Assembly: GCA_028287745.1 (NCBI GenBank)
Contig: JAQBPB010000115.1
Location: 35,149-99,148, forward strand
Source: Chloroflexota bacterium
GTDB taxonomy: Bacteria > Chloroflexota > Chloroflexia > Chloroheliales > Chloroheliaceae
Reading direction: 5' to 3'
DNA: 64,000 bases
Shown here: one piece after another, positions 1 through 64,000 of the stretch
Layout of the letters: every line of letters starts with the position of its first letter
Position numbering within the stretch: the stretch's first letter is position 1
Program-made: the position numbers and the translations under genes
Notes under the pieces: model-generated
The model's database searches: none
What the model was told of the DNA's origin: nothing
Seen by the model: the letters and a program-made list of their open reading frames with translations, nothing else

Positions 1-2
1 CC

Positions 3-1463
3 CTTTTCAGCCATATACAGCGGCTTTCCCTGGCCTTCTTCGATAAAAACCCGGTTGGCAGGCTGATGAGCCGCCTGACCAGCGACATTGACGCGCTGAA
101 CGAACTGTTAAGTAACGGCCTGGTTTCAATGATAGGTGACCTGATAACGCTGTTTGCCGTATCGGTCATTATGCTGGTGCTGGACTGGCGGCTGGCGCTA
201 ATAATGTTTGTTGTACTACCCTTTGTCAGCCTGATTTCAATGCTTTTCCGGCGCTTTATGCGGGATAGCTTCCGGCAGGTCCGTACGCGGCTAGCCAAGA
301 TAAACGGTTTCCTGCAAGAAAATGTCAGCGGAATGCTGGTAGTCCAGCTTTTCAACCGGGAGAGCCGGGCTTTTAACCAGTTCCAGGGCTTGAACCAGGA
401 TTATTTTAACGCGACTGTCCGCAGCGCCCTGGTCTTTGCCCTCTTTTTCCCGGTGGTCGGCCTTTTATCGGCGGTCGCTACGGCTGCTTTGCTCTGGTTT
501 GGCAGCCGGGGCGTGCTGGAAGGAACCGTAAGCTTTGGGGTGCTGGTGGCTTTTTTCCAGTACATCCAGCGAGCTTTTCAACCTATCCAGGACCTGGCCG
601 AGAAGTACAATATTTTGCAGGGCGCAATGGCCGCCAGCGAGCGCCTTTTCGGACTGCTGGACGAAAAACCGGCGGTCGAGGATCCCGCCAATCCCCAACA
701 GTTCGACCAGCCTTTCCGGGGTGAAATAGACTTTAAGAACGTCAGCTTTTGTTACGTTGAAAATGAACCGGTCCTCAAGAATGTCTCTTTTCATATACCG
801 GCCGGGACGAGTGTGGCGCTGGTAGGAGCAACCGGGGCGGGTAAAACCTCGATTATCAGCCTTTTGACCCGTTTTTACGATATCCAGGGCGGTCAAATCC
901 TGGTGGATGGCAAAGATATAAAGTCGGTGCGCCAGGCCGAGTTGCGCCGCCATATTGGTATTGTCCTGCAAGACCCGGTGCTTTTCAGCGGGACGATTGC
1001 CAGCAATATCCGCCTCTTAGACGAGTCCATCAGTGATGAGCAGGTCAAAGCCGCCGCCCGGTTTGTGAATGCGTCCAAGTTTATCGAACGCTTTGAAGAT
1101 GGCTACGACCACGCAGTTAAAGAGCGCGGCACCAATCTCTCGGTGGGACAGCGCCAATTGCTGGCGTTCGCCCGGTCAATTGCTTTCAACCCGGAAGTAT
1201 TGCTGGTGCTGGACGAGGCGACCAGCAGCGTTGACACCGAAAATGAAGCTTTAATCCAGGAAGCCCTTTTAAAATTGATGCAGGGCCGGACCAGCATAAT
1301 TATTGCACATCGGTTGAGTACCATCCGGCACGTTGATACGATTATCGTGCTTCACAAAGGCCAGATTGTTGAGGCGGGCACTCACGAAGAATTATTAGCC
1401 CGGCGCGGCTTTTATTACCGCCTGTATGAATTGCAGTACCAGGACCAGGAAATTTCCCCATAG
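3..1463 (+). CDS. ABC transporter, fused permease/ATP-binding exporter (MsbA/MdlB-like), 5' truncated by window edge
   Basis: Reading frame stays open to the left edge (LFSHIQRLSLAFFDKNPVGRLMSRLTSD); Walker A GATGAGKTS, signature LSVGQRQ, Walker B VLLVLDEATSS. Confidence 0.95.
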   Translation, partial: LFSHIQRLSLAFFDKNPVGRLMSRLTSDIDALNELLSNGLVSMIGDLITLFAVSVIMLVLDWRLALIMFVVLPFVSLISMLFRRFMRDSFRQVRTRLAKINGFLQENVSGMLVVQLFNRESRAFNQFQGLNQDYFNATVRSALVFALFFPVVGLLSAVATAALLWFGSRGVLEGTVSFGVLVAFFQYIQRAFQPIQDLAEKYNILQGAMAASERLFGLLDEKPAVEDPANPQQFDQPFRGEIDFKNVSFCYVENEPVLKNVSFHIPAGTSVALVGATGAGKTSIISLLTRFYDIQGGQILVDGKDIKSVRQAELRRHIGIVLQDPVLFSGTIASNIRLLDESISDEQVKAAARFVNASKFIERFEDGYDHAVKERGTNLSVGQRQLLAFARSIAFNPEVLLVLDEATSSVDTENEALIQEALLKLMQGRTSIIIAHRLSTIRHVDTIIVLHKGQIVEAGTHEELLARRGFYYRLYELQYQDQEISP

Positions 1464-1642
1464 CATTCCTTAGCAGTTTGTTCCGGAAATATTTACTTAA
1501 ATAATCACCAATTTCAACACTAACTTCTTCCAGAAAAGGTTATCATACAGCCAGTACTTATTATTGTCTTTTTATAGTCCTGGAATAACACTCTACGGCC
1601 CTACCCATTCAGGTTTTAGTACAGGTACAAATTAGTCTAACA

Positions 1643-2326
1643 ATGTTTGAAGTAATATTTTCCCATCATAAAACAACGGGTCTGCTTTTGAAACAAAACT
1701 CTGAACGGTTTTTAACCGGGCTGGATTTAGCAGAGGAAGTGCAACATGGCGTCCTTCTTCTGGATATCAGGCAACCGCAACAATTTGTCAACGGCCACCT
1801 TGCCGGGTCGTTGAATATAGCTTTTCACCCGGCCGGTTATGCCGGGCGATTAGATATATTTGTCAGGCCTGGCCGCCCGCTGGCGCTGGTCTGTGAGCCG
1901 GGTCCGGAACGCCTGGCCGCTACTTTTAGCCTATTGCAAGCAGGCTATAATATAATAGGCTATACTGAAATTACTGCCGCTCTGCCCCTGGAAGTGACAC
2001 CCCAGCTTAGCCCCAGGCAGCTCTGGCAAGAGATTTCCAAAGGCAGATTGGAACAGAACCTGACCGTGCTTGATGTAAGGATTCCGGTGGAATGGAATGA
2101 CTATCATATCGAGGGCGCGCTCCATTTGCCCTATTTTGAAATTCCTCACCGCTTACATGAGCTCGATCCGCGCAAAGAACTTGTAGTAATCGCGAGTAAC
2201 CGCTTCCACAGTCTTACGGCCCTGAGTTTTCTCACGCAGCATGGTTTTGAACAACCATGCGAGGTGCCTTCTGGTATGTCCGGCTGGGCTCGCAGCGGGT
2301 TACCGATTAAAAGGGGCAGTCCTTAA
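1643..2326 (+). CDS. Protein with two rhodanese-like domains
   Basis: Two copies of LLDIRQPQQFVNGHLAGSLNI / VLDVRIPVEWNDYHIEGALHLP; Cys in the first active loop (VCEPGPER), Ala in the second (VIASNRFHS). Confidence 0.8.
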   Translation: MFEVIFSHHKTTGLLLKQNSERFLTGLDLAEEVQHGVLLLDIRQPQQFVNGHLAGSLNIAFHPAGYAGRLDIFVRPGRPLALVCEPGPERLAATFSLLQAGYNIIGYTEITAALPLEVTPQLSPRQLWQEISKGRLEQNLTVLDVRIPVEWNDYHIEGALHLPYFEIPHRLHELDPRKELVVIASNRFHSLTALSFLTQHGFEQPCEVPSGMSGWARSGLPIKRGSP

Positions 2327-2350
2327 CTGCGCCAGGAAGTTCCGCCACAA

Positions 2351-3514
2351 ATGGAAAAAGATCGCTCTTTGCAAAGAGTGAATAAAGAGCTTCTTCAGGC
2401 TTCGAAGCCGCCGGATGCCCCGGTAAGTGTAACTGCCCAACTGGCGGTGCTGCACGAATTTGCCGTGGAACAGGGGTCTATTTTCTGCGAGTTTCTTTAC
2501 AGTTTTTTTGATAAACTGCCCCAGACGGTTATCCTGGCCGACCGCAAGGGCCAGATAGTGGTTTTCAACCAGGCCGCCAGTTTTTTATTGGACTACCAAC
2601 CGGGTGAGGTGGTGGGCCAGCGAACCCTGTGGGACCTGTGTAATGGCCCGACCAACCCTCCCGCTTTTAAGGCCGCTATGGAAGTTGGCAGCGGCTTTCC
2701 GGATGAAGAAGTTAACATGTATCCCAGGCAGGGCCTGAAGGGGCCGTTTACGGCAAAAATAAGGGGTCTTTATGCCCAGGACGGCACTTTAATGGGGGCC
2801 AGTGCCCACCTCGGCAGCCTGGTTGAAATACGGGCTATCGAACAGGAACGTAAAACCCTACGGCGCAAAGCTTCAATAGGCGGAATAGTTTCCGCGATTG
2901 CCCACCAGATTAACAACCCCCTCCAAACTCTCCGCACTTCGCTTGAATTGGGTCTTGATTCGCGCAAGACTCCGCACCATCGCAAAGCTTACCTCAAGGC
3001 AGCCGATTACGAGATAAGCCGGATTAGCCAGACGATCAACCTGTTGCGCCATTTTTACCCGGCCAGCGATATGGGAAAGTTAGCGTCCGAGGTTAATTTT
3101 TCGATTCAAGGGGTACTTGGTCTTCTGGACAAAGAAATAAAGCAAAAGAACCTCCAGCTAGAGCTGGATCTGGCAGCCGGGTTGCCCATGGTCAAGTTAG
3201 TAAATTATCAATTCCAGACGATAATTATTAACCTGCTCCAGTCAATTTTAGCGGATATGCCACAACAAGGTATTCTGCAAATTCGCAGCGCTACCGACCC
3301 ACTGGGTCGGGTGCAAATTACTATTTCCGGGACGACACAGCGGCCACCGGGCGTGACGGTTGACCCCTTTGACCCATTTGCCAATTCCGATCAGGATGGT
3401 ACCCTGGCCCTGGGCCTCTCTATCAGCCGGGAAATTATCGCCGAACACGGCGGGTTACTTGAACTGACCGGCGAGGCGCCCCGAACTTTCAACTTCTTGC
3501 TGCTTCCGGTCTAG
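2351..3514 (+). CDS. PAS-domain histidine-kinase-like protein with degenerate ATPase motifs
   Basis: PAS-like TVILADRKGQIVVFNQAASFLLDYQPGEVVG; HisKA-like IAHQINNPLQTLR; G2-like LALGLSISREIIAEHGG. Confidence 0.75.
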   Translation: MEKDRSLQRVNKELLQASKPPDAPVSVTAQLAVLHEFAVEQGSIFCEFLYSFFDKLPQTVILADRKGQIVVFNQAASFLLDYQPGEVVGQRTLWDLCNGPTNPPAFKAAMEVGSGFPDEEVNMYPRQGLKGPFTAKIRGLYAQDGTLMGASAHLGSLVEIRAIEQERKTLRRKASIGGIVSAIAHQINNPLQTLRTSLELGLDSRKTPHHRKAYLKAADYEISRISQTINLLRHFYPASDMGKLASEVNFSIQGVLGLLDKEIKQKNLQLELDLAAGLPMVKLVNYQFQTIIINLLQSILADMPQQGILQIRSATDPLGRVQITISGTTQRPPGVTVDPFDPFANSDQDGTLALGLSISREIIAEHGGLLELTGEAPRTFNFLLLPV

Positions 3515-3533
3515 CGGTTTTTATTGCCATTAA

Positions 3534-3572
3534 AAAGCCGGTCGGAATTGCCCGACCGGCTTTGCTTTTATT
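3534..3572 (+). terminator. Rho-independent terminator between convergent genes
   Basis: AAAGCCGGTCGG-AATTGC-CCGACCGGCTTT perfect 12-bp stem followed by T-rich tail. Confidence 0.85.
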
Positions 3573-3583
3573 TAGCTGGAAAA

Positions 3584-4357
3584 TCAGTTGGTTTTATTAC
3601 CGGTTAGCAAAATAATAAAGGTTTTGGTCCCGGCGTCCAGGATAAGGTTTTTCGAGCCGTTATCGGCTATCACGAAAAATAACTTATCACCTTTGGTATA
3701 TTTATTGGCCTTTACGTCACTGAGCGTGCCTTCGCCCTCAAAAGCCCACCCTTTGCTGGTCAGGTCGTCCCGGTAAAACTTAAAGACCGCTTCCGGGGTA
3801 TCGCCGGTTAGAAAGACTTTGCGGTTGTCATTGCTGGACTGTTTATTGTCATACAGGTTGTTGACATAAGTAGTACCCTGGTTGGACAGGCTGGCTTTGG
3901 TTGCTCCCGGGTAATCGGTGGCCTCTACGTTAGAAAGTACGCCGGTTAGCGCCAGGATAGCGGCGACAATCACCGCCAGCAGCACCAAACCACCTATCAA
4001 AAGGGCCGGGTTTAGTTTGGCTTTCGGTTTAACCGGATGGGCGGCTGGCCGGGGCGGATAGCCCGCCGGTGGCGGGACGCCCTGTGGACTATTATAAGGA
4101 TTAGCGCCGGGAGGCGGCCCATAATAACCGCCCTGCGGCGGCGGTCCATAGCCTGGCTGGCCGTATTGCGGCGGCCCGGGTTGTCCGTTCTGCGGTGGTT
4201 GTGGTTGTCCCGGCTGCCCATATGGCGGCGGTTGTCCCGGTTGCCCATATGGCGGCGGTTGTGCCGGACCTCCGTAACCCGGTGGAGGCCCGTAAGGAGG
4301 CCCTGGCGGATTTGGTTGGCCCGGACCTTGAGGCGGTGGTGGGTAATTGGTGGACAT
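3584..4357 (-). CDS. Membrane-anchored protein with Pro/Gly/Gln-rich N-terminus and C-terminal YPGA...FYRDDLTSKGW domain
   Basis: N-terminal PPPYGQPGQ repeats, one TM helix (LLIGGLVLLAVIVAAILALTGVL), globular C-terminal domain. Confidence 0.7.
   Translation of the reverse strand: MSTNYPPPPQGPGQPNPPGPPYGPPPGYGGPAQPPPYGQPGQPPPYGQPGQPQPPQNGQPGPPQYGQPGYGPPPQGGYYGPPPGANPYNSPQGVPPPAGYPPRPAAHPVKPKAKLNPALLIGGLVLLAVIVAAILALTGVLSNVEATDYPGATKASLSNQGTTYVNNLYDNKQSSNDNRKVFLTGDTPEAVFKFYRDDLTSKGWAFEGEGTLSDVKANKYTKGDKLFFVIADNGSKNLILDAGTKTFIILLTGNKTN
4203..4256. repeat. 27-bp tandem repeat (2 copies) in Pro/Gln-rich region
   Basis: ggttgtcccgg(c/t)tgcccatatggcggc twice in succession; encodes PPPYGQPGQ-type units on the minus strand. 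Confidence 0.8.
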
Positions 4358-4490
4358 TACAAAAGCCTCCTTGATGAAAGCCGTAATTTAGTAGGTTTAG
4401 CTAAATTTCCAACGGGTATATGAAGTCATTATAGTCATCCGGTTTTGGAATGTCTAGCTTTTGTAGGATTGGTTTGCCGCTCCTACCGGG

Positions 4491-5519
4491 CTAAACTTCT
4501 TCGGTGCGGAAAACGATTAAAAGTAATTCGTCGGCGCGTACCTGGTCGCGGACGCTGGGCAAAGGGTAGGCGTCTGCCGGTACTTCCGAAGTAAAGACAA
4601 AAAAGGATTGTTTAGCCTTCTGGTAGCTGTTCAAGTTAAAGGAACCGGTGTTGACCGAGTTGCGCGGTGGGGCCAGCCAGCCCATTTTGCTCAGTTCGGT
4701 ATCATAAAAATCCAAAGCGGTATTTTTGTCGCTCTTTTTAAGTTTGTAAAACTCAAATTCCAGGTTTTTAACGTTGCCGGATTGGCCGGTGTCGGCATAA
4801 CTATTTATAATAGTTTCCCGGTCCCGGGGAGCCAGGTCCAGGCGGGTCGCACCGCTGTAAACCGGGAAACCGGCTGCCCGCAGCGCGTCCGGGCTTTGCC
4901 CGTTCATTATTATGGCGGCGGCAATCGTGCCACCCAACCCGAGAAAGATAAATAAGAGAATCAAACTTATAACAAGTTTGCCCCGGTTTTTCCGCCGGAC
5001 TTTAGCTTTTTTTACTTTTCCGGCCGGGTTTTCCGGGGCCGGTCGGGCTTCTTTGCTGTTTCCACGGGTTGCCGGTTTGATTTCGGCGGTCTGGCCCGGT
5101 TGGTTGGGGCCGGGGCCGGTTGGTTGGGCCTGGGCGGGCGCTTTAGCCGCGAATATGTCCGGTATGTTGGCCGGTTTTCCGGCAACGGTCGCTGGCTGGA
5201 CCGGGATGGGCTCTTTGTGGGCTGCGCGGGCCGGTTTTTTGGCGTTTCGCTCGGCCTGGTGCCGTTTGGTTTCTTCTTCGGCCAGCCATTTTTCCGCCCC
5301 GGGCAGCGAAGCATTTTCCGGTTCCAGCAATTTAACCCGGTACAGGTAAGACCTGGCAAAAATCAGGTCGTCAGAAGTATAGGCCAGCCACAGCCATATA
5401 GCGCTTACGGTCGGGTAGGTTTTTGATAGGGCCAGGAGAGCCGCATGCGCTTTGGCTTTGTGGCCCTGTTGAAATAAGGCTACGGCCTGTTCAAATTTTT
5501 GCTGGTCTTCCTGTTTCAT
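4491..5519 (-). CDS. TPR-like N-terminus, TM helix, C-terminal domain related to that of the neighbouring gene
   Basis: QAVALFQQGHKAKAHAALLALSKTYP; TM LVISLILLFIFLGLGGTIAAAII; C-terminal YSGAT...FYDTELSKMGW. Confidence 0.65.
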   Translation of the reverse strand: MKQEDQQKFEQAVALFQQGHKAKAHAALLALSKTYPTVSAIWLWLAYTSDDLIFARSYLYRVKLLEPENASLPGAEKWLAEEETKRHQAERNAKKPARAAHKEPIPVQPATVAGKPANIPDIFAAKAPAQAQPTGPGPNQPGQTAEIKPATRGNSKEARPAPENPAGKVKKAKVRRKNRGKLVISLILLFIFLGLGGTIAAAIIMNGQSPDALRAAGFPVYSGATRLDLAPRDRETIINSYADTGQSGNVKNLEFEFYKLKKSDKNTALDFYDTELSKMGWLAPPRNSVNTGSFNLNSYQKAKQSFFVFTSEVPADAYPLPSVRDQVRADELLLIVFRTEEV

Positions 5520-5655
5520 GTCTTCTCCATTGCGCTGATTCTGGGGTGAAGTAATATTATCATACTTCCTTGACTTTTGTCCCTGGCTGAATTAGATTGA
5601 TTGCCATCTTTCAGTATAGTTTCGCAGCCGGAAAATAATTACAGGACGGTTAATA

Positions 5656-6513
5656 ATGGAACAGCAAAAAGCAGCGCCACTCCCTAAACCCAGTTCAACG
5701 GTGATGGTAGTCAGGCCGGTATCTGCTACCGGCGAGTTTGAGTTATTTATGGTCCGCAGGCACTCCAAAAGCCGCTTCATGCCCGACCGCTATGTCTTTC
5801 CCGGCGGCCGCCTCGAAGAAGCCGATTCCAGCCCGCAAGCGCTGGACCGGCTCTACGGCTTTAATCTTGAGGCGGCAGAGCCGGTTTTCCGGGATTTACC
5901 CGGGCGCGGGGCCTGGCATGCCGGGCTAAACATGACCCGTCCACAGCAGGCCGGTCTGTACATCGCGGCTTTTCGCGAACTTTTCGAGGAAGCCGGGGTT
6001 TTACTGGCAATCGAGGAATCGACCGGCCAGCCGCTGGACCTGCAAGCCGACCAGGGCCTGGCCGACCGGTTTGCGGCTTACCGCCAGGCCATGCAGGCGA
6101 ACCGGTTAGATTTTATTGGGATGCTGGCCCAGGAAAAGTTACAGCTGGATTTCAATAGCCTGATTTATTTCTCTCACTGGATTACGCCTATTAGTGAGCC
6201 GTACCGGTTCGATACCCGGTTTTTCCTGGCGCAGGCTCCGCTCAACCAGGTTGCGGAAAGCGATCATTTTGAAACTACCGACGGCCTGTGGATTACACCC
6301 CGGACCGCCCTGGAGAGATACGCCGCGAATGATTTTTATATTGCTTATCCAACCATGTTGCATATTGAATGGCTTAACCGCCAGCCTTCCCTGGAAGCGG
6401 CGGTAACGGCGGCCCGGCAGAAAGCGGTGGTGGCCGCCATGCCCGACCAGTTAGAGGACGATGAAAACGGTCCCGCCTTTGCGCTACCACCGGACGTAAT
6501 TAACAACTGGTAA
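5656..6513 (+). CDS. NUDIX hydrolase
   Basis: VFPGGRLEEAD ... AFRELFEEAGVLL nudix-box-like signature. Confidence 0.85.
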   Translation: MEQQKAAPLPKPSSTVMVVRPVSATGEFELFMVRRHSKSRFMPDRYVFPGGRLEEADSSPQALDRLYGFNLEAAEPVFRDLPGRGAWHAGLNMTRPQQAGLYIAAFRELFEEAGVLLAIEESTGQPLDLQADQGLADRFAAYRQAMQANRLDFIGMLAQEKLQLDFNSLIYFSHWITPISEPYRFDTRFFLAQAPLNQVAESDHFETTDGLWITPRTALERYAANDFYIAYPTMLHIEWLNRQPSLEAAVTAARQKAVVAAMPDQLEDDENGPAFALPPDVINNW

Positions 6514-6661
6514 AAAATGCGTGATACTAAACTAAACTTAAGGTCGAATCAGACTCAAGGCGCTTGCTTTATAGTATAATAATAGAACAATCTTGCACCA
6601 GGCTAAACTTCCCGGTTCAAAGCGATTTTCAGGGTTCCTCAAGTTACTTTAGTAGCGAAAA

Positions 6662-7855
6662 ATGGCAACACGTAGCACAATTGAAGATAAAGCTTCCACC
6701 AGATTAAGGTCCAGAGGGGTTAATTTTTGGACGCAGCTTTCGCTACTCCAGAAAATCTATATCTTTCACCTGGTGGTCATCCTGGGTGGGGCGATAATCG
6801 GTTCCTGGCTGACGGCCCAGATTGCCGAAGCCGGTAAATTCAATATCGTCACTTTCAGTGTAATTATTGCTACGGCGGTGATTTTTAGCGGCGCGGTGAA
6901 CTTTGTTATTCTCAAAATTGCTTTCCGGCCTTTCGAAGAACTGCAAAAGGTGATTTCTAAAGTCCACACCGGTAATACCCGGGCGCGGGTGGCCCTGACC
7001 AAAATTACCGACCCGGATGTGCGCCAGTTTACTACGGCCCTTAATCACATGCTCACCCGCCTGGAAGAAAACGCCCACGTCATCCAGGAAGACCAGCGCC
7101 AGCTTCAAATGATGACCGCCCGGGTAATCAATGCCCAGGAGAACGAGCGCAAGCGGATTGCCCGCGAGCTGCACGACGAGGCCAGCCAGTCTCTGACCGC
7201 TATGATTATGGGCCTTGAAGCGGCCCGGCAGGCTGCGCCCGCCGCTGACGCGGCTCTCCAGCAAAACCTGGCCGGGTTAAAAGAACTGGCTGTTTCGACC
7301 CTGGAAGAACTGCGCAAGCTGGCCCTGGATTTGCGCCCCACTATGCTGGACGACCTGGGTTTGATACCGGCGGTGCGCTGGCTCAGCCGGACCGCCCGCG
7401 AGCGCGGCAACCTGGCGGTCAATTTCTCGGTGGCCGGTTTTGAGGGACACGAACGGCTGGCCCCGGAACTGGAAACCTGCCTTTTCCGCATTACCCAGGA
7501 ATGCCTGACCAATATTCTTAAACATGCCAATGCCTCGGTGGTGGATATCAAATTGGAGCAGTTTGCGGCCGATGCCCTGACTCCCTATCCGGGTGTGCGG
7601 CTGACCGTCCGGGATGATGGCCGGGGTTTCGACCGGGCAACGGCGCGGGCCAAAGCCTACCGGGGCGGCCACCTGGGCCTGTTTGATATTGAAGAACGGG
7701 CGACCTTAATGGGCGGCCATGTTAAAATCGGCCCGGCTAACCCTAACGCGGAAGCCCCCGGCACCTGTACTATCGTAACTCTGCCCCTTCAGACCAACCA
7801 GTTTGAAGTCAGGCCGGGCCTGAATACGGCCATTCCCCCCTACACCCGGAACTAA
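6662..7855 (+). CDS. Sensor histidine kinase (HAMP + HisKA_3 + HATPase; NarL-partner type)
   Basis: ERKRIARELHDEASQSLTAMIMGLE; LRPTMLDDLGLIPAVRW; TVRDDGRGFD; no response regulator adjacent. Confidence 0.9.
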   Translation: MATRSTIEDKASTRLRSRGVNFWTQLSLLQKIYIFHLVVILGGAIIGSWLTAQIAEAGKFNIVTFSVIIATAVIFSGAVNFVILKIAFRPFEELQKVISKVHTGNTRARVALTKITDPDVRQFTTALNHMLTRLEENAHVIQEDQRQLQMMTARVINAQENERKRIARELHDEASQSLTAMIMGLEAARQAAPAADAALQQNLAGLKELAVSTLEELRKLALDLRPTMLDDLGLIPAVRWLSRTARERGNLAVNFSVAGFEGHERLAPELETCLFRITQECLTNILKHANASVVDIKLEQFAADALTPYPGVRLTVRDDGRGFDRATARAKAYRGGHLGLFDIEERATLMGGHVKIGPANPNAEAPGTCTIVTLPLQTNQFEVRPGLNTAIPPYTRN

Positions 7856-8112
7856 TTTTTCCTTCCTGATTAGCGGCTTTAGTTTAATAACCCGGTTTTG
7901 CTTTGCTCCTGTGCGGCGCTTTGCAAGAATTCGCCGTGGCCTTTGATAGGCCAGGCGGTATTTTTGTGTATTGGGGCGAGACTGTCGGCCCGGCAAACCT
8001 TTAAGGGCCAGTTTTAATGGCCGGAAATTCAGGGCCATAAGAAATAGCGGCATTTATTCTTCTCCCGAAAATATGCTAAAATCAGGTTGGGAAATACTAG
8101 TGGGAGAATACT

Positions 8113-9078
8113 GTGAACCTTAAAAAAATTGGAATTCTGACAAGCGGGGGCGATTCCCCCGGAATGAATACTGCTCTAAGGGCCGTCACCAGGACGGCTA
8201 TCCAGAATGGGCTTGAAGTAACCGGCATTGAACAAGGTTACCAGGGTATGTTCGAAAAGAAATTTGTTGAGCTTGGTCCTCGCAATGTTGGTGGGATCAT
8301 GCAGCGCGGCGGTACTTTTCTATATACCGCTCGCTGCGCCCGGTTTCTAAAACCGGAAGGCCGGTTGGAAGCCCTGGAAAATTTACGGAATGAGGGCATC
8401 CAGGCCCTGGTTATCATCGGCGGCAATGGCTCGCTGACCGGTGGACTTGAATTGGAACGGTTGGGCATGCCGGTGGTCGGTTTGCCCGGCTCGATTGATA
8501 ACGACCTTTACGGTACTGATGTGGCTATCGGTGTTGATACCTGCCTCAATACTATTCTTCACGCGATTGATAATATCAAAGACACGGCCTCTTCGCACCG
8601 CCGGGCTTTTATCCTGGAAGTAATGGGCCGCAATAGCGGTTACCTGGCGATGATGAGCGCGCTTGCCGGTGGAGCGGAAGTAGCGGTAATACCGGAAATT
8701 CCGACCGACATGGAAGAAGTAAAACAGAAACTTGTCGCGGCCTTTGACCGGGGTAAAAGCCACTTTATCATCGTGGTCGCCGAAGGGGCCGCTCTCAAGA
8801 CCCGGGAGATTTTTGACTACCTGTGCCAGCATAGCTCTTATGAGGCGCGTGTCACGATCCTGGGGCATATTCAACGGGGCGGTTCGCCCTCGGCCTTTGA
8901 CCGCATTTTAGCAACCCGCCTCGGTTACGCGGCTGTCCAAACCCTATTAGAAGGCAAGTCCGGCGTTATGATGGGTCTTTCAGGCAAGAGCATTGTGGCT
9001 ACACCCCTGGAAGATGTAATTAGCCGTTCCAAACCGGTAGACATGGTTGGCTTCGAACTGATAAAGCTGTTAAGCTAG
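8113..9078 (+). CDS. pfkA: 6-phosphofructokinase
   Basis: KIGILTSGGDSPGMNTALRA; GSIDNDLYGTDVAIGVDTCLNT; GHIQRGGSPSAFDR. Confidence 0.95.
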   Translation: MNLKKIGILTSGGDSPGMNTALRAVTRTAIQNGLEVTGIEQGYQGMFEKKFVELGPRNVGGIMQRGGTFLYTARCARFLKPEGRLEALENLRNEGIQALVIIGGNGSLTGGLELERLGMPVVGLPGSIDNDLYGTDVAIGVDTCLNTILHAIDNIKDTASSHRRAFILEVMGRNSGYLAMMSALAGGAEVAVIPEIPTDMEEVKQKLVAAFDRGKSHFIIVVAEGAALKTREIFDYLCQHSSYEARVTILGHIQRGGSPSAFDRILATRLGYAAVQTLLEGKSGVMMGLSGKSIVATPLEDVISRSKPVDMVGFELIKLLS

Positions 9079-9137
9079 GCGCTCAGGTAGTCCGGGCGTT
9101 TTACCAATTATGGTTTCAAAATAATAAGGAGGTTGCC

Positions 9138-9176
9138 ATGCACTCCTCTAACAATCCTACAAAGGAGTGGGTTTAG
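9138..9176 (+). CDS. Putative 12-codon upstream ORF (MHSSNNPTKEWV) preceding ilvA
   Basis: AAGGAGG SD upstream of ATG; stop TAG two nt before the ilvA ATG. Confidence 0.45.
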   Translation: MHSSNNPTKEWV

Positions 9177-9178
9177 TT

Positions 9179-10453
9179 ATGACCATCCAGGTGGAAAAAA
9201 ATACGAGTGACCGGTTCCCGATAACCCTGGACGACATCCAGGCAGCCAACCAGCGGATTCATGGAGTCATCGAGCGGACATCCCTGGTCTACAACTCATA
9301 CTTCAGCCAGGAGTGCGGGGCAGAAATTTACCTCAAACTGGAAAACTTGCAGCAGACCGGCTCTTTCAAGCTGCGCGGGGCCAGCAACAAGATAGCCTCT
9401 ATGCTGGCAGCCGCCGAGAAAGCCGGCCAGGAACGCCCTAAGGGTGTGATTGCGGCCTCCGCCGGTAACCATGCCCAGGGGGTCGCCTATGCCGCCGCTT
9501 ATAACCGGCTGGCCGCCATAGTGGTGATGCCCCAGGGCGCTTCCCTGACCAAAATAAAAGCCTGCCGGGAGATGGGTGCCGAAATCATCCAGTACGGCAC
9601 CAGCCTGGAAGAAGCCGCGACGTATGCCAGGCAGCAGTCTAAAGAAAATGGGTATATATTCATCCATCCTTACGATGACTGGGATATTATCACCGGGCAG
9701 GCCACGCTCGGCCTGGAACTGCTCGAAGACCTGCCCGATATAACCACGGCGGTCATTCCGCTTGGCGGCGGCGGTCTGCTGGGCGGCACCGCGATGGCCC
9801 TGAAGCTTCAAAACCCGGCTATCCGGGTGATTGGGGTCCAGACTGAGGCGGTTTCGCCTTACCTGGGCTACATCAAAAGCGGCAACTACAATGCTATCCA
9901 GCCTAATGCCACAACCATTGCCGACGGTATTAAAGTAAAGCTGCCCGGTACGGCCAATTCTTCGATTATTCGCCAGTACGTGGATGACGTGGTTACGGTT
10001 GATGATAACCAGATAAGCGAGGCGATTGTCGCTTTACTGGAACGGACCCGCACGATTGGTGAAGGCGCTGGCGCGGTCGCCCTGGCCGCTATGCTGCACA
10101 AAAAGGTGCCGCTGGGTCCGTCTGAAAAGGTCGCGATTGTTATCAGTGGCGGTAACATCGACTCGACCCTGATTGGCCGGATTATTGACTTCGGCCTGGT
10201 CTCCAGCGGGCGGTATGTTTCGGTGGCGATTACCGTACCTGACTTGCCCGGCCAGCTGGTCCATCTGCTGAGTACGGTCGCGGACCTGGGTATGAACGTG
10301 CGCCAGGTCGAACACCGGCGAGGTGAACTGCATATCCCGGTTGGCAAGACCGAAATTATTTTGCAGATTGAAACCAAAGACTGGGACCAGCAGGCCGAAC
10401 TTTTCCGGCGCTTTGCCGAGGAAGGGATTTTTGCCCGCAATTTGCTGGTCTGA
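9179..10453 (+). CDS. ilvA: Threonine ammonia-lyase with C-terminal ACT-like domain
   Basis: PLP motif QQTGSFKLRGASNK; AASAGNHAQGVAYAA; GGGGLLGGTAMA; ORF track begins at 9167, but the start at 9179 (MTIQVEKN) has AAAGGAGTGG upstream. Confidence 0.92.
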   Translation: MTIQVEKNTSDRFPITLDDIQAANQRIHGVIERTSLVYNSYFSQECGAEIYLKLENLQQTGSFKLRGASNKIASMLAAAEKAGQERPKGVIAASAGNHAQGVAYAAAYNRLAAIVVMPQGASLTKIKACREMGAEIIQYGTSLEEAATYARQQSKENGYIFIHPYDDWDIITGQATLGLELLEDLPDITTAVIPLGGGGLLGGTAMALKLQNPAIRVIGVQTEAVSPYLGYIKSGNYNAIQPNATTIADGIKVKLPGTANSSIIRQYVDDVVTVDDNQISEAIVALLERTRTIGEGAGAVALAAMLHKKVPLGPSEKVAIVISGGNIDSTLIGRIIDFGLVSSGRYVSVAITVPDLPGQLVHLLSTVADLGMNVRQVEHRRGELHIPVGKTEIILQIETKDWDQQAELFRRFAEEGIFARNLLV

Positions 10454-10466
10454 TTTACAGGAGCTA

Positions 10467-11573
10467 ATGTTGTCCCAAGCAAAACCCTTTCAATTAAATT
10501 GGAACCAGGCCGACCTGACCCGGCGTGAGGGCGTGATGGTTATCAGTACGATTGACGCGCACGCAGCCGGGGAGCCTCTGCGGATTGTAACGGGCGGCTT
10601 TCCGGAGCTGCCCGGCACGACTATTTTAGAGCGCCGCCGCTATATGCAGACTCATTACGACCACCTGCGCAAAGCGTTGATGTGGGAGCCGCGCGGCCAC
10701 TACGATATGTACGGGGCGATTATTACACCGCCCGTATCGCCGGAAGCGGACCTGGGCGTGCTTTTTATGCACAACGAGGGGTACAGCACAATGTGCGGCC
10801 ACGGCATAATTGCCCTGGTAACCGTCCTGGTGGAGACCGGAGCTATTCCGGCTCAGGGACCGCAGACGCCGGTTAACCTGGATACTCCGGCCGGACTGGT
10901 CCGGGCAACCGCGCATTATGACGCAACTACCCGGAGAGTCAGCAAGGTTTCGTTTGTAAACGTGGCTTCTTTCCTGTACGCCCGGGACGTCAGCATTACC
11001 GGCCGCCGGTTCAGCCAGTTCAATAAAATAAAAGTTGATATTGCTTTTGGCGGGGCCTTTTACGCGGTCGTGCCGGTCGAAAGGCTGGGCCTGGCCCGCC
11101 TGGAAGATGTGCCGCTGACCCAGTTAATCAAGCTGGGTACTTCGATCAAGTCGGCGGTTAACGCCGCCCACCCGGTCAAACATCCCTTCGAGCCGGACCT
11201 GGGTTTTCTGTATGGTACAATCCTGGTCGGTCCGCCGCGTGACCCGGACCATCACAGCGCCAATATCTGTATCTTTGCCAACCGCGAGGTGGACCGCTCG
11301 CCAACTGGGACCGGCGTATCGGCCCGCCTGGCCTTGCACCACGCCAAAGGCGAATTGCCGGAAGGCCAGACTATCGCCATCGAAAGTATCATCGGCAGCG
11401 TCTTTGAAGGACGCATCTTGAGCAAGACTAAAGTTGGTTCCCACGATGCGATTGTGCCGGAAGTGAGCGGCCAGGCCGCTATCACTGGCCGACACGAATT
11501 TATTATTGACCCGGCCGACCCGTTTGGAGCCGGATTCCTGGTCCAGAACCAGACCGCAGGAGAGCAAAATTAA
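10467..11573 (+). CDS. Proline racemase family; probable trans-3-hydroxy-L-proline dehydratase
   Basis: MCGHG first catalytic motif, DRSPTGTG second motif (Thr instead of Cys); start trimmed from 10323 to MLSQAKPF (10467) just after ilvA. Confidence 0.85.
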   Translation: MLSQAKPFQLNWNQADLTRREGVMVISTIDAHAAGEPLRIVTGGFPELPGTTILERRRYMQTHYDHLRKALMWEPRGHYDMYGAIITPPVSPEADLGVLFMHNEGYSTMCGHGIIALVTVLVETGAIPAQGPQTPVNLDTPAGLVRATAHYDATTRRVSKVSFVNVASFLYARDVSITGRRFSQFNKIKVDIAFGGAFYAVVPVERLGLARLEDVPLTQLIKLGTSIKSAVNAAHPVKHPFEPDLGFLYGTILVGPPRDPDHHSANICIFANREVDRSPTGTGVSARLALHHAKGELPEGQTIAIESIIGSVFEGRILSKTKVGSHDAIVPEVSGQAAITGRHEFIIDPADPFGAGFLVQNQTAGEQN

Positions 11574-13741
11574 TGACTATCGCCCCGGACCGCCGTTCCA
11601 TCAAAGTCGAAACCCGTAAAGTAATCTGCCCGCACGATTGTCCCGATACCTGTTGTATGTCCGTAACAGTTGAAGATGGCCGGGTCACCAAAGTTACCGG
11701 CGATGACAGCCACCCTTTCACCCAGGGCTTTCTATGTGTCAAGACCAACTATTACCTGGAGCGGCTCTACAGCCCGCAGCGCATTAAATATCCCATGCGG
11801 CGGGTCGGGCCAAAAGGTTCCGGCCAGTTCGAGCGAATTTCCTGGGACGAAGCGACCCGCCTGATTGCTGACCGGTTTAAAACCATTATTGCCGAAGATG
11901 GGGCCGAGGCTATCCTGCCCTACAGCTACGCCGGGACGATGGGCCTGCTTAGTTACGCTTCGATGGACCGCCGCTTTTTCAATTATATGGGCGCTTCGCA
12001 ACTGGACCGGACTATCTGCTCGACCGCCGGTAAAGAGGGCTATAACTTTACCATGGGCGGCTCGTTCGGGACTGACCCCGAAAGTATCGTCAACGCCAAA
12101 CTGATTATCGCCTGGGGCACTAACCCGGTCTCGACTAACGTCCACCTGATGCCTTTTATCAACGAGGCTAAAAAGCGCGGAGCCAGGCTGGTAACAGTTG
12201 ACCCGCACAAGTCCAAGACCGCCGACCAGTCTGACCTTTATATCCAGCCGTACCCCGGCACCGACGCAGCCCTGGCCCTGGGCATGATGCAGGTTATTAT
12301 CGCGGAAAACCTGCACGACCGGGAATTTATCAAAAGCGATACCCTTGGTTTTGACCTGCTGGCCGAACGCGCCAAAGAATACCCGCCCGAACGGGTCGAG
12401 CAAATTACCGGTGTACCGGCCCAGCAAATCCGGGAGTTTGCCCGCCTGTATGCTACTATCAAACCGAGCTTTATCCGGCTCTCCTACGGCCTTAACCGCC
12501 ACACCAACGGCGGGATGATGGTCCGGACGGTTAGCTGCCTGCCTGCCCTGGTAGGGGCCTGGTCCCAGGTGGGCGGCGGCGCGCTGCTCAGCACCGGCGG
12601 GGCCTTTCCGCTGAACCGGGCCGCCCTGGAAAAGCCGCAGTTTCTGAGCCGCCATTCCAGGTTTCCCCGCACCATCAATATGATCAAGCTGGGCGAAGCG
12701 CTCCTGGATTACAAAGAACCGCCGGTCAAGGCGCTCTTTGTCTATAACTCCAACCCGGCGGTGGTCGCGCCTAATAGCCGCAAAGTGATTGCCGGTCTGG
12801 AACGCGAAGACCTTTTCTGTGTGGTCCACGAACAGGTAATGACCGATACGGCCCGGTACGCCGATATTGTCTTGCCCGCGCCAACCACTTTTGAATGCCT
12901 GGACCTGTACGCCGCTTACGGCCACCTGTATGTCCAGTTGAGCCAGCCGGTAATACCGCCGCTGGGTGAAGTCCTGGCGAACACGGAAGTTTTCCGCCGC
13001 CTGGCCGGTGCGATGGGGTACGCTGACCCCTCTTTCGAGGATAGCGACGAAGATTTAGTCCGGCAGGCCCTTAGCGGCAATCATCCGTCCCTGGCTGGAA
13101 TAACTTACGAGCGGTTACAGAAGGACACTTTTGCCCGCCTGAACCTGCCCCAACCCTATAATCCGTTTGAGGGCGGCAAGTACCCGACGCCCAGCGGCAA
13201 GATTGAATTTTATTCCGAGAAAATGCTGCGGGCCGGGTTCGACCCGCTGCCGGTCCATAACCCGTCGGCTGAAAGCGCCGACGGCTCGCCTGAACTCTTT
13301 GAGAAATACCCGCTGCGGCTGGTGACTCCGGCGGCCCATCACTTCCTGAACAGCTCTTTTGCCGAAATGCCGACCATGTTGCGCAAGCAGCAGCGGCCCT
13401 ATTTAGAGCTAAACGAAGTGGACGCCCGCGAACGAAGCATCCGGCAGGGCCAGTGGGTACGAGCCTGGAACGAGCGGGGCGAGGCTTATTTTGTAGCTGA
13501 CATAAAAGATAGTGTCGGGGCCGGGGTGGCCTGTCATCTCAGCCTGTGGTGGCAGCGCTACAGCCCGCTGGGCTGGAACTGCAACACGCTCACCAGCGAC
13601 GCCGAGGCCGATATGGGCGGCGGGGCGACCTTCCACACAAATTTGGTCCAGGTGGAACTGGCCGCGCTGTCACTCCCGCCGGAAAAAATGGCGGGACTGG
13701 AAAATCTATATCCGCTGAGTGAGGAAGTCCGGCTAGGTTAA
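11573..13741 (+). CDS. Molybdopterin-dependent oxidoreductase (4Fe-4S N-terminus, DMSO reductase superfamily)
   Basis: CPHDCPDTCCMSVTVEDGRVTKVTGDDSHPFTQGFLCVK; WGTNPVSTNVH; PTPSGKIEFYSE. Confidence 0.92.
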   Translation: MTIAPDRRSIKVETRKVICPHDCPDTCCMSVTVEDGRVTKVTGDDSHPFTQGFLCVKTNYYLERLYSPQRIKYPMRRVGPKGSGQFERISWDEATRLIADRFKTIIAEDGAEAILPYSYAGTMGLLSYASMDRRFFNYMGASQLDRTICSTAGKEGYNFTMGGSFGTDPESIVNAKLIIAWGTNPVSTNVHLMPFINEAKKRGARLVTVDPHKSKTADQSDLYIQPYPGTDAALALGMMQVIIAENLHDREFIKSDTLGFDLLAERAKEYPPERVEQITGVPAQQIREFARLYATIKPSFIRLSYGLNRHTNGGMMVRTVSCLPALVGAWSQVGGGALLSTGGAFPLNRAALEKPQFLSRHSRFPRTINMIKLGEALLDYKEPPVKALFVYNSNPAVVAPNSRKVIAGLEREDLFCVVHEQVMTDTARYADIVLPAPTTFECLDLYAAYGHLYVQLSQPVIPPLGEVLANTEVFRRLAGAMGYADPSFEDSDEDLVRQALSGNHPSLAGITYERLQKDTFARLNLPQPYNPFEGGKYPTPSGKIEFYSEKMLRAGFDPLPVHNPSAESADGSPELFEKYPLRLVTPAAHHFLNSSFAEMPTMLRKQQRPYLELNEVDARERSIRQGQWVRAWNERGEAYFVADIKDSVGAGVACHLSLWWQRYSPLGWNCNTLTSDAEADMGGGATFHTNLVQVELAALSLPPEKMAGLENLYPLSEEVRLG

Positions 13742-13787
13742 AGTATCAATGCTTTAAGGGCCGCTTTCCTAACCGCCGCCAGCCCGT

Positions 13788-13834
13788 AAATGAACCGCTT
13801 TTCGCCTGATCAGGGATGCAAAGCGGTTCATTCG
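13788..13834. terminator. 12-bp inverted repeat between convergent genes, possible terminator
   Basis: ATGAACCGCTTT (13790-13801) / AAAGCGGTTCAT (13820-13831), weak T tail. Confidence 0.55.
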
Positions 13835-13909
13835 CATTTATAGCCCTGAATTGCTTTGTAACTCGCCGGGAAATTCCGCTTAACAGCACAAAAGTGATTG
13901 CAGCCCGTA

Positions 13910-14269
13910 TCAGGCGGCCATGGCCCGGCAGCTTGCAGCGCACTTGCGGCACATATCGGCGCAGGCTTGCATATGCAGGTCGTTATCCTGTTTAGCCAGC
14001 CGTTCGCAGTCCTGGGCGCAAGCTTCGCAGATTTCGGCGCAAGCGCCGCAGGTCCGGTTGTGGAACTGCGAGCCGCGTATCATAAAGTCGGCGCTGGTCT
14101 GGCAAATCTGGACGCAGTCCTGCAGCAACTTGATATGGTCGGGGGCGGCGTGCGGCCCGCCTATTTGCAGGCAGTGGGAAATGGTTTCCAGGCAGACTCT
14201 GTGACAATCCACGCAGTTCCGGATACACTGCTCCATCTCGGCTGACATATGTCCCTGCTCATGCGGCAT
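13910..14269 (-). CDS. Cys-rich four-helix-bundle copper-binding/storage protein (Csp-like)
   Basis: About 16 Cys in 119 aa in CxxxC/CxxC spacing: CIRNCVDCHRVC, CGACAEICEACAQDC, CADMCRKCAASC; no signal peptide. Confidence 0.85.
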   Translation of the reverse strand: MPHEQGHMSAEMEQCIRNCVDCHRVCLETISHCLQIGGPHAAPDHIKLLQDCVQICQTSADFMIRGSQFHNRTCGACAEICEACAQDCERLAKQDNDLHMQACADMCRKCAASCRAMAA

Positions 14270-14446
14270 ATAGTTGCTCCTTTCGATAATTCCAAAAGTT
14301 ACTTCTGCCCCTGATTCAGCATATATCAGGCCGTTACCGTTAAAACCCGGTCGGCAAAAACCTGTTTTCTCTCTCTCTGAACTTTCCCATGTGCTGCCCT
14401 TTATTGGATAGCGTTAAAGCGGTTAGGTAAAATTTGACCCGGTTAG

Positions 14447-15037
14447 TTATTTCGCGCCAATTTTTGGGAAGCTGTAAAGCACCTGGGAGGGCACTTCGAC
14501 TCTTACCGGCTCACCCGGTTTAATCAGGCCGGGGCGTTCCACCCAGCCGACTAACCCACGCCTGTGCAGGGCCGCTTTGGGGAAACGTCCTGCCAGTTTC
14601 TTCTTATCCAGGTAGCGGCTTTGCAGCACATCACCGGGCGTCAGGCAGGGGTCGTTCTCGCCTTCGACTACCAGCACGGCATTACCGGGGAAAAACAGCC
14701 GGGTGGAGGGCGGCAAGTAGGTCAGGTTGGGTATTCCCGACAGCAGCAAATTGGCTCCCAGCCACTCCGGTTCAACCAGGGGTAGGTCCAGGGCGGCGGC
14801 AATTTCGGCCAGTTCTTCGACGCTGACCAGCGAAACCTGGCGGCTGTTGCGGATAACTGTCCTTCGCTTGATGTGGGGTGTCCTGGCATCCGAAAGGCGG
14901 GTTAGCCCCGAATGTTTATCACCCTCGAAACCTTCGAAAGTTACGGTGGCCTGGTCGCAAGCGGTCGACTCCGGTCTGTGGGGGTCGCGGCTGACCATTA
15001 CTCGTTCTACCAGGGCTTCTAGGCGTTCCATTTTCAA
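14447..15037 (-). CDS. MOSC domain-containing protein
   Basis: DKHSGLTRLSDARTPHIKRRTVIRNSRQVSLVSVEEL; LGANLLLSGIP; GENDPCLTPGDVLQ. Confidence 0.85.
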   Translation of the reverse strand: MKMERLEALVERVMVSRDPHRPESTACDQATVTFEGFEGDKHSGLTRLSDARTPHIKRRTVIRNSRQVSLVSVEELAEIAAALDLPLVEPEWLGANLLLSGIPNLTYLPPSTRLFFPGNAVLVVEGENDPCLTPGDVLQSRYLDKKKLAGRFPKAALHRRGLVGWVERPGLIKPGEPVRVEVPSQVLYSFPKIGAK

Positions 15038-15081
15038 TCCTTATAAAGTATATATTCATAAAATATTGTTCTGTCTAAAAC

Positions 15082-15110
15082 AAAAAGCCCGGTTAGCCGG
15101 GTTTTTGTTT
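15082..15110. terminator. Probable bidirectional terminator
   Basis: CAAAAAGCCCGG-TTAG-CCGGGTTTTTG. Confidence 0.75.
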
Positions 15111-15143
15111 AGTTTCACATTACTGCCGTAACCCTGTTCTGGG

Positions 15144-15884
15144 TTAGAACATCGCAAGTTGGCCGTCATCACCATCCGGTGGGTTGGCCGGTTTCTGCCA
15201 GGGATGTAAAGGCGCGGTACCGGCCCGGAGAGCGGCCAGGCGGCTTATTACTTCCCGGAAGTCCCCGACTACCGTCTCTTTAATCTCAACCAGGGCCTGG
15301 CCCTGCTGGCGCATCACGTAGGACGGGTGAAAGGTTACCAGCACTTCGGTATTCTTCGGGCCGGGGAACCACTTGCCCCGGTCCTTGGTAATCATAAAGT
15401 TTTTGTTTTCGAGAATCTTCTTGGCGGCGGTGGCACCCAGGCAGACCACGATTTGCGGCTTTAGCAGTTCAATTTCATTCTGCCACCAGATTTCACAGGC
15501 TTTTTGCTCCGGCGGCGTGGGGGCGCGGTTTTTAACCGATTTGCCGTCTATCAGGACCGGGCGGCATTTATTGGTATTCGTGACCCAGATAGTGTCGCGT
15601 TTTAGCCCGGCTTCCTCCAGCAAAGTATTTAAAAGCTTGCCGCTGCGTCCTACAAAGGGGCGTCCCTGTTTGTCCTCATCTTCACCCGGCGCTTCGCCTA
15701 ACAGCATTACCCCGATTTCGCCCGGCGGCAGGTAAGGGCCTTCTCCGAAAACGACCTGCGTCCGGGTCCGGGCCAGGTCGCAGCGCACACAGGTTTTGGC
15801 AATATCGCGCATCAATTCCAGGTCAGTGTAGACAGAGTAAATCGCTACATTACTGGCGGCCTGTGGATTATTTACCTCGGTCAT
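15144..15884 (-). CDS. Type 4-like Fe-S uracil-DNA glycosylase
   Basis: [53 protein letters not shown]. Confidence 0.9.
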
Positions 15885-15930
15885 TATTGCCTTTCTATTT
15901 CAGGGTCACTGGGCCCGTTAAAAATTCCGG

Positions 15931-16000
15931 CATAATACTAACAACATATCTATAAGAGGGCAAGTGTTGTGCCAATTAAGGCTAGCCCTCGCTTTTTTGA
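15931..16000 (+). promoter_or_regulatory. Possible galK leader: -10-like CATAAT followed by terminator-like hairpin
   Basis: CATAAT at 15931; GAGGGC (15956-15961) / GCCCTC (15985-15990) then GCTTTTTTG. Confidence 0.4.
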
Positions 16001-16103
16001 AAAAAAAGCCGGTTTAATAGATAATAGGGGGACAGGAAAAGATTTTTGTAAAAATAGTAGTGGAAATAACAATTAAAGTGTTTGAAAGAATGAGGAGGAA
16101 AAA

Positions 16104-17366
16104 ATGGGACAGGGCGAAGAAAAGCCTGAAGAAATTACCCAGGAAACCCGTCTAGCGGCACTCCGCCAGGCATTTAAAGAACGGTTTGGTTTGTTACCCC
16201 AGTTCATCAGTCGTGCGCCGGGTCGGGTAAACTTAATCGGTGAACACACCGACTACAATGGCGGCTTCGTCTTTCCGGTAGCGATTAATCGTACGGTGCT
16301 GATGGCAGTAGCCGGGCCGGAAGAAGGCGCACCAGTGGGCCAGGTACGGATTATTTCTAAAGATTACGACAAGGAAGCGGTCTTTAACCTGAACCAGCTA
16401 GATAAAGCACCCGAAGCCGAACGCTGGACCAATTACGTGCGCGGTGTGGCCTGGGCGCTCGGCCAGCGCGGCTTGCTGGCCCCCGGCAGTTTGCCCGGTG
16501 CCCGGATTCTGCTCGAAAGTAACGTACCCCAGGGCGCCGGTCTTTCCAGTTCGGCTGCCCTGGAAATCGCGACCGCGCTGGCCCTTTTCCGGCTGGCCGG
16601 GTTCCCGGCTTCCGCGGTGAACCGGCCCCAGGTTGCGCTGGCCTGCCAGCTTGCCGAAAACGGCTTTGTCGGCGCAAATACCGGTATTATGGACCAGTTC
16701 ATTTCGGCTCTGGGCCGGACCGATAGCGCACTTTTGATTGATACGCGCTCTCTGGACTACCGGGCGGTCCCGCTGGGTTTTGCCGACCGGAGCTTAAAAT
16801 TGATCGCGGTCAATAGCGCCGTACCTCACCGCCATGACGCTTCCGGTTACAACCAGCGCCGGGCCGAGTGTGAAGAAGCGGCTAAATTCCTGGCTAACTT
16901 CTACGGAAAACCGGCCGACTCGCAACTGCGCGACTTTAACCTGGAAGAGCTATTAGGCGTTGAAGACAAATTAGCGCCGGTCCCTTTCAAGCGAGCCAGG
17001 CACGTTATTACCGAAGATGCCCGGACCCTCAAGGCGGTTGAATTGCTGGAAGGCGGCTTTGCCAACCCGGCCGACCTGGCTACTTTTGGCCGGTTGCTGG
17101 GCCAGTCGCACGAAAGCATGCGCGATGATTTTGAAATAACCGTTCCCCAGGTGGATTTACTGGTCGAACTGGCCTGGAATTTACCGGGCGTGATTGGCGC
17201 CCGCATGACCGGCGGCGGCTTTGGCGGTTGTACGGTTAATGTGGTAGAAACCGCCTCGGTAGAGGACTTCCGGGAGAAGGTTTTGCTGGAATACCGCCAG
17301 CAGACCGGCCTTGACGCGAAAATGTACATATTTGACGCCGTTGAAGGGGGTACCATACTCGAATAA
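16104..17366 (+). CDS. galK: Galactokinase
   Basis: SRAPGRVNLIGEHTDYNGGFVFP; VPQGAGLSSSAALE; GARMTGGGFGGCTV. Confidence 0.96.
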   Translation: MGQGEEKPEEITQETRLAALRQAFKERFGLLPQFISRAPGRVNLIGEHTDYNGGFVFPVAINRTVLMAVAGPEEGAPVGQVRIISKDYDKEAVFNLNQLDKAPEAERWTNYVRGVAWALGQRGLLAPGSLPGARILLESNVPQGAGLSSSAALEIATALALFRLAGFPASAVNRPQVALACQLAENGFVGANTGIMDQFISALGRTDSALLIDTRSLDYRAVPLGFADRSLKLIAVNSAVPHRHDASGYNQRRAECEEAAKFLANFYGKPADSQLRDFNLEELLGVEDKLAPVPFKRARHVITEDARTLKAVELLEGGFANPADLATFGRLLGQSHESMRDDFEITVPQVDLLVELAWNLPGVIGARMTGGGFGGCTVNVVETASVEDFREKVLLEYRQQTGLDAKMYIFDAVEGGTILE

Positions 17367-18007
17367 TGTTGAACCCTCAAACAGATGATTTGATAATGTA
17401 TCCCGGCCTGCGGAAGTCGCCACCCCTGTTAATCGTCCTGAGCGGCCCCAGCGGTGTTGGTAAGGATGTTATAGTCGCCCGCATGAAAGAGCGCGGGATG
17501 CCTTTTCACTTTGCCATAACCGCCACGACCCGGCTCAAACGGGACTACGAACAGGATGGCGTTCATTATTACTTCCGCACGGTTGAACAATTCCAGGAAA
17601 TGCTGGCCCAGGACGAGTTGTTGGAACACGCCCTGGTCTACGGCAACCATTACGGGCCGCCTAAATTCGGCGTCAGGGACGCCCTGGCGCGGGGTGAGGA
17701 CGTAATCCTGCGGATTGATGTGCAAGGAGCGGAATACATTCAAAAGACCATCAAAGGGGCCATCCTGGTTTTTGTCGCGCCGGGTAGCTATGATGAGTTG
17801 ATTTCGCGCCTGGTGAACCGGGGCACCGAAAGCCCGGAAAGCCTGGCCGTCCGGCTGGCGACCTATGAGAAAGAGATGCAAGCCGCCACGAACTTTGACT
17901 ATATAGTCATCAACCGGCAAGGTGAGCTTGATACGGCGGTGGACCTGATAGAGTCCATCCTTAAGACCGAAAAGGCTAAAGTAAAACCGCGGCAGGTTAA
18001 GCTTTAG
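17366..18007 (+). CDS. gmk: Guanylate kinase
   Basis: LIVLSGPSGVGKDVIVARM; TTRLKRDYEQDGVHYYF; start overlaps galK stop (TAATG), alternative start at 17396. Confidence 0.93.
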   Translation: MLNPQTDDLIMYPGLRKSPPLLIVLSGPSGVGKDVIVARMKERGMPFHFAITATTRLKRDYEQDGVHYYFRTVEQFQEMLAQDELLEHALVYGNHYGPPKFGVRDALARGEDVILRIDVQGAEYIQKTIKGAILVFVAPGSYDELISRLVNRGTESPESLAVRLATYEKEMQAATNFDYIVINRQGELDTAVDLIESILKTEKAKVKPRQVKL

Positions 18008-18021
18008 AAAATGAGCATCAA

Positions 18022-18055
18022 AAAAGGCCGCTGTTTTAGCGGCCTTTTATTTTTA
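18022..18055. terminator. Terminator between convergent gmk and trxA
   Basis: AAAAGGCCGCT-GTTTT-AGCGGCCTTTTATTTTT. Confidence 0.85.
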
Positions 18056-18068
18056 ACTTATTCCCGGA

Positions 18069-18395
18069 TTAGAGGTACTGCTCAATCTGGGACAGGATGC
18101 GCTCTTTCGGCATGTAACCGACCAGTTGCTTAACCGGCTTGCCGTCCTTGAACAGGATCAGAGTCGGGATGCTCATGATGCCAAACTGGCTGGAAACCTG
18201 CTGGTTCTCATCAACATCAATTTTCGCGACATTGAGCTGTTCGGCTTTCTCACCGGCGAGTTGCTCAACCAGCGGGGAAAGCATTTTACACGGCCCACAC
18301 CAGGTCGCCCAGAAGTCTACCAATACGGGCTTGGTTTTGCTGGCTTCCAGTACCTGAGCCTCAAAAGTGCTATCTGTTACTACATTCGCTGCCAT
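18069..18395 (-). CDS. trxA: Thioredoxin
   Basis: VLVDFWATWCGPCKMLSPLVEQLA; MSIPTLILFKDGK. Confidence 0.96.
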   Translation of the reverse strand: MAANVVTDSTFEAQVLEASKTKPVLVDFWATWCGPCKMLSPLVEQLAGEKAEQLNVAKIDVDENQQVSSQFGIMSIPTLILFKDGKPVKQLVGYMPKERILSQIEQYL

Positions 18396-18603
18396 CTATA
18401 TCACTCCTTGTTTGTTTTTACCCTGAAGGGGAATTTACTGTATATTTTCTATATTCAGCTCAATATTTTGAACGTGTTTGTTTTAATATTCACCGGCGGG
18501 CCTGCGTCAACCAGTGAATATAAGTATATTCCGACACCCCTGCTTTGTCAATTTAAATTGCAGGCTTTCCCGTTAGAGTCCAGTTAGACTTGTCTGCCGG
18601 GTC

Positions 18604-19188
18604 CTAGCGGCGAGCCTCGCTTTTGAGGAAAGTATGGACTTCCTTGCCACCGCTGCGGGCCAGTATGGTGGCCGTCAGGTTTTGCTCGTCGGTGGTGTCA
18701 GTGCTGACCATGAGCATACAGCGCGAGCCTTCCAGCAAATCGGCGTAGTTATGGGCCAGGTCGTCCGGCACACCCCACAGCAGCAAAGCCCCGCCTAAAC
18801 CGCCGACTACCGCACCGACCGCCGCGCTGGAAAAGAGGGTTGCCAGGGTTCCGGCCGCCATAAAAGGGCCAATCACCGGTACGGCCGCCAGGCCCAATCC
18901 CACCAGTAAGCCGGTCGCACCGCCAATCGCGCCGCCGCTGACCGCGCCCATTAAGGGGTTATCAACTCTGGGTATATTTTCCTGGTCAACCAGTTTTCCG
19001 GCCGCCGGGGGATCCAGTTCGGCCAGCACTTCGCCTTTACGCTGCAAGTAACTCATTTTACGGAAATCAAATCCGTGCTGCTGAAGCAGGCTCAGGGCCC
19101 CTTCGGCCTCGGTCCGGGATTCAAAAATCGCCGCAGCGATAAGGTTCCCTTCGATAATCTCATCGGCTGCGACGATGTCAACTGGCAT
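18604..19188 (-). CDS. General-stress-protein-17M-like N-terminus with glycine-rich membrane segment
   Basis: AAAIFESRTEAEGALSLLQQHGFDFRKMSYLQRKGEV; GGAIGGATGLLVGLGLAAVPVIGPFMAAGTLATLFSSAAVGAVVGGLGGALLLWGVP. Confidence 0.65.
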   Translation of the reverse strand: MPVDIVAADEIIEGNLIAAAIFESRTEAEGALSLLQQHGFDFRKMSYLQRKGEVLAELDPPAAGKLVDQENIPRVDNPLMGAVSGGAIGGATGLLVGLGLAAVPVIGPFMAAGTLATLFSSAAVGAVVGGLGGALLLWGVPDDLAHNYADLLEGSRCMLMVSTDTTDEQNLTATILARSGGKEVHTFLKSEARR

Positions 19189-19264
19189 GCGTTAGTTTCC
19201 CCTTTTGATAACTTGTTTTTCAAGACACTCTACAGGGGTAATCATACTCCGTGCCAGGGTCGAC

Positions 19265-19843
19265 CTAAAATACAGGCCTGACTTTACAACGCGCTTCCCA
19301 GATGTCGGCTACTTCGGACGTGTAGCCGTCCAGGACAGCCAGGGCAAATTTATCCGGGTCAATGCCCAGGTCGTTCAGGCTAACCGTCGTAACCGGCGTA
19401 CCTTCACTAATGACGTTAAAGCCGGTGTGAATAAGGGTGGAAACCGGGCTGGAGGTAGCAATCGAAACGCTCAACTTGCCGGGCTTGCCGTCCTGGGGCC
19501 GGTTCAGGAAGAGGTCATCGCCTTTGCGGGTAACTTTTTCTTTCAGGCGGTTTTCCAGGTATTCTTTGGCCGTTACGATCAGCAGGCGCTGGCGGTAGAC
19601 CGCTTTTTCCAGGTCCAGGTCGAAAAACTCAACGATAAAGTGGACCATTTCCCGGCTGGAGATTGGCGCGTCAGCCTTAACATCTTCGATATCTACCATT
19701 TCGCTCAGTTCAACTTCACACGGCCCGCGAAAGGCTACAATCGCATCGCCCAGAAAATCGTGCTGCCGGTAAATCCAGTGGGGAGCCAGCTGGCGGCCAT
19801 CGTAAGTCAGCCGGGTTTCGTTACCCAGGTATTTTTTATGCAT
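19265..19843 (-). CDS. DUF366 family protein (tentative)
   Basis: Recalled family features (HWIYRQHDFLGDAIVAFRGPCEVELSEMVDIEDV); abuts queD. Confidence 0.6.
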   Translation of the reverse strand: MHKKYLGNETRLTYDGRQLAPHWIYRQHDFLGDAIVAFRGPCEVELSEMVDIEDVKADAPISSREMVHFIVEFFDLDLEKAVYRQRLLIVTAKEYLENRLKEKVTRKGDDLFLNRPQDGKPGKLSVSIATSSPVSTLIHTGFNVISEGTPVTTVSLNDLGIDPDKFALAVLDGYTSEVADIWEARCKVRPVF

Positions 19844-20221
19844 CTAATCCTCGCTGTAGGTCGCGCTGGCGGTGGGAGTTTCCCAGATTTGGACGTACTT
19901 CAACTTTATATTTTGGTTCTGCTCGGCCAGTTGCTGCCGGAGGGTCTGGTATATCTGGTAAGCCATGTTTTCGGCGGTCGGGTTTATTTCATTATAAGGC
20001 GGTATTTCGTTGATGAAGCGGTGGTCTAGCTGGTCCACCACGCCCTGCATAAGTTTTTTGAGGTCAAAAAAATCGTAGAGCATGCCGACCTCATCGACTT
20101 TTTCCCCGGCAACGGCAACTTCAAGCTTATAAGTGTGGCCGTGAAGGTTAGCGCATTTCCCCACGTAATTTCTCAGGAGGTGGGCAGCGTCAAACGTGAC
20201 ACTTTTGGTTAACTGGTACAT
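19844..20221 (-). CDS. queD: 6-carboxy-5,6,7,8-tetrahydropterin synthase
   Basis: FDAAHLLRNYVGKCANLHGHTYKLEV; LDHRFINEIPP; NPTAENMA. Confidence 0.93.
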   Translation of the reverse strand: MYQLTKSVTFDAAHLLRNYVGKCANLHGHTYKLEVAVAGEKVDEVGMLYDFFDLKKLMQGVVDQLDHRFINEIPPYNEINPTAENMAYQIYQTLRQQLAEQNQNIKLKYVQIWETPTASATYSED

Positions 20222-20351
20222 CTTTCAAGGAGTCCTTTAGAATTGAAACACTGAAATCGCAAATTAATAAGCGAGCTTTCGCTTTTGAGCCGGTAAATAA
20301 CCGGATAACCCAAAGCCTGAAGCACTAAAACCGGTCCAGGCGAAAGTTTTA

Positions 20352-20398
20352 AATAAGAAAGGGCCGAGCAAATAGCCCGACCCCTCGCTTTTCTAAGA
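20352..20398 (-). terminator. Terminator downstream of IscA-type gene
   Basis: Minus strand GGGTCGGGC-TATTT-GCTCGGCCC then CTTTCTTATTT. Confidence 0.6.
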
Positions 20399-20405
20399 AA
20401 AGAGA

Positions 20406-20759
20406 TTACTTACCGCAGCCGCAGTTACCACCGCAGCAGCCGCCGCCGGACTGAGGCAGATTGGCATTTTCGATAACAAAGCCGCGTTCCATCAGGGTAT
20501 TCTGATAGCTGATAACCGCGCCGGCCAAATAAGGGGCGCTTTCTTCATCAACCAGCACGCGCAGGCCGTCGAAATCCATTACAACGTCGCCATCGCGTTC
20601 GGTGTCATCCAGCGTCATAGCAGCGCGGGAACCCTGGACGAAAATCCGCAGGGCAACGTTTGAGGTTTCTTCCTCATTCAGAATTTCCTGGAGTTGGGTG
20701 CGAGCTTCGTCGGTGATGGTCACCAGGGTTTCGGTTTTTTTATCAATGCTAATTGTCAT
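20406..20759 (-). CDS. IscA/HesB/ErpA-type iron-sulfur cluster assembly protein
   Basis: ITDEARTQLQEILNEEE...FVQGSRAAMTLD; C-terminal GGGCCGGNCGCGK; start trimmed from 20774. Confidence 0.8.
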   Translation of the reverse strand: MTISIDKKTETLVTITDEARTQLQEILNEEETSNVALRIFVQGSRAAMTLDDTERDGDVVMDFDGLRVLVDEESAPYLAGAVISYQNTLMERGFVIENANLPQSGGGCCGGNCGCGK

Positions 20760-20989
20760 TTCAAACTCCTTCAAAAAACTTTTTCAATATTCCGGTGACG
20801 ATTGCCTTTGCCCACCGGCAACTTCTAGTATAAGTCCCCAGCCCCAATCCGGCTGATTGCACATATTATACCATTTAAAGCTTACTCTACCTACCTTATC
20901 TTGTCAATATACCGGGCGATTAAATAAGTAAGTAGGCTGCTTTATATTCTCCTTTTTGCCTATTACTATGGCAGTCAGGCGGCTTTGTT

Positions 20990-21034
20990 TCTATTAAAGA
21001 AAGGCCGGGCCTTTCTCAGAAAAGGCCCGGCCCA
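20990..21034 (-). terminator. Strong terminator after the GH5-like gene
   Basis: GGCCGGGCCTTT-CTCAGA-AAAGGCCCGGCC, minus-strand tail TTTCTTT. Confidence 0.8.
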
Positions 21035-21074
21035 TGCACAGGTGGCCGATTTGGTCCGGTTTTAGCCGCTGATT

Positions 21075-23417
21075 TTAGCTCATCCAGCCGTTGGCGCGGA
21101 CCAATTGCCAGCCCATGAGGCCCAAAAGGGTTTCGTAGGGCGTCCGGGCGAACTCAGGATGATATTCAAACCGGGCGCGCTCGAAGTATTGGACCGTATA
21201 AGTTTTGCCGTCGGTAGGGTTCTTTTCCTGGAATTCCTCAGTTATCGGAAAGCCGAACTGGGCCAGGCCGCCGTTCTTTTCCCAATAAGTGCGGAACCCG
21301 AAGGCCAGCGAGTGGCCGGTTTCCGGGAAGTAAAGCCGGTCTTTATTGCTGGTAAAAGCGCCCACCCGCTTGAAGGGCGGCTCGCCTTCTCGCCCGGCGG
21401 TCATTTGTTTACCCAGGTGACCCAGCAGCACTTCGTAACGGGTCCCGGCATTTTCAGGGTGATACTCATAGCGGGTCCGTTCGAAATACTGGACGATCAT
21501 GCCGTTTTCGTTAAACTCCTCGGAAATCGGGAAGCCGTTAATTGCCAGGCCGCCGTACTTTTCCCAGTAAGCCCGGAAACGCCCGCCCAGGTTATGGCCG
21601 GTTTCCTTGAAATATAGCTGGCCGCTTAGCGCAGGAGCCCGGTCGAAGGCTTTCGGGGTGGAAGGCACCTGCACGCGGTAGAGCTTGCCCGCCTGGGCCT
21701 TGAAGCTGTATTCGCTGCCGGATACATTTTCCTGGACCGGCTGGTCGTCGGCAAAAAGCCTGACCGGCTGCTGGCGGCTGCGCTGCGGATAGACGTTATC
21801 CAGGTTGATTTTCACATTCACGTCTTGCACGCTCATAAAGTTTAACTGGGCCGCTCCGCTGCCGTTCCACCAGGCTGCAAAAGGCGCGCTGGCGTCTTGG
21901 CTGAAGCTGATGGGGCCACTGCTACCGCTTTTAGCACTGCTGAAATATGACTGCGGCCCGGCGAAGCTGTATTCCACGTTGGTGCCGCTGGCCTGTATCG
22001 ACTGGCTGGTAAACTTGCCCTGGTAATTCTGGCTCAGTACCGAAGTGGTAAAGCCGCGCAGGGCGTGATAGGACGGTTTTGGCTGGGTATTGTCGTCCAG
22101 GAGGCCAAAGTTATTTTCAACGTTGTTAAAGCCCGGCGGGAAGTTGGTCAACTGCCACTTGAAGCCGCCCGCGAAACCGTTGCTGTACAGGTAGAGCCAG
22201 AGGGCCATTTCGTAGTTAGCGGTCAGTTTTAAGTCCACTTTTGTGCCGTCCGACCGGCCATTGGAATAGCCGAATTCTTCCAGCACCACCGGCCGTCCGG
22301 GGAAAGTCTGGCGCAGGTTTTCCAGCAGGGCAATCGTGGTGTTCAGGCCGCTGATACCCTCGCTGACAAAGCGGTGCAGCGACACAAATGTCATGTCGGC
22401 ATTGGCGGCCATCTTCGCCAGGATAATGTTGCTCCAGCCGATAGTAGTAATAGCCGAAGCATCTCCGGCCCGGATACCTCCCTGGCGGACCTCGATATAC
22501 TTACCAACTGTGCCGCTCAAGGCTTCCAGGTAGACTTTCCACTTGCTGCTGTCCGGCGAGTCGATGTAATCCAGGCTGTTCTTACCGCTGCGGCTGGTGA
22601 CCCACTTACCGCTTTCGGACAGGAATTCTTGCCAGAGTCTATAGGCATTGGCGTAAAAATAAGCACGCTGCTCGTTCAGGCGGGCCGGGATGATCGCTTT
22701 ACCCTGGGCGGTCTGCCGCCAGGCTTTCACTTCATCGTTGGTCATGCGCTCGCTGTAGTGCTTGATGAAAGCGCCGTCTTGCAAAGGCACCACCATATCC
22801 GCCGGGAACTCGGCCGGTATAATATCGCCAAATTGCGGTTCGTTTTTAAAGTCGTAACCAAAGATAGTATTGTTGCCTTTGTAGCGTTGCACTACCTTGC
22901 GGTTTAAGTCGGCTTCTTTTTGCAGGTTCGGCTCGTCATAATCATTGAAGGCGATTAGCAGCTTCAGGTTGCGTTGTTTAGCCAGTTCGACGACTTTATC
23001 TAGCTTGGACCAGTTGTTAGCGTTGATATTGTCGCGCAGGGCCTTGCTCACAAAAATGCGGACCACATTAAGCCCGGCGCGCTCGACGAGGGCCAGGTTG
23101 CTATCAATCAGGGCCGCGTCATACTTGTTCTCTTCCCACATCAACCAGGCCCGGTCGGTGTGTCCTTCGTAATTTACACCCAACAAAAAAACCGGGGCCC
23201 CGTTTTCATCTACAAAACGTGTCCCGGAAGTTTTAACGGTCCCGGCCAGCCCAAGCGCGGCCGCCGCCGGTTTAGCCTGAACGGCCGGGGTCCAATTCTG
23301 GGCCAGCGATGTAGCAGGAAATAAACCGGCCACCAGGACCGCCACTAGCGCTGCCAGCAGGAAAAAAGACCAGCGCCGGAATATATTCCGGCTTTTTTTG
23401 TAAGTTAATGTAAGCAC
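21075..23417 (-). CDS. Secreted GH5-like glycoside hydrolase with duplicated C-terminal modules
   Basis: Signal/TM N-terminus; VFLLGVNYEGH, FGYDFKNEPQFGD, VVLEEFGYS; two C-terminal repeats of YF.ETGH.L...FR.YWEK.GGLA..GFPI.EEF...VQYFER.R.EYHPE. Confidence 0.8.
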   Translation of the reverse strand: MLTLTYKKSRNIFRRWSFFLLAALVAVLVAGLFPATSLAQNWTPAVQAKPAAAALGLAGTVKTSGTRFVDENGAPVFLLGVNYEGHTDRAWLMWEENKYDAALIDSNLALVERAGLNVVRIFVSKALRDNINANNWSKLDKVVELAKQRNLKLLIAFNDYDEPNLQKEADLNRKVVQRYKGNNTIFGYDFKNEPQFGDIIPAEFPADMVVPLQDGAFIKHYSERMTNDEVKAWRQTAQGKAIIPARLNEQRAYFYANAYRLWQEFLSESGKWVTSRSGKNSLDYIDSPDSSKWKVYLEALSGTVGKYIEVRQGGIRAGDASAITTIGWSNIILAKMAANADMTFVSLHRFVSEGISGLNTTIALLENLRQTFPGRPVVLEEFGYSNGRSDGTKVDLKLTANYEMALWLYLYSNGFAGGFKWQLTNFPPGFNNVENNFGLLDDNTQPKPSYHALRGFTTSVLSQNYQGKFTSQSIQASGTNVEYSFAGPQSYFSSAKSGSSGPISFSQDASAPFAAWWNGSGAAQLNFMSVQDVNVKINLDNVYPQRSRQQPVRLFADDQPVQENVSGSEYSFKAQAGKLYRVQVPSTPKAFDRAPALSGQLYFKETGHNLGGRFRAYWEKYGGLAINGFPISEEFNENGMIVQYFERTRYEYHPENAGTRYEVLLGHLGKQMTAGREGEPPFKRVGAFTSNKDRLYFPETGHSLAFGFRTYWEKNGGLAQFGFPITEEFQEKNPTDGKTYTVQYFERARFEYHPEFARTPYETLLGLMGWQLVRANGWMS

Positions 23418-23892
23418 GAGCCGCCCCCGTATGAAGTTTTGGAAAGGTTAATAATCACAAAGCTAAAAGTACCGCTTAAAGTATTAACGGATCAATCCGT
23501 TACAGGTTACGCCCGGTATTTTATACCACCGGCACCCATAACGTAACTACTGCGGGCCTGTCACCCTTTAGCTTATCCTGAATACCGGCCCTTAACGGGA
23601 CCGGATGCTGCTTTTAAGGGTTCCCACAAGGTTAAAATATTGGACGTAAGAGAAGAAATCAGGTGTACTTTTAAATTTGAGGCCGCGCCGGGCACAATTA
23701 CCCATTGGACCCTCAGATGCTTTCTATAATTGGACGTTGTAGTGTAATTGAGAAAATTATAGCATGGTTCTCGCATAATGGTTAACATAACATTGTGTAA
23801 AGGTTGACAAGCCTTTTTCTGCTTCTTATACTCACAGTTAAGCGGTCAACCGGCAAAAACACTTTAAGCACTATAAGAAAGCCCGTTCCCTC

Positions 23893-24531
23893 ATGAACAA
23901 CCCTACTCCGTCCCAACCTGGCAGCCCTCCACCCGTCCATGGCGATGTCTCAACGCGCCCTGTCGCGGCCCCGGCCCCGGTAGTCTACCGCTACACTCAA
24001 AAGTTCAGGCAGGAATGGCAGCACGGCGCGCCAACGGCTACCTGGGGAACCCGTCTGGTGGCTTTGCTGGTAGATTTCCTGGTAATCGGACTGCCTTTTA
24101 ACCTGCTCTACAATTTTATTTTCGGCTTCCTGCCGGAAGAATTACCGCCCATCGGCCGCAACCTGCTATTCTGGCTGGTCTTTGGCCTGGTAACGAGCCT
24201 TTGCGCTTACCGGTTTGGGGCTTCTCCCGGCAAAAAACTGATGAACCTGGTAGTGGTCCGGCAGTCCCATACCCGGCTGTCGTTCCTACAACTCTTTCTG
24301 CGGGGAACCCTGGTTGGCTACAGCCTGGTCAGCCTCTATGTGGTTGTAAACTTCTTGATGCTTTCCGGCCTTAACTTTTTGCACGGCTTCAACCTGCTTT
24401 ATTTGCCTGGCCCTATCCTGGCGCTGGGCGGGCTACCGCTTTTCCTGGGCAAGCCTCGCCCGCCGCTTCACGACCGGCTTTTCAAGACTAAAGTCGTTAT
24501 CGCCGATATGCAAAAGTACCAGGCTAATTGA
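23893..24531 (+). CDS. RDD family membrane protein
   Basis: ATWGTRLVALLVDFLVIGLPFNLLYNF; FGASPGKKLMNLVVV; several TM segments. Confidence 0.8.
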   Translation: MNNPTPSQPGSPPPVHGDVSTRPVAAPAPVVYRYTQKFRQEWQHGAPTATWGTRLVALLVDFLVIGLPFNLLYNFIFGFLPEELPPIGRNLLFWLVFGLVTSLCAYRFGASPGKKLMNLVVVRQSHTRLSFLQLFLRGTLVGYSLVSLYVVVNFLMLSGLNFLHGFNLLYLPGPILALGGLPLFLGKPRPPLHDRLFKTKVVIADMQKYQAN

Positions 24532-26104
24532 CCAGTTTGTCCCGGCCGGACCATTCTTTCTGCCGCAGGACGAATTTCTGAATCTTGCCGGTAGAAGTCT
24601 TGGGTAACTCGCCAAACTCGATAGCTGCCGGGCATTTGAAGTGGGCCAGGTTCTGGCGGCAAAAGTCGATCAGTTCTTTTTCGGTCAGGTTCTGACCCGG
24701 CTTGAGCGTCACAAAACCTTTTGGCCGCTCGCCCCATTTCTCATCGGGAATAGCCACAACGGCGCATTCCAGCACCGCCGGGTGTTTGGCAATAGTCTGC
24801 TCCACCTCGATAGTCGAAATATTCTCACCACCGGAAATAATAATATCTTTCTTGCGGTCGCGCAGTTCAATGTAACCGTCCGGGTGGACCACGGCCAGGT
24901 CGCCCGAATGGAACCAACCGCCCCGGAAAGCCTCTTTAGTAGCCTCCGGGTTGTCGAAATACCCTTTCATGACATTGTTACCGTGCATGATTACTTCCCC
25001 AATAGTCTGGCGGTCTTTGGGAACATCCTGCATTTGTTCGTCCACGACCCTGATTTCATCGGCAACTACATAGCTCTGGCCCTGGCGGGCGAGCAACAGG
25101 GACTGGTCTTCCAGGGGCAATTCGTTCCACTCCGGGTGCCACTCGCAAATCGTAATCGGCCCGTAAGTCTCGGTCAGCCCGTAAACGTGGATCGGCCGGA
25201 AGTTCAGCTCTTTAAGCTGCCCGATGAGGGTTGGTGAAGGCGGCGAACCGGCTACAGTTACGGTGACTTGCCGGTCGAGGCGTCTGGCGGCCGGGTGATT
25301 GACCAGGCTAATCTGGACCGTCGGAGCACCGCAATAATGGGTCACGCCTTCGGACTCCAGTAATTCCCAGATTCGGGCGGGGTCCAGCTTGCGCAGGCAG
25401 ACGTTGGTCGCCGCTACCGCTGAAGTCGCCCAGGTAAACGACCAGCCGTCACAGTGGAACATCGGCAGGGTCCAGAGGTAGACCGAATCTACATTCATGC
25501 CCGTCTCGATAATCTCGCCAAGCGAGTTCAGGTAAGCCCCCCGGTGAGTGGACATTACGCCCTTGGGCTTGCCGGTCGTGCCGGAAGTGTAGTTAATCGA
25601 GATTGTATCTTCTTCGTCCAGCGGCAGAGTGCCCAGCCGGGCTGGAGAACCTTTCGCCAGGAAATCCTCGTAAGGGTCGCCCGCTTCGCCGGTATCGTCA
25701 ATGCGGATGACTTCAATATTCAACTCCTGGGCGGCGGCGGCCAGCCCTTGCAGTTCGGCATCCACAAATAAGAAACGGGCACCGGAATGGCCGAGAATAT
25801 AGCTGATTTCGTTTGCGTTAAGCCGGGTATTGATGGAAACCAGGATACCTCCGGCGGCCGGAACGGCAAAATGGCCTTCCAGCATCGGCGGAATGTTGGG
25901 ACATAAGAAAGCGACCCGGTCCCCTTTTTGCAGCCCGACGGCAAGCAGCCCTGACGCTAACCGGTTGACTCTTTCTTCGAATTGGTGGTAATTATAGCGC
26001 CGGTCACCGTGGACGATGGCGGTTTTTTCTGGTAATAAACGGGCCGTCCGCCAGAGAAAGCTAAGTGGCGTCAGCTCTGTACGGTAAACTTTCTCGGAAT
26101 TCAT
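24524..26104 (-). CDS. Acyl-CoA synthetase (AMP-dependent, fatty-acid/long-chain type)
   Basis: INYTSGTTGKPKGVMSTHRG; YGLTETYGP; GWFHSGDLAVVHPDGYIELRDRKKDIIISGGENIS; PKTSTGKIQK. Confidence 0.93.
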   Translation of the reverse strand: MNSEKVYRTELTPLSFLWRTARLLPEKTAIVHGDRRYNYHQFEERVNRLASGLLAVGLQKGDRVAFLCPNIPPMLEGHFAVPAAGGILVSINTRLNANEISYILGHSGARFLFVDAELQGLAAAAQELNIEVIRIDDTGEAGDPYEDFLAKGSPARLGTLPLDEEDTISINYTSGTTGKPKGVMSTHRGAYLNSLGEIIETGMNVDSVYLWTLPMFHCDGWSFTWATSAVAATNVCLRKLDPARIWELLESEGVTHYCGAPTVQISLVNHPAARRLDRQVTVTVAGSPPSPTLIGQLKELNFRPIHVYGLTETYGPITICEWHPEWNELPLEDQSLLLARQGQSYVVADEIRVVDEQMQDVPKDRQTIGEVIMHGNNVMKGYFDNPEATKEAFRGGWFHSGDLAVVHPDGYIELRDRKKDIIISGGENISTIEVEQTIAKHPAVLECAVVAIPDEKWGERPKGFVTLKPGQNLTEKELIDFCRQNLAHFKCPAAIEFGELPKTSTGKIQKFVLRQKEWSGRDKLVN

Positions 26105-26162
26105 GGTGGTCCTCCTGACCTTTCCCTTTCAATCTTTACAAATCTGGGCAGAACAGAAATAA

Positions 26163-26187
26163 ATTGAATAAAGCATTTTTATTCAAT
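26163..26187. promoter_or_regulatory. Perfect 10+10 bp palindrome with 5-nt spacer upstream of acyl-CoA synthetase; candidate operator
   Basis: ATTGAATAAA-GCATT-TTTATTCAAT. Confidence 0.6.
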
Positions 26188-26485
26188 CACAAACCCGGCT
26201 TTTGTCAATAATGCGGTCCTTATGCAAAATACCCTGCTGGCATAGTTATCTTTCACGGCGGGTGGCAGCTAGTCTTTCCGGCTAAATACACCCCGGCCAG
26301 CGCTTTATATCGCCAACAGTATACCAGTTGTGGTTAAAAGGTAACCGGGCTTTCCACAAGTAAAGCCGATGGTGCCGCCCAGCCAGGACTTTTATGATTA
26401 TTATCATTTCCAAGGTTTAAATTATGCGCTAAACTTTAGTATCGCTAGCTTAATGGCAAAAATAACTACTTAAAAGGATTATCTC

Positions 26486-26683
26486 ATGGGTGAGAACCAG
26501 AAACCGCAAAGTAAACCGCAAGACCCGGTGCAACCTGTAAAAGAAGCTCCTGAGCAGGAACTTGACGAGGCTTCCCTGGCTGAAATAGCCGGGGGTACCA
26601 CTAATCACACCTTTACATCGGTAAGCAACATTTTGAAAACCAGGCACGATACCGTTAAAAATTCTATTAGTAATATCCGGTAA
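26486..26683 (+). CDS. Small peptide with double-glycine-type leader (candidate secreted peptide/RiPP-like precursor)
   Basis: AAAAGGA SD 8 nt before ATG; leader ...EQELDEASLAEIAGG then core TTNHTFTSVSNILKTRHDTVKNSISNIR; terminator follows immediately. Confidence 0.65.
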   Translation: MGENQKPQSKPQDPVQPVKEAPEQELDEASLAEIAGGTTNHTFTSVSNILKTRHDTVKNSISNIR

Positions 26684-26687
26684 CAAA

Positions 26688-26722
26688 AATACCCTTACTA
26701 ACTTCAGCAAGGGTATTATTTG
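26688..26722. terminator. Probable bidirectional terminator after the small peptide
   Basis: AATACCCTT-ACTAACTTCAGC-AAGGGTATT then ATTTG; minus strand tail ATTTTTG. Confidence 0.8.
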
Positions 26723-26798
26723 AGTGCTATCCGGGGCTTACTACTTTGCTGCAGAGTACGGGCAGGTATTCCCTGGTAGCTTAAAGGCTGTGAGGCGC

Positions 26799-28325
26799 TT
26801 AGTCCTGGGGCGGCAGGTTCCGCATGGCCGGGAACAAAATTACGTCTCGGATAGTGGCCTGGTCCAGCAGCAGCATAACCAGCCGGTCTATCCCGATGCC
26901 CAGACCACCTGTAGGCGGCATACCGTACATCAGGGCGTTAATGAAGTCCTCGTCAAACTGCATTGCTTCGTCGTCACCGGCTGCTTTATCGCGGGCTTGT
27001 TCCAGGAAGCGGTCGCGCTGGTCCATCGGGTCGTTCAGCTCGCTAAAGGCGTTACCGCATTCCAGACCGGCGATAAACGGCTGGAAGCGTTCGACCGTAT
27101 TGGGCTGGCCTGGCTTGCGCTTGGCTAGCGGGGAAAGCTTTTGCGGGTAGTCGTACAGGAAGGTCGGCTGGATAAGGGTCGGGATAACCTTGCTCTTCAA
27201 CAACTCGTCCACCAGTTTCGGCCAGACGGTATCCGGGGCCACATCGATTCCCAGCTTGGTCATTTCCTGGTAAAGGTCGGCCTGTTCCGGGAACGCTTCA
27301 TAGTCCAGGCCGGTCCGTTCCAATATCGCGTCGCGCAGCTTGATGCGCGGCCAGGGTCCGGCCAGTTCAATTTCATGGCCCCTGGTTTTGATTTTGGTTG
27401 TACCCAGCACTTCCCGGGCGATATAAGGCACCATTTCCTCAACCAGGTTCATTATATCGTTGTAGTCGGCAAAAGCCTGGTAGCACTCCATCATGGTGAA
27501 TTCCGGGCTGTGGCGGTAGTCAATGCCCTCGTTGCGGAAGTCTTTGGAGATTTCGTAGACCTTGCTAAAGCCGCCGACCAGCAAGCGCTTTAAGTACAGT
27601 TCATCGGCGATACGCAGGTAGAACTCTTGCTCCAGGGCGTTATAAAATGTCACGAAAGGCCGGGCCGAAGCGCCGCCGTAAAGAGGCTGCATCACCGGGG
27701 TTTCGACTTCAATAAAGCCGTGGTCATCCAGGAAGTGGCGCATGGCCCGGACGATGCCCGACCGCTTCATAAAGACTTCGCGGATTTCGGGATTACCCAG
27801 CAAGTCGGCGTACCGCTGGCGGTAGCGCATTTCAACGTCTTTGAGCCCTTCGTGCTTGTCGGGCGGTACGTTGATGGCTTTGGTTAAAATGGTCCAGCGG
27901 TGGACTTCCAGGGTTTTTTCGCCAGTACGGGTCATGAAAGGCACCCCGACTACTCCCACGATGTCGCCCAGGTCAATGGTGTCCTTGAATAGTTCCAGGT
28001 CCGCCGCGCCGCCTTCAAGGTGGCTGTCCTTAAGGTAAATCTGGATTTTTACGCCTTCCTCAAAGAGGTCGGCAAAAATAACTTTTTTATCCCGTTTATT
28101 GTAAATACGACCGGCCACACCTATCGGTTTACCGGGCAGGGGCGGGTCGGCGTGTTCGTCTTTTTTAAACTGGTCAAATTCGGCTACCGCCTCGGCAATT
28201 GTATGGGTCCGGTCGGTAAAACGCGGCGGGTAAGGGTCCCGGCCCGCCTGGCGCAGCCGCTCGGCCTTTTCCAGGCGCAACCGCTGATAATCATTTAAGT
28301 TCAAATCTTCTCGGCTCAATTTCAA
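26799..28325 (-). CDS. lysS: Lysyl-tRNA synthetase (class II)
   Basis: RYRQRYADLLGNPEIREVFMKRSGIVRAMRHFLDDHGFIEVETPVMQPLYGGASARPF; FRNEGIDYRHSPEFTMMECYQAFADY; GIGIDRLVMLL. Confidence 0.95.
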   Translation of the reverse strand: MKLSREDLNLNDYQRLRLEKAERLRQAGRDPYPPRFTDRTHTIAEAVAEFDQFKKDEHADPPLPGKPIGVAGRIYNKRDKKVIFADLFEEGVKIQIYLKDSHLEGGAADLELFKDTIDLGDIVGVVGVPFMTRTGEKTLEVHRWTILTKAINVPPDKHEGLKDVEMRYRQRYADLLGNPEIREVFMKRSGIVRAMRHFLDDHGFIEVETPVMQPLYGGASARPFVTFYNALEQEFYLRIADELYLKRLLVGGFSKVYEISKDFRNEGIDYRHSPEFTMMECYQAFADYNDIMNLVEEMVPYIAREVLGTTKIKTRGHEIELAGPWPRIKLRDAILERTGLDYEAFPEQADLYQEMTKLGIDVAPDTVWPKLVDELLKSKVIPTLIQPTFLYDYPQKLSPLAKRKPGQPNTVERFQPFIAGLECGNAFSELNDPMDQRDRFLEQARDKAAGDDEAMQFDEDFINALMYGMPPTGGLGIGIDRLVMLLLDQATIRDVILFPAMRNLPPQD

Positions 28326-28365
28326 ACCTTTCAGCTTATTTGCAATGGTATTTTGTGCTTATTAT

Positions 28366-28404
28366 AACAAAAAGAGCGGCCGGATGTTTGTCTCCGGCCG
28401 CTTG
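28366..28404 (-). terminator. Terminator downstream of greA
   Basis: GCGGCCGG/CCGGCCGC stem; minus-strand tail CTCTTTTTG; lies between greA and the lysS start. Confidence 0.75.
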
Positions 28405-28428
28405 TAGCTTCTCTTAAATCAACGACTT

Positions 28429-28905
28429 TTACTCAATAGAGATAATGGTAAAGGCTAACTTACCGGCCGGGGCATTCACGAAAAACATATCGCCTTTGCG
28501 TTTACCCAGCATGGCCGCGCCAAAAGGGGACTCGTTACTGATTTTGTTTTCACTGCTTTTAGCTTCCGGCGTGCTGACAAGCTGGTAAATCTCTTTATCG
28601 CCGGACTCATCGCGGATAGTCACTTTGGTGCCGATACGGACCAGGCTCTTGTCGCCGTTGCCGTTATCCTGGATAATTACCGCGTGAGAGAGCCATTGTT
28701 CAAGCTCGCGGATACGGCCTTCGGTCCAGGCCTGTTCATTTTTAGCGTCTTCATACTCGCCACTTTCGCTAATATCACCATAAGCTTTTGCCTGGTGGAT
28801 GCGGTCAGCCACTTCCTGGCGTCGGACAGTCCTGAGAAGCAATAACTCTTCTTCAAGCTTTTTCTTACCTGTGGCGGTAAGATGGATCGTCTTAACTTCA
28901 CTCAT
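28429..28905 (-). CDS. greA: Transcription elongation factor GreA
   Basis: HLTATGKKKLEEELLLLRTVRRQEVADRIHQAKAYGDISESGEYEDAKNEQAWTEGRIRELE; ISNESPFGAAMLGKRKGD. Confidence 0.95.
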   Translation of the reverse strand: MSEVKTIHLTATGKKKLEEELLLLRTVRRQEVADRIHQAKAYGDISESGEYEDAKNEQAWTEGRIRELEQWLSHAVIIQDNGNGDKSLVRIGTKVTIRDESGDKEIYQLVSTPEAKSSENKISNESPFGAAMLGKRKGDMFFVNAPAGKLAFTIISIE

Positions 28906-29739
28906 AACAGAGTCTCCTAAATCAAAATAAAGTTATGCAGGCCCCGTCACCTGGTCTGGCTTTTAGCCTGGAAGCTAAACCAGGCTTTTACAGCAATGAC
29001 CGAAGAATTACACTAATATCAAGGTGTCTATTTAATAACGGTAAAACGTATTTACCGTTACTATTTTGATTACCTTTAGAGGTTATATGTGCTGGAAAGG
29101 GCTGTACCATAATGTATCATCTGAAGAATCGGCGGTTAAGGCCGCCATTTAAGCCAATAGTTGTTTTGTCGTCTCGATACATCGCGAGAAAAAGAAAGGA
29201 TGGGGCCAGCCGGGCTAAAAGGGCGCGAGTAATCGTTTGACAATAGAAGGTTGCCTGGCTTGTTCCAATTCCAATAGCTTAAGATTTTCGCTTTGAGTTT
29301 GAAAGCTTCCAATAAATCCCAGTCTGGATTCGAAACAGTTTTCTCAGACGCAAAAAAATCTGGCAAGATAAGCGGTGAATTGGGGTCAGGTTTGTTTATT
29401 TGGTTGGTGTTCTACTCCTTCGTATAAACCAGATACCAAAAAACTTGGCACCAGAGGTGCTTCGCCTTTGATTTGGATGCACTTAAGGTAAAAGAGAAGT
29501 CTACAAAAATGAAAAACCCAGAGAGGACAATTAATTGACCCAACTCTCGGTTGCGTATGAGGAATTATAGCTCAAAAAAATTAGCTTGTAAAGAGGTATT
29601 GCATGGCGCTACCTGGCCGTATTTTGAGCGCCTGCCGTTTGACGCTGCTTTCATTTATAGTCTAGAATTACTTGTCCTATAATGTTTACCGGCAACCCCC
29701 GGTCCAAAAACCTGAAAACGTAAGAGCCTGGAGAAGATT

Positions 29740-30819
29740 ATGCCTTATCAATTTATCAACTTCGAGCGGAGTGAAGGTGTTGGAACCGTCACCCTGAACC
29801 GTCCAGAGCAGCTAAACGCTTTTACCCCGGCCATGCTACTAGAACTGTCCGACGTTTTTAGGGGTATGGAACGCGACCCCCTGGTCCGGGCCATTATTAT
29901 AACCGGGGCGGGCCGGGCCTTTTGCGGCGGCGAGAATTTCCGCCAGCGGGCTGAAACAGAACTTGGCGGGACTCCTCCGGCTTTTGAGTCTTTTTCCTCT
30001 AATTTCACCAACCCCACTTCAGAGGGTAACGGCAGTGCTCCCTATATACCCAGCTCTCTTTCGGCCAGCAACCCACCACCACCCCAGTTTGTCACCGAGT
30101 TTTCGCCGCTGAACCCGGCCCCGGTTTCGGTTGAAAATAACCGCCTGGCGGGCGAGGGCTCTATTCAGCCGGTGGAAGTAACCAATCCGCGTTCGCAGCC
30201 GGTCTTTAATGCGCAGGAGCAGGCAGGCCAACCCGGCCCGGCAGCTGCCTCCAACAACGGACCTTCCCTGGCCGACCAGGTCCGCCGGGGCTACAACCCC
30301 TTAATCCGGCAAATTCGCGGCATCGAAAAACCGGTAATTGCCGCCGTAAATGGCATCGCGGCCGGGACCGGCCTGGGTCTGGCCCTGGCCTGTGACATTC
30401 GCTATGCCAGCGACAGGGCCCGGTTTGTCGAAGTTTCGGTCCGTATCGGGCTGCTCCCGGGAAGCGGCACCGGTTATTTTTTACCGCGCCTGATAGGGCT
30501 GAGTAAGGCCCTGGAACTGGCCTTTAATGGTGATGAACTGGACGCGGAAGGGGCTGAGAAATATGGGTTGGTCAGCCGGGTAACCGCCGGTGACGCCCTC
30601 ATGGACGAAACTCGCAAACTAGCGGTGCGCCTGGCAAAAGGGCCGACCAGGGCGATTGGCCTGACCAAGACCATGATGTATCGCTCGGCCAATATGAATC
30701 TTGAGCAAGCCCTGGATTTGGAAGCTCACCTGGCCGAAGAAGCTACCCGTTCTCAGGACTATAAAGAAGGACTGCGGGCTTTCAACGAAAAACGCCCGCC
30801 CGAATATAAAGGGTTTTAG
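29740..30819 (+). CDS. Enoyl-CoA hydratase/isomerase family protein with ~100-aa low-complexity insertion
   Basis: VTLNRPEQLNAFTPAM; IITGAGRAFCGGENF; KPVIAAVNGIAAGTGLGLALACDIRYAS; insertion TELGGTPPAFES...AAASNNG. Confidence 0.9.
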   Translation: MPYQFINFERSEGVGTVTLNRPEQLNAFTPAMLLELSDVFRGMERDPLVRAIIITGAGRAFCGGENFRQRAETELGGTPPAFESFSSNFTNPTSEGNGSAPYIPSSLSASNPPPPQFVTEFSPLNPAPVSVENNRLAGEGSIQPVEVTNPRSQPVFNAQEQAGQPGPAAASNNGPSLADQVRRGYNPLIRQIRGIEKPVIAAVNGIAAGTGLGLALACDIRYASDRARFVEVSVRIGLLPGSGTGYFLPRLIGLSKALELAFNGDELDAEGAEKYGLVSRVTAGDALMDETRKLAVRLAKGPTRAIGLTKTMMYRSANMNLEQALDLEAHLAEEATRSQDYKEGLRAFNEKRPPEYKGF

Positions 30820-30863
30820 CCAATTTCAATCTCTGGCATAATTATTGCTTGACTATAATCAAG

Positions 30864-30900
30864 AAACTGTTAAGGCCGTATTTTTAACAGTTTTTAAATT
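30864..30900 (+). terminator. Terminator after enoyl-CoA hydratase
   Basis: AAACTGTTAA-GGCCGTATTT-TTAACAGTTTTT. Confidence 0.7.
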
Positions 30901-31078
30901 TCAAGAAAACTGCTCTTAGAACTTCTTTCCGTAGTTCTAAATAATAATTTACGGTTTCATGAAGCTCATAAAAGCAGTTAGCTTAGGATTTTTTGACAAA
31001 GTTTTTGTTAGGAAGTTCACAGTCAATTAAAAGTAAATTAATAGTTAGGTTCTGTCAGCTAAGTATTCTATTAATAGC

Positions 31079-31136
31079 TTGAATAGACTCAAATAGAGTG
31101 TTATAATAATTGGGTCTAAAAGAGTTATAGCTATAA
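31079..31136 (+). promoter_or_regulatory. Sigma70-type promoter of XRE gene with downstream palindrome
   Basis: TTGAAT (31079-31084), 17-nt spacer, TATAAT (31102-31107); palindrome TTATAGCTATAA 31125-31136. Confidence 0.65.
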
Positions 31137-31273
31137 TTCATGTTGTTTCTAAAGTTAAAGTAGAAACGTTATAGCAAGGATTGAAAATTCCGAAAGCGCT
31201 TTTATCAGACAAAAGCGGTACTGCTCACGAATATTACTGGTAGTATTAAAAGTAAATAGGAAGTGGTAGGAAC

Positions 31274-31882
31274 ATGAACAAGGGAAATGATTTTGCAACT
31301 GAAATCGATCCTATAACTAGTGTGAATGGGTATATCAGAATGACTTCATTGGAAAATGGGAAAACTAACGGTTCGACTAAGAATTTACTTACCAGCCATC
31401 CTCACGGCGAGTCTTCTGACGTTGAACCTCGTGAAATCCGCCGTCGTGGCCGCAAACGCGGCTCAACAAATCCTAATGCCACCCTGGCGCTTGAACCCCG
31501 CCGTCGCAAACGTGATAGCGAAGTAATCGTTGGTGAGCGTATTCGCCGTTTGCGCCTGGAAGCTGGACTTAGCCAGGAAGAACTGGGCCGTTCCAGCAAA
31601 ATGAGTACCAGCTACATCAGCCGCCTTGAAACCGGTGAAGTAAACCCGACCGTGGACGCGCTTACCCGGATTGTTCGTGTCTTTGGCCTGTCAATTGACG
31701 GTTTGCTGGAACTCGATACCGAAGCACCTCAAATTCTTTCCAGCGAAGAACTTGATCCTGAAATTCGGGTCTGGCTGTTCAAGCTAAAGGGCAAGCCGGT
31801 TTCAGCCCGGACCAAGCGGATCATCCAGACCGTTATTGAGGAAGAACTTAAAGACCTGGATCTCCAGGAAGCCGCCAGCTAA
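31274..31882 (+). CDS. XRE-family helix-turn-helix transcriptional regulator with basic N-terminal region
   Basis: VGERIRRLRLEAGLSQEELGRSSKMSTSYISRLETGEVNPTVDALTRIVRVFGLSIDGLL. Confidence 0.92.
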   Translation: MNKGNDFATEIDPITSVNGYIRMTSLENGKTNGSTKNLLTSHPHGESSDVEPREIRRRGRKRGSTNPNATLALEPRRRKRDSEVIVGERIRRLRLEAGLSQEELGRSSKMSTSYISRLETGEVNPTVDALTRIVRVFGLSIDGLLELDTEAPQILSSEELDPEIRVWLFKLKGKPVSARTKRIIQTVIEEELKDLDLQEAAS

Positions 31883-31902
31883 AGCTGGAACTTTATTAGA
31901 CT

Positions 31903-31945
31903 AAAAGGGTCTACCCGCTTACAAAATGGGTAGACCCTTTTTTTA
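31903..31945 (+). terminator. Terminator after XRE regulator
   Basis: AAAAGGGTCTACCC-...-GGGTAGACCCTTTTTTT. Confidence 0.9.
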
Positions 31946-31954
31946 TCTCAAAGT

Positions 31955-33043
31955 TTAATAAATAAACATTGCATCGCCGAAACTGAAAAAGCGGTAGCGC
32001 TCCTGGACGGCCGCGTTATAGGCTTCCAGGATAAATTCCCGGCTGGCAAAGGAACTCACCAGCAACAGCAGGGTCGAACGAGGCAGGTGAAAATTGGTTA
32101 TCAGGGCGTCCACCGCCTTGAGAGGCTTGCCCGGGTAGAGGTACAGGCGGGTTTCGCCTGTGAAAGGTTGAATGATGCCGGTTTCCCGGTCCACCGCTGA
32201 CTCCAGGGTGCGGGTAGCCGTTGTACCCACGGCAATTACCCGGCCACCTTTTTGCCGGGCCTGGTTGAGCCGTTCGGCCGTGGCGGTATCTATCGCGCAC
32301 CATTCGCTGTGCATTTTGTGTTCAAGGGCGTTTTCTTCCTTTACCGGCTGAAAAGTATCCAACCCCACGTGCAATTGGACCCTTTCAAAACCTACGCCGC
32401 GCGCTTTTACCTGTTCCAGCAGTTCCGGTGTGAAATGCAAGCCCGCCGTTGGCGCGGCCGCGCTGCCCGCCGCCCCGGCGTTAGCGTAGACCGTTTGATA
32501 GCGGCCGGGGTCGTGCGGTTTTTGGTGAATGTAAGGCGGCAGGGGCATCTGGCCGTATTTATCCAGGAAGGGTAGTAACTCGCCCTTGAAGGCGATATAG
32601 CGCCCATCGCTGGGTGACGGTCCGATCACTTCGGCCCGCATTTCATCGCCCGGTACGCCAAAAACCAGCATGGCTCCCGGCCGCATTCCCCGGCCCGGTT
32701 TGACCAGGGCTTCCCAGACTGTGCCGGGATGAGTCTCATTTTCCAGGGCAGGCGCCGGACGCAGCAGCAACAGTTCTACCCGGCCGCCGCTGGCTTCTTT
32801 GTGGCCGAAAAGCCGTGCCGGGATAACTTTACTTTCGTTTACGACCAGCACATCGTCCGGCCGCAGGTAATCCAGGATATCTCTAAAACTCTGCCGGTGG
32901 CTAATCCGGTGGTTGGCCCGGTCCAGCACCAGCAAGCGGGAAGCGTCCCGCGGTTCGGCGGCTTGCTGGGCAATAAGTTCCGGTGGCAGGTAGTAATCGT
33001 AATCGCTCATCAAAAGGGGTGTTGCCAGGTCCAGGTCACTCAT
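31955..33043 (-). CDS. queA: S-adenosylmethionine:tRNA ribosyltransferase-isomerase
   Basis: [62 protein letters not shown]; start MSDLDL overlaps ruvB stop by 4 bp. Confidence 0.95.
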
Positions 33044-34140
33044 TCTTGCGGCCCACCTGCATTTACATCCCACAGGCGGCCCTGGCTCGGGCCGGTTACC
33101 GCGGCCGGTTCTTGCAGCAAGAGGCCCAGCCGTTCTTTGGCCCGGAGCGACGGTTTGCGGGAAAGGTGTTCGTAACCGCGCTGGGTCACGACCCGGCCCC
33201 GGGGCGTCCGGGCGATAAAGCCAAGTTGCAGTAAATAAGGTTCGTATACGTCCATAATCGCGTCTGTTTCTTCACTGGTAGCGGCCGCAATGGTTTCGAT
33301 TCCGACCGGACCGCCATCAAATTTATCAATAATCGCCGCCAGCACCCGCCGGTCCCCATCATCCAGGCCCAGGTCATCGATATCCAGGCGCAGCAGGGCT
33401 TCGCTGGCAACCGCCCGGGTAATTTTCCCGCCTGCCCGGACCTGGGCGAAGTCACGCACCCGCTTTAACAGCCTGTTGGCAATCCGGGGCGTTCCGCGTG
33501 ACCGGCGCGCTACTTCCGAAGCGCCTTCCTCGTCAATATCAACTTTTAAGATGACCGCGCTGCGTTTTACAATCTGTTCCATGGCCTCCTGGCTGTAGAA
33601 ATCCAGCCGGTAGACCGCCCCGAAGCGGTCGCGCAGCGGCGAACTTAGAAGGGCCAGGCGCGTAGTAGCCCCGATAATCGTAAAGCGGGGCAATTTCAGG
33701 TGAATACTCTGGGCGGTGGGGCCTTTGCCGGTTACCAGGTCGACCGCGAAATCCTCCATGGCCGGGTACAATACTTCTTCAATGGTCCGGTTCAGCCGGT
33801 GAATTTCATCAATGAATAAAATATCTTCCCGTTTCAGGTTGGTCAGGATAGCGACCAGGTCGCCCGCCCGTTCGATAGCCGGGCCGCTGGTAATGCGCAG
33901 GTTTACATTCATCTCCGAAGCGACGATGCCCGCAATAGTAGTCTTGCCCAGGCCAGGCGGGCCGTAAAACAGGAGATGCTCCAGGGGTTCTTTACGGGCT
34001 TTGGCCGCATCAATCAGAATTTGCAGATTTTCTTTAACTTTTTCTTGACCGATATATTCGGCGATCCGGCGCGGCCGTAAAGTGGCCTCAAAGGCACGTT
34101 CTTCTTCGCGGCCCTTACCCGAAATGGCGCGTTCACTCAT
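33040..34140 (-). CDS. ruvB: Holliday junction branch migration ATPase RuvB
   Basis: [67 protein letters not shown]. Confidence 0.97.
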
Positions 34141-34294
34141 ATTTATATTTCTTAGTGCTTAACTTTATAACAATCGAAATAGACGTACAATTGTACGCAT
34201 ATCCCTGGAATTGTACTCCTAATTACCGGAAAGCTCAAGCCGGAGACGCAGAAACCGATTTCAGAATATCAGTACTTTTGGCCCGCTTTAGGGA

Positions 34295-34323
34295 TTGACA
34301 AAGAGATTTTTTGGGAATAGAAT
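34295..34323 (+). promoter_or_regulatory. Near-consensus sigma70 promoter with no ORF-bearing transcript obvious downstream
   Basis: TTGACA (34295-34300), 17-nt spacer, TAGAAT (34318-34323). Confidence 0.6.
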
Positions 34324-34498
34324 CTATACAAGTAGTTAATACTTACTTAACATTTACCTGATATAATCAATTTATCAGGCAGTGCAAAATACTTAACAAG
34401 CACAATATTATATTTCGTATAAAGGGTAGTTTATCACCCTTCTTGGCATGCCGCTTTCCTTTTCTGGCAGCCTATGGACTACAACAATCTCTCCTCCT

Positions 34499-34550
34499 AC
34501 CCCTTTACCCCCTCCTCCGCATGCGGGGCGGAGGAGGGGACCGAAGGGGT
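34499..34550. repeat. Long GC-rich palindrome
   Basis: ACCCCTT(TAC)CCCCTCCTCCGC-ATGCGGG-GCGGAGGAGGGG(ACCG)AAGGGGT. Confidence 0.85.
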
Positions 34551-34608
34551 CTCAGCCGGGAAATTCTCCCCGGCTCAACCCAATCTCAAACTAACACTTA
34601 AAACTTTT

Positions 34609-34639
34609 AGCCTGGTCAAAGCCAGGCTGATATTTTTTT
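34609..34639 (+). terminator. Plus-strand intrinsic terminator
   Basis: AGCCTGG-TCAAAG-CCAGGCT-GATATTTTTTT. Confidence 0.75.
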
Positions 34640-34642
34640 AAA

Positions 34643-35560
34643 CTACTCTTCAATGCCGCTTTCGGTTTCCTGAAGCAAATTCAAGCGCCGGAAATAGTCC
34701 AGGGCCGCCTGCCGGATACCTATGTCATGCCCGGCTCGCTCGCTCAAGTACCATTTATGCTCCAGAATCTCACGCCAGCGCCGTTCGGCTTCTTCCGGGC
34801 TGTTTGGTTCGTGTCCTGTCAGGTTCGCCAGTAGCCGCACGTAAAAACGGCCTTCGTGAATATCCGCCGGTTCCAGTTTTTGGACCCTGAAATAGTGGGT
34901 GTTATCCTGCCACTTTGCGTCCGAGCGGTCGCCACCATCTTCAAATTCAAACAACTGGGGACGTTTGCCTAACCGTACTTTAGGCCGGAGTTTCAAATGG
35001 CGGCGGGTGGCTTTATTGCGGGCTAACTTGCGCCAGTGCCCCGGGCGGGCCGCTTCTGAAATGGCGGCCAGGGCAATATCGGTCACACTGAAACCTGCTC
35101 TTAGCAGGTCGCGCAAATTCGGCATTACCAGCTCGGCTATTATGCCCAACAAACTCCTGTCGGGTTCTCGCCGGTTGCGGATGCGCTCCGGAACATTGGC
35201 CTGTTTAAAAGTCCATTCTTTTAAGAACTCGTGACGGTAGTTATCGAACCAGTCCTGTGCCGCTTCTTTCAGCCCAATCTCATACCCGGCCCGTTCTGAA
35301 AGCACCCACTTGTGGTCGATAAATTTATCCCATAACAATTTTGCCAGTGGATTCGGAAAATAATGGCCGATCAGGTTAAAGACTTTGCGCCGGTAAAGTT
35401 TGGGATCTTCGTCCTGGGCGACTACATAAGAGAAATCTTTAACATTTTCAAAGCCGACGCCACTTTTCCCGAAGTTAACATCGAAGATGCCATATCCCAA
35501 CCGATTTAACATTTCCCGGTCATTATAGACCTCATCAGCATTAATATCGCCATGTGTCAT
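34643..35560 (-). CDS. DUF4032-like protein with internally duplicated motif (tentative)
   Basis: KFIDHKWVLSERAGYEIGLKEAAQDWF and EILEHKWYLSERAGHDIGIRQAALDYF. Confidence 0.6.
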   Translation of the reverse strand: MTHGDINADEVYNDREMLNRLGYGIFDVNFGKSGVGFENVKDFSYVVAQDEDPKLYRRKVFNLIGHYFPNPLAKLLWDKFIDHKWVLSERAGYEIGLKEAAQDWFDNYRHEFLKEWTFKQANVPERIRNRREPDRSLLGIIAELVMPNLRDLLRAGFSVTDIALAAISEAARPGHWRKLARNKATRRHLKLRPKVRLGKRPQLFEFEDGGDRSDAKWQDNTHYFRVQKLEPADIHEGRFYVRLLANLTGHEPNSPEEAERRWREILEHKWYLSERAGHDIGIRQAALDYFRRLNLLQETESGIEE

Positions 35561-35660
35561 GTTCTTACCTGCCTTACTTACAACCTGTTAAAGGAGAGTT
35601 GCTCTTGCTTTAAAGTAGCCAGTTTTAACCGGCGGTAGATTTATTGCTGCCTATTACCAG

Positions 35661-35957
35661 CTAGACACGTTGTTTAGCCGACTCAAAACATTCTTTAGCC
35701 AGTTGTATATAAACCAGGGCTTGCTGCCAGCGATCGCCTTCCTCAATTTCCTCACCCTGGTCGTTTTTAATCGTCCGCGCGTAGTGATGCGTTGGTAATA
35801 ATAATTCGGGTGCGAAGCAAAAATAGTCGCCTGGCTGGGCGCTCCTTAAAAACCCGGCAAAGCTCTGCGTCCACATCTCCCTGAAGTGGTTGACATAAAC
35901 CGGATTTCTTATGTTCGCCAGATAACCCAACGTAAATAAGGGGGCCGGCTCGTAGCA
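35661..35957 (-). pseudogene. C-terminal fragment resembling a sugar phosphate isomerase/epimerase
   Basis: EPAPLFTLGYLANIRNPVYVNHFREMWTQSFAGFLRSAQPGDYFCFAPELLLPTHHYART...EEGDRWQQALVYIQLAKECFESAKQ; no N-terminal part, in-frame stop upstream. Confidence 0.55.
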
Positions 35958-36088
35958 TCGTTAGTATTCTTGATTATCACAATGCTCCTTATCCTGGTTT
36001 TATCTGGTTACATCCCCGAACAACTTTTATATTCTTGCATATTATCAAATAATTGCAATACCCCTATATATTTAAATCAGGCTTTATT

Positions 36089-37021
36089 TCACTCATTACT
36101 GAATATCTCGATATTCGCCCCGGTAATATGGTGTGATTGTGCATTATCGGCCAGGAACAGGATAGTCCGGGCGATATCCTCGGGAGTGGTTGAAGTGTTC
36201 AAAAAAGGGGCCGCCTTTTTCAACATGACCGTATCCACAGCTCCCGGCGCGACACTGTTTACCCGGATGCCATGCGGTTTGCCTTCTACGGCCAGGATTT
36301 CACTCAGGCCCAGCACGCCGTATTTTGAAACTACGTAAGAACTAAATCCCTTGAACTTTTCGGGACCGCGCACCCCGGACAGGGAGGTCAGGTTTACAAT
36401 CGCGCCTTTTGTGCCGCTGGCAATCATCTGCCTGAAAGCTTCCCGGCTGCACAAAAACGGCCCGCGCACGTTTATGCCCATAACGTGTTCCCAGGTTGCC
36501 AGGTCCATATCTACAAAGTCCCGGATTTCTATGACAGCGGCGTTATTGACCAGGATATCAGCCGGTCCGAAGCTTTCCAGCGTCCGGCTGAACAGGTGCG
36601 CGACCTGGCTTTCCTCACTTATATCGGTAGGGACCGCCAGGCATTTCCCACCATCCCGTTCAATCTCCGCCACTACATGGCTAAGTTCGTTTTCGCTGCG
36701 GCTTGCCAGGACCATATCTACAAAGTCCCGGAATTATATGACAGCGGCGTTATTGACCAGGATATCAGCCGGTCCGAAGCTATACAGCGTCCTGCTGAAC
36801 AGGTGCGCGACCTGGCTTTCCTCACTTATATCGGTAGGGACCGCCAGGCATTTTCCACCATCCCGTTCAATCTCCGCCACTACATGGCTAAGTTCGTTTT
36901 CGCTGCGGCTTGCCAGGACCACTTTTGCGCCTTCCCGGGCGAACAACCGGGCCGTAGCCGCGCCAATACCCCGCCCGGCCCCTGTTACAATCGCTACTTT
37001 ATTTTCTAACGCCCCTGGCAT
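36089..37021 (-). pseudogene. SDR-family oxidoreductase interrupted by 207-bp tandem duplication carrying an in-frame stop
   Basis: N-terminal piece 36734-37021 (VAIVTGAGRGIGAATARLFAREGAKVVLASRSE...NNAAVI*) and C-terminal piece 36089-36715 share VVLASRSENELSHVVAEIERDGGKCLAVPTDISEESQVAHLFSRTL(Y/E)SFGPADILVNNAAVI. Confidence 0.85.
36505..36918. repeat. 207-bp tandem duplication, two copies
   Basis: Copy 36505-36711 and copy 36712-36918 differ at about six positions; TTGCCAGG at 36496, 36703 and 36910. Confidence 0.92.
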
Positions 37022-38202
37022 TCGTTTATAACCTCTCTATAGTAGTCAATATAATCGTCCAACATCTTTTCGTAGCTGAATTTATCTTCAATCTGGCGGC
37101 GGCATTCTCGCCGGTCCAGCCGGTCAAGTTGATGCACCGCTGCCGCCGCGCCTTCCGTATCCAGGTAAGGCCGTAGAAAGCCGGTCCGGCCGTCCGTGAC
37201 GATTTCCGGGGCGGCCCCGCGCTGCCAGCTTATCACCGGTGTCCCGGCGGCCAGGCTTTCGGCCAGGACCAGGCCGAACGGTTCTTCCCAGCGGCTTGGA
37301 AATAGCAGGCCGTCCGCCCGGCTCATCAGCCGGTGCAAATCGGCCCTTTCAAGTAATCCGACATACTCCAGGTTCGAGTCAGCTTCAAGTTGCGGCTGGA
37401 TTTTTTCTTCAAAGAAAGCCCGGTCGTAAATACCACCGGCCAGGACTAACTTTCGCCCGGCCTGCCGGGCAATTTCGATTGCCAGGTCCGGCCCTTTTTC
37501 GGGCGCCATCCGGCCCGCGAAAAGCAAGAACCCTTCGCCTTCCGGCCCAAAAGGGATACTGTCTGTATCTATGCCATTGTAAATTACCCGGTCAAAAACG
37601 AAATCCGTCTGGTAGGTTTCGGCGCAAGCCTTTGAAACGGTTACAGCCTGGCTGCGGCCGGTCTGCTGGTAGGTCGTACGCAGGGCCGCATTTATGTGGG
37701 GGTCCACCGAGGGCAGGTGGACCGTATGGACGACCGGCACTTTTGATAGTGGAGAGAGGGCATAGGCAGGCCAATCAAAGGCATGGGCGTGGGCAATATC
37801 AAAGTTCCGGCCGGGACGGTTGATCTTTAGAAAAATTTGTAGGAAAAGTTCGCCCTGCCGGAAAAAGGCCCCGGCGTCAAAATTCTCACCCATACTCTGG
37901 AAGTCGGCTGGGGACAATTCGCCCGAGGCTACCTCAACTTCATCCAGGTGCAGTGTAGCCGGGATGTTCCCCCTGCTATCGGACAGCTTTGACCCGCTGG
38001 CGGCAAAAAGCGTGACTTCATGCCCGCGCCGGGCCAGCCCTATCGCCAGGTCGTGCAGTAATACCTGCGCCCCGCCCAGGAAAGGGGCCGCAATCGGCGT
38101 GACCAGGGGCGCTACCAGAGCAATATGCAACTTTTCTGTTCCCTGCAGCTTTGAACCGGTTGGTGATGCGACATGTTCTGGTACTCTGGAAGGTTCGCTC
38201 AA
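37006..38202 (-). CDS. Glycosyltransferase family 4 (GT-B)
   Basis: IALVAPLVTPIAAPFLGGAQVLLHDLAIGLARRGHEVTLFA; LLFAGRMAPEKGPDLAIEIA; LLFPSRWEEPFGLVLAESLAAGTPVI. Confidence 0.92.
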   Translation of the reverse strand: MSEPSRVPEHVASPTGSKLQGTEKLHIALVAPLVTPIAAPFLGGAQVLLHDLAIGLARRGHEVTLFAASGSKLSDSRGNIPATLHLDEVEVASGELSPADFQSMGENFDAGAFFRQGELFLQIFLKINRPGRNFDIAHAHAFDWPAYALSPLSKVPVVHTVHLPSVDPHINAALRTTYQQTGRSQAVTVSKACAETYQTDFVFDRVIYNGIDTDSIPFGPEGEGFLLFAGRMAPEKGPDLAIEIARQAGRKLVLAGGIYDRAFFEEKIQPQLEADSNLEYVGLLERADLHRLMSRADGLLFPSRWEEPFGLVLAESLAAGTPVISWQRGAAPEIVTDGRTGFLRPYLDTEGAAAAVHQLDRLDRRECRRQIEDKFSYEKMLDDYIDYYREVINECQGR

Positions 38203-38222
38203 TTTTTGTTCCTCTGAATATA

Positions 38223-38924
38223 CTAGGCTTTTCCGTAGACCGGGATAGCTGCCCCGCTAATAAGTTCGGCTTCGTCCGAAACCAGGAATGCGATTACCCG
38301 GGCAATTTGTTCCGGTTTCGGCCATTTCTCAAAGTTAGCTTCCGGCATGGCCTCCCGGTTGGCCGGGGAGTCAATAATGCTCGGCATGACCGCATTGATA
38401 TTTATATTTTTGCCACGATTTTCGGCGGCGGCCGCTTCCACCAGGCGCAAAATTCCTAACTTTGAAACACTGTACGGAAAGCTGTTTGCGCCTTTGTCCA
38501 CCGCCGCCCGGCTGGCGACATGGACAATTTTCCCGCCTTCCGGCCCGCTCATGGCTTGCAGGGCATACTTGGTCACCAGGAAGGCCGATTTCAGGTTTAA
38601 GTCTAGCTGCTGCTCAAAAAGTTCCAGCGGCAAGCTGGCTACCGGGTCGCCCATCGCGAACCCGCCAATCAAGTTTACCAGTCCGTCCACCCGGCCTTCT
38701 TTAGCCAGGACTTCCTCAAAGAAGCTTTTGACGCTTTGCTCGTCCTGGGCATCCATCAAGAGATTTACCTCTTCCGGTCCGGGCGGCTCTTTCTCGGGCG
38801 GCTTTCTTGATGGGGCCAGCACTTTTGCCCCGGCGGCGGCCAGCTTGTCCATTACGGCCGGTCCTAGCGCTCCACTGCCGCCGGTGACAACCATCACTTT
38901 ATCTTTGAAATCATAGTTTGCCAT
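38223..38924 (-). CDS. SDR-family oxidoreductase
   Basis: VMVVTGGSGALGPAVMDKLAAAGAKVL; LVNLIGGFAMGD; YSVSKLGILRLVEAAAAE. Confidence 0.9.
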   Translation of the reverse strand: MANYDFKDKVMVVTGGSGALGPAVMDKLAAAGAKVLAPSRKPPEKEPPGPEEVNLLMDAQDEQSVKSFFEEVLAKEGRVDGLVNLIGGFAMGDPVASLPLELFEQQLDLNLKSAFLVTKYALQAMSGPEGGKIVHVASRAAVDKGANSFPYSVSKLGILRLVEAAAAENRGKNININAVMPSIIDSPANREAMPEANFEKWPKPEQIARVIAFLVSDEAELISGAAIPVYGKA

Positions 38925-39132
38925 TTAGTACTCCGTTTAAGTGTATAAACCTCTAAACTAACGCTTAAATCCAGGACTCGACATTTATTAATAAATGGAA
39001 GATTATGAATTCAAATATAGCAAGTATTTAGAGCAAAGTAAAAGAATAATACTATGCCGGTTTAGCCTTTTCAAAACCTGAAATTATGCCTATACTTCAG
39101 CCATTGAACGTTAATACGCCTAAGAATAGAAA

Positions 39133-39852
39133 GTGAAGCCTTATATGCCGGATACAAATGCAGAGCCAGTTAAAATTGAAGCGACCAATATCCAGGCCGG
39201 GCCGCTCCAGGCATATTTAGCTCGCCCGGCCCAGGGCGAGAACCTTCCGGCCGTTATAATCATTCACGAAATTTTTGGCCTTAACGACAACATGCGCGAT
39301 ATTGCCCGGCGTTTCGCTCGTGAAGGCTACGTGGCCCTGGCCGTTGACCTTTTCTCGCACGGCAACCGGGCTTTGTGTATGCTGCGGGTGACTTTTGATA
39401 TGATGAAGAACCCGCTCAGGAGTTTGAGCATGTCCGACCTGGATAGCAGCGTCAAGCTTTTGAAAAGCCAGCCCGGCGTGGACCCGGAACAGATCGGGGT
39501 AATCGGTTTTTGCATGGGCGGTGGTTACGCCCTGGCCTTCGCCATTCATAATGACGAACTGAGAGCCGCTTCTATCTTTTACGGCCGCAATCCCAAACCC
39601 CTCGAAAGTGTCGAACGGGCCTGTCCGGTGCTGGGCAGCTATGGCGAAAAGGACCGTTACTTTGCCACCCAGGGCCGCTGGCTGGAGAAGACCATGCAAA
39701 AATTTGGCCGCCCGGTTGATGTAAAGATTTATCCTGGCGCGACCCACTCTTTCTTCAACGATACGGGCAGACTTTATCACCCGGAAGCCGCCGCCGACAG
39801 CTGGCAGCGTACCCTGGAATGGTTCCGCAAATATTTACCTCAAAAGGCCTAA
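39133..39852 (+). CDS. Dienelactone hydrolase family protein
   Basis: AVIIIHEIFGLNDNMRDIARRFAREGYVALAVDLFSHG; IGVIGFCMGGGYALAFA; YPGATHSFFND. Confidence 0.9.
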   Translation: MKPYMPDTNAEPVKIEATNIQAGPLQAYLARPAQGENLPAVIIIHEIFGLNDNMRDIARRFAREGYVALAVDLFSHGNRALCMLRVTFDMMKNPLRSLSMSDLDSSVKLLKSQPGVDPEQIGVIGFCMGGGYALAFAIHNDELRAASIFYGRNPKPLESVERACPVLGSYGEKDRYFATQGRWLEKTMQKFGRPVDVKIYPGATHSFFNDTGRLYHPEAAADSWQRTLEWFRKYLPQKA

Positions 39853-39867
39853 ATAGGGGACTGCACG

Positions 39868-40323
39868 ATGAGACAGGAAGAACAAATTGCGGCAATCGTC
39901 CAGGGCCTAACCCTTCCGACCGGCGTAAATATTCGCCAGTGGACCGAAGCGGATTTCCCGGAAGTGGACGAACTTTCCGCCGCAGAGGGCTGGAACTCGC
40001 CGCATGTATCCCAGGCCCAGACCCTGGAAGCCTGGCAAAATTCCTGGCCGAACCTGGTAGCGGTAAATGAAGGAAGGGTTATCGGGTTTCTACGGGCCAT
40101 AACCGATCGGGCCATTTCCACCTATATTACGGATTTACTGGTTGCACCCGATTGGCAGCGCAAGGGGATTGCCCGCGCCCTGTTAGAAGTCTGCCACCAG
40201 CTTACTATCCCGACCCACTTTGTCCTGATGGCGGAGGAGAAAGCGGCCGGTTTCTATGAGGCGGACGGCTTTAAGAAAACTTTAGGTTACAGCAAAGACT
40301 TTATACGCCGAATTGGTAGTTGA
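39868..40323 (+). CDS. GNAT-family N-acetyltransferase
   Basis: YITDLLVAPDWQRKGIARALLEVCHQL; AAGFYEADGFKKT. Confidence 0.88.
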   Translation: MRQEEQIAAIVQGLTLPTGVNIRQWTEADFPEVDELSAAEGWNSPHVSQAQTLEAWQNSWPNLVAVNEGRVIGFLRAITDRAISTYITDLLVAPDWQRKGIARALLEVCHQLTIPTHFVLMAEEKAAGFYEADGFKKTLGYSKDFIRRIGS

Positions 40324-40348
40324 CAGGCGTAATATTGGCCTATAAAAT
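40320..40348 (+). promoter_or_regulatory. Near-consensus sigma70 promoter upstream of HNH gene leader
   Basis: TTGACA (40320-40325), 17-nt spacer, TAAAAT (40343-40348). Confidence 0.65.
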
Positions 40349-40353
40349 ATATT

Positions 40354-40600
40354 GCGGCAGGAGTAATTTATCACCCCACATATAGATAAATTACGGGCCT
40401 CCCTGCGGTAACAGCCGGTTACTGTAGACACTCTGCTCAGCCTCCCAGGTTGGGCCATTGTTGTACTGCTACCCTTCCATAGTCGCCGTCTCCTGCTTAG
40501 TATACAGGTCAAGACGGTCCGGTTGATACCGGCAGCGGGCATGGATTAAGCGGCCACGACGTGATGCAACAGCCAATTGCAGGCACGCCGGGTCAAAAGG
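40354..40600 (+). ncRNA. Candidate structured 5' leader / ncRNA ahead of HNH endonuclease gene
   Basis: Hairpins: GCAGGAG-TAATTTATC...GATAAATTA-...CTCCCTGC; GTAAC-AGCCG-GTTAC; CCGTCT-CCTG...CAGG-TCA-AGACGG; CCGGT-TGAT-ACCGG; TGCAA-CAGCCAA-TTGCA. Confidence 0.45.
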
Positions 40601-40606
40601 ATAGTT

Positions 40607-41110
40607 ATGAGTAAGGTTCTTGTTTTAAATGCCACATATGAGCCGATAAGTTTTGTAACTCTCAAAAGAGCGGTCGTCCTCTTGCTTAAAGAAAAGGCAG
40701 AGGTGATCGAAGAAATGGTCGAGAGAAAGTTAAGAGCTGAGCGGAGTTCCTTCCCTTATCCCCTGGTCATCCGTCTCGTCACTTACGTCCCGGTCCCGCG
40801 CTTCTTTAATCTCCCCCTTTCCCGTCGAAGTCTCCTTTCCCGCGATAACTACACCTGCCAGTACTGTGGAACCACTGAACATCCTCTAACGATAGATCAC
40901 GTCATTCCAAAGTCACGGGGCGGTAAGACCGAATGGACTAACGTTGTAGCGGCTTGTGTATCATGCAACCGGAAAAAAGGTAATAAAATGCCGGTCGATG
41001 CCCGCATGATACCGCGTAATAAGCCCGTAAAACCTGGCTACATAGCTGTAGTATTGCTTGGTCAGGCTAAAGGCAACGAAACCTGGCAGCGCTATATTCG
41101 GACCGGTTAG
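40607..41110 (+). CDS. HNH endonuclease
   Basis: CQYCGTTEHPLTIDHVIPKSRGGKTEWTNVVAACVSCNRKKGN; ORF track starts at 40577, MSKVLVLNATYEPISFV at 40607 has AGGA SD. Confidence 0.9.
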   Translation: MSKVLVLNATYEPISFVTLKRAVVLLLKEKAEVIEEMVERKLRAERSSFPYPLVIRLVTYVPVPRFFNLPLSRRSLLSRDNYTCQYCGTTEHPLTIDHVIPKSRGGKTEWTNVVAACVSCNRKKGNKMPVDARMIPRNKPVKPGYIAVVLLGQAKGNETWQRYIRTG

Positions 41111-41130
41111 CCAGAAAAATCCTTATAACA

Positions 41131-41162
41131 AAAAATCCAGGCGTTTCGGCCTGGACTTTTTG
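41131..41162 (+). terminator. Terminator between HNH gene and nuoN
   Basis: AAATCCAGGC-GTTTCG-GCCTGGACTTTTT. Confidence 0.8.
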
Positions 41163-41177
41163 TGTGCTTCTTATTTA

Positions 41178-42746
41178 CTAGGAACCGCGATTTGTAGTAA
41201 TCTGCCCGATAACTGCGGCCGCCTGGTTGGCCCAATCCAGGGCAAAGTTTGCCAGGATGCCCAGGCCCAGGGTCCCGATTACGGCTACCGCCAGCACAAA
41301 TCCCAGCGAAGCCGCCGGGCGGCCGATGCGGGCCGTGGCCGGTTCACTTGCCGGTTGGGCCGTGTACATCTGGATAATAATCCGGAAGTAGTAGTAAGCC
41401 GCGATAACACTGGTGACAATACCGACAAGCGCCAGGGCAATGTTCCAACCGCCACTCTGGATAGCCGCGCCAAAGATAAAGGCTTTTCCAAAGAAGCCGA
41501 CCGTGGGCGGAATACCGGCCAGGGAAAGCAGCGCTATAGTCATAATCCCCGCCAGCCAGGGGTGCCTTTTGTGCAGACCGGCATAGTCGGAGATTTGCAG
41601 ACCTTCGCCCTGCGGCCCTTCGACCGCCATTACTACGGCGAAAGCGGCTAAAGTCATGACCGTGTAGCCCAACAGGTAAAACAGCAACCCGCTGCGGCTC
41701 AGGGTATTGTCCGCTACCAGGCCGATCATCAAGTAACCGGCGTGGGCTACCGCCGAGTAGGAGAGCAACCGTTTGATGTTAAATTGCGAAACCGCCAGCA
41801 GGTTTCCGCCAATCATAGTGACGATTGCCAGTACGAACAGGATCGGTTTCCACTGGTCAGAGATAGGGCCGAATACACCGGGATAGACCCGCAGGAAGGC
41901 TGCGACAATCGCGGCCTTGGTCCCTATTGCCATCAGGGCGGTTATCGGGGTCGGCGCGCCTTCATAGACGTCTGGGGTCCACATATGGAAAGGCACCGCC
42001 GAAATTTTGAAAGCAAATCCGACCGTAATCATCGCCACGCCGAACAACACCAGAATACCATTGTTGCCAGCGATGTTGTTGTCGGCCAGGTAAGCCTGGA
42101 TTTTGCCGTATTCGGTCGAGCCGGTCGCTCCGAATATCAGGGCAATCCCGTAGAGCAAGAAAGCCGAAGCGAAACTGCTCAGTAAAAAGTACTTGAAGCC
42201 GGACTCGTGGCTGCGGATACTGCGCGGCAGGAAACCGCACAGGATATACAGGGCCAGCGAGAACAGTTCCAGGGCCACAAAAAAGACCATAAAGTGGGCG
42301 GCAACCGTCAGGAGCCACATACCGGTCGCGGCCGCCATAACCAGGGCGTAGTACTCGCCGGTCGCTTCAATACCGATGCGGGATAGATAGTCCGGCGAAG
42401 CCAGCACTATCAGGGCCGCCACTCCCAGCACGATAATGGCCAGGAAGCGGCTCATCTCATCGGCCGCAATCATGTTCTGAAAGACGGTTGCGTTGGACCC
42501 CGTTCTGGGCATATCCATCCAGAAGCTACTTGCCGCCGCCAGGGCCAGTAGGACAAAAGAAACCCAGGAAAGCAGCCAGCGCTGGGTCTTGGGCAGCACC
42601 AGGTCAGCCAGCAGTACGATTAAAACACCGCCCCCGGCCAGCCAGGCGGGCCAGAGCGCACCCCACTCTACTTTGCCCAGTTTATCCAGGTCAGCCTGAG
42701 TTATTGTTACCTGGGCCAGAATTGAACTAATCAAGGTTATCTCCAC
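41178..42746 (-). CDS. nuoN: NADH-quinone oxidoreductase subunit N
   Basis: Multi-TM antiporter-like; KISAVPFHMWTPDVYEGAPTPITALMA; NIKRLLSYSAVAHAGYLMIG. Confidence 0.95.
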   Translation of the reverse strand: MEITLISSILAQVTITQADLDKLGKVEWGALWPAWLAGGGVLIVLLADLVLPKTQRWLLSWVSFVLLALAAASSFWMDMPRTGSNATVFQNMIAADEMSRFLAIIVLGVAALIVLASPDYLSRIGIEATGEYYALVMAAATGMWLLTVAAHFMVFFVALELFSLALYILCGFLPRSIRSHESGFKYFLLSSFASAFLLYGIALIFGATGSTEYGKIQAYLADNNIAGNNGILVLFGVAMITVGFAFKISAVPFHMWTPDVYEGAPTPITALMAIGTKAAIVAAFLRVYPGVFGPISDQWKPILFVLAIVTMIGGNLLAVSQFNIKRLLSYSAVAHAGYLMIGLVADNTLSRSGLLFYLLGYTVMTLAAFAVVMAVEGPQGEGLQISDYAGLHKRHPWLAGIMTIALLSLAGIPPTVGFFGKAFIFGAAIQSGGWNIALALVGIVTSVIAAYYYFRIIIQMYTAQPASEPATARIGRPAASLGFVLAVAVIGTLGLGILANFALDWANQAAAVIGQITTNRGS

Positions 42747-42761
42747 ACTTAATACTTCTCG

Positions 42762-44282
42762 TTAGCGGCCAAGAACAAGCTGAGCGGTCTGGCGCAGCCA
42801 TTCATTTACAGTCGGATCTAACACTCCGGTAACGAGCGAAGGGGCCACTCCCAGCAGCACAATCAATAATACCAGCGGCACGAAGAGTACATACTCGGCC
42901 CGGCGCATATCGGTTGCACCCTCGTTAATCTGGGTCAGGTCCGGTTGCGGGCCGTGCCAGGCGGTCTGGAAGAGCCGCATAATATACCAGGCGGCGAGTA
43001 CCACCCCCACTACGGCAATCGCGGCGTAAATCGGTGAAGCCAGGAAAGCGCCGCCAATAATCAGGAATTCTCCGGCGAACTGGTTAAGGCCGGGCAGACC
43101 GAGCGAGGCCAGGCCCAGCACCAGGAACACTGCGGCCAGGCGCGGCCAGCGGTTCTGTATACCGCCCAGTAGTTCCAGCCTGTTGGTGCCGGTGCGGGTG
43201 TAAAGCGCCGCCGCCGCCAGGAACAGGGCCGGAGTAACTAAACCGTGATTGATCATCTGGAGAACCGCGCCGTTGACACCCTGGGTGTTAATCGCGAAGA
43301 TGCCCAGCACGATAAAGCCCATATGCGAAAGACTGCTATAGGCCAGTATCCGCTTGATGTCACGTTCGCCCAGGGCGGCTAAGGCGCCGTAGATAATGCT
43401 TGCCAGGGCCAGGCCGGAGAACCAGGGTGCAAACTCCTGGGCCGCACCGGGAAACAGAAAGATGCCAAAGCGCAGGAACCCGTAAGCACCGGTCTTGGAC
43501 ATCGCACCGGCAATCAGGGCCAGGGCCGGGGCGGGTGTTTCGGCATAAGCGTCCGGCAGCCAGCTGTGGAACGGGATCAAAGGTACTTTGACGATAAAAG
43601 CTGCCGCGAAGGCCAGGAACAGCCAGTTCTGAGTCTCGACTGAAAGGTTCTGAATGTTCTTCTGCACTTGCAGGTAATCCAGCGAGAATTCTACGCCGTT
43701 CGGCGTAGTAACGAAGGCCAGGAACAAAATACCCACCAGCATAAAGAGGCTACCGGCCAGGGTAAATAGCACGAACCGGATGGCGGCCCGGACCCGGAAA
43801 TTGGTTTCGCCCCAGCTGCTAATCAGGAAGTAGGCCGGAATAAGCATTACTTCCCAGAAGACGTAGAAAAGCAGCAAATTGGTCGAGGCGAAAACCCCGA
43901 TAATCCCGCCTTGCAGGCCGAACAGGGCCGCCCAGAAGTAGCGCGGTCTCTCGGCCACACCACCACCCGCGAAGACCGCCACCAGGCCCAGGAAGGCCGT
44001 CAGGACGATCAACCAGGCGCTGATGCTATCTACGCCTACCTGGTAACGCAAGCCGATTTCTTTGACCCAGGTAAGCTGTTCGCCCCATTTGTAGCCCGTA
44101 GTGCTGGTACCCAGGAAAGGGCTGAGCAGCACAAAGGCCAGGACCAGGTTAACTACTGCCACCAGCACCGAAAGCCAGTAAAGCGCTCGGATATTAAGCC
44201 GGGAAGCTGTCACCAGGAAGGTGGCCGCCACAAAGGGCAGGAAGATCAGGATTGATATTAAAGGAAAATCGCTAAATGTCAT
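42762..44282 (-). CDS. nuoM: NADH-quinone oxidoreductase subunit M
   Basis: VKVPLIPFHSWLPDAYAETPAPALALIAGAMSKTGAYGFLRF; DIKRILAYSSLSHMGFIVLG. Confidence 0.95.
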   Translation of the reverse strand: MTFSDFPLISILIFLPFVAATFLVTASRLNIRALYWLSVLVAVVNLVLAFVLLSPFLGTSTTGYKWGEQLTWVKEIGLRYQVGVDSISAWLIVLTAFLGLVAVFAGGGVAERPRYFWAALFGLQGGIIGVFASTNLLLFYVFWEVMLIPAYFLISSWGETNFRVRAAIRFVLFTLAGSLFMLVGILFLAFVTTPNGVEFSLDYLQVQKNIQNLSVETQNWLFLAFAAAFIVKVPLIPFHSWLPDAYAETPAPALALIAGAMSKTGAYGFLRFGIFLFPGAAQEFAPWFSGLALASIIYGALAALGERDIKRILAYSSLSHMGFIVLGIFAINTQGVNGAVLQMINHGLVTPALFLAAAALYTRTGTNRLELLGGIQNRWPRLAAVFLVLGLASLGLPGLNQFAGEFLIIGGAFLASPIYAAIAVVGVVLAAWYIMRLFQTAWHGPQPDLTQINEGATDMRRAEYVLFVPLVLLIVLLGVAPSLVTGVLDPTVNEWLRQTAQLVLGR

Positions 44283-44310
44283 TTTTTATTAGCTTATCAC
44301 TTGTTATTGA

Positions 44311-46512
44311 TTATCGCTGCACCGTTTGAACGGCAACATAGATCAGCAGGGCCACAGTACCGAATAGAATTCCTAAAGCATAGTTGCGGGCCAGGCCGGT
44401 TTCGGTCTTGCGGGAAGCTTTGCTGCCTTCCCAGGCTGCGCCACCTAAACCGTAATCAACCGCTTTTTCCGTCTCCGGTTCCACGAAACGCGCTATGAAC
44501 TTGGCGGTTAAATTACCGGGCCAGGCAAACAGCAGGTTGTAGAGCAGGTCAAAGCCCCAACCGTAAAGCAGGAAGCCGGTGAGTCCCTGGCGTCCCAGCT
44601 TAACCGGGTTCAGGCGCTTTTTAAGCACCGGACGCAGCCTGGGCTGGTCACCGGAAGCTTCGGGCCGGGTAGGCGACAGGTCTCGCCCGGCAATTACCCG
44701 GCGAATTTCAGCCTCGTCCAGCGCTCTAGGTGTAAAGATAGGCGCACCCTGGCGACTGTGGCTGGACGCTTCCTCGGCCCGGACCTGTTCTTCGGTGTGC
44801 GAAGTCAGGGTAGGCTGTAAATTGTCGGCGCTCCGCTGGCGGGTCAGGCTGTACAGGCCCACCGCCAGAACGATACCGGCCACGCCTGCGCCAACCCCCA
44901 GGGCTAATTCAACTACTTCCAAACGTTCGGTCTGAATAGGGAACCAGAGTTCTTCATCGCCCCGGTGGAATGTCTTCAGCAGCGGCTGGAACCAGTTGTG
45001 TAATAAGTTCCACAGGCCCGGCATTGCCAGGAAACCACCTACCACCGAGAAGAAGCTCAGGACTACCAGCACGAAATTCATACTGCCCGGGTTGCTATGC
45101 GGGTGAAGCCGGGTTTCCGGCCCTTCAAATACCAGCATATAGGCCCGGAACATATAGAAGGCGGTCATAAAAGCCGTCAGCAGGCCAACCCAGCCGATAA
45201 CCGAAAGATACATCGGTTCCAGCCCAATCGGGTTGTAATGGTGCGTAACCTGTCCGAAGAGCGGGAAACTACCCAGGATGGCTTCTTTACTGAAGAACCC
45301 GGCAAACGGCGGGATGCCGCTCAAGGCCAATGCGCCAATGGTAAAACCAATCCAGGCAGTGCGGGTGGCCGGGTTCTTGCGCAGCCCGCCCATATTGCGC
45401 ATATCCTGTTCGCCACCCAGCGAGTGAATAATCGAACCGGCGGAGAGGAAGAGCAGTGCTTTGAAGAAGGCGTGGGCGACCAGGTGGAACATGGCTGCTT
45501 CGTAAGCGCCGACCCCGGCTGCCATAAACATGTAGCCGAGCTGGCTCATAGTCGAGTAGGCCAACACGCGTTTCAGGTCGGTCTGCACCAGGGCGCAGGT
45601 CGCGGCGTAAAAGGCCGTAAATGCACCGATAATTGGGACAACTATTGTGGCAACCGTTGACTCGCCGAAAAGCGGGTGACAGCGCACAATCAGGTACACT
45701 CCGGCGGTAACCATCGTCGCGGCGTGGATCAGGGCTGAAACCGGCGTGGGGCCTTCCATCGCGTCCGGCAGCCAGGTCTGGAGCGGGAACTGGGCGGATT
45801 TCGCTACCGCCGCTATTAACAGCAGCATAGCGGCCCATTCGCGCCACTCCCCACCACCCAGGTTAGGGCTGTTCAGGGCCTGGCTAAAGCTGGCCGAGCC
45901 GGTGTTGGCGATAACCACGAACATACCCAGCAGCAAGCCTACATCGCCAATCGTGTTCATCACGAAGGCTTTGCGGGCGGCCGCTACGGCGCTTGGTTTG
46001 TTCTTGTAAAAACCGATTAGCAAAAACGAGGACAACCCGACATTACCCCAGCCGACCAGCAGCCAGATAAAATTATCGGCGGTTATCAGCAGCAACATCG
46101 CGAAGACGAACAGGTTCAGATAGGCAAAGAACCGGCGATAATCTTTTTCGTAGTGCCTCTTCCCGTCTTCGCCCAGTTCGGTCATGTAACCGATGGAATA
46201 GACATGGATCAAAAAGCCCACGCCGGTCACTACCAGGGCCATAATGACCGAGAGCGGGTCGGCGGCCAGGCCAAAAGTAACTTTCCAGCTGCCGGACAGG
46301 GTCCAGTCGTACTTGTAAAGCCCGTAAGAGCCCCAGTTGCTACTGGAAATGAGCGGTGTCAGCGCGGTCACTACTGCGGCCAGGAAAGCCAGACCAACTG
46401 CTCCGCTGGCCAGGTAAGCCGCGCCCCGCTGGCTCATGCGGGGTCCGAACAGCGCTATGGCAAGAAACCCCAACAGGGGTAAAAGAACTACCAGACCAAT
46501 TGCTTCAGGCAC
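44311..46512 (-). CDS. nuoL: NADH-quinone oxidoreductase subunit L
   Basis: AKSAQFPLQTWLPDAMEGPTPVSALIHAATMVTAGVYLIVR; DLKRVLAYSTMSQLGYMFMA; terminal TM segment. Confidence 0.95.
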   Translation of the reverse strand: MPEAIGLVVLLPLLGFLAIALFGPRMSQRGAAYLASGAVGLAFLAAVVTALTPLISSSNWGSYGLYKYDWTLSGSWKVTFGLAADPLSVIMALVVTGVGFLIHVYSIGYMTELGEDGKRHYEKDYRRFFAYLNLFVFAMLLLITADNFIWLLVGWGNVGLSSFLLIGFYKNKPSAVAAARKAFVMNTIGDVGLLLGMFVVIANTGSASFSQALNSPNLGGGEWREWAAMLLLIAAVAKSAQFPLQTWLPDAMEGPTPVSALIHAATMVTAGVYLIVRCHPLFGESTVATIVVPIIGAFTAFYAATCALVQTDLKRVLAYSTMSQLGYMFMAAGVGAYEAAMFHLVAHAFFKALLFLSAGSIIHSLGGEQDMRNMGGLRKNPATRTAWIGFTIGALALSGIPPFAGFFSKEAILGSFPLFGQVTHHYNPIGLEPMYLSVIGWVGLLTAFMTAFYMFRAYMLVFEGPETRLHPHSNPGSMNFVLVVLSFFSVVGGFLAMPGLWNLLHNWFQPLLKTFHRGDEELWFPIQTERLEVVELALGVGAGVAGIVLAVGLYSLTRQRSADNLQPTLTSHTEEQVRAEEASSHSRQGAPIFTPRALDEAEIRRVIAGRDLSPTRPEASGDQPRLRPVLKKRLNPVKLGRQGLTGFLLYGWGFDLLYNLLFAWPGNLTAKFIARFVEPETEKAVDYGLGGAAWEGSKASRKTETGLARNYALGILFGTVALLIYVAVQTVQR

Positions 46513-46548
46513 GCAGCCTTCCTCCTAAACAAATAAAATCTATCTGAA

Positions 46549-47034
46549 TTACAAACCCTGTTTAACCCATTCGTCATAGGTCGCTTGCATTTGCTGGACA
46601 TGATCGGGAACGTGCCGGTTGTAGGTATCCAACCAATCGTCGAAGGTCATCGTGCCGTTTTCCGGGTGGTAAACTTCGTTCGACCAGACAGCATCAGGCA
46701 GCGGTTTAATCAGGTTGTAAGAACAGCGGCGCAGCAACTTGAAAAGTTCCAGGGCATCTTCGGTGCTTTGAGCGGGGTAATTCAGGGCCGTTACCCACCG
46801 GTTCTCATCGTATGCCAGCACTTCTTTGCCCGGTTCTGCGATAAACCTCCGGCAGCGAACATAGCTATTAGCTTCGCTATCGGTAATGTGAATGATAATG
46901 TCGTGAATACTCCACGGATTCAGTTCGGACTTGAAATTCCACATCTCCGGGGGAAACTTTTTAAGCTCTTCAACCAGGAAGTTGTAGGCGGTTCCGTAAG
47001 ACGCAATTTTTTGGGCCCGTTCTTCTCCGGTCAT
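46549..47034 (-). CDS. DinB-like protein (four-helix DinB/YfiT family)
   Basis: FLVEELKKFPPEMWNFKSELNPWSIHDIIIHITDSEANSYVRCRRFIAEP; TFDDWLDTYNRHVPDHVQQMQATYDEW. Confidence 0.8.
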   Translation of the reverse strand: MTGEERAQKIASYGTAYNFLVEELKKFPPEMWNFKSELNPWSIHDIIIHITDSEANSYVRCRRFIAEPGKEVLAYDENRWVTALNYPAQSTEDALELFKLLRRCSYNLIKPLPDAVWSNEVYHPENGTMTFDDWLDTYNRHVPDHVQQMQATYDEWVKQGL

Positions 47035-47109
47035 ATGTATCCTTCAAAAATGAGTCTTTATTACAAAACTTGTTTTGCCATGTAATAAAAAGGAGCGGAA
47101 GGTTAAATA

Positions 47110-47412
47110 CTAGCCTTCCATTACCTTGATGTCGTCTACGTCCATCCGGCGGCGGCGGCGGAACATCGCCACGATAATGCCGAGACCAATTACCGCTTCA
47201 GCGGCGGCAACCGTCAGGACCATAAGCACAAAGACCTGGCCCTCGGCGCTGCCGTTAGCACCGCCAAAGCTAATAAAAGCCAGGTTGACCGCGTTCAGCA
47301 TCAGTTCGATGGACATGAACTGCACCAGCGGGTTACGCCGTAAAAGTACGCCACAGGCTCCAATCGTAAAGACCAGGGCGCTTACCACCATAGCTATAGT
47401 TATACTGCTCAT
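47110..47412 (-). CDS. nuoK: NADH-quinone oxidoreductase subunit K
   Basis: IGACGVLLRRNPLVQFMSIELMLNAVNLAFISF; VLTVAAAEAVIGLGIIVAMFRRRR. Confidence 0.95.
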   Translation of the reverse strand: MSSITIAMVVSALVFTIGACGVLLRRNPLVQFMSIELMLNAVNLAFISFGGANGSAEGQVFVLMVLTVAAAEAVIGLGIIVAMFRRRRRMDVDDIKVMEG

Positions 47413-47930
47413 TATTTCCTCTTCCCCAGTACAACCGCGCCAATCAGGGCGACCAGTAACAATAAAGAGGTCAGTTCAAACGGCAGCAGGAACTGGGTGA
47501 ACAGGGCCTTACCAAAATCTTCTACTGTGCCGTAAGTGCTATTCGGGCTGGTTACACTGGCCGCCAGGACCGGCTGATTGCCGTTCGTGAAGGCATACAG
47601 CAGGGCGCCGACCAGCAAGCAGCCCATAAACAGGCCCATGCTTATCGTACCGGCCTGTTGCAGGCGGCGCTTATCCCGCAAAATGTTTTCACCCTGCGGG
47701 TTGAGCAGGGTTACGACAAACAGGAAAAGTACCAGGATTGCCCCGGCGTAAACTACCAGCTGGGCCGCGAACATAAATTGCGCGTGCAGCATCAAAAACA
47801 GCGTTGCCAGGCTGACCAGGTTCAACAGCAGCATCAGGGCGCTGTAGACGGCGTTTGGCATAATGACCACGCCCAGGGCTGAAACCAGGGCTAATGCCCC
47901 GGCTACAATTAATACGACCTGCTCGACCAT
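47412..47930 (-). CDS. nuoJ: NADH-quinone oxidoreductase subunit J
   Basis: NAVYSALMLLLNLVSLATLFLMLHAQFMFAAQLVVYAGAILVLFLFVVTLL. Confidence 0.94.
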   Translation of the reverse strand: MVEQVVLIVAGALALVSALGVVIMPNAVYSALMLLLNLVSLATLFLMLHAQFMFAAQLVVYAGAILVLFLFVVTLLNPQGENILRDKRRLQQAGTISMGLFMGCLLVGALLYAFTNGNQPVLAASVTSPNSTYGTVEDFGKALFTQFLLPFELTSLLLLVALIGAVVLGKRK

Positions 47931-48637
47931 CAGGCCCTTTCCTCCTCATTAGCCCCTTGGGTACCGGGAGTGCCCGGCAACGCTTTGGGGTTATTTTCGC
48001 CCGGCGGGATTACCGGAGCCGCTTTTCTTAAAGGTTGCGGATGACCGGGTTCTTTGACTACCAGGGGCAGGTTACCCCGGCCAACTGCGCCAGCGGTAGT
48101 TTCCCAGCCGTCAAAAACACCTTTGAACTCCGGGATACGCGGTTTTGCTTCCGCTGGCGGAGCCGGTTCCCAGGCCAGAGCCGAACCACGGGTGGCGGTG
48201 CCAACCGGTTCCAGCAAGTCTTGCTTGTTGTACAACATCGAAGTCCGGGTATAGGTTGCCAGGGCGGTATTGTTCTCCAGCGTAATTGCGCCGGTCGGGC
48301 AAGCCGCCTGGCAATAGCCGCAGAAAATGCAGCGCAGCATATCAACCTGGAATACTTTCGCGAAGCGTTCGCCCGGAGAATTAGGCTTGGCCGGGTCATT
48401 TTCGGCCGGTTCGATATAAATCGCGTCGGCCGGACAGGTGCCGCTGCATAACATACAGGCGATACAACGTTCCAGACCGTTATCGTAACGGTGCAGAGCG
48501 TGTCGTCCCCTGGTGCGAGCCGAGAGGGCCCGTACCTGTTCGGGATACTGGACCGTAACCGGCTTGCGGAAAAAGTTTTTAAGGGTAATTCCCATGCCCT
48601 TAAGCGAGTCAGCGGTCAACTTTAACGGATTTGCCAT
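47930..48637 (-). CDS. nuoI: NADH-quinone oxidoreductase subunit I (2x 4Fe-4S)
   Basis: [44 protein letters not shown]; start trimmed from 48715 to [11 protein letters not shown]. Confidence 0.94.
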
Positions 48638-48742
48638 CTTAATCCTTACTTCAGAACTTTTCTCCCCTTTAATCAAGGGGAGATTGCTTAACCTGTGGGG
48701 CCTGACTGCAAGCAAGTAGAGTGTAGCTACAAGCCGACGTTT

Positions 48743-49747
48743 TTACGATACCACTGCAACAATAACGCTGATAATAATCAGGTTGACCATTGCCAGGGGA
48801 ATAAGTACTTTCCAGCCAAAGTGCATCAGGCGGTTGTACTTGAGGCGCGGTAGAGTTGCCCGCAGCCAGACAAAGCCGAACATAAGCAGGCTAACTTTTA
48901 ACGCGAACCAGATCGGTGCAGCCCAGTCCCAACCTAATCCCAGGTCAATCAACGGCTGGTAGCCGCCCAGGAACATAGTTGTGGCAATGCTGGCAACCGT
49001 AATCATATTGATGTACTCGGCGGCGAAAAAGAGGGCCCAGCTCATCCCGCTGTATTCGGTCAGGTAACCTGCTACCAACTCTTGCTCGGCTTCTGCCAGG
49101 TCAAAAGGCGCCCGGTTGGTTTCAGCCACCGCAGCGGTACAATAGACCACAAACGAGATAAAAGCCGGGATAATGAACCAGATGGTATGTTGGGCCTGGA
49201 CTATATCCTGCATCCGCAGCGAACTCGACAGCACGATTACGCTCAAAAGCGAGAGACCCAGCGCCAGTTCGTAGGAAATAATCTGAGCCGAAGCCCGGAT
49301 AGCGCCCAGCAGCGAATACTTGTTGCCGCTGCTCCACCCGGCCAGGGTAATCGCATACACACCCAGCGAAGAAACCGCCAGGATGTACAGGATACCGATA
49401 TTCACATCGGCGATGAAGAACTTAGCCCCAAAAATATTAAGATTGTCCGGGCCGAGCGGAATAACCGCGAAGGCGCACATGGCAATCGTCAGGGCGAGGA
49501 TCGGGGCCAGGTTATAAACCGGGTTTTTGGCTTCGGTAGGTTTGATTGACTCTTTGAAGAGCAATTTAACCGCGTCGGCTATCGGTTGTAAATAGCCACC
49601 CGGTCCGACCCGGTTAGGGCCGTAACGGTTTTGAAAACGGCCTACCAGTTTGCGCTCAAATAAACTTGAGTAAAGGCCCAATCCACCCAGGGCGGATGCA
49701 AGTATCAGGGCCTTTATTACAAAACTTAGAACATCAGTCCACTGCAT
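48743..49747 (-). CDS. nuoH: NADH-quinone oxidoreductase subunit H
   Basis: KLVGRFQNRYGPNRVGPGGYLQPIADAVKLLFKE; AETNRAPFDLAEAEQELVAGYLTEYSGMSWALFFAAEY. Confidence 0.96.
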   Translation of the reverse strand: MQWTDVLSFVIKALILASALGGLGLYSSLFERKLVGRFQNRYGPNRVGPGGYLQPIADAVKLLFKESIKPTEAKNPVYNLAPILALTIAMCAFAVIPLGPDNLNIFGAKFFIADVNIGILYILAVSSLGVYAITLAGWSSGNKYSLLGAIRASAQIISYELALGLSLLSVIVLSSSLRMQDIVQAQHTIWFIIPAFISFVVYCTAAVAETNRAPFDLAEAEQELVAGYLTEYSGMSWALFFAAEYINMITVASIATTMFLGGYQPLIDLGLGWDWAAPIWFALKVSLLMFGFVWLRATLPRLKYNRLMHFGWKVLIPLAMVNLIIISVIVAVVS

Positions 49748-49772
49748 TAGCGGTTCCTTATCCTCGCTTATC

Positions 49773-52043
49773 CTAGGATTGGGCTTTGCCCGAAGCTTCC
49801 AGAGCCTGCTCTAGCTCGGCGTTAGCAGTACCAATTAAGACTTCCGGCTGGGGCCGGGTTGCATTTTGTAACCAGTCGGGGATTTGCAGGTTTTCGGCCT
49901 GCGCCTCGCGCTCCAGCGGGCGGAGCATTCCTTCCTGGCCCAAATTGTTGAAACTAAGACCCTTATAGAGCTGGGTGGTACGGGCAATTTCTTCGAAAAG
50001 TCCTTGCGAATTGCGCGTCTTTACATCGGCTCCCAACCGGCCAGCCAGTTCCAGCAGAATAGCGGCGTCCGGGGCAGTGCCCTGGAGCGGTTGAATAGCG
50101 GCGGCGATTTGCTGGACGCGGCCTTCGGTATTGGTAAATGTACCGTCTTTTTCGGCAAAAGAGGCCGAAGGCAGCACAACATGGGCCCGTTCGGCTGTCT
50201 CACTCATAAACAGCTCTTGCACTACCAGCAGTTCCAGGTTGGTAATCGCATCGCCGCTCAGGCCCAGTTCCTGTAAGTGGCTGACCGGGTTTGCCCCCAG
50301 TACCAGCAGCGCTTTTAAAGGAGTCTGGCCGTTGGCGCCCAGCATTTCAGCGTAGCTGAGGCCAGCCGTGGTCTGGCTGTAGCCCGGTCCGAAGGCAGGT
50401 GTGATACCCATATCCAGGGCACCCCAGGAGTTGTTATCTTCGACTAACCGGCCGATACCGACGCCAGGCAGACCTAACTGGCCGGTAGCCAGGGCCAACC
50501 GGGCCAGGGTTGCTACCAGGTCCTGGTTGCCTTTAACATCCGGGGTCAACTCATCGTACAGGAAAGTGACTCTTTCGGCCCCTTCCAACAGTCCTACCAG
50601 GGTCTGGACTTCGGCGCTCAGGCCGGTCCCGGCATCGTAGCTATTATAAGCTTCGTTCAGGCTGTTTTTAAGCGCTTCGCTTTGCAGACCTTTAGCCGTA
50701 CCATTTTTACTCAGCAGGGCCAGGCTGGCGTGTAAGGCTGCCTCTACCTGGCCCAGGGCTACCGGCAACCGCACCGCCGCAAAGCGGTCCAGGGCCTTGA
50801 TGGATGGGCCAATAATCGCCAGTTTCGCCCCGGCTTTGAGGGCTTTCTTGATGCGCAGTTCGACAATCGGCTGGCGAGCGCTGGGATTGGCACCAACCAG
50901 TACGATCAGTTTGGCCGTTTCCAGCCCTTCAATCGTAGCGGTATGGATGGCCGGTATAGCTGCTCCCGGCACCGAGCCGAACGAGCCGTGTTTGTGGTCA
51001 ATGTTATTAGTGCCAACCAACCCGCGAAGCAGTTTCTGGAACAGGTACAACTCTTCGTTGGTGGAGTGGGTCCCGGCGATACCGCCGATGGCCTGCGAGC
51101 CGTATTGGCCCTTGATTTCATTCAAGCGAGTGATAATAAAGTCGAAAGCTTCGGCCCAGGTAGCCGGTACCAGGCTGGCACCCTTGCGGATGAGCGGAGT
51201 GCGCAGGCGCTGTTCGCTCTGGATAAAGCCGTAACCGTAGCGACCTTTGTCGCACAACCAGCCGTCATCTACGGCATCGTTGGTGCGGCTCATGAAGCGG
51301 ACGACTTCCCGGCCCAACCGGGTATCAACTTCAATATTACAGCCGACCGAACAGTGGGTGCAGACGCTAGGGGTATGTTTGAGTTCCCAGGGGCGGGCTT
51401 TGAAACGATAGGTCCGGCTGGTTAACGCCCCGACCGGGCAGATTTCAGTAACGTTGCCCGAGAACTGCGAAATGTAGGGCTTGCCTGGGAAAGTCCCGAT
51501 TTCGGACTCGGCTCCACGTTCCAGGATAATCAGACCTTCGTCCTGGACGATTTCACTGCCAAACCGGACGCAGCGCTGGCACATAATGCAGCGTTCGCGG
51601 TCCAGGGCAATCGTCGGACCAAGTTCCAGGGCTTTGCCCAGGTGGCGCTTTTCTTCCTGGAAACGGCCGGTGGACTGGCCGAAATCAACGGCGTAGTTCT
51701 GCAAATCACATTCGCCGCCCTTGTCACAGATCGGGCAATCCAGCGGGTGATTTATCAGCAAAAATTCCATTACGCCGCCACGCGCTTTTTCGGCTATGAT
51801 GCTCTCGGTGCGGACGACCATACCTTCGGCGATAGCCGTGGTACAGGCAGCCTGGGGCTTGGGGGTTTTTTCGACTTCCACCAGACAAATCCGGCACGCC
51901 CCTAAAGGCGGCATCTTGGGGTGATAGCAGTAGATGGGAATAAAAATTCCGGCATCTTTAGCCGCTTGCCAGATAGTCTGACCCTTGCGCCCCTGGATTG
52001 CTTGCCCATTAATGCTTAAGTTTACGTATTCTACTTCTGCCAT
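49773..52043 (-). CDS. nuoG: NADH-quinone oxidoreductase subunit G
   Basis: 2Fe-2S YCYHPKMPPLGACRICLVEVEKTPKPQAACTT; CPICDKGGECDLQNYAVDFG; RCIMCQRCVRFGSEI; CTHCSVGCNIEVDTR. Confidence 0.95.
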   Translation of the reverse strand: MAEVEYVNLSINGQAIQGRKGQTIWQAAKDAGIFIPIYCYHPKMPPLGACRICLVEVEKTPKPQAACTTAIAEGMVVRTESIIAEKARGGVMEFLLINHPLDCPICDKGGECDLQNYAVDFGQSTGRFQEEKRHLGKALELGPTIALDRERCIMCQRCVRFGSEIVQDEGLIILERGAESEIGTFPGKPYISQFSGNVTEICPVGALTSRTYRFKARPWELKHTPSVCTHCSVGCNIEVDTRLGREVVRFMSRTNDAVDDGWLCDKGRYGYGFIQSEQRLRTPLIRKGASLVPATWAEAFDFIITRLNEIKGQYGSQAIGGIAGTHSTNEELYLFQKLLRGLVGTNNIDHKHGSFGSVPGAAIPAIHTATIEGLETAKLIVLVGANPSARQPIVELRIKKALKAGAKLAIIGPSIKALDRFAAVRLPVALGQVEAALHASLALLSKNGTAKGLQSEALKNSLNEAYNSYDAGTGLSAEVQTLVGLLEGAERVTFLYDELTPDVKGNQDLVATLARLALATGQLGLPGVGIGRLVEDNNSWGALDMGITPAFGPGYSQTTAGLSYAEMLGANGQTPLKALLVLGANPVSHLQELGLSGDAITNLELLVVQELFMSETAERAHVVLPSASFAEKDGTFTNTEGRVQQIAAAIQPLQGTAPDAAILLELAGRLGADVKTRNSQGLFEEIARTTQLYKGLSFNNLGQEGMLRPLEREAQAENLQIPDWLQNATRPQPEVLIGTANAELEQALEASGKAQS

Positions 52044-52216
52044 CCGAATATTTATCCTGCTCTAGCCTTTTAAGCTCACATGAAAAAGCCGCCAGTCTAA
52101 ATCCAAGACTTTAAGGCTTTTCGGCCCGGTATAGTTGCCCACGGCGCTATTTTTTGCAAAACTCTAACCAGACGCACATATCTGGTAGTACTGAGCTGTT
52201 AGTTGTGTTCTAGTGC

Positions 52217-52244
52217 ATTATACCATTAGTTAAGGAATTATCAA
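52217..52244 (-). promoter_or_regulatory. Candidate promoter for nuoG-N operon
   Basis: Minus strand TTGATA (52244-52239), 16-nt spacer, TATAAT (52222-52217). Confidence 0.55.
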
Positions 52245-52547
52245 TAATCGGAAGCACAAGAATGTGATATTTATTACAAATTCGTTAGAATCCATTTCTA
52301 AATAAATTTTGGTTTTATTGTATGATAACTCGACCTTGTGTATAATCAAATTATCCTGGTGCGTAATAACTTCCGCGTTTTTCCCATCCAAAATTCATAG
52401 TTGAACCCTGGACTATGGCAAAACCGTAAAGCAAGTTTTTTAATTATGGGACCGTATTAACCGGCTTAGCTTTAGGTTGGTTCAAGTATTCTGGCCTGGA
52501 CTATAGTTCCGGTTGATGGCCGGTCCTTTTTGTAAGGAGATATACAA

Positions 52548-52958
52548 ATGCGAGGATTCAGAGATTTCATCTTGCGTGGGAATGTAGTAGACCTGGCCGT
52601 AGCGGTAGTAATCGGGGCGGCCTTTGGCGCAATTGTAAACGCTTTCGTAAAGGATTTGATTACACCTTTAATCGCGGCCATTGGCGGCCAACCCGACTTT
52701 AGCGGTATTTATTTCACCATCAACAACTCAAAATTTTTGATTGGCGACTTTCTCAATACCTTGATCAGTTTCCTGATAATTGCCGCCGTCATCTACTTTT
52801 TTGTGGTGCTGCCGGTCAACAAATTAATGGCGCGCTTCAAGCCTGAAGTTGCGCCCGCGCCGGAGGAAACCCGCGAGTGTCCCTACTGCACCAGCAAGAT
52901 TTCCAGGGCCGCTTCCCGCTGCGCCTTTTGCACTTCCCAGTTAGAGCCGGTCGCTTAA
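52548..52958 (+). CDS. mscL: Large-conductance mechanosensitive channel with C-terminal zinc ribbon
   Basis: FRDFILRGNVVDLAVAVVIGAAFGAIVNAFVKDLITPLI; C-terminal CPYCTSKISRAASRCAFCTSQL. Confidence 0.95.
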   Translation: MRGFRDFILRGNVVDLAVAVVIGAAFGAIVNAFVKDLITPLIAAIGGQPDFSGIYFTINNSKFLIGDFLNTLISFLIIAAVIYFFVVLPVNKLMARFKPEVAPAPEETRECPYCTSKISRAASRCAFCTSQLEPVA

Positions 52959-52975
52959 TTTAGCCTGTCCCTGGC

Positions 52976-53022
52976 AAAAAAGAGGCCGGTCTAGCAATAC
53001 GCTAGGCCGGCCTCTTTTCTCA
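52976..53022 (+). terminator. Terminator between mscL and phnE-like gene
   Basis: AAGAGGCCGGTCTAGC-AATAC-GCTAGGCCGGCCTCTTTTC. Confidence 0.88.
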
Positions 53023-53060
53023 AATTTACCTCTAAAGCGTAATTGATAAAAGGGAATGCC

Positions 53061-54389
53061 CTAGAGAATTTTAGCCCTGATATAGGCGCTGGTAAAGTCA
53101 ATCGCCATCGTTATAACAATAACTATAAACAAAGCCATACCGATGTCGGCATATTTATAAGTGTTAATGGCATCCTGCACGTACTGGCCGATACCGCCCG
53201 CGCCTACCAGACCCAGAACGGAAGCGCTGTGAATATTTACTTCCCAGCTATACAGTATGTGCGAAATGTAATAGGGTAGCACCTGGGGAATAACCGCAAA
53301 AAGGACCACATGGACCGGGCCACCACCGGCAGCCGAAATTGCTTCCACCTGCCCCCAGTCAATCGCCTCAATGGCTTCGCTGAACAACTTGGTCATCAGA
53401 CCGGCCGAAAAGATTGTCAGGGCCAATACCGCCGGGAAAGGCCCGACGCCTACGCTCACTACGAAGACAATTGCCAGGAAAAGCGTCGGAATTGACCGCT
53501 GAATACTCAGGATAATTCTTACAATATAGTAGGCTACGTTCGTGATCGGGTTGCGGCCCATCAGGTTGCGCGCGGCCAGGAAGCTGATAAGTAAAGCAAC
53601 TACCGCACCCGCCAGCGTGCCTATGATCGATATTTCTACCGTCTCACGCGCCCGGAACATAATACCCTTTTCAGTAAAGAGGGCGTTCCAGTTCGGGTTC
53701 AATAACTCTCCGACATATCTTTTAATATTATCTAATTTTGAAATCAGGCGGCCTAGGTCAAAGTCGCTATCCTTGGCGACCTGTAATATCCCGAATACAA
53801 ATATAATCAGGGCCAGGTAGTTAAAGGTAAGTACTCTCTGGATGAATGTTCCCCGGGCTTTGCGAATTTCCGCCAGGGATTTCACCTGCAGATTCAGGTT
53901 GTTTAACCTGGCCTGGTGATAAGTCCTAAAACCCAGGTTGATTGCCAGCAAAGCCAGTGCGACCCATAACAGGGTGATCGACTCCGGGGTCAGAAGGCTC
54001 CAGTTCCACAAATCCGGCTCCGGATTGGGGTTAACAGGAGTAGCCAGGCGGGCATTGACTTCCGGTTTATACTGCAAAATGCGCAGCCCCAGGATCACAT
54101 AGGCTAGCAGGAATAGAAAAGCGGTTAAAGCTGCGAAGGCCATGCGCCACATATAGACGTAGCCAAGGCCCGGCACCACCTGCAAGACCGCTGCGACAAC
54201 CGGGTTGCGGTATTTTGGTTTTCCGGCCTCTTGCCACTTGCGGCGGAACTGGTTCATCAACCCTACCGGCGGGTCATAAGGGGGTACGGTTGGCATTGGC
54301 GGTTCAGCTTCAGGGGTTTCGAGTTTTCTTTTTTCGATGGTTTCAAGCTCATGTGAAACCGGATCCTCGTTACCGATATACTTTTTCAT
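53061..54389 (-). CDS. phnE: Phosphonate/phosphite-type ABC transporter permease
   Basis: LLNPNWNALFTEKGIMFRARETVEISIIGTLAGAVVALLISFLAARNLMG; ASVLGLVGAGGIGQYVQDAINTY; extended N-terminus. Confidence 0.88.
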   Translation of the reverse strand: MKKYIGNEDPVSHELETIEKRKLETPEAEPPMPTVPPYDPPVGLMNQFRRKWQEAGKPKYRNPVVAAVLQVVPGLGYVYMWRMAFAALTAFLFLLAYVILGLRILQYKPEVNARLATPVNPNPEPDLWNWSLLTPESITLLWVALALLAINLGFRTYHQARLNNLNLQVKSLAEIRKARGTFIQRVLTFNYLALIIFVFGILQVAKDSDFDLGRLISKLDNIKRYVGELLNPNWNALFTEKGIMFRARETVEISIIGTLAGAVVALLISFLAARNLMGRNPITNVAYYIVRIILSIQRSIPTLFLAIVFVVSVGVGPFPAVLALTIFSAGLMTKLFSEAIEAIDWGQVEAISAAGGGPVHVVLFAVIPQVLPYYISHILYSWEVNIHSASVLGLVGAGGIGQYVQDAINTYKYADIGMALFIVIVITMAIDFTSAYIRAKIL

Positions 54390-55125
54390 AGACCTCTCGT
54401 GTTACTTGATCGGGGGTGCCCTCGAATACCAGCTTGCCGCCTTTAAACCCAATTACCCGGTCAGCGTATTCTTTAGCCAGGTCTAACTGGTGCAAGTTGA
54501 CCACGGTAGTTATGCCGTCTTCCCTGTTGATGCGCTTTAATATATCCAGCACAACAATAGAGGTTTCCGGGTCTAGGCTGGCGACCGGCTCATCGGCCAG
54601 CATTATGCTTGGTTCCTGGGTCAGGGCCCTGGCGATAGCGACGCGCTGCTGCTGCCCGCCCGATAACTGGTCGGCCCGGATATAAGCTTTCTCGGCGATA
54701 CCCAGGCGTTGTAGACTGGCCAGGGCCAGGTCGACATCTTTGCTGTTAAAAATAGGATAAATCAGGCCAAGACCGTTTTTGTAACCCAACCGGCCCATCA
54801 GGACGTTGCGCAGTACGGTCAACCGTTTGACCAGGTTAAACTGCTGGAAGATCATTGCCACATCCCGGCGTAAGTGTCTTAAGTCGTTGCCAGTAACTAT
54901 TTCCCCATTGATTTTTATAGTGCCAGAGGTAGGCTGCACCAGCCGGTTAATCGAACGAATAAAAGTAGATTTACCCGCCCCGGAAGAACCGATGATTGCC
55001 ACGAACTCACCTTTTTTAATGTCTACGTTAACATTATCCAGCGCCCGCAAGCCGTTAGGGTAAACTTTACTGAGCTGCCGGACCTCTATCTGGGTCGCGC
55101 CCGTTTCTATAGCTCCAGAACTCAT
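54370..55125 (-). CDS. phnC: Phosphonate/phosphite-type ABC transporter ATP-binding protein
   Basis: IGSSGAGKSTFIRSINRL; LSGGQQQRVAIARALTQEPSIMLADEPVASLDPETS. Confidence 0.92.
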   Translation of the reverse strand: MSSGAIETGATQIEVRQLSKVYPNGLRALDNVNVDIKKGEFVAIIGSSGAGKSTFIRSINRLVQPTSGTIKINGEIVTGNDLRHLRRDVAMIFQQFNLVKRLTVLRNVLMGRLGYKNGLGLIYPIFNSKDVDLALASLQRLGIAEKAYIRADQLSGGQQQRVAIARALTQEPSIMLADEPVASLDPETSIVVLDILKRINREDGITTVVNLHQLDLAKEYADRVIGFKGGKLVFEGTPDQVTREVYEKVYR

Positions 55126-55149
55126 TATTAGTGAATTACCTCTGTAATT

Positions 55150-55192
55150 ATAAGAAAAGAGTGAAAAGCCAGGTTTCCACTTTTCACTCTTC
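55150..55192 (-). terminator. Terminator downstream of phnD-like gene
   Basis: GAGTGAAAAG/CTTTTCACTC stem; minus-strand tail TCTTTTCTT. Confidence 0.7.
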
Positions 55193-55203
55193 GCTTTACA
55201 TTT

Positions 55204-56328
55204 TTATACGTTGAGCAGGTCCGGTTTTACGGTCTGGATTACTTTACGCAATCCTTCGTAAGAAGCATCGTTAACGGATGCCAGGCCGTCAATGGTAAAC
55301 AGGTCTTTGAGGTACTGTTTGCCATTGGGATCGTTCGAAAGCTTGATCATAGCATCGTAAATTTTCTTTACCTGAGCGGCGTTCAGGTCTTTGCGGACGA
55401 TCTGCGGGTCGGCCGGGATCAACTCGGTGGTGTAAATGATCTGGGTATCTTTCAAGACATTCGGATACTTGTCAGTTACTTCCTTGTTGGTGCGGGCATC
55501 ATCGTAGAAAGCACCGGCATCACAACCTTTTTCCTGAACGGCGATAGCAATCGCGCTCTGGTTGCTAATGTTGCGGACGGTGTAGTCGGAGCCTGCTTTA
55601 AGACCGGCGGCAGCCAGGGCACCACTCGGGTAGAGGTTGCTGGAAGCCGAAATGGCGTCACCTAAACAAACGGTCTTGCCTTTGAGGTCGGCCAGCGTTT
55701 TAATGCCGCTGTCGGTCCGGGCAACTACGAAAGCTTTGTAACCCAGGGTGTTGCGGCGGACGGAACCGGTGATCGGGTATACTCCAAATTTCTTGTTGGA
55801 GATAACATAATCCAGCGGGCCAACCCAGCCAATATCAATGTTTTTCGCGCCCATACCTTCGCCGACCGCGGCGTAGTTCTGTACGACAACGGCTTTGACA
55901 ATGTAGCCGGTTTCGGTGCTTATGAAGTTGGCGATTTTATCGGCCTGAGTCTGAATGACGTCACTCTGGCGGGACGGTACAAGGGCCATCACCAGATTCT
56001 TTTGCTCAGCTTCGGTGCCGGCTCCGGCCGGAATAACCAGCCCGGCAGCCGCGCCAACCACAGTTCCGCTCGGGGTAGTCGCGGCGGCGGTAGTCGCAGC
56101 GGCGGTAGTAGCGGAAGCGGCGGTAGTAGCAGCGGCGGCGGTGGCAGCAGCGGTAGTAGCGGAAGCGGCAGTTGTCGCAGCGCTGGTAGTAGCGGCGGTA
56201 GTAGCGGCAGCCGTCGTAGCAGCGGGGGCGGCTGGGGCCGTAGTACTGGTATTGTCACCGCAAGCAGCTAAAAGCGTTAACATCAGTGACATGACGGTTA
56301 ATACTGCTAACCGTTTCGCATAGCGCAT
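55204..56328 (-). CDS. phnD: Phosphate/phosphite/phosphonate ABC transporter substrate-binding lipoprotein
   Basis: Lipobox LLAAC; long Ala/Thr linker; VMALVPSRQSDVIQTQADKIANFISTETGY; IGWVGPLDYVI; KGKTVCLGDAISASSNLYPSGAL. Confidence 0.9.
   Translation of the reverse strand: MRYAKRLAVLTVMSLMLTLLAACGDNTSTTAPAAPAATTAAATTAATTSAATTAASATTAAATAAAATTAASATTAAATTAAATTPSGTVVGAAAGLVIPAGAGTEAEQKNLVMALVPSRQSDVIQTQADKIANFISTETGYIVKAVVVQNYAAVGEGMGAKNIDIGWVGPLDYVISNKKFGVYPITGSVRRNTLGYKAFVVARTDSGIKTLADLKGKTVCLGDAISASSNLYPSGALAAAGLKAGSDYTVRNISNQSAIAIAVQEKGCDAGAFYDDARTNKEVTDKYPNVLKDTQIIYTTELIPADPQIVRKDLNAAQVKKIYDAMIKLSNDPNGKQYLKDLFTIDGLASVNDASYEGLRKVIQTVKPDLLNV
56075..56240. repeat. Imperfect GCN/ACN trinucleotide-type repeat encoding Ala/Thr linker
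   Basis: Repeated gcggtagtcgcagcggcggtagtagcggaagcggcggtagtagc; encodes AATTAAATTAATTSAATTAASATTAAA. Confidence 0.85.
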
Positions 56329-56549
56329 AAAATGCTCCTTTTCTGACAGAACTTATTGTCAGACTAAATTTTCCATGCCTGTAGCCGTAAATGACAACTA
56401 AACCCTAAAAAAGGCTTAGCTAATTCTAATCTCTCCTGTGAGATAAAATTTATTATATCATGAACAAAAAAGAAAATTTCAATACCTTATAATCATTATA
56501 ATCATTAAATTTTGCTCTTAAATTCGCCTGGACCATAAAACCGACCTGC

Positions 56550-57656
56550 TCAACTGGGCTGCACCGGCAAAATAACCCTTTTAAGGGCTTTCACCAGTCG
56601 TTCCCACTCCGCCCGGGGCCGGGTAGCCACCCTTATATAACCCGGTAGGCCAAATGAGGTGCAGTCCCGCACCAGCAGTTTTTCCTCTAAAAGTCTTCGC
56701 CGGGTTTCCCTGGCATCTCCCACCTTTACCAGGCCGTAATGGGTATCAGACGGAATAAATTCCAGGCCAGCCCTTTCTATAGCGGTAAAGAATTCCGCTC
56801 GCTCGGCTTTCAGGGCGGCTAGCGTCCGGTGTAAATAGGCCTGGTCCTGTAGGGCGGCCGCGCCAACGACCTGGGCCGGGGCGCTCACGTTCCAGGAAGG
56901 CAGTTGACTGGCGATTAAAACCAGGGCCGGGGCGTTTGAAGCGGCATATCCCAATCGTAAACCGGCCAGGGCATAATCTTTGGTCAGGGAACGCAAGACC
57001 ACCAGACCGGCCGGGTCTTCCTCGGCAATAAAATCTAGTCCGGAAAATGGCGAATTTCCCACGACAAAGCGCTGGTAGGCTTCGTCCAGGACCAGTGTTA
57101 TCCGGTTTACCCGGCAAAATGCTTCTAACCGGCGCAGTTGCGGTTCCGGCAAAATATAGCCGGTCGGGTTATTCGGGTTGCAGAACCAGAGCAGGTCCGG
57201 TGCCTCTTCTTCCAGCCAGTTTAAGAGGGCTGTCAGGTCCGGTCTAAATTGTGCGCTGGCCTGGGACCGGAATTCCACCACCCTGGCCCCGGCCACCTGG
57301 CTGGCCTGGCGATATTCGCCAAAAGTAGGCCCTACAATCGCCGCTTTGCTGCCTGGCCTTAAAAAGGCCCGGGCGGTTGCCCAGATTAGTTCGGCCGTAC
57401 CGTTACCGCAGAGTATCTCGTTTAAGCTCAAAGCGGCGTCCGGTATATCATAAGTAAGAATGGCCCGGCGCAGGTCCAGGCACTCGCGGTCCGGGTAGCG
57501 CTCGATATTGATCGTTATCAGGGCCGCTCTTGCCAGCGGCGAGGGACCGTAGGGATTGGAGTTTACGCTAAAGTCGATAATTTCGGCCGGGGCCAGGCCC
57601 AGCTTTTCCAGTTCGGAAAAATCCAGCGCCCCGTGGACCACGCTTTTATTTCCCAT
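56550..57656 (-). CDS. Threonine-phosphate decarboxylase-like / histidinol-phosphate aminotransferase-family protein of the cobalamin cluster
   Basis: DFSVNSNPYGPSPLARAAL; FCNPNNPTGYILP; VLRSLTKDYALAGLRLGYAAS; next to cbiB and cobQ. Confidence 0.85.
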   Translation of the reverse strand: MGNKSVVHGALDFSELEKLGLAPAEIIDFSVNSNPYGPSPLARAALITINIERYPDRECLDLRRAILTYDIPDAALSLNEILCGNGTAELIWATARAFLRPGSKAAIVGPTFGEYRQASQVAGARVVEFRSQASAQFRPDLTALLNWLEEEAPDLLWFCNPNNPTGYILPEPQLRRLEAFCRVNRITLVLDEAYQRFVVGNSPFSGLDFIAEEDPAGLVVLRSLTKDYALAGLRLGYAASNAPALVLIASQLPSWNVSAPAQVVGAAALQDQAYLHRTLAALKAERAEFFTAIERAGLEFIPSDTHYGLVKVGDARETRRRLLEEKLLVRDCTSFGLPGYIRVATRPRAEWERLVKALKRVILPVQPS

Positions 57657-58620
57657 TGGTTTTGCACTTTCTGCTCCTGCCACCGCCCAGGACAACTAGC
57701 CCGGCTGCGCAAAAACCGACCAGCCAGACCATTCTTTCAGCTTTTTTCATTACTACCGGGGTTATCGGTTCGAGTGGTTGGCCCAGGCTGTAATGGCCGG
57801 TCTTTTCCAGTTGGACCCGTAGCGCGCCTGCTGCGGCGGCCATCGGGTGCCCGGCGTTTGGGCTGGCGGTTTTACCGGCGTCCGTCCGCCAGGTCCGCCA
57901 GGCGCACTTCATATCGCCACCGTAAAAGGGGGCCAGCCCGATGATTAACAACGCGGTCAGCCGGGCCGGAATAAGGTTGAGAAGGTCGTCCAGGCGGGCC
58001 GCCGCTTTGCCCAGGTATTCGTACTTACCCCGGTAGCCGATCATCGAGTCGAAAGTGTTATACAGCCGGTATGCCGCCGCGCCCGGCAGCCCCAGCAGCG
58101 TGTAATAAAAAAGAGGCGCTACAACCGAGTCGCTTAGATTTTCGGCCAGGGACTCGACCGCCGCCGCCGCAACCAGTCCGGCGCTAAGTCCGGAGCGGTC
58201 CCGGCTGACCAGGCTTTTAAGGGCTTCCCTGGCGCCGGGTAAATCCTGTTCTTCCAGCCGTAACCGTACATCCTGCCCGGCCCTGACCAGCATTCGCAAG
58301 GCGAAAAAGGGTTTAAGCAAGGCTCCTTCGGACAGAGTAGCGGCCAGCCTGACCGGTCCGGTATGTCTCTCGCTATCTTGGCCCCACCTGACCAGTTTAT
58401 GCAGGCCCAGTGCCGGTAAAACCCCACAAGGGGTTGCTGTTACCAGCATTGCCGCGCCATAAAATAGCTGGGCGGCTTTACCGGAGGGCGCTGTATTTTC
58501 CAGGCGCCTGATTAACTTGCCGTACCAGACTACCGGGTGGTACGGCGCGGGTGGTTCGCCTATTTGATCAAAGGCCAGCGCGGCCGCCAGGACCGCCAGC
58601 CGTTCTTTTCGATTACTCAA
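57646..58620 (-). CDS. cbiB: Adenosylcobinamide-phosphate synthase
   Basis: ALAFDQIGEPPAPYHPVVWYGKLIRRLE; LVSRDRSGLSAGLVAAAAVESLAENLSDSVVAPLFYYTLLGLPGAAAYRLYNTFDSMIGYR. Confidence 0.94.
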   Translation of the reverse strand: MSNRKERLAVLAAALAFDQIGEPPAPYHPVVWYGKLIRRLENTAPSGKAAQLFYGAAMLVTATPCGVLPALGLHKLVRWGQDSERHTGPVRLAATLSEGALLKPFFALRMLVRAGQDVRLRLEEQDLPGAREALKSLVSRDRSGLSAGLVAAAAVESLAENLSDSVVAPLFYYTLLGLPGAAAYRLYNTFDSMIGYRGKYEYLGKAAARLDDLLNLIPARLTALLIIGLAPFYGGDMKCAWRTWRTDAGKTASPNAGHPMAAAAGALRVQLEKTGHYSLGQPLEPITPVVMKKAERMVWLVGFCAAGLVVLGGGRSRKCKTNGK

Positions 58621-58648
58621 TTATCTATCCTGCCAGGTTAGTTTTCTT

Positions 58649-60046
58649 CTAGATTTGCCAGCCGGAAGCCGGTATCAGGCTTGCCACATTTTCAATATGC
58701 CGGTCCACTACTTCCGGCCACCACCCTGCGACCGGCTGGCCCTGCCAGCCCAGCCTGCTTAAAAAATACTCCATGAAATCGCCATTTTCAAACAGCCCGT
58801 GTAAATAGGCGCCGCTCAGGTGGTCCTGCTGCCAGCCTAAATCCTCCGGCAGGAAGGGTCCGGCACCCGGCCCGGCCAGGGTCTTTCCATGGTGAATCTC
58901 ATATCCGCGCAGCCGTTTATTTTGCCAGTTTAACTCGCGCTGGCGGGTATTCTTCTCCGGCATTAGTTCGGTCGTTACGTCTAATAAACCCAGACCTGCA
59001 ATATTACCGCTCTCAAGGTTTGCGGGGTCGGCGATAAAGTGGCCCAGCATTTGTAACCCACCGCAAATACCCAGGATTTCAGTGCCACTCGCGGCGGCCT
59101 TTTTGATTTCTCCGGCCAGTCCGGTGGCTTGCAGGTAACGCAAGCTTTCGGCGGTATTCTTGCTGCCCGGTAAAATAACGGCCTGAAAACGGTCCAGGCG
59201 CTCGAAATCTCTGACCGGGACCAGGTTCACCCCCGGTTGATGGAACAAAGGGTCAAATTCATCCAGGTTGCTGGCATAGGGGTAAACCACTAAAGCCAGG
59301 TTAATCTCGCCCGGCCGGAAATTCGCCCGGTGGAAAAACGAGTCTTCTTCCGGCAGGGCGTGGCGGGTGTAGGGCAGCAGGCTGACCGTGGGGATGCCGG
59401 TTTTCTCCTGCAACCAGGCGGTCGCGTTGCCCAGCAGGGTAGGGTCACCCCGGAACTTGTTCAACACAAAGCCCTTGATTAGGGCCTGTTCGGCCGGTTC
59501 CAGGCAGGCCCAGGTCCCCAGGAGATGGGCGAACGCGCCGCCCCGGTCAATATCGGCTACCAGGTAAACTTCGGCCTGGCATTCCAGGGCGACCCGCATA
59601 TTTACAATGTCGCTGTCCCGCAGGTTAATTTCCGCCGGACTGCCCGCTCCCTCGATCACTATCTGGTCGTAATCAGCCATTAAGCTGTGGAGCGAGTCCC
59701 GGACGGACGGCCACAGGAACTGCTTGCGTTCCAGCCAGGGTTTTCGGCTGATTTCGGCATCATAGCGGCCAAGCACAATCACCTGGCTGTAAGTATCGGC
59801 GCTGGGCTTAAGCAGCACCGGGTTCATACGGGCCTGGGGCACTGTTCGGGCCGCCTGGGCTTGCAGGTACTGGGCGCGGCCTATTTCCAGGCCGTCCGGT
59901 GTTATCGCGGCGTTATTGCTCATGTTTTGGGCCTTAAACGGCGCAACCTTCACACCCCGGTTGGCAAAATGGCGGCACAGGGCAGTCACCAGAAAGGATT
60001 TACCGGCGTCACTGGTGCATCCCATTATCATTATAGGAGGGTTCAT
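58649..60046 (-). CDS. cobQ: Cobyric acid synthase
   Basis: IMGCTSDAGKSFLVTALCRHFANRGVKVAPFKAQNMSNNAAIT; VIEGAGSPAEINLRDSDIVNM; ILGICGGLQMLG. Confidence 0.96.
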   Translation of the reverse strand: MNPPIMIMGCTSDAGKSFLVTALCRHFANRGVKVAPFKAQNMSNNAAITPDGLEIGRAQYLQAQAARTVPQARMNPVLLKPSADTYSQVIVLGRYDAEISRKPWLERKQFLWPSVRDSLHSLMADYDQIVIEGAGSPAEINLRDSDIVNMRVALECQAEVYLVADIDRGGAFAHLLGTWACLEPAEQALIKGFVLNKFRGDPTLLGNATAWLQEKTGIPTVSLLPYTRHALPEEDSFFHRANFRPGEINLALVVYPYASNLDEFDPLFHQPGVNLVPVRDFERLDRFQAVILPGSKNTAESLRYLQATGLAGEIKKAAASGTEILGICGGLQMLGHFIADPANLESGNIAGLGLLDVTTELMPEKNTRQRELNWQNKRLRGYEIHHGKTLAGPGAGPFLPEDLGWQQDHLSGAYLHGLFENGDFMEYFLSRLGWQGQPVAGWWPEVVDRHIENVASLIPASGWQI

Positions 60047-60405
60047 CTAATTTCTATCTACCATATTTCACGGAAAAATTCATGGAAAAGCGGCCACATA
60101 AGCCGGTTAAAAGCCTTCAGGGCTGGCCGGTTGGCGTTCATTCCGGCCTCATCCCACCCTGGTTTATAAACTCCCGGTAAGCGAGTGAGTGCCGGGTACT
60201 TACGGCAGGTCAACCCATACCCGTTCCGGCCAGAATAGTTTTACCCGTTGCACAACCTCTTTATTATTTGAACCTCCGTATGTTAGCATACTAAGGGGCC
60301 TGTTACCTTACTTTCTTGCCTGTAAATTTTGGCATCCCGGACTTTGAACCGTCTGCAACATTGACCTTTCGCCATAATAACTTTACATAACTTTATGAGA
60401 GAAAC

Positions 60406-62196
60406 ATGTTAATCGTTATACTACTCTGGGTCTATGCGCTGGTCTTATCTTACCTGGCAGGACTGGCGGGTATCCGGTTTTTAACCTGGCGCTTGAAGCC
60501 GGTTAATTTTCAATTTCCGGCTCTGCCGCTTACCTGCCTGGTAGGTCTTGCCCTGATTTCTTTTGGCCTCCAATATTTTACCTTCTTTACCGGAATAGGG
60601 GCCTTCGTACACCTGGCGGTAGTTGCTTTAGCCAGTATTTTTACTATTACTAATTTTAGATTTCTAGGCCAGGCCAATCAAGTCTATCTTGCCCGGTTTT
60701 CCACTATAAGTAAGCCAGTATTTTTACTTTTCTTCCTGACCTTTAGCATTACCCTTATTCGCGCTACCGACGCACCCACAAATTATGACTCCGGGCTTTA
60801 TCACCTCCAGGCTATAAAATGGCTGGAACAGTACCCGGTTGTACCCGGTTTAGGCAACCTTCACGGTCGTTTAGCCTTTAACTCTTTGTGGTTCTTACCT
60901 TCGGCCTTTTTCTCCCCGGCTTATGCCGGTCTGGCACCGGTAAGTATCCTTAACAGCTTTTGCTTCCTGTTGACTATGGCTTTTTTCCTCTCCGGGTTTA
61001 TTAAGACAACAGGCACAAGGTCTTTCCTTGGCACCCTGGCAAGGTTGCTTCTTTTTGGGTTAATTGGCCTGGGTATAGCTGGTAATTCCTATTCGCAGCT
61101 TTCTTCCCCTGGCACAGACCTGCTGGCACTTTTGCTAATCCCGCTAATTCTGGTCCTGGCCCTGGATACGGTCGAGGATTGGGAAAGGGGATTGTCCAAT
61201 TTAACAACCTGGGTAATTTTAGTGCTTTCCATCTTTTTAGTCCTGGGAAAGCTTTCTACTTTACCCATTTTGTTTGTGCCCTTTTACTTTCTATTAAGAG
61301 CTTACCAACCAGGCTTCGCCAGGCTATTTCTCCTGGTTTCAGGCTTAACATTCTGGTCACTACCCTATTTCGTTCGAAATATTATTCTTTCGGGTTACCT
61401 GGTCTATCCCTTTCCGGGACTTGACTTGTTTAATTTCGATTGGAAAATCCCCCTGGCGGAAGTTATTAGTGAAAAGAACTGGATAGAAAGTTGGGCCAGG
61501 ATTCCGGCCAGAGACCAGGCTGAAGTACTTAGTTTACCTTTTGGTGAGTGGGCGCAAGTCTGGTTCACCAACCAATCTGTGCTGAATAAGTTTTTGCTTA
61601 TTAGTCTTGTCGCCCTGACCGTTTTTCACCTGGCGCGTTTTCTCTTTAGCTACAGCAGGAAAACCACTGTTTTGAACAGTTACAGACCTTTCTGGTACCT
61701 GTATCTTGTGATGTATTTAAGCGTTATTTACTGGTTCCAGACTGCGCCGGACTTCCGGTTTGGCTATGGCTTTCTTATTTCCTTACTTATCTTACTGATT
61801 TTGCCAGTTGCGAAAATTAATCCGGCATTTCTCTCTAAAATCAGGCTTAAACCGGCCTTCCTGCTGGGCCTGGTAACCTGGCAAGTACTGTTTCTTGCCC
61901 TGACTTTGGTTTTAAGACCGCTCCAGGACGTACTTACTGTGCCTTATGGCCCGGAGGTTGTCGCGCTAAAATCTAGCGTTGTGCGGGAAATTACCGTTTA
62001 TTTTCCGGCTACGGGCGATCAATGCTGGAATAGTGCTATACCCTGTACGCCTTATTACCGGGCAGGATTGGGCCTGCGGGACGGTACGCTGTCCAGTGGC
62101 TTTACCGCTTACTGTAAAGCTTCCAATTGTATCGTGCCGCCCGGCGCACAGCCGGATATTCCAGATACCTCTACCTGGCCCCACTATCTAAAGTAA
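60406..62196 (+). CDS. Polytopic membrane protein resembling LIC_10190-type family (tentative)
   Basis: Multiple TM helices; TDAPTNYDSGLYHLQAIKWLEQYPVVPGLGNLHGRLAFNSLWFLPSAFF. Confidence 0.65.
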   Translation: MLIVILLWVYALVLSYLAGLAGIRFLTWRLKPVNFQFPALPLTCLVGLALISFGLQYFTFFTGIGAFVHLAVVALASIFTITNFRFLGQANQVYLARFSTISKPVFLLFFLTFSITLIRATDAPTNYDSGLYHLQAIKWLEQYPVVPGLGNLHGRLAFNSLWFLPSAFFSPAYAGLAPVSILNSFCFLLTMAFFLSGFIKTTGTRSFLGTLARLLLFGLIGLGIAGNSYSQLSSPGTDLLALLLIPLILVLALDTVEDWERGLSNLTTWVILVLSIFLVLGKLSTLPILFVPFYFLLRAYQPGFARLFLLVSGLTFWSLPYFVRNIILSGYLVYPFPGLDLFNFDWKIPLAEVISEKNWIESWARIPARDQAEVLSLPFGEWAQVWFTNQSVLNKFLLISLVALTVFHLARFLFSYSRKTTVLNSYRPFWYLYLVMYLSVIYWFQTAPDFRFGYGFLISLLILLILPVAKINPAFLSKIRLKPAFLLGLVTWQVLFLALTLVLRPLQDVLTVPYGPEVVALKSSVVREITVYFPATGDQCWNSAIPCTPYYRAGLGLRDGTLSSGFTAYCKASNCIVPPGAQPDIPDTSTWPHYLK

Positions 62197-62232
62197 AAAC
62201 GGGCCAGCCTTTTGCAAGGTGGCCCGTTTCGT
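62197..62232 (+). terminator. Terminator between convergent genes
   Basis: AAACGGGCCA-GCCTTTTGCAAGG-TGGCCCGTTT. Confidence 0.7.
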
Positions 62233-62250
62233 GGGTAATACAGGATACCG

Positions 62251-62949
62251 TTATACCGGCAAGCTTCCGGAAACCTTGGGTAAAGGTTTTTTCCTGGGAT
62301 CTTCTACCCGGAAGGTCCAGAAGCCCAGTTCAACCGACGGTCCAAGAGCAAAGGCGATAAACAGGGTTCCCAGGCCCATTGGCCCGCCGAGGAGCCACCC
62401 GACCAGGCAGACACTGATTTCGATAATCGTCCGGCATACCGCTACTCGCCAGCCGGTCTTCCGGCTAAGTCCCAGCATAAATCCATCCCGCGGCCCTGAA
62501 CCCATCCCGGCTTTGATATATAGCCCTGAACCCATCCCAATTACCAGCGCGCCACCTATCAGAAGCAGCACCTGTGCCCAAAGGCCCCAGGAAGTAACTG
62601 CCGGTACCCAGTTCCAGTTCAAGAGTTGGTCTGCCCAGAAACCGATCATCAACATATTCATGATCGTAGCCAGGCCAGGTTTGATTCCCAGAAAAAAGCC
62701 TATTCCAATTATTACCAGTCCGGTTACCTGGCTGCTCTGTCCGAATGTTAGCGGGGTATGGAGGCTTAAGCCCCAATGAAACACGTCCCATGAGACAAAC
62801 CCGATGTTTGCTTTGACAACCATGATCGAGCCATAGGCAAACAAAAAGAGACCGAGATTTAGAATGAGAAATCGAAAAGCAAAATCCTGCGGGTTCTTCC
62901 AGCCTGGTGAAAGCACAAAGTTTTTCAAAATACCTGTAATCCTGCACAT
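62251..62949 (-). CDS. YczE/YitT-like membrane protein
   Basis: FLILNLGLFLFAYGSIMVVKANIGFVSWDVFHWGLSL; IKAGMGSGPRDGFMLGLSRKTGW. Confidence 0.75.
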   Translation of the reverse strand: MCRITGILKNFVLSPGWKNPQDFAFRFLILNLGLFLFAYGSIMVVKANIGFVSWDVFHWGLSLHTPLTFGQSSQVTGLVIIGIGFFLGIKPGLATIMNMLMIGFWADQLLNWNWVPAVTSWGLWAQVLLLIGGALVIGMGSGLYIKAGMGSGPRDGFMLGLSRKTGWRVAVCRTIIEISVCLVGWLLGGPMGLGTLFIAFALGPSVELGFWTFRVEDPRKKPLPKVSGSLPV

Positions 62950-63330
62950 ACAACAAATAATTCAATAGGCCCTGGGATACATGATAGCAGACCAGGGTGA
63001 GGGACTTATAGGCAAAAATGCTTATTAGGAAAGTTATTCAGGGCCAGTAGTACCTGTAATAAATATCTTGAAAAGAAAATCTTATTAGGATAAAAGTAAA
63101 TCAAAACTACTTTTAGATATGATGTCTACATATTTAGTTATAACCTTCTCATTTACGCTAAATTTAAAGGAATGTTGGCCGGAATTTTGCCAAATATTGA
63201 ACCTGAGAAATAGCATAGCTGGTAGCTCATGGAATTGCAGCTTCTTGGCAGCGCTGTTTGGAGTGACTAAAGCCGGTTACTTCCAGGACCCGGTTATTCT
63301 CGGCTTTTATGGATTAGAAAGGAAGAATCT

Positions 63331-63564
63331 ATGGAAACTAACAGCAAGGCAGCAAACCCGATTATTGACCTGGTGACAATTGTCCTGACCCTTGTTTCAA
63401 TTGTCTTATCCCAGATTTTGTTCTATTCGGGTAAAAAGGAACTTGGGATTTTTATTGGCCTGTGGCCGCCGACCTTTGTAGCCCTGGGAACCTTGTTCAA
63501 ACAAACTTATGGCAAACCGGGTGAGTCGCCTGATCTGCCTATGAAGAACATGGGTAACTCCTAA
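63331..63564 (+). CDS. Small two-TM hypothetical protein
   Basis: AGAAAGGAAG SD; PIIDLVTIVLTLVSIVLSQILFYS and LGIFIGLWPPTFVALGTLF. Confidence 0.5.
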   Translation: METNSKAANPIIDLVTIVLTLVSIVLSQILFYSGKKELGIFIGLWPPTFVALGTLFKQTYGKPGESPDLPMKNMGNS

Positions 63565-63651
63565 TCTCCGGCCTGCAAAACCCTGGAAGGGTAAAAGGGA
63601 TTGCAGCACCGGCAAGAGTTCGCCTTAACCGGCCTTGAGTAACGATAATAA

Positions 63652-63692
63652 GTGGCAGGGTATAGCAATATGCCCTGTCATTTATTGTTTAT
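63652..63692 (+). terminator. Candidate terminator after small membrane protein
   Basis: GGCAGGGTATAGCAATATGCCCTGTC followed by ATTTATTGTTT. Confidence 0.55.
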
Positions 63693-63896
63693 AAACTTCT
63701 TATGAAGTAGGGCCGGTCAGAAAGTAATGCTTTACATAAGATATCAAAAAGGGAAGTAATGGAAGAATTTAGGAGAGGGAAAGTTTAAAGCTAATATGAA
63801 TGTTGCGAATGATATTAGAAAGTAATTTATGAAGAGAGGAATTGGAATGGGAGAAAAAATATTATTCTATTACATAAAATGTTATGAAAAGAAAAA

Positions 63897-64000
63897 AGCC
63901 GCAGCGGCCTATCTTCGCAAGCCCCTGCGAGCTAACTATTGTCAGCGCTGTAGCGTTTCACTGCCAGGTTCGGGATGGATCTGGGTGGGTCCGCTACGCT
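63897..64000 (-). rRNA. rrf: 5S ribosomal RNA, partial (5' end beyond window)
   Basis: Minus strand ...CACCCAGATCCATCCCGAACCTGGCAGTGAAACGCTACAGCGCTGACAATAGTTAGCTCGCAGGGGCTTGCGAAGATAGGCCGCTGCGGC then TTTTTTC; matches the conserved 5S core. Confidence 0.94.

What the first reader, a model, noticed from the sequence alone, without database searches (positions are those of the whole stretch)
40320..40606. Multi-hairpin ~250-nt leader behind a near-consensus promoter, preceding an HNH endonuclease
Seen: TTGACA-N17-TAAAAT, predicted TSS near 40355, and from there a series of good stems: GCAGG...CCTGC enclosing GTAATTTATC/GATAAATTAC (40357-40406); GTAAC/GTTAC (40408-40422); CCGTCT+CCTG / CAGG+AGACGG (40486-40517); CCGGT-TGAT-ACCGG (40519-40532); TGCAA/TTGCA (40565-40581); and possible long-range CCGGC/GCCGG. 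Protein-coding signal is absent on both strands. Established: some HNH-containing proteins (HEARO/OMEGA, IsrB, IscB) work with adjacent structured RNAs, but this HNH protein is a small, widespread, non-RuvC type, so any RNA-guided role is speculation; cis-regulation or an independent ncRNA is more likely.
Basis: partly seen in the sequence, partly recalled or inferred. Interest (0 to 1): 0.65.

Follow-up and report, generated by a model that had tools for sequence, protein, structure and literature searches.

The report
Structured RNA leader before nuclease gene
In a little-known order of bacteria (Ca. Chloroheliales), the messenger RNA of a small HNH nuclease gene begins with a long folded leader; its last hairpin, next to the ribosome-binding site, has kept its shape through paired mutations, so it is probably a control element for making the nuclease rather than a guide RNA.

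Summary
A near-consensus promoter (40320-40348) precedes a ~250-nt non-coding leader that ends at an HNH gene (ATG 40607), with a terminator after it. In all five available genomes of the order Ca. Chloroheliales this gene has an 11/12 promoter and a leader of ~150-255 nt. The 5' part changes quickly; the last 43 nt (40552-40594), just before the Shine-Dalgarno, are a constant hairpin: 15 pairs, 100% paired, 4 pairs compensated on both sides, identical predicted fold in each genome. It occurs once per genome, only at this gene, with no significant hit in 153 other genomes of the class. Rfam has no match. Best reading: a cis-acting translational control element of the HNH mRNA; the trans factor is unknown, the HNH protein itself being my leading guess. 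An RNA-guided role is not supported: the protein has no RuvC. Unexpectedly, orthologous HNH genes elsewhere carry different conserved RNA structures at their starts: an apparent anti-Shine-Dalgarno switch in a sister Chloroflexia family, and a 37-nt hairpin in early coding sequence in Thermoleophilia. A new cis-regulatory RNA of a known kind, with an interesting recurrent theme.

The parts
40320..40348 (+). sigma-70-type promoter TTGACA-N17-TAAAAT; overlaps the stop codon of the upstream acetyltransferase gene
   Evidence: equivalent 11/12 promoters with 17-nt spacer at -287, -290, -293, -209, -187 from the HNH start in the five genomes
40355..40606 (+). 5' leader (untranslated region) of the HNH mRNA, about 250 nt; start of transcription inferred
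40357..40406 (+). 5'-terminal hairpin (GCAGG/CCTGC enclosing GTAATTTATC/GATAAATTAC); two pairs with changes on both sides within the genus
40408..40422 (+). GTAAC/GTTAC hairpin, unchanged in the three genomes of the genus (so no covariation evidence)
40435..40455 (+). GCTCAGCCTCCCAGGTTGGGC hairpin; called terminator-like by pattern but lacks a real U-run, also in relatives
40469..40476 (+). CTACCCTT, identical in the three genomes of the genus and CTACCCTC in G003; near-complementary to the Shine-Dalgarno AAGGATAG (one C-A mismatch): candidate anti-Shine-Dalgarno, unproven
40486..40517 (+). middle hairpin CCGTCTCCTG/CAGG..AGACGG; one pair changed on both sides within the genus
40519..40532 (+). 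CCGGT-TGAT-ACCGG hairpin
40552..40594 (+). conserved 43-nt 3' hairpin GGCC.CG.CGTG.TGCAA-(CAGCCAA)-TTGCA..CACG.CGGGTC, 15 pairs, the order-wide core element
40595..40604 (+). Shine-Dalgarno region AAAAGGATAG; GGA begins four bases after the hairpin
40607..41110 (+). HNH endonuclease gene (167 aa), ATG start; N-terminal strand-rich domain and C-terminal HNH domain with cysteine pairs
41136..41155 (+). intrinsic terminator after the HNH gene (TCCAGGCGTTTCGGCCTGGA + CTTTTTGTGT)

Best explanation
The region is the 5' untranslated leader of a single-gene mRNA (promoter 40320, leader, HNH gene, terminator 41155). Its core is a conserved 43-nt hairpin next to the Shine-Dalgarno, which works as a cis-acting translational control element. 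A trans factor that binds and stabilises the hairpin, most simply the HNH protein itself or another RNA-binding protein, would block the ribosome from the adjacent start site; the rapidly changing 5' hairpins would protect the mRNA and tune folding. Shown here: the conserved promoter, the conserved and compensated hairpin on the + strand, its exclusive link to this gene. Inferred: transcription from that promoter, translational (not transcriptional) control, and the identity of the trans factor.
For: Identical predicted hairpin in all five genomes; 15 pairs, 75/75 cells paired, 4 pairs with compensating double changes, slid controls 23-35% paired. G-U pairs in six cells would be A-C on the other strand, so the + strand is the RNA. 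Model R1 hits once per genome, at the HNH start, in 5/5 order members, with only chance-level hits in the 153 other class genomes and none in the rest of a phylum sample of 301. The leader and promoter stay with the gene while its neighbours differ between genera. HNH paralogues in the same genomes lack it. Within the genus the leader is at least as conserved as the coding DNA. Independent support from orthologous genes: in a sister Chloroflexia family (f6) a different 88-nt leader (R2) abuts the HNH start in 36 of 38 hits, 16 of 17 pairs compensated, with one strand of its first hairpin also complementary to the Shine-Dalgarno region (own duplex mean -22.4, cross-species -20.6, shuffled -17.9 kcal/mol). 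Precedent: hairpins at the ribosome-binding sites of the homing endonucleases mobE and I-TevI (PMC3014915).
Against: No transcript data. Only five genomes, three of them one genus, so the covariation comes from few independent events. In the Chloroheliales leader the Shine-Dalgarno is outside the hairpin and not clearly sequestered in predicted folds, and the candidate anti-Shine-Dalgarno CTACCCTT has a mismatch, no compensation, and is missing in one genome. Nothing tested shows that the HNH protein binds RNA; its N-terminal domain had no confident solved match. Thermodynamic z-scores of the hairpin alone are modest (-0.6 to -1.9).
Confidence: 0.7

Rival explanations
1. Riboswitch-type leader: the RNA senses a small molecule or ion and controls HNH translation.
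For: Conserved hairpin with conserved loop and bulges beside the Shine-Dalgarno; the f6 leader has mutually exclusive folds typical of a switch.
Against: Bound to a single gene family in every genome, not a metabolic set; three unrelated RNA shapes at the same gene in three lineages is more like control by a protein than a conserved aptamer; no Rfam match.
Confidence: 0.12
2. Independent small RNA or processed 5' fragment of ~250 nt that acts in trans.
For: Own promoter and several stems; the whole leader is as conserved as the gene within the genus.
Against: No convincing internal terminator; the strongest conservation is at the joint with the Shine-Dalgarno and start codon, and the 5' part is not conserved between genera.
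Confidence: 0.07
3. RNA-guided nuclease: the leader is a guide or scaffold RNA for the HNH protein, as in IscB/IsrB (OMEGA/HEARO).
For: The HNH domain resembles the HNH domains of IscB and type II-D Cas9.
Against: Far below the IscB family cut-off (65 vs 175 bits); 167 aa, no RuvC match; no HEARO/OMEGA match in Rfam.
Confidence: 0.03
4. mRNA stability element or 5' protective hairpin only, with no regulated translation.
For: Each of the five leaders begins with a strong hairpin, of unrelated sequence between genera.
Against: Does not explain why the sequence-conserved hairpin is the one beside the Shine-Dalgarno.
Confidence: 0.08

Closest known systems
Ribosome-binding-site hairpins of phage homing endonuclease genes (Aeromonas phage Aeh1 mobE, T4 I-TevI, segB)
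   Same: Nuclease gene whose start site is controlled by an RNA structure in the leader (PMC3014915); mobE is also an HNH gene.
   Different: Those sequester the ribosome-binding site directly and are phage genes; here the hairpin lies just upstream of the Shine-Dalgarno of a chromosomal gene, and no homology was tested or claimed.
Autoregulatory leaders of ribosomal protein mRNAs (from general knowledge)
   Same: Gene-specific leader structures beside the start site that differ from lineage to lineage.
   Different: No binding of the encoded protein has been shown here; the encoded protein is a nuclease.
HEARO / OMEGA RNA (IscB, IsrB)
   Same: Structured RNA next to an HNH gene.
   Different: No Rfam match, no RuvC, much smaller protein.
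f6 Chloroflexia HNH leader
   Same: Structured leader directly before the orthologous HNH gene.
   Different: Different structure (two stems plus a Shine-Dalgarno-complementary strand), usually TTG start, after a spermine-synthase-like gene in the two loci checked; R1 and R2 do not find each other's leaders.

Membership tests
Conserved cis-regulatory RNA leader (general kind) | Compensatory base changes in orthologous leaders | tested here: met
   4 of 15 pairs with changes on both sides, none broken, in 5 genomes
Conserved cis-regulatory RNA leader (general kind) | Fixed position on the same strand before one gene or regulon | tested here: met
   Always ends at the HNH start codon, one strong copy per genome
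Conserved cis-regulatory RNA leader (general kind) | Transcribed as part of the mRNA | not testable with these tools
   Conserved promoter and downstream terminator only; no RNA-seq available
Ribosome-binding-site-sequestering hairpin (mobE / I-TevI type) | Shine-Dalgarno base-paired inside the structure | tested here: inconclusive
   Not inside the conserved hairpin; partial, unconserved pairing in predicted folds; candidate CTACCCTT pairing has a mismatch and is absent in one genome
Riboswitch families of Rfam | Match to a curated covariance model | tested here: not met
HEARO / OMEGA (IscB, IsrB) | RuvC plus HNH protein, NCBIfam IscB cut-off | tested here: not met
   65.4 bits against a cut-off of 175; only the HNH region matched
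HEARO / OMEGA (IscB, IsrB) | HEARO RNA model match near the gene | tested here: not met
   No match at gathering score or at E up to 5 in 40250-40700
Autoregulated mRNA leader | Encoded protein binds the leader | not testable with these tools
   Needs a binding assay; the structure search found no solved relative of the N-terminal domain

The most novel reading that the evidence does not exclude
A widespread, poorly characterised HNH nuclease family is repeatedly placed under RNA-structure control at its start site, each lineage having its own element (Chloroheliales hairpin, f6 anti-Shine-Dalgarno switch, Thermoleophilia early-coding hairpin), because the nuclease binds or cuts its own mRNA and so limits its own synthesis.
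Probability: 0.3. Interest if true: 0.72.

Novelty: new member of a known kind. Interest (0 to 1): 0.5.

Why it matters
It adds a new conserved RNA element, absent from Rfam, to the leaders that control single genes, and it points at a widespread HNH protein (found here in Chloroflexota, Actinomycetota and other phyla; I know of no established function) as one that bacteria keep under translational control. The recurrence of unrelated structures at the start of the same gene in separate lineages is a testable hint about the nuclease, for example autoregulation through its own mRNA.

Tried and rejected
RNA-guided nuclease: rejected. Antisense (minus-strand) RNA: the minus strand of the hairpin folds slightly better for the window alone, but the whole minus strand does not (z -0.7) and G-U cells in the alignment would break on that strand. 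Upstream peptide: an ATG at 40564 opens a 16-codon frame overlapping the HNH start, present in all five genomes, but by eye window-to-G003 changes are mostly amino-acid-changing (4 of 5) and no Shine-Dalgarno precedes it, so structure explains the conservation better. N-terminal extension from TTG 40577: the frame is stopped by TAG in G004. Homology between the Chloroheliales and f6 leaders: neither model finds the other. Weak R2 hits elsewhere (G332, G360, second G039 hit): no HNH gene there, chance. Occurrence in viruses or plasmids: none found. Literature search for a described HNH leader of this type: nothing found in the held library; the 2017 survey of 224 candidate RNAs was not held.

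Full report
What was checked. The window lies in a 6.3-Mb genome of the order Ca. Chloroheliales (former GTDB name 54-19) of class Chloroflexia: its nearest genomes are Chloroflexi bacterium 54-19, Chloroflexi isolate 14 and Candidatus Chloroheliaceae L227-5C. G004 has contigs of 2,961,161 and 2,453,413 bases, which fits the 2.96- and 2.45-Mb chromosomes of strain L227-S17 (PMC10972752); that identification is inferred from sizes.

Observation. The 252-nt leader folds at -88.6 kcal/mol, z -2.2 against shuffles, so single-sequence folding is suggestive, not decisive. Rfam release 15 has no match in the leader.

Anatomy. The upstream acetyltransferase gene ends at 40323; the promoter TTGACA-N17-TAAAAT overlaps its stop. 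The HNH gene starts at ATG 40607 behind AAAAGGATAG and is followed by an intrinsic terminator at 41136-41155. It is therefore most simply a one-gene transcription unit with a ~250-nt leader. The only internal terminator-like site (40435-40455) has no real U-run.

Comparison within the order. All five genomes of the order held here have this HNH gene (86-95% identical protein), and each has a promoter matching 11 of 12 consensus bases with a 17-nt spacer, at -287, -290, -293, -209 and -187 from the start codon; 0-2 of 300 shuffled upstream regions reach that score (the shuffle permutes dinucleotide blocks). Neighbouring genes are shared only within the genus (acetyltransferase and nuoN); in the two other genera no neighbour was shared, so promoter, leader and gene travel together.

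Conservation. Within the genus the leader is 86-93% identical, at or above the coding DNA (83-90%) and well above third codon positions (57-77%). Between genera the 253 bases before the gene fall to 63-72%, but the last 63 remain 75-85% identical, at or above the coding DNA (71-75%).

The core element. The alignment of the last ~80 bases gives one hairpin, window 40552-40594. RNAalifold and a named-structure count agree: 15 pairs, all 75 cells paired, four pairs with changes on both sides (C-G/U-A, G-C/A-U, G-C/A-U, U-A/C-G), none broken; sliding one strand by 1-3 columns drops pairing to 23-35%. Each of the five sequences on its own folds into exactly the same structure. Six cells are G-U on the + strand and would be A-C on the minus strand, so the RNA is read on the + strand. 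In the three-genome alignment of the full leader, five pairs show double changes, four of them outside this hairpin, so the 5' stems are probably real too, but three sequences are few.

Specificity. A covariance model of the element (R1) finds one strong hit per genome in the five order members (74-94 bits), each ending at the HNH start codon; the best other hit in the class is 22.6 bits (E 0.04 per genome), chance level for 158 genomes. A sample of 301 phylum genomes adds nothing. HNH paralogues in the same genomes lack it. An exact-pattern search of viral contigs and a distant search of plasmids found nothing.

The gene. The protein is 167 aa with a C-terminal HNH domain (PF14279/PF01844), conserved His/Asn and cysteine pairs, and a strand-rich N-terminal domain of ~60 residues. 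AlphaFold2 on 69 homologues gives mean pLDDT 88; Foldseek finds HNH domains of Cas9, IscB, McrA and a small Geobacter HNH protein. The best viral match along the whole fold is F5B475. IscB classification fails: 65 bits against a cut-off of 175 and no RuvC.

An unexpected parallel. The orthologous HNH genes of a sister family in the same class (f6; ~50% identical protein) have a different conserved leader: a hairpin GCTCT-A-GCCGGGG..CCCCGNGC-AGAGC, a second stem TTTGT/ACAAA, then GGTTCTTNAAGGGGGTGGG and a TTG start. A model of it (R2) hits 37 f6 genomes; 36 of 38 places abut the HNH start (comparison), the exceptions being a chance hit and one contig where no HNH passed the cut-off. Sixteen of 17 pairs have compensating changes (counts lean towards the model that made the alignment, and a few spurious rows are included). 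One strand of its first hairpin is also complementary to the Shine-Dalgarno region: own pairing averages -22.4 kcal/mol, pairing with other species' Shine-Dalgarno regions -20.6, shuffled -17.9; own is better than the mean cross pairing in 38 of 50. Where the same strand serves both, the two folds exclude each other, so this leader looks like an on/off switch of translation. Some f10 members share the anatomy with weak R2 scores.

A third case. In Thermoleophilia (Actinomycetota) many HNH genes carry a 37-nt hairpin, GGTCCGYRYCGC-(13)-GCGRYRCGGACC, that lies in the first codons of a frame opening with an upstream ATG; 27 sequences, 93.6% paired, five pairs compensated. By eye, compensating changes alter amino acids (for example GTG with CAC, GCG with CGC, GTA with TAC), which argues for selection on RNA.

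Mechanism. Shown: conserved promoter, conserved compensated hairpin on the + strand, four bases before the Shine-Dalgarno GGA, tied to one gene. Inferred: it is transcribed as a leader and controls translation initiation by structure inside the ribosome's landing site. Which factor acts on it is open. Control by the HNH protein itself is my leading guess because unrelated RNA structures recur at the start of this one gene in separate lineages, a pattern seen in autoregulated genes (general knowledge), but no binding evidence exists. A precedent for nuclease genes held down by start-site RNA structures is mobE and I-TevI (PMC3014915). The candidate anti-Shine-Dalgarno CTACCCTT (40469-40476) is only suggestive.

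Limits.

Verdict. Real, conserved, without an Rfam family, most likely a cis-acting translational control leader of a chromosomal HNH nuclease gene. A new member of a known kind, of moderate interest alone, more interesting for the recurrence across lineages.

Noticed in passing
L020-L044, L156-L184 (f6 and f10 Chloroflexia), ~90 nt before the HNH start: A different conserved 88-nt leader (model R2) with 16 of 17 pairs compensated and a strand complementary to the Shine-Dalgarno: likely a translational switch; no Rfam match in the ten loci scanned.
   Followed up: partly
L057-L124, e.g. L077:1433-1469, L098:1430-1466 (Thermoleophilia): A 37-nt hairpin in the early coding region of HNH genes with compensating, amino-acid-changing substitutions.
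   Followed up: partly
L070, L105, L116, L123 (Nitrospinaceae), ~60 nt before the HNH start: Upstream stretches look conserved (around TTCAGCCTT.TGAGGT.TGGAAA), possibly a further lineage-specific leader.
   Followed up: no
L010, L011, L012 (second HNH copies in G003, G002, G001): Paralogues 61-66% identical lack the hairpin; the upstream stretches of some look like tRNA genes by eye.
   Followed up: no
window 36089-37021, minus strand: Two adjacent short-chain dehydrogenase segments (36089-36715 and 36734-37021) repeat nearly the same N-terminal sequence: an internal duplication or assembly artefact.
   Followed up: no
window 63896-64000, minus strand: 5S rRNA gene running off the window end.
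   Followed up: no
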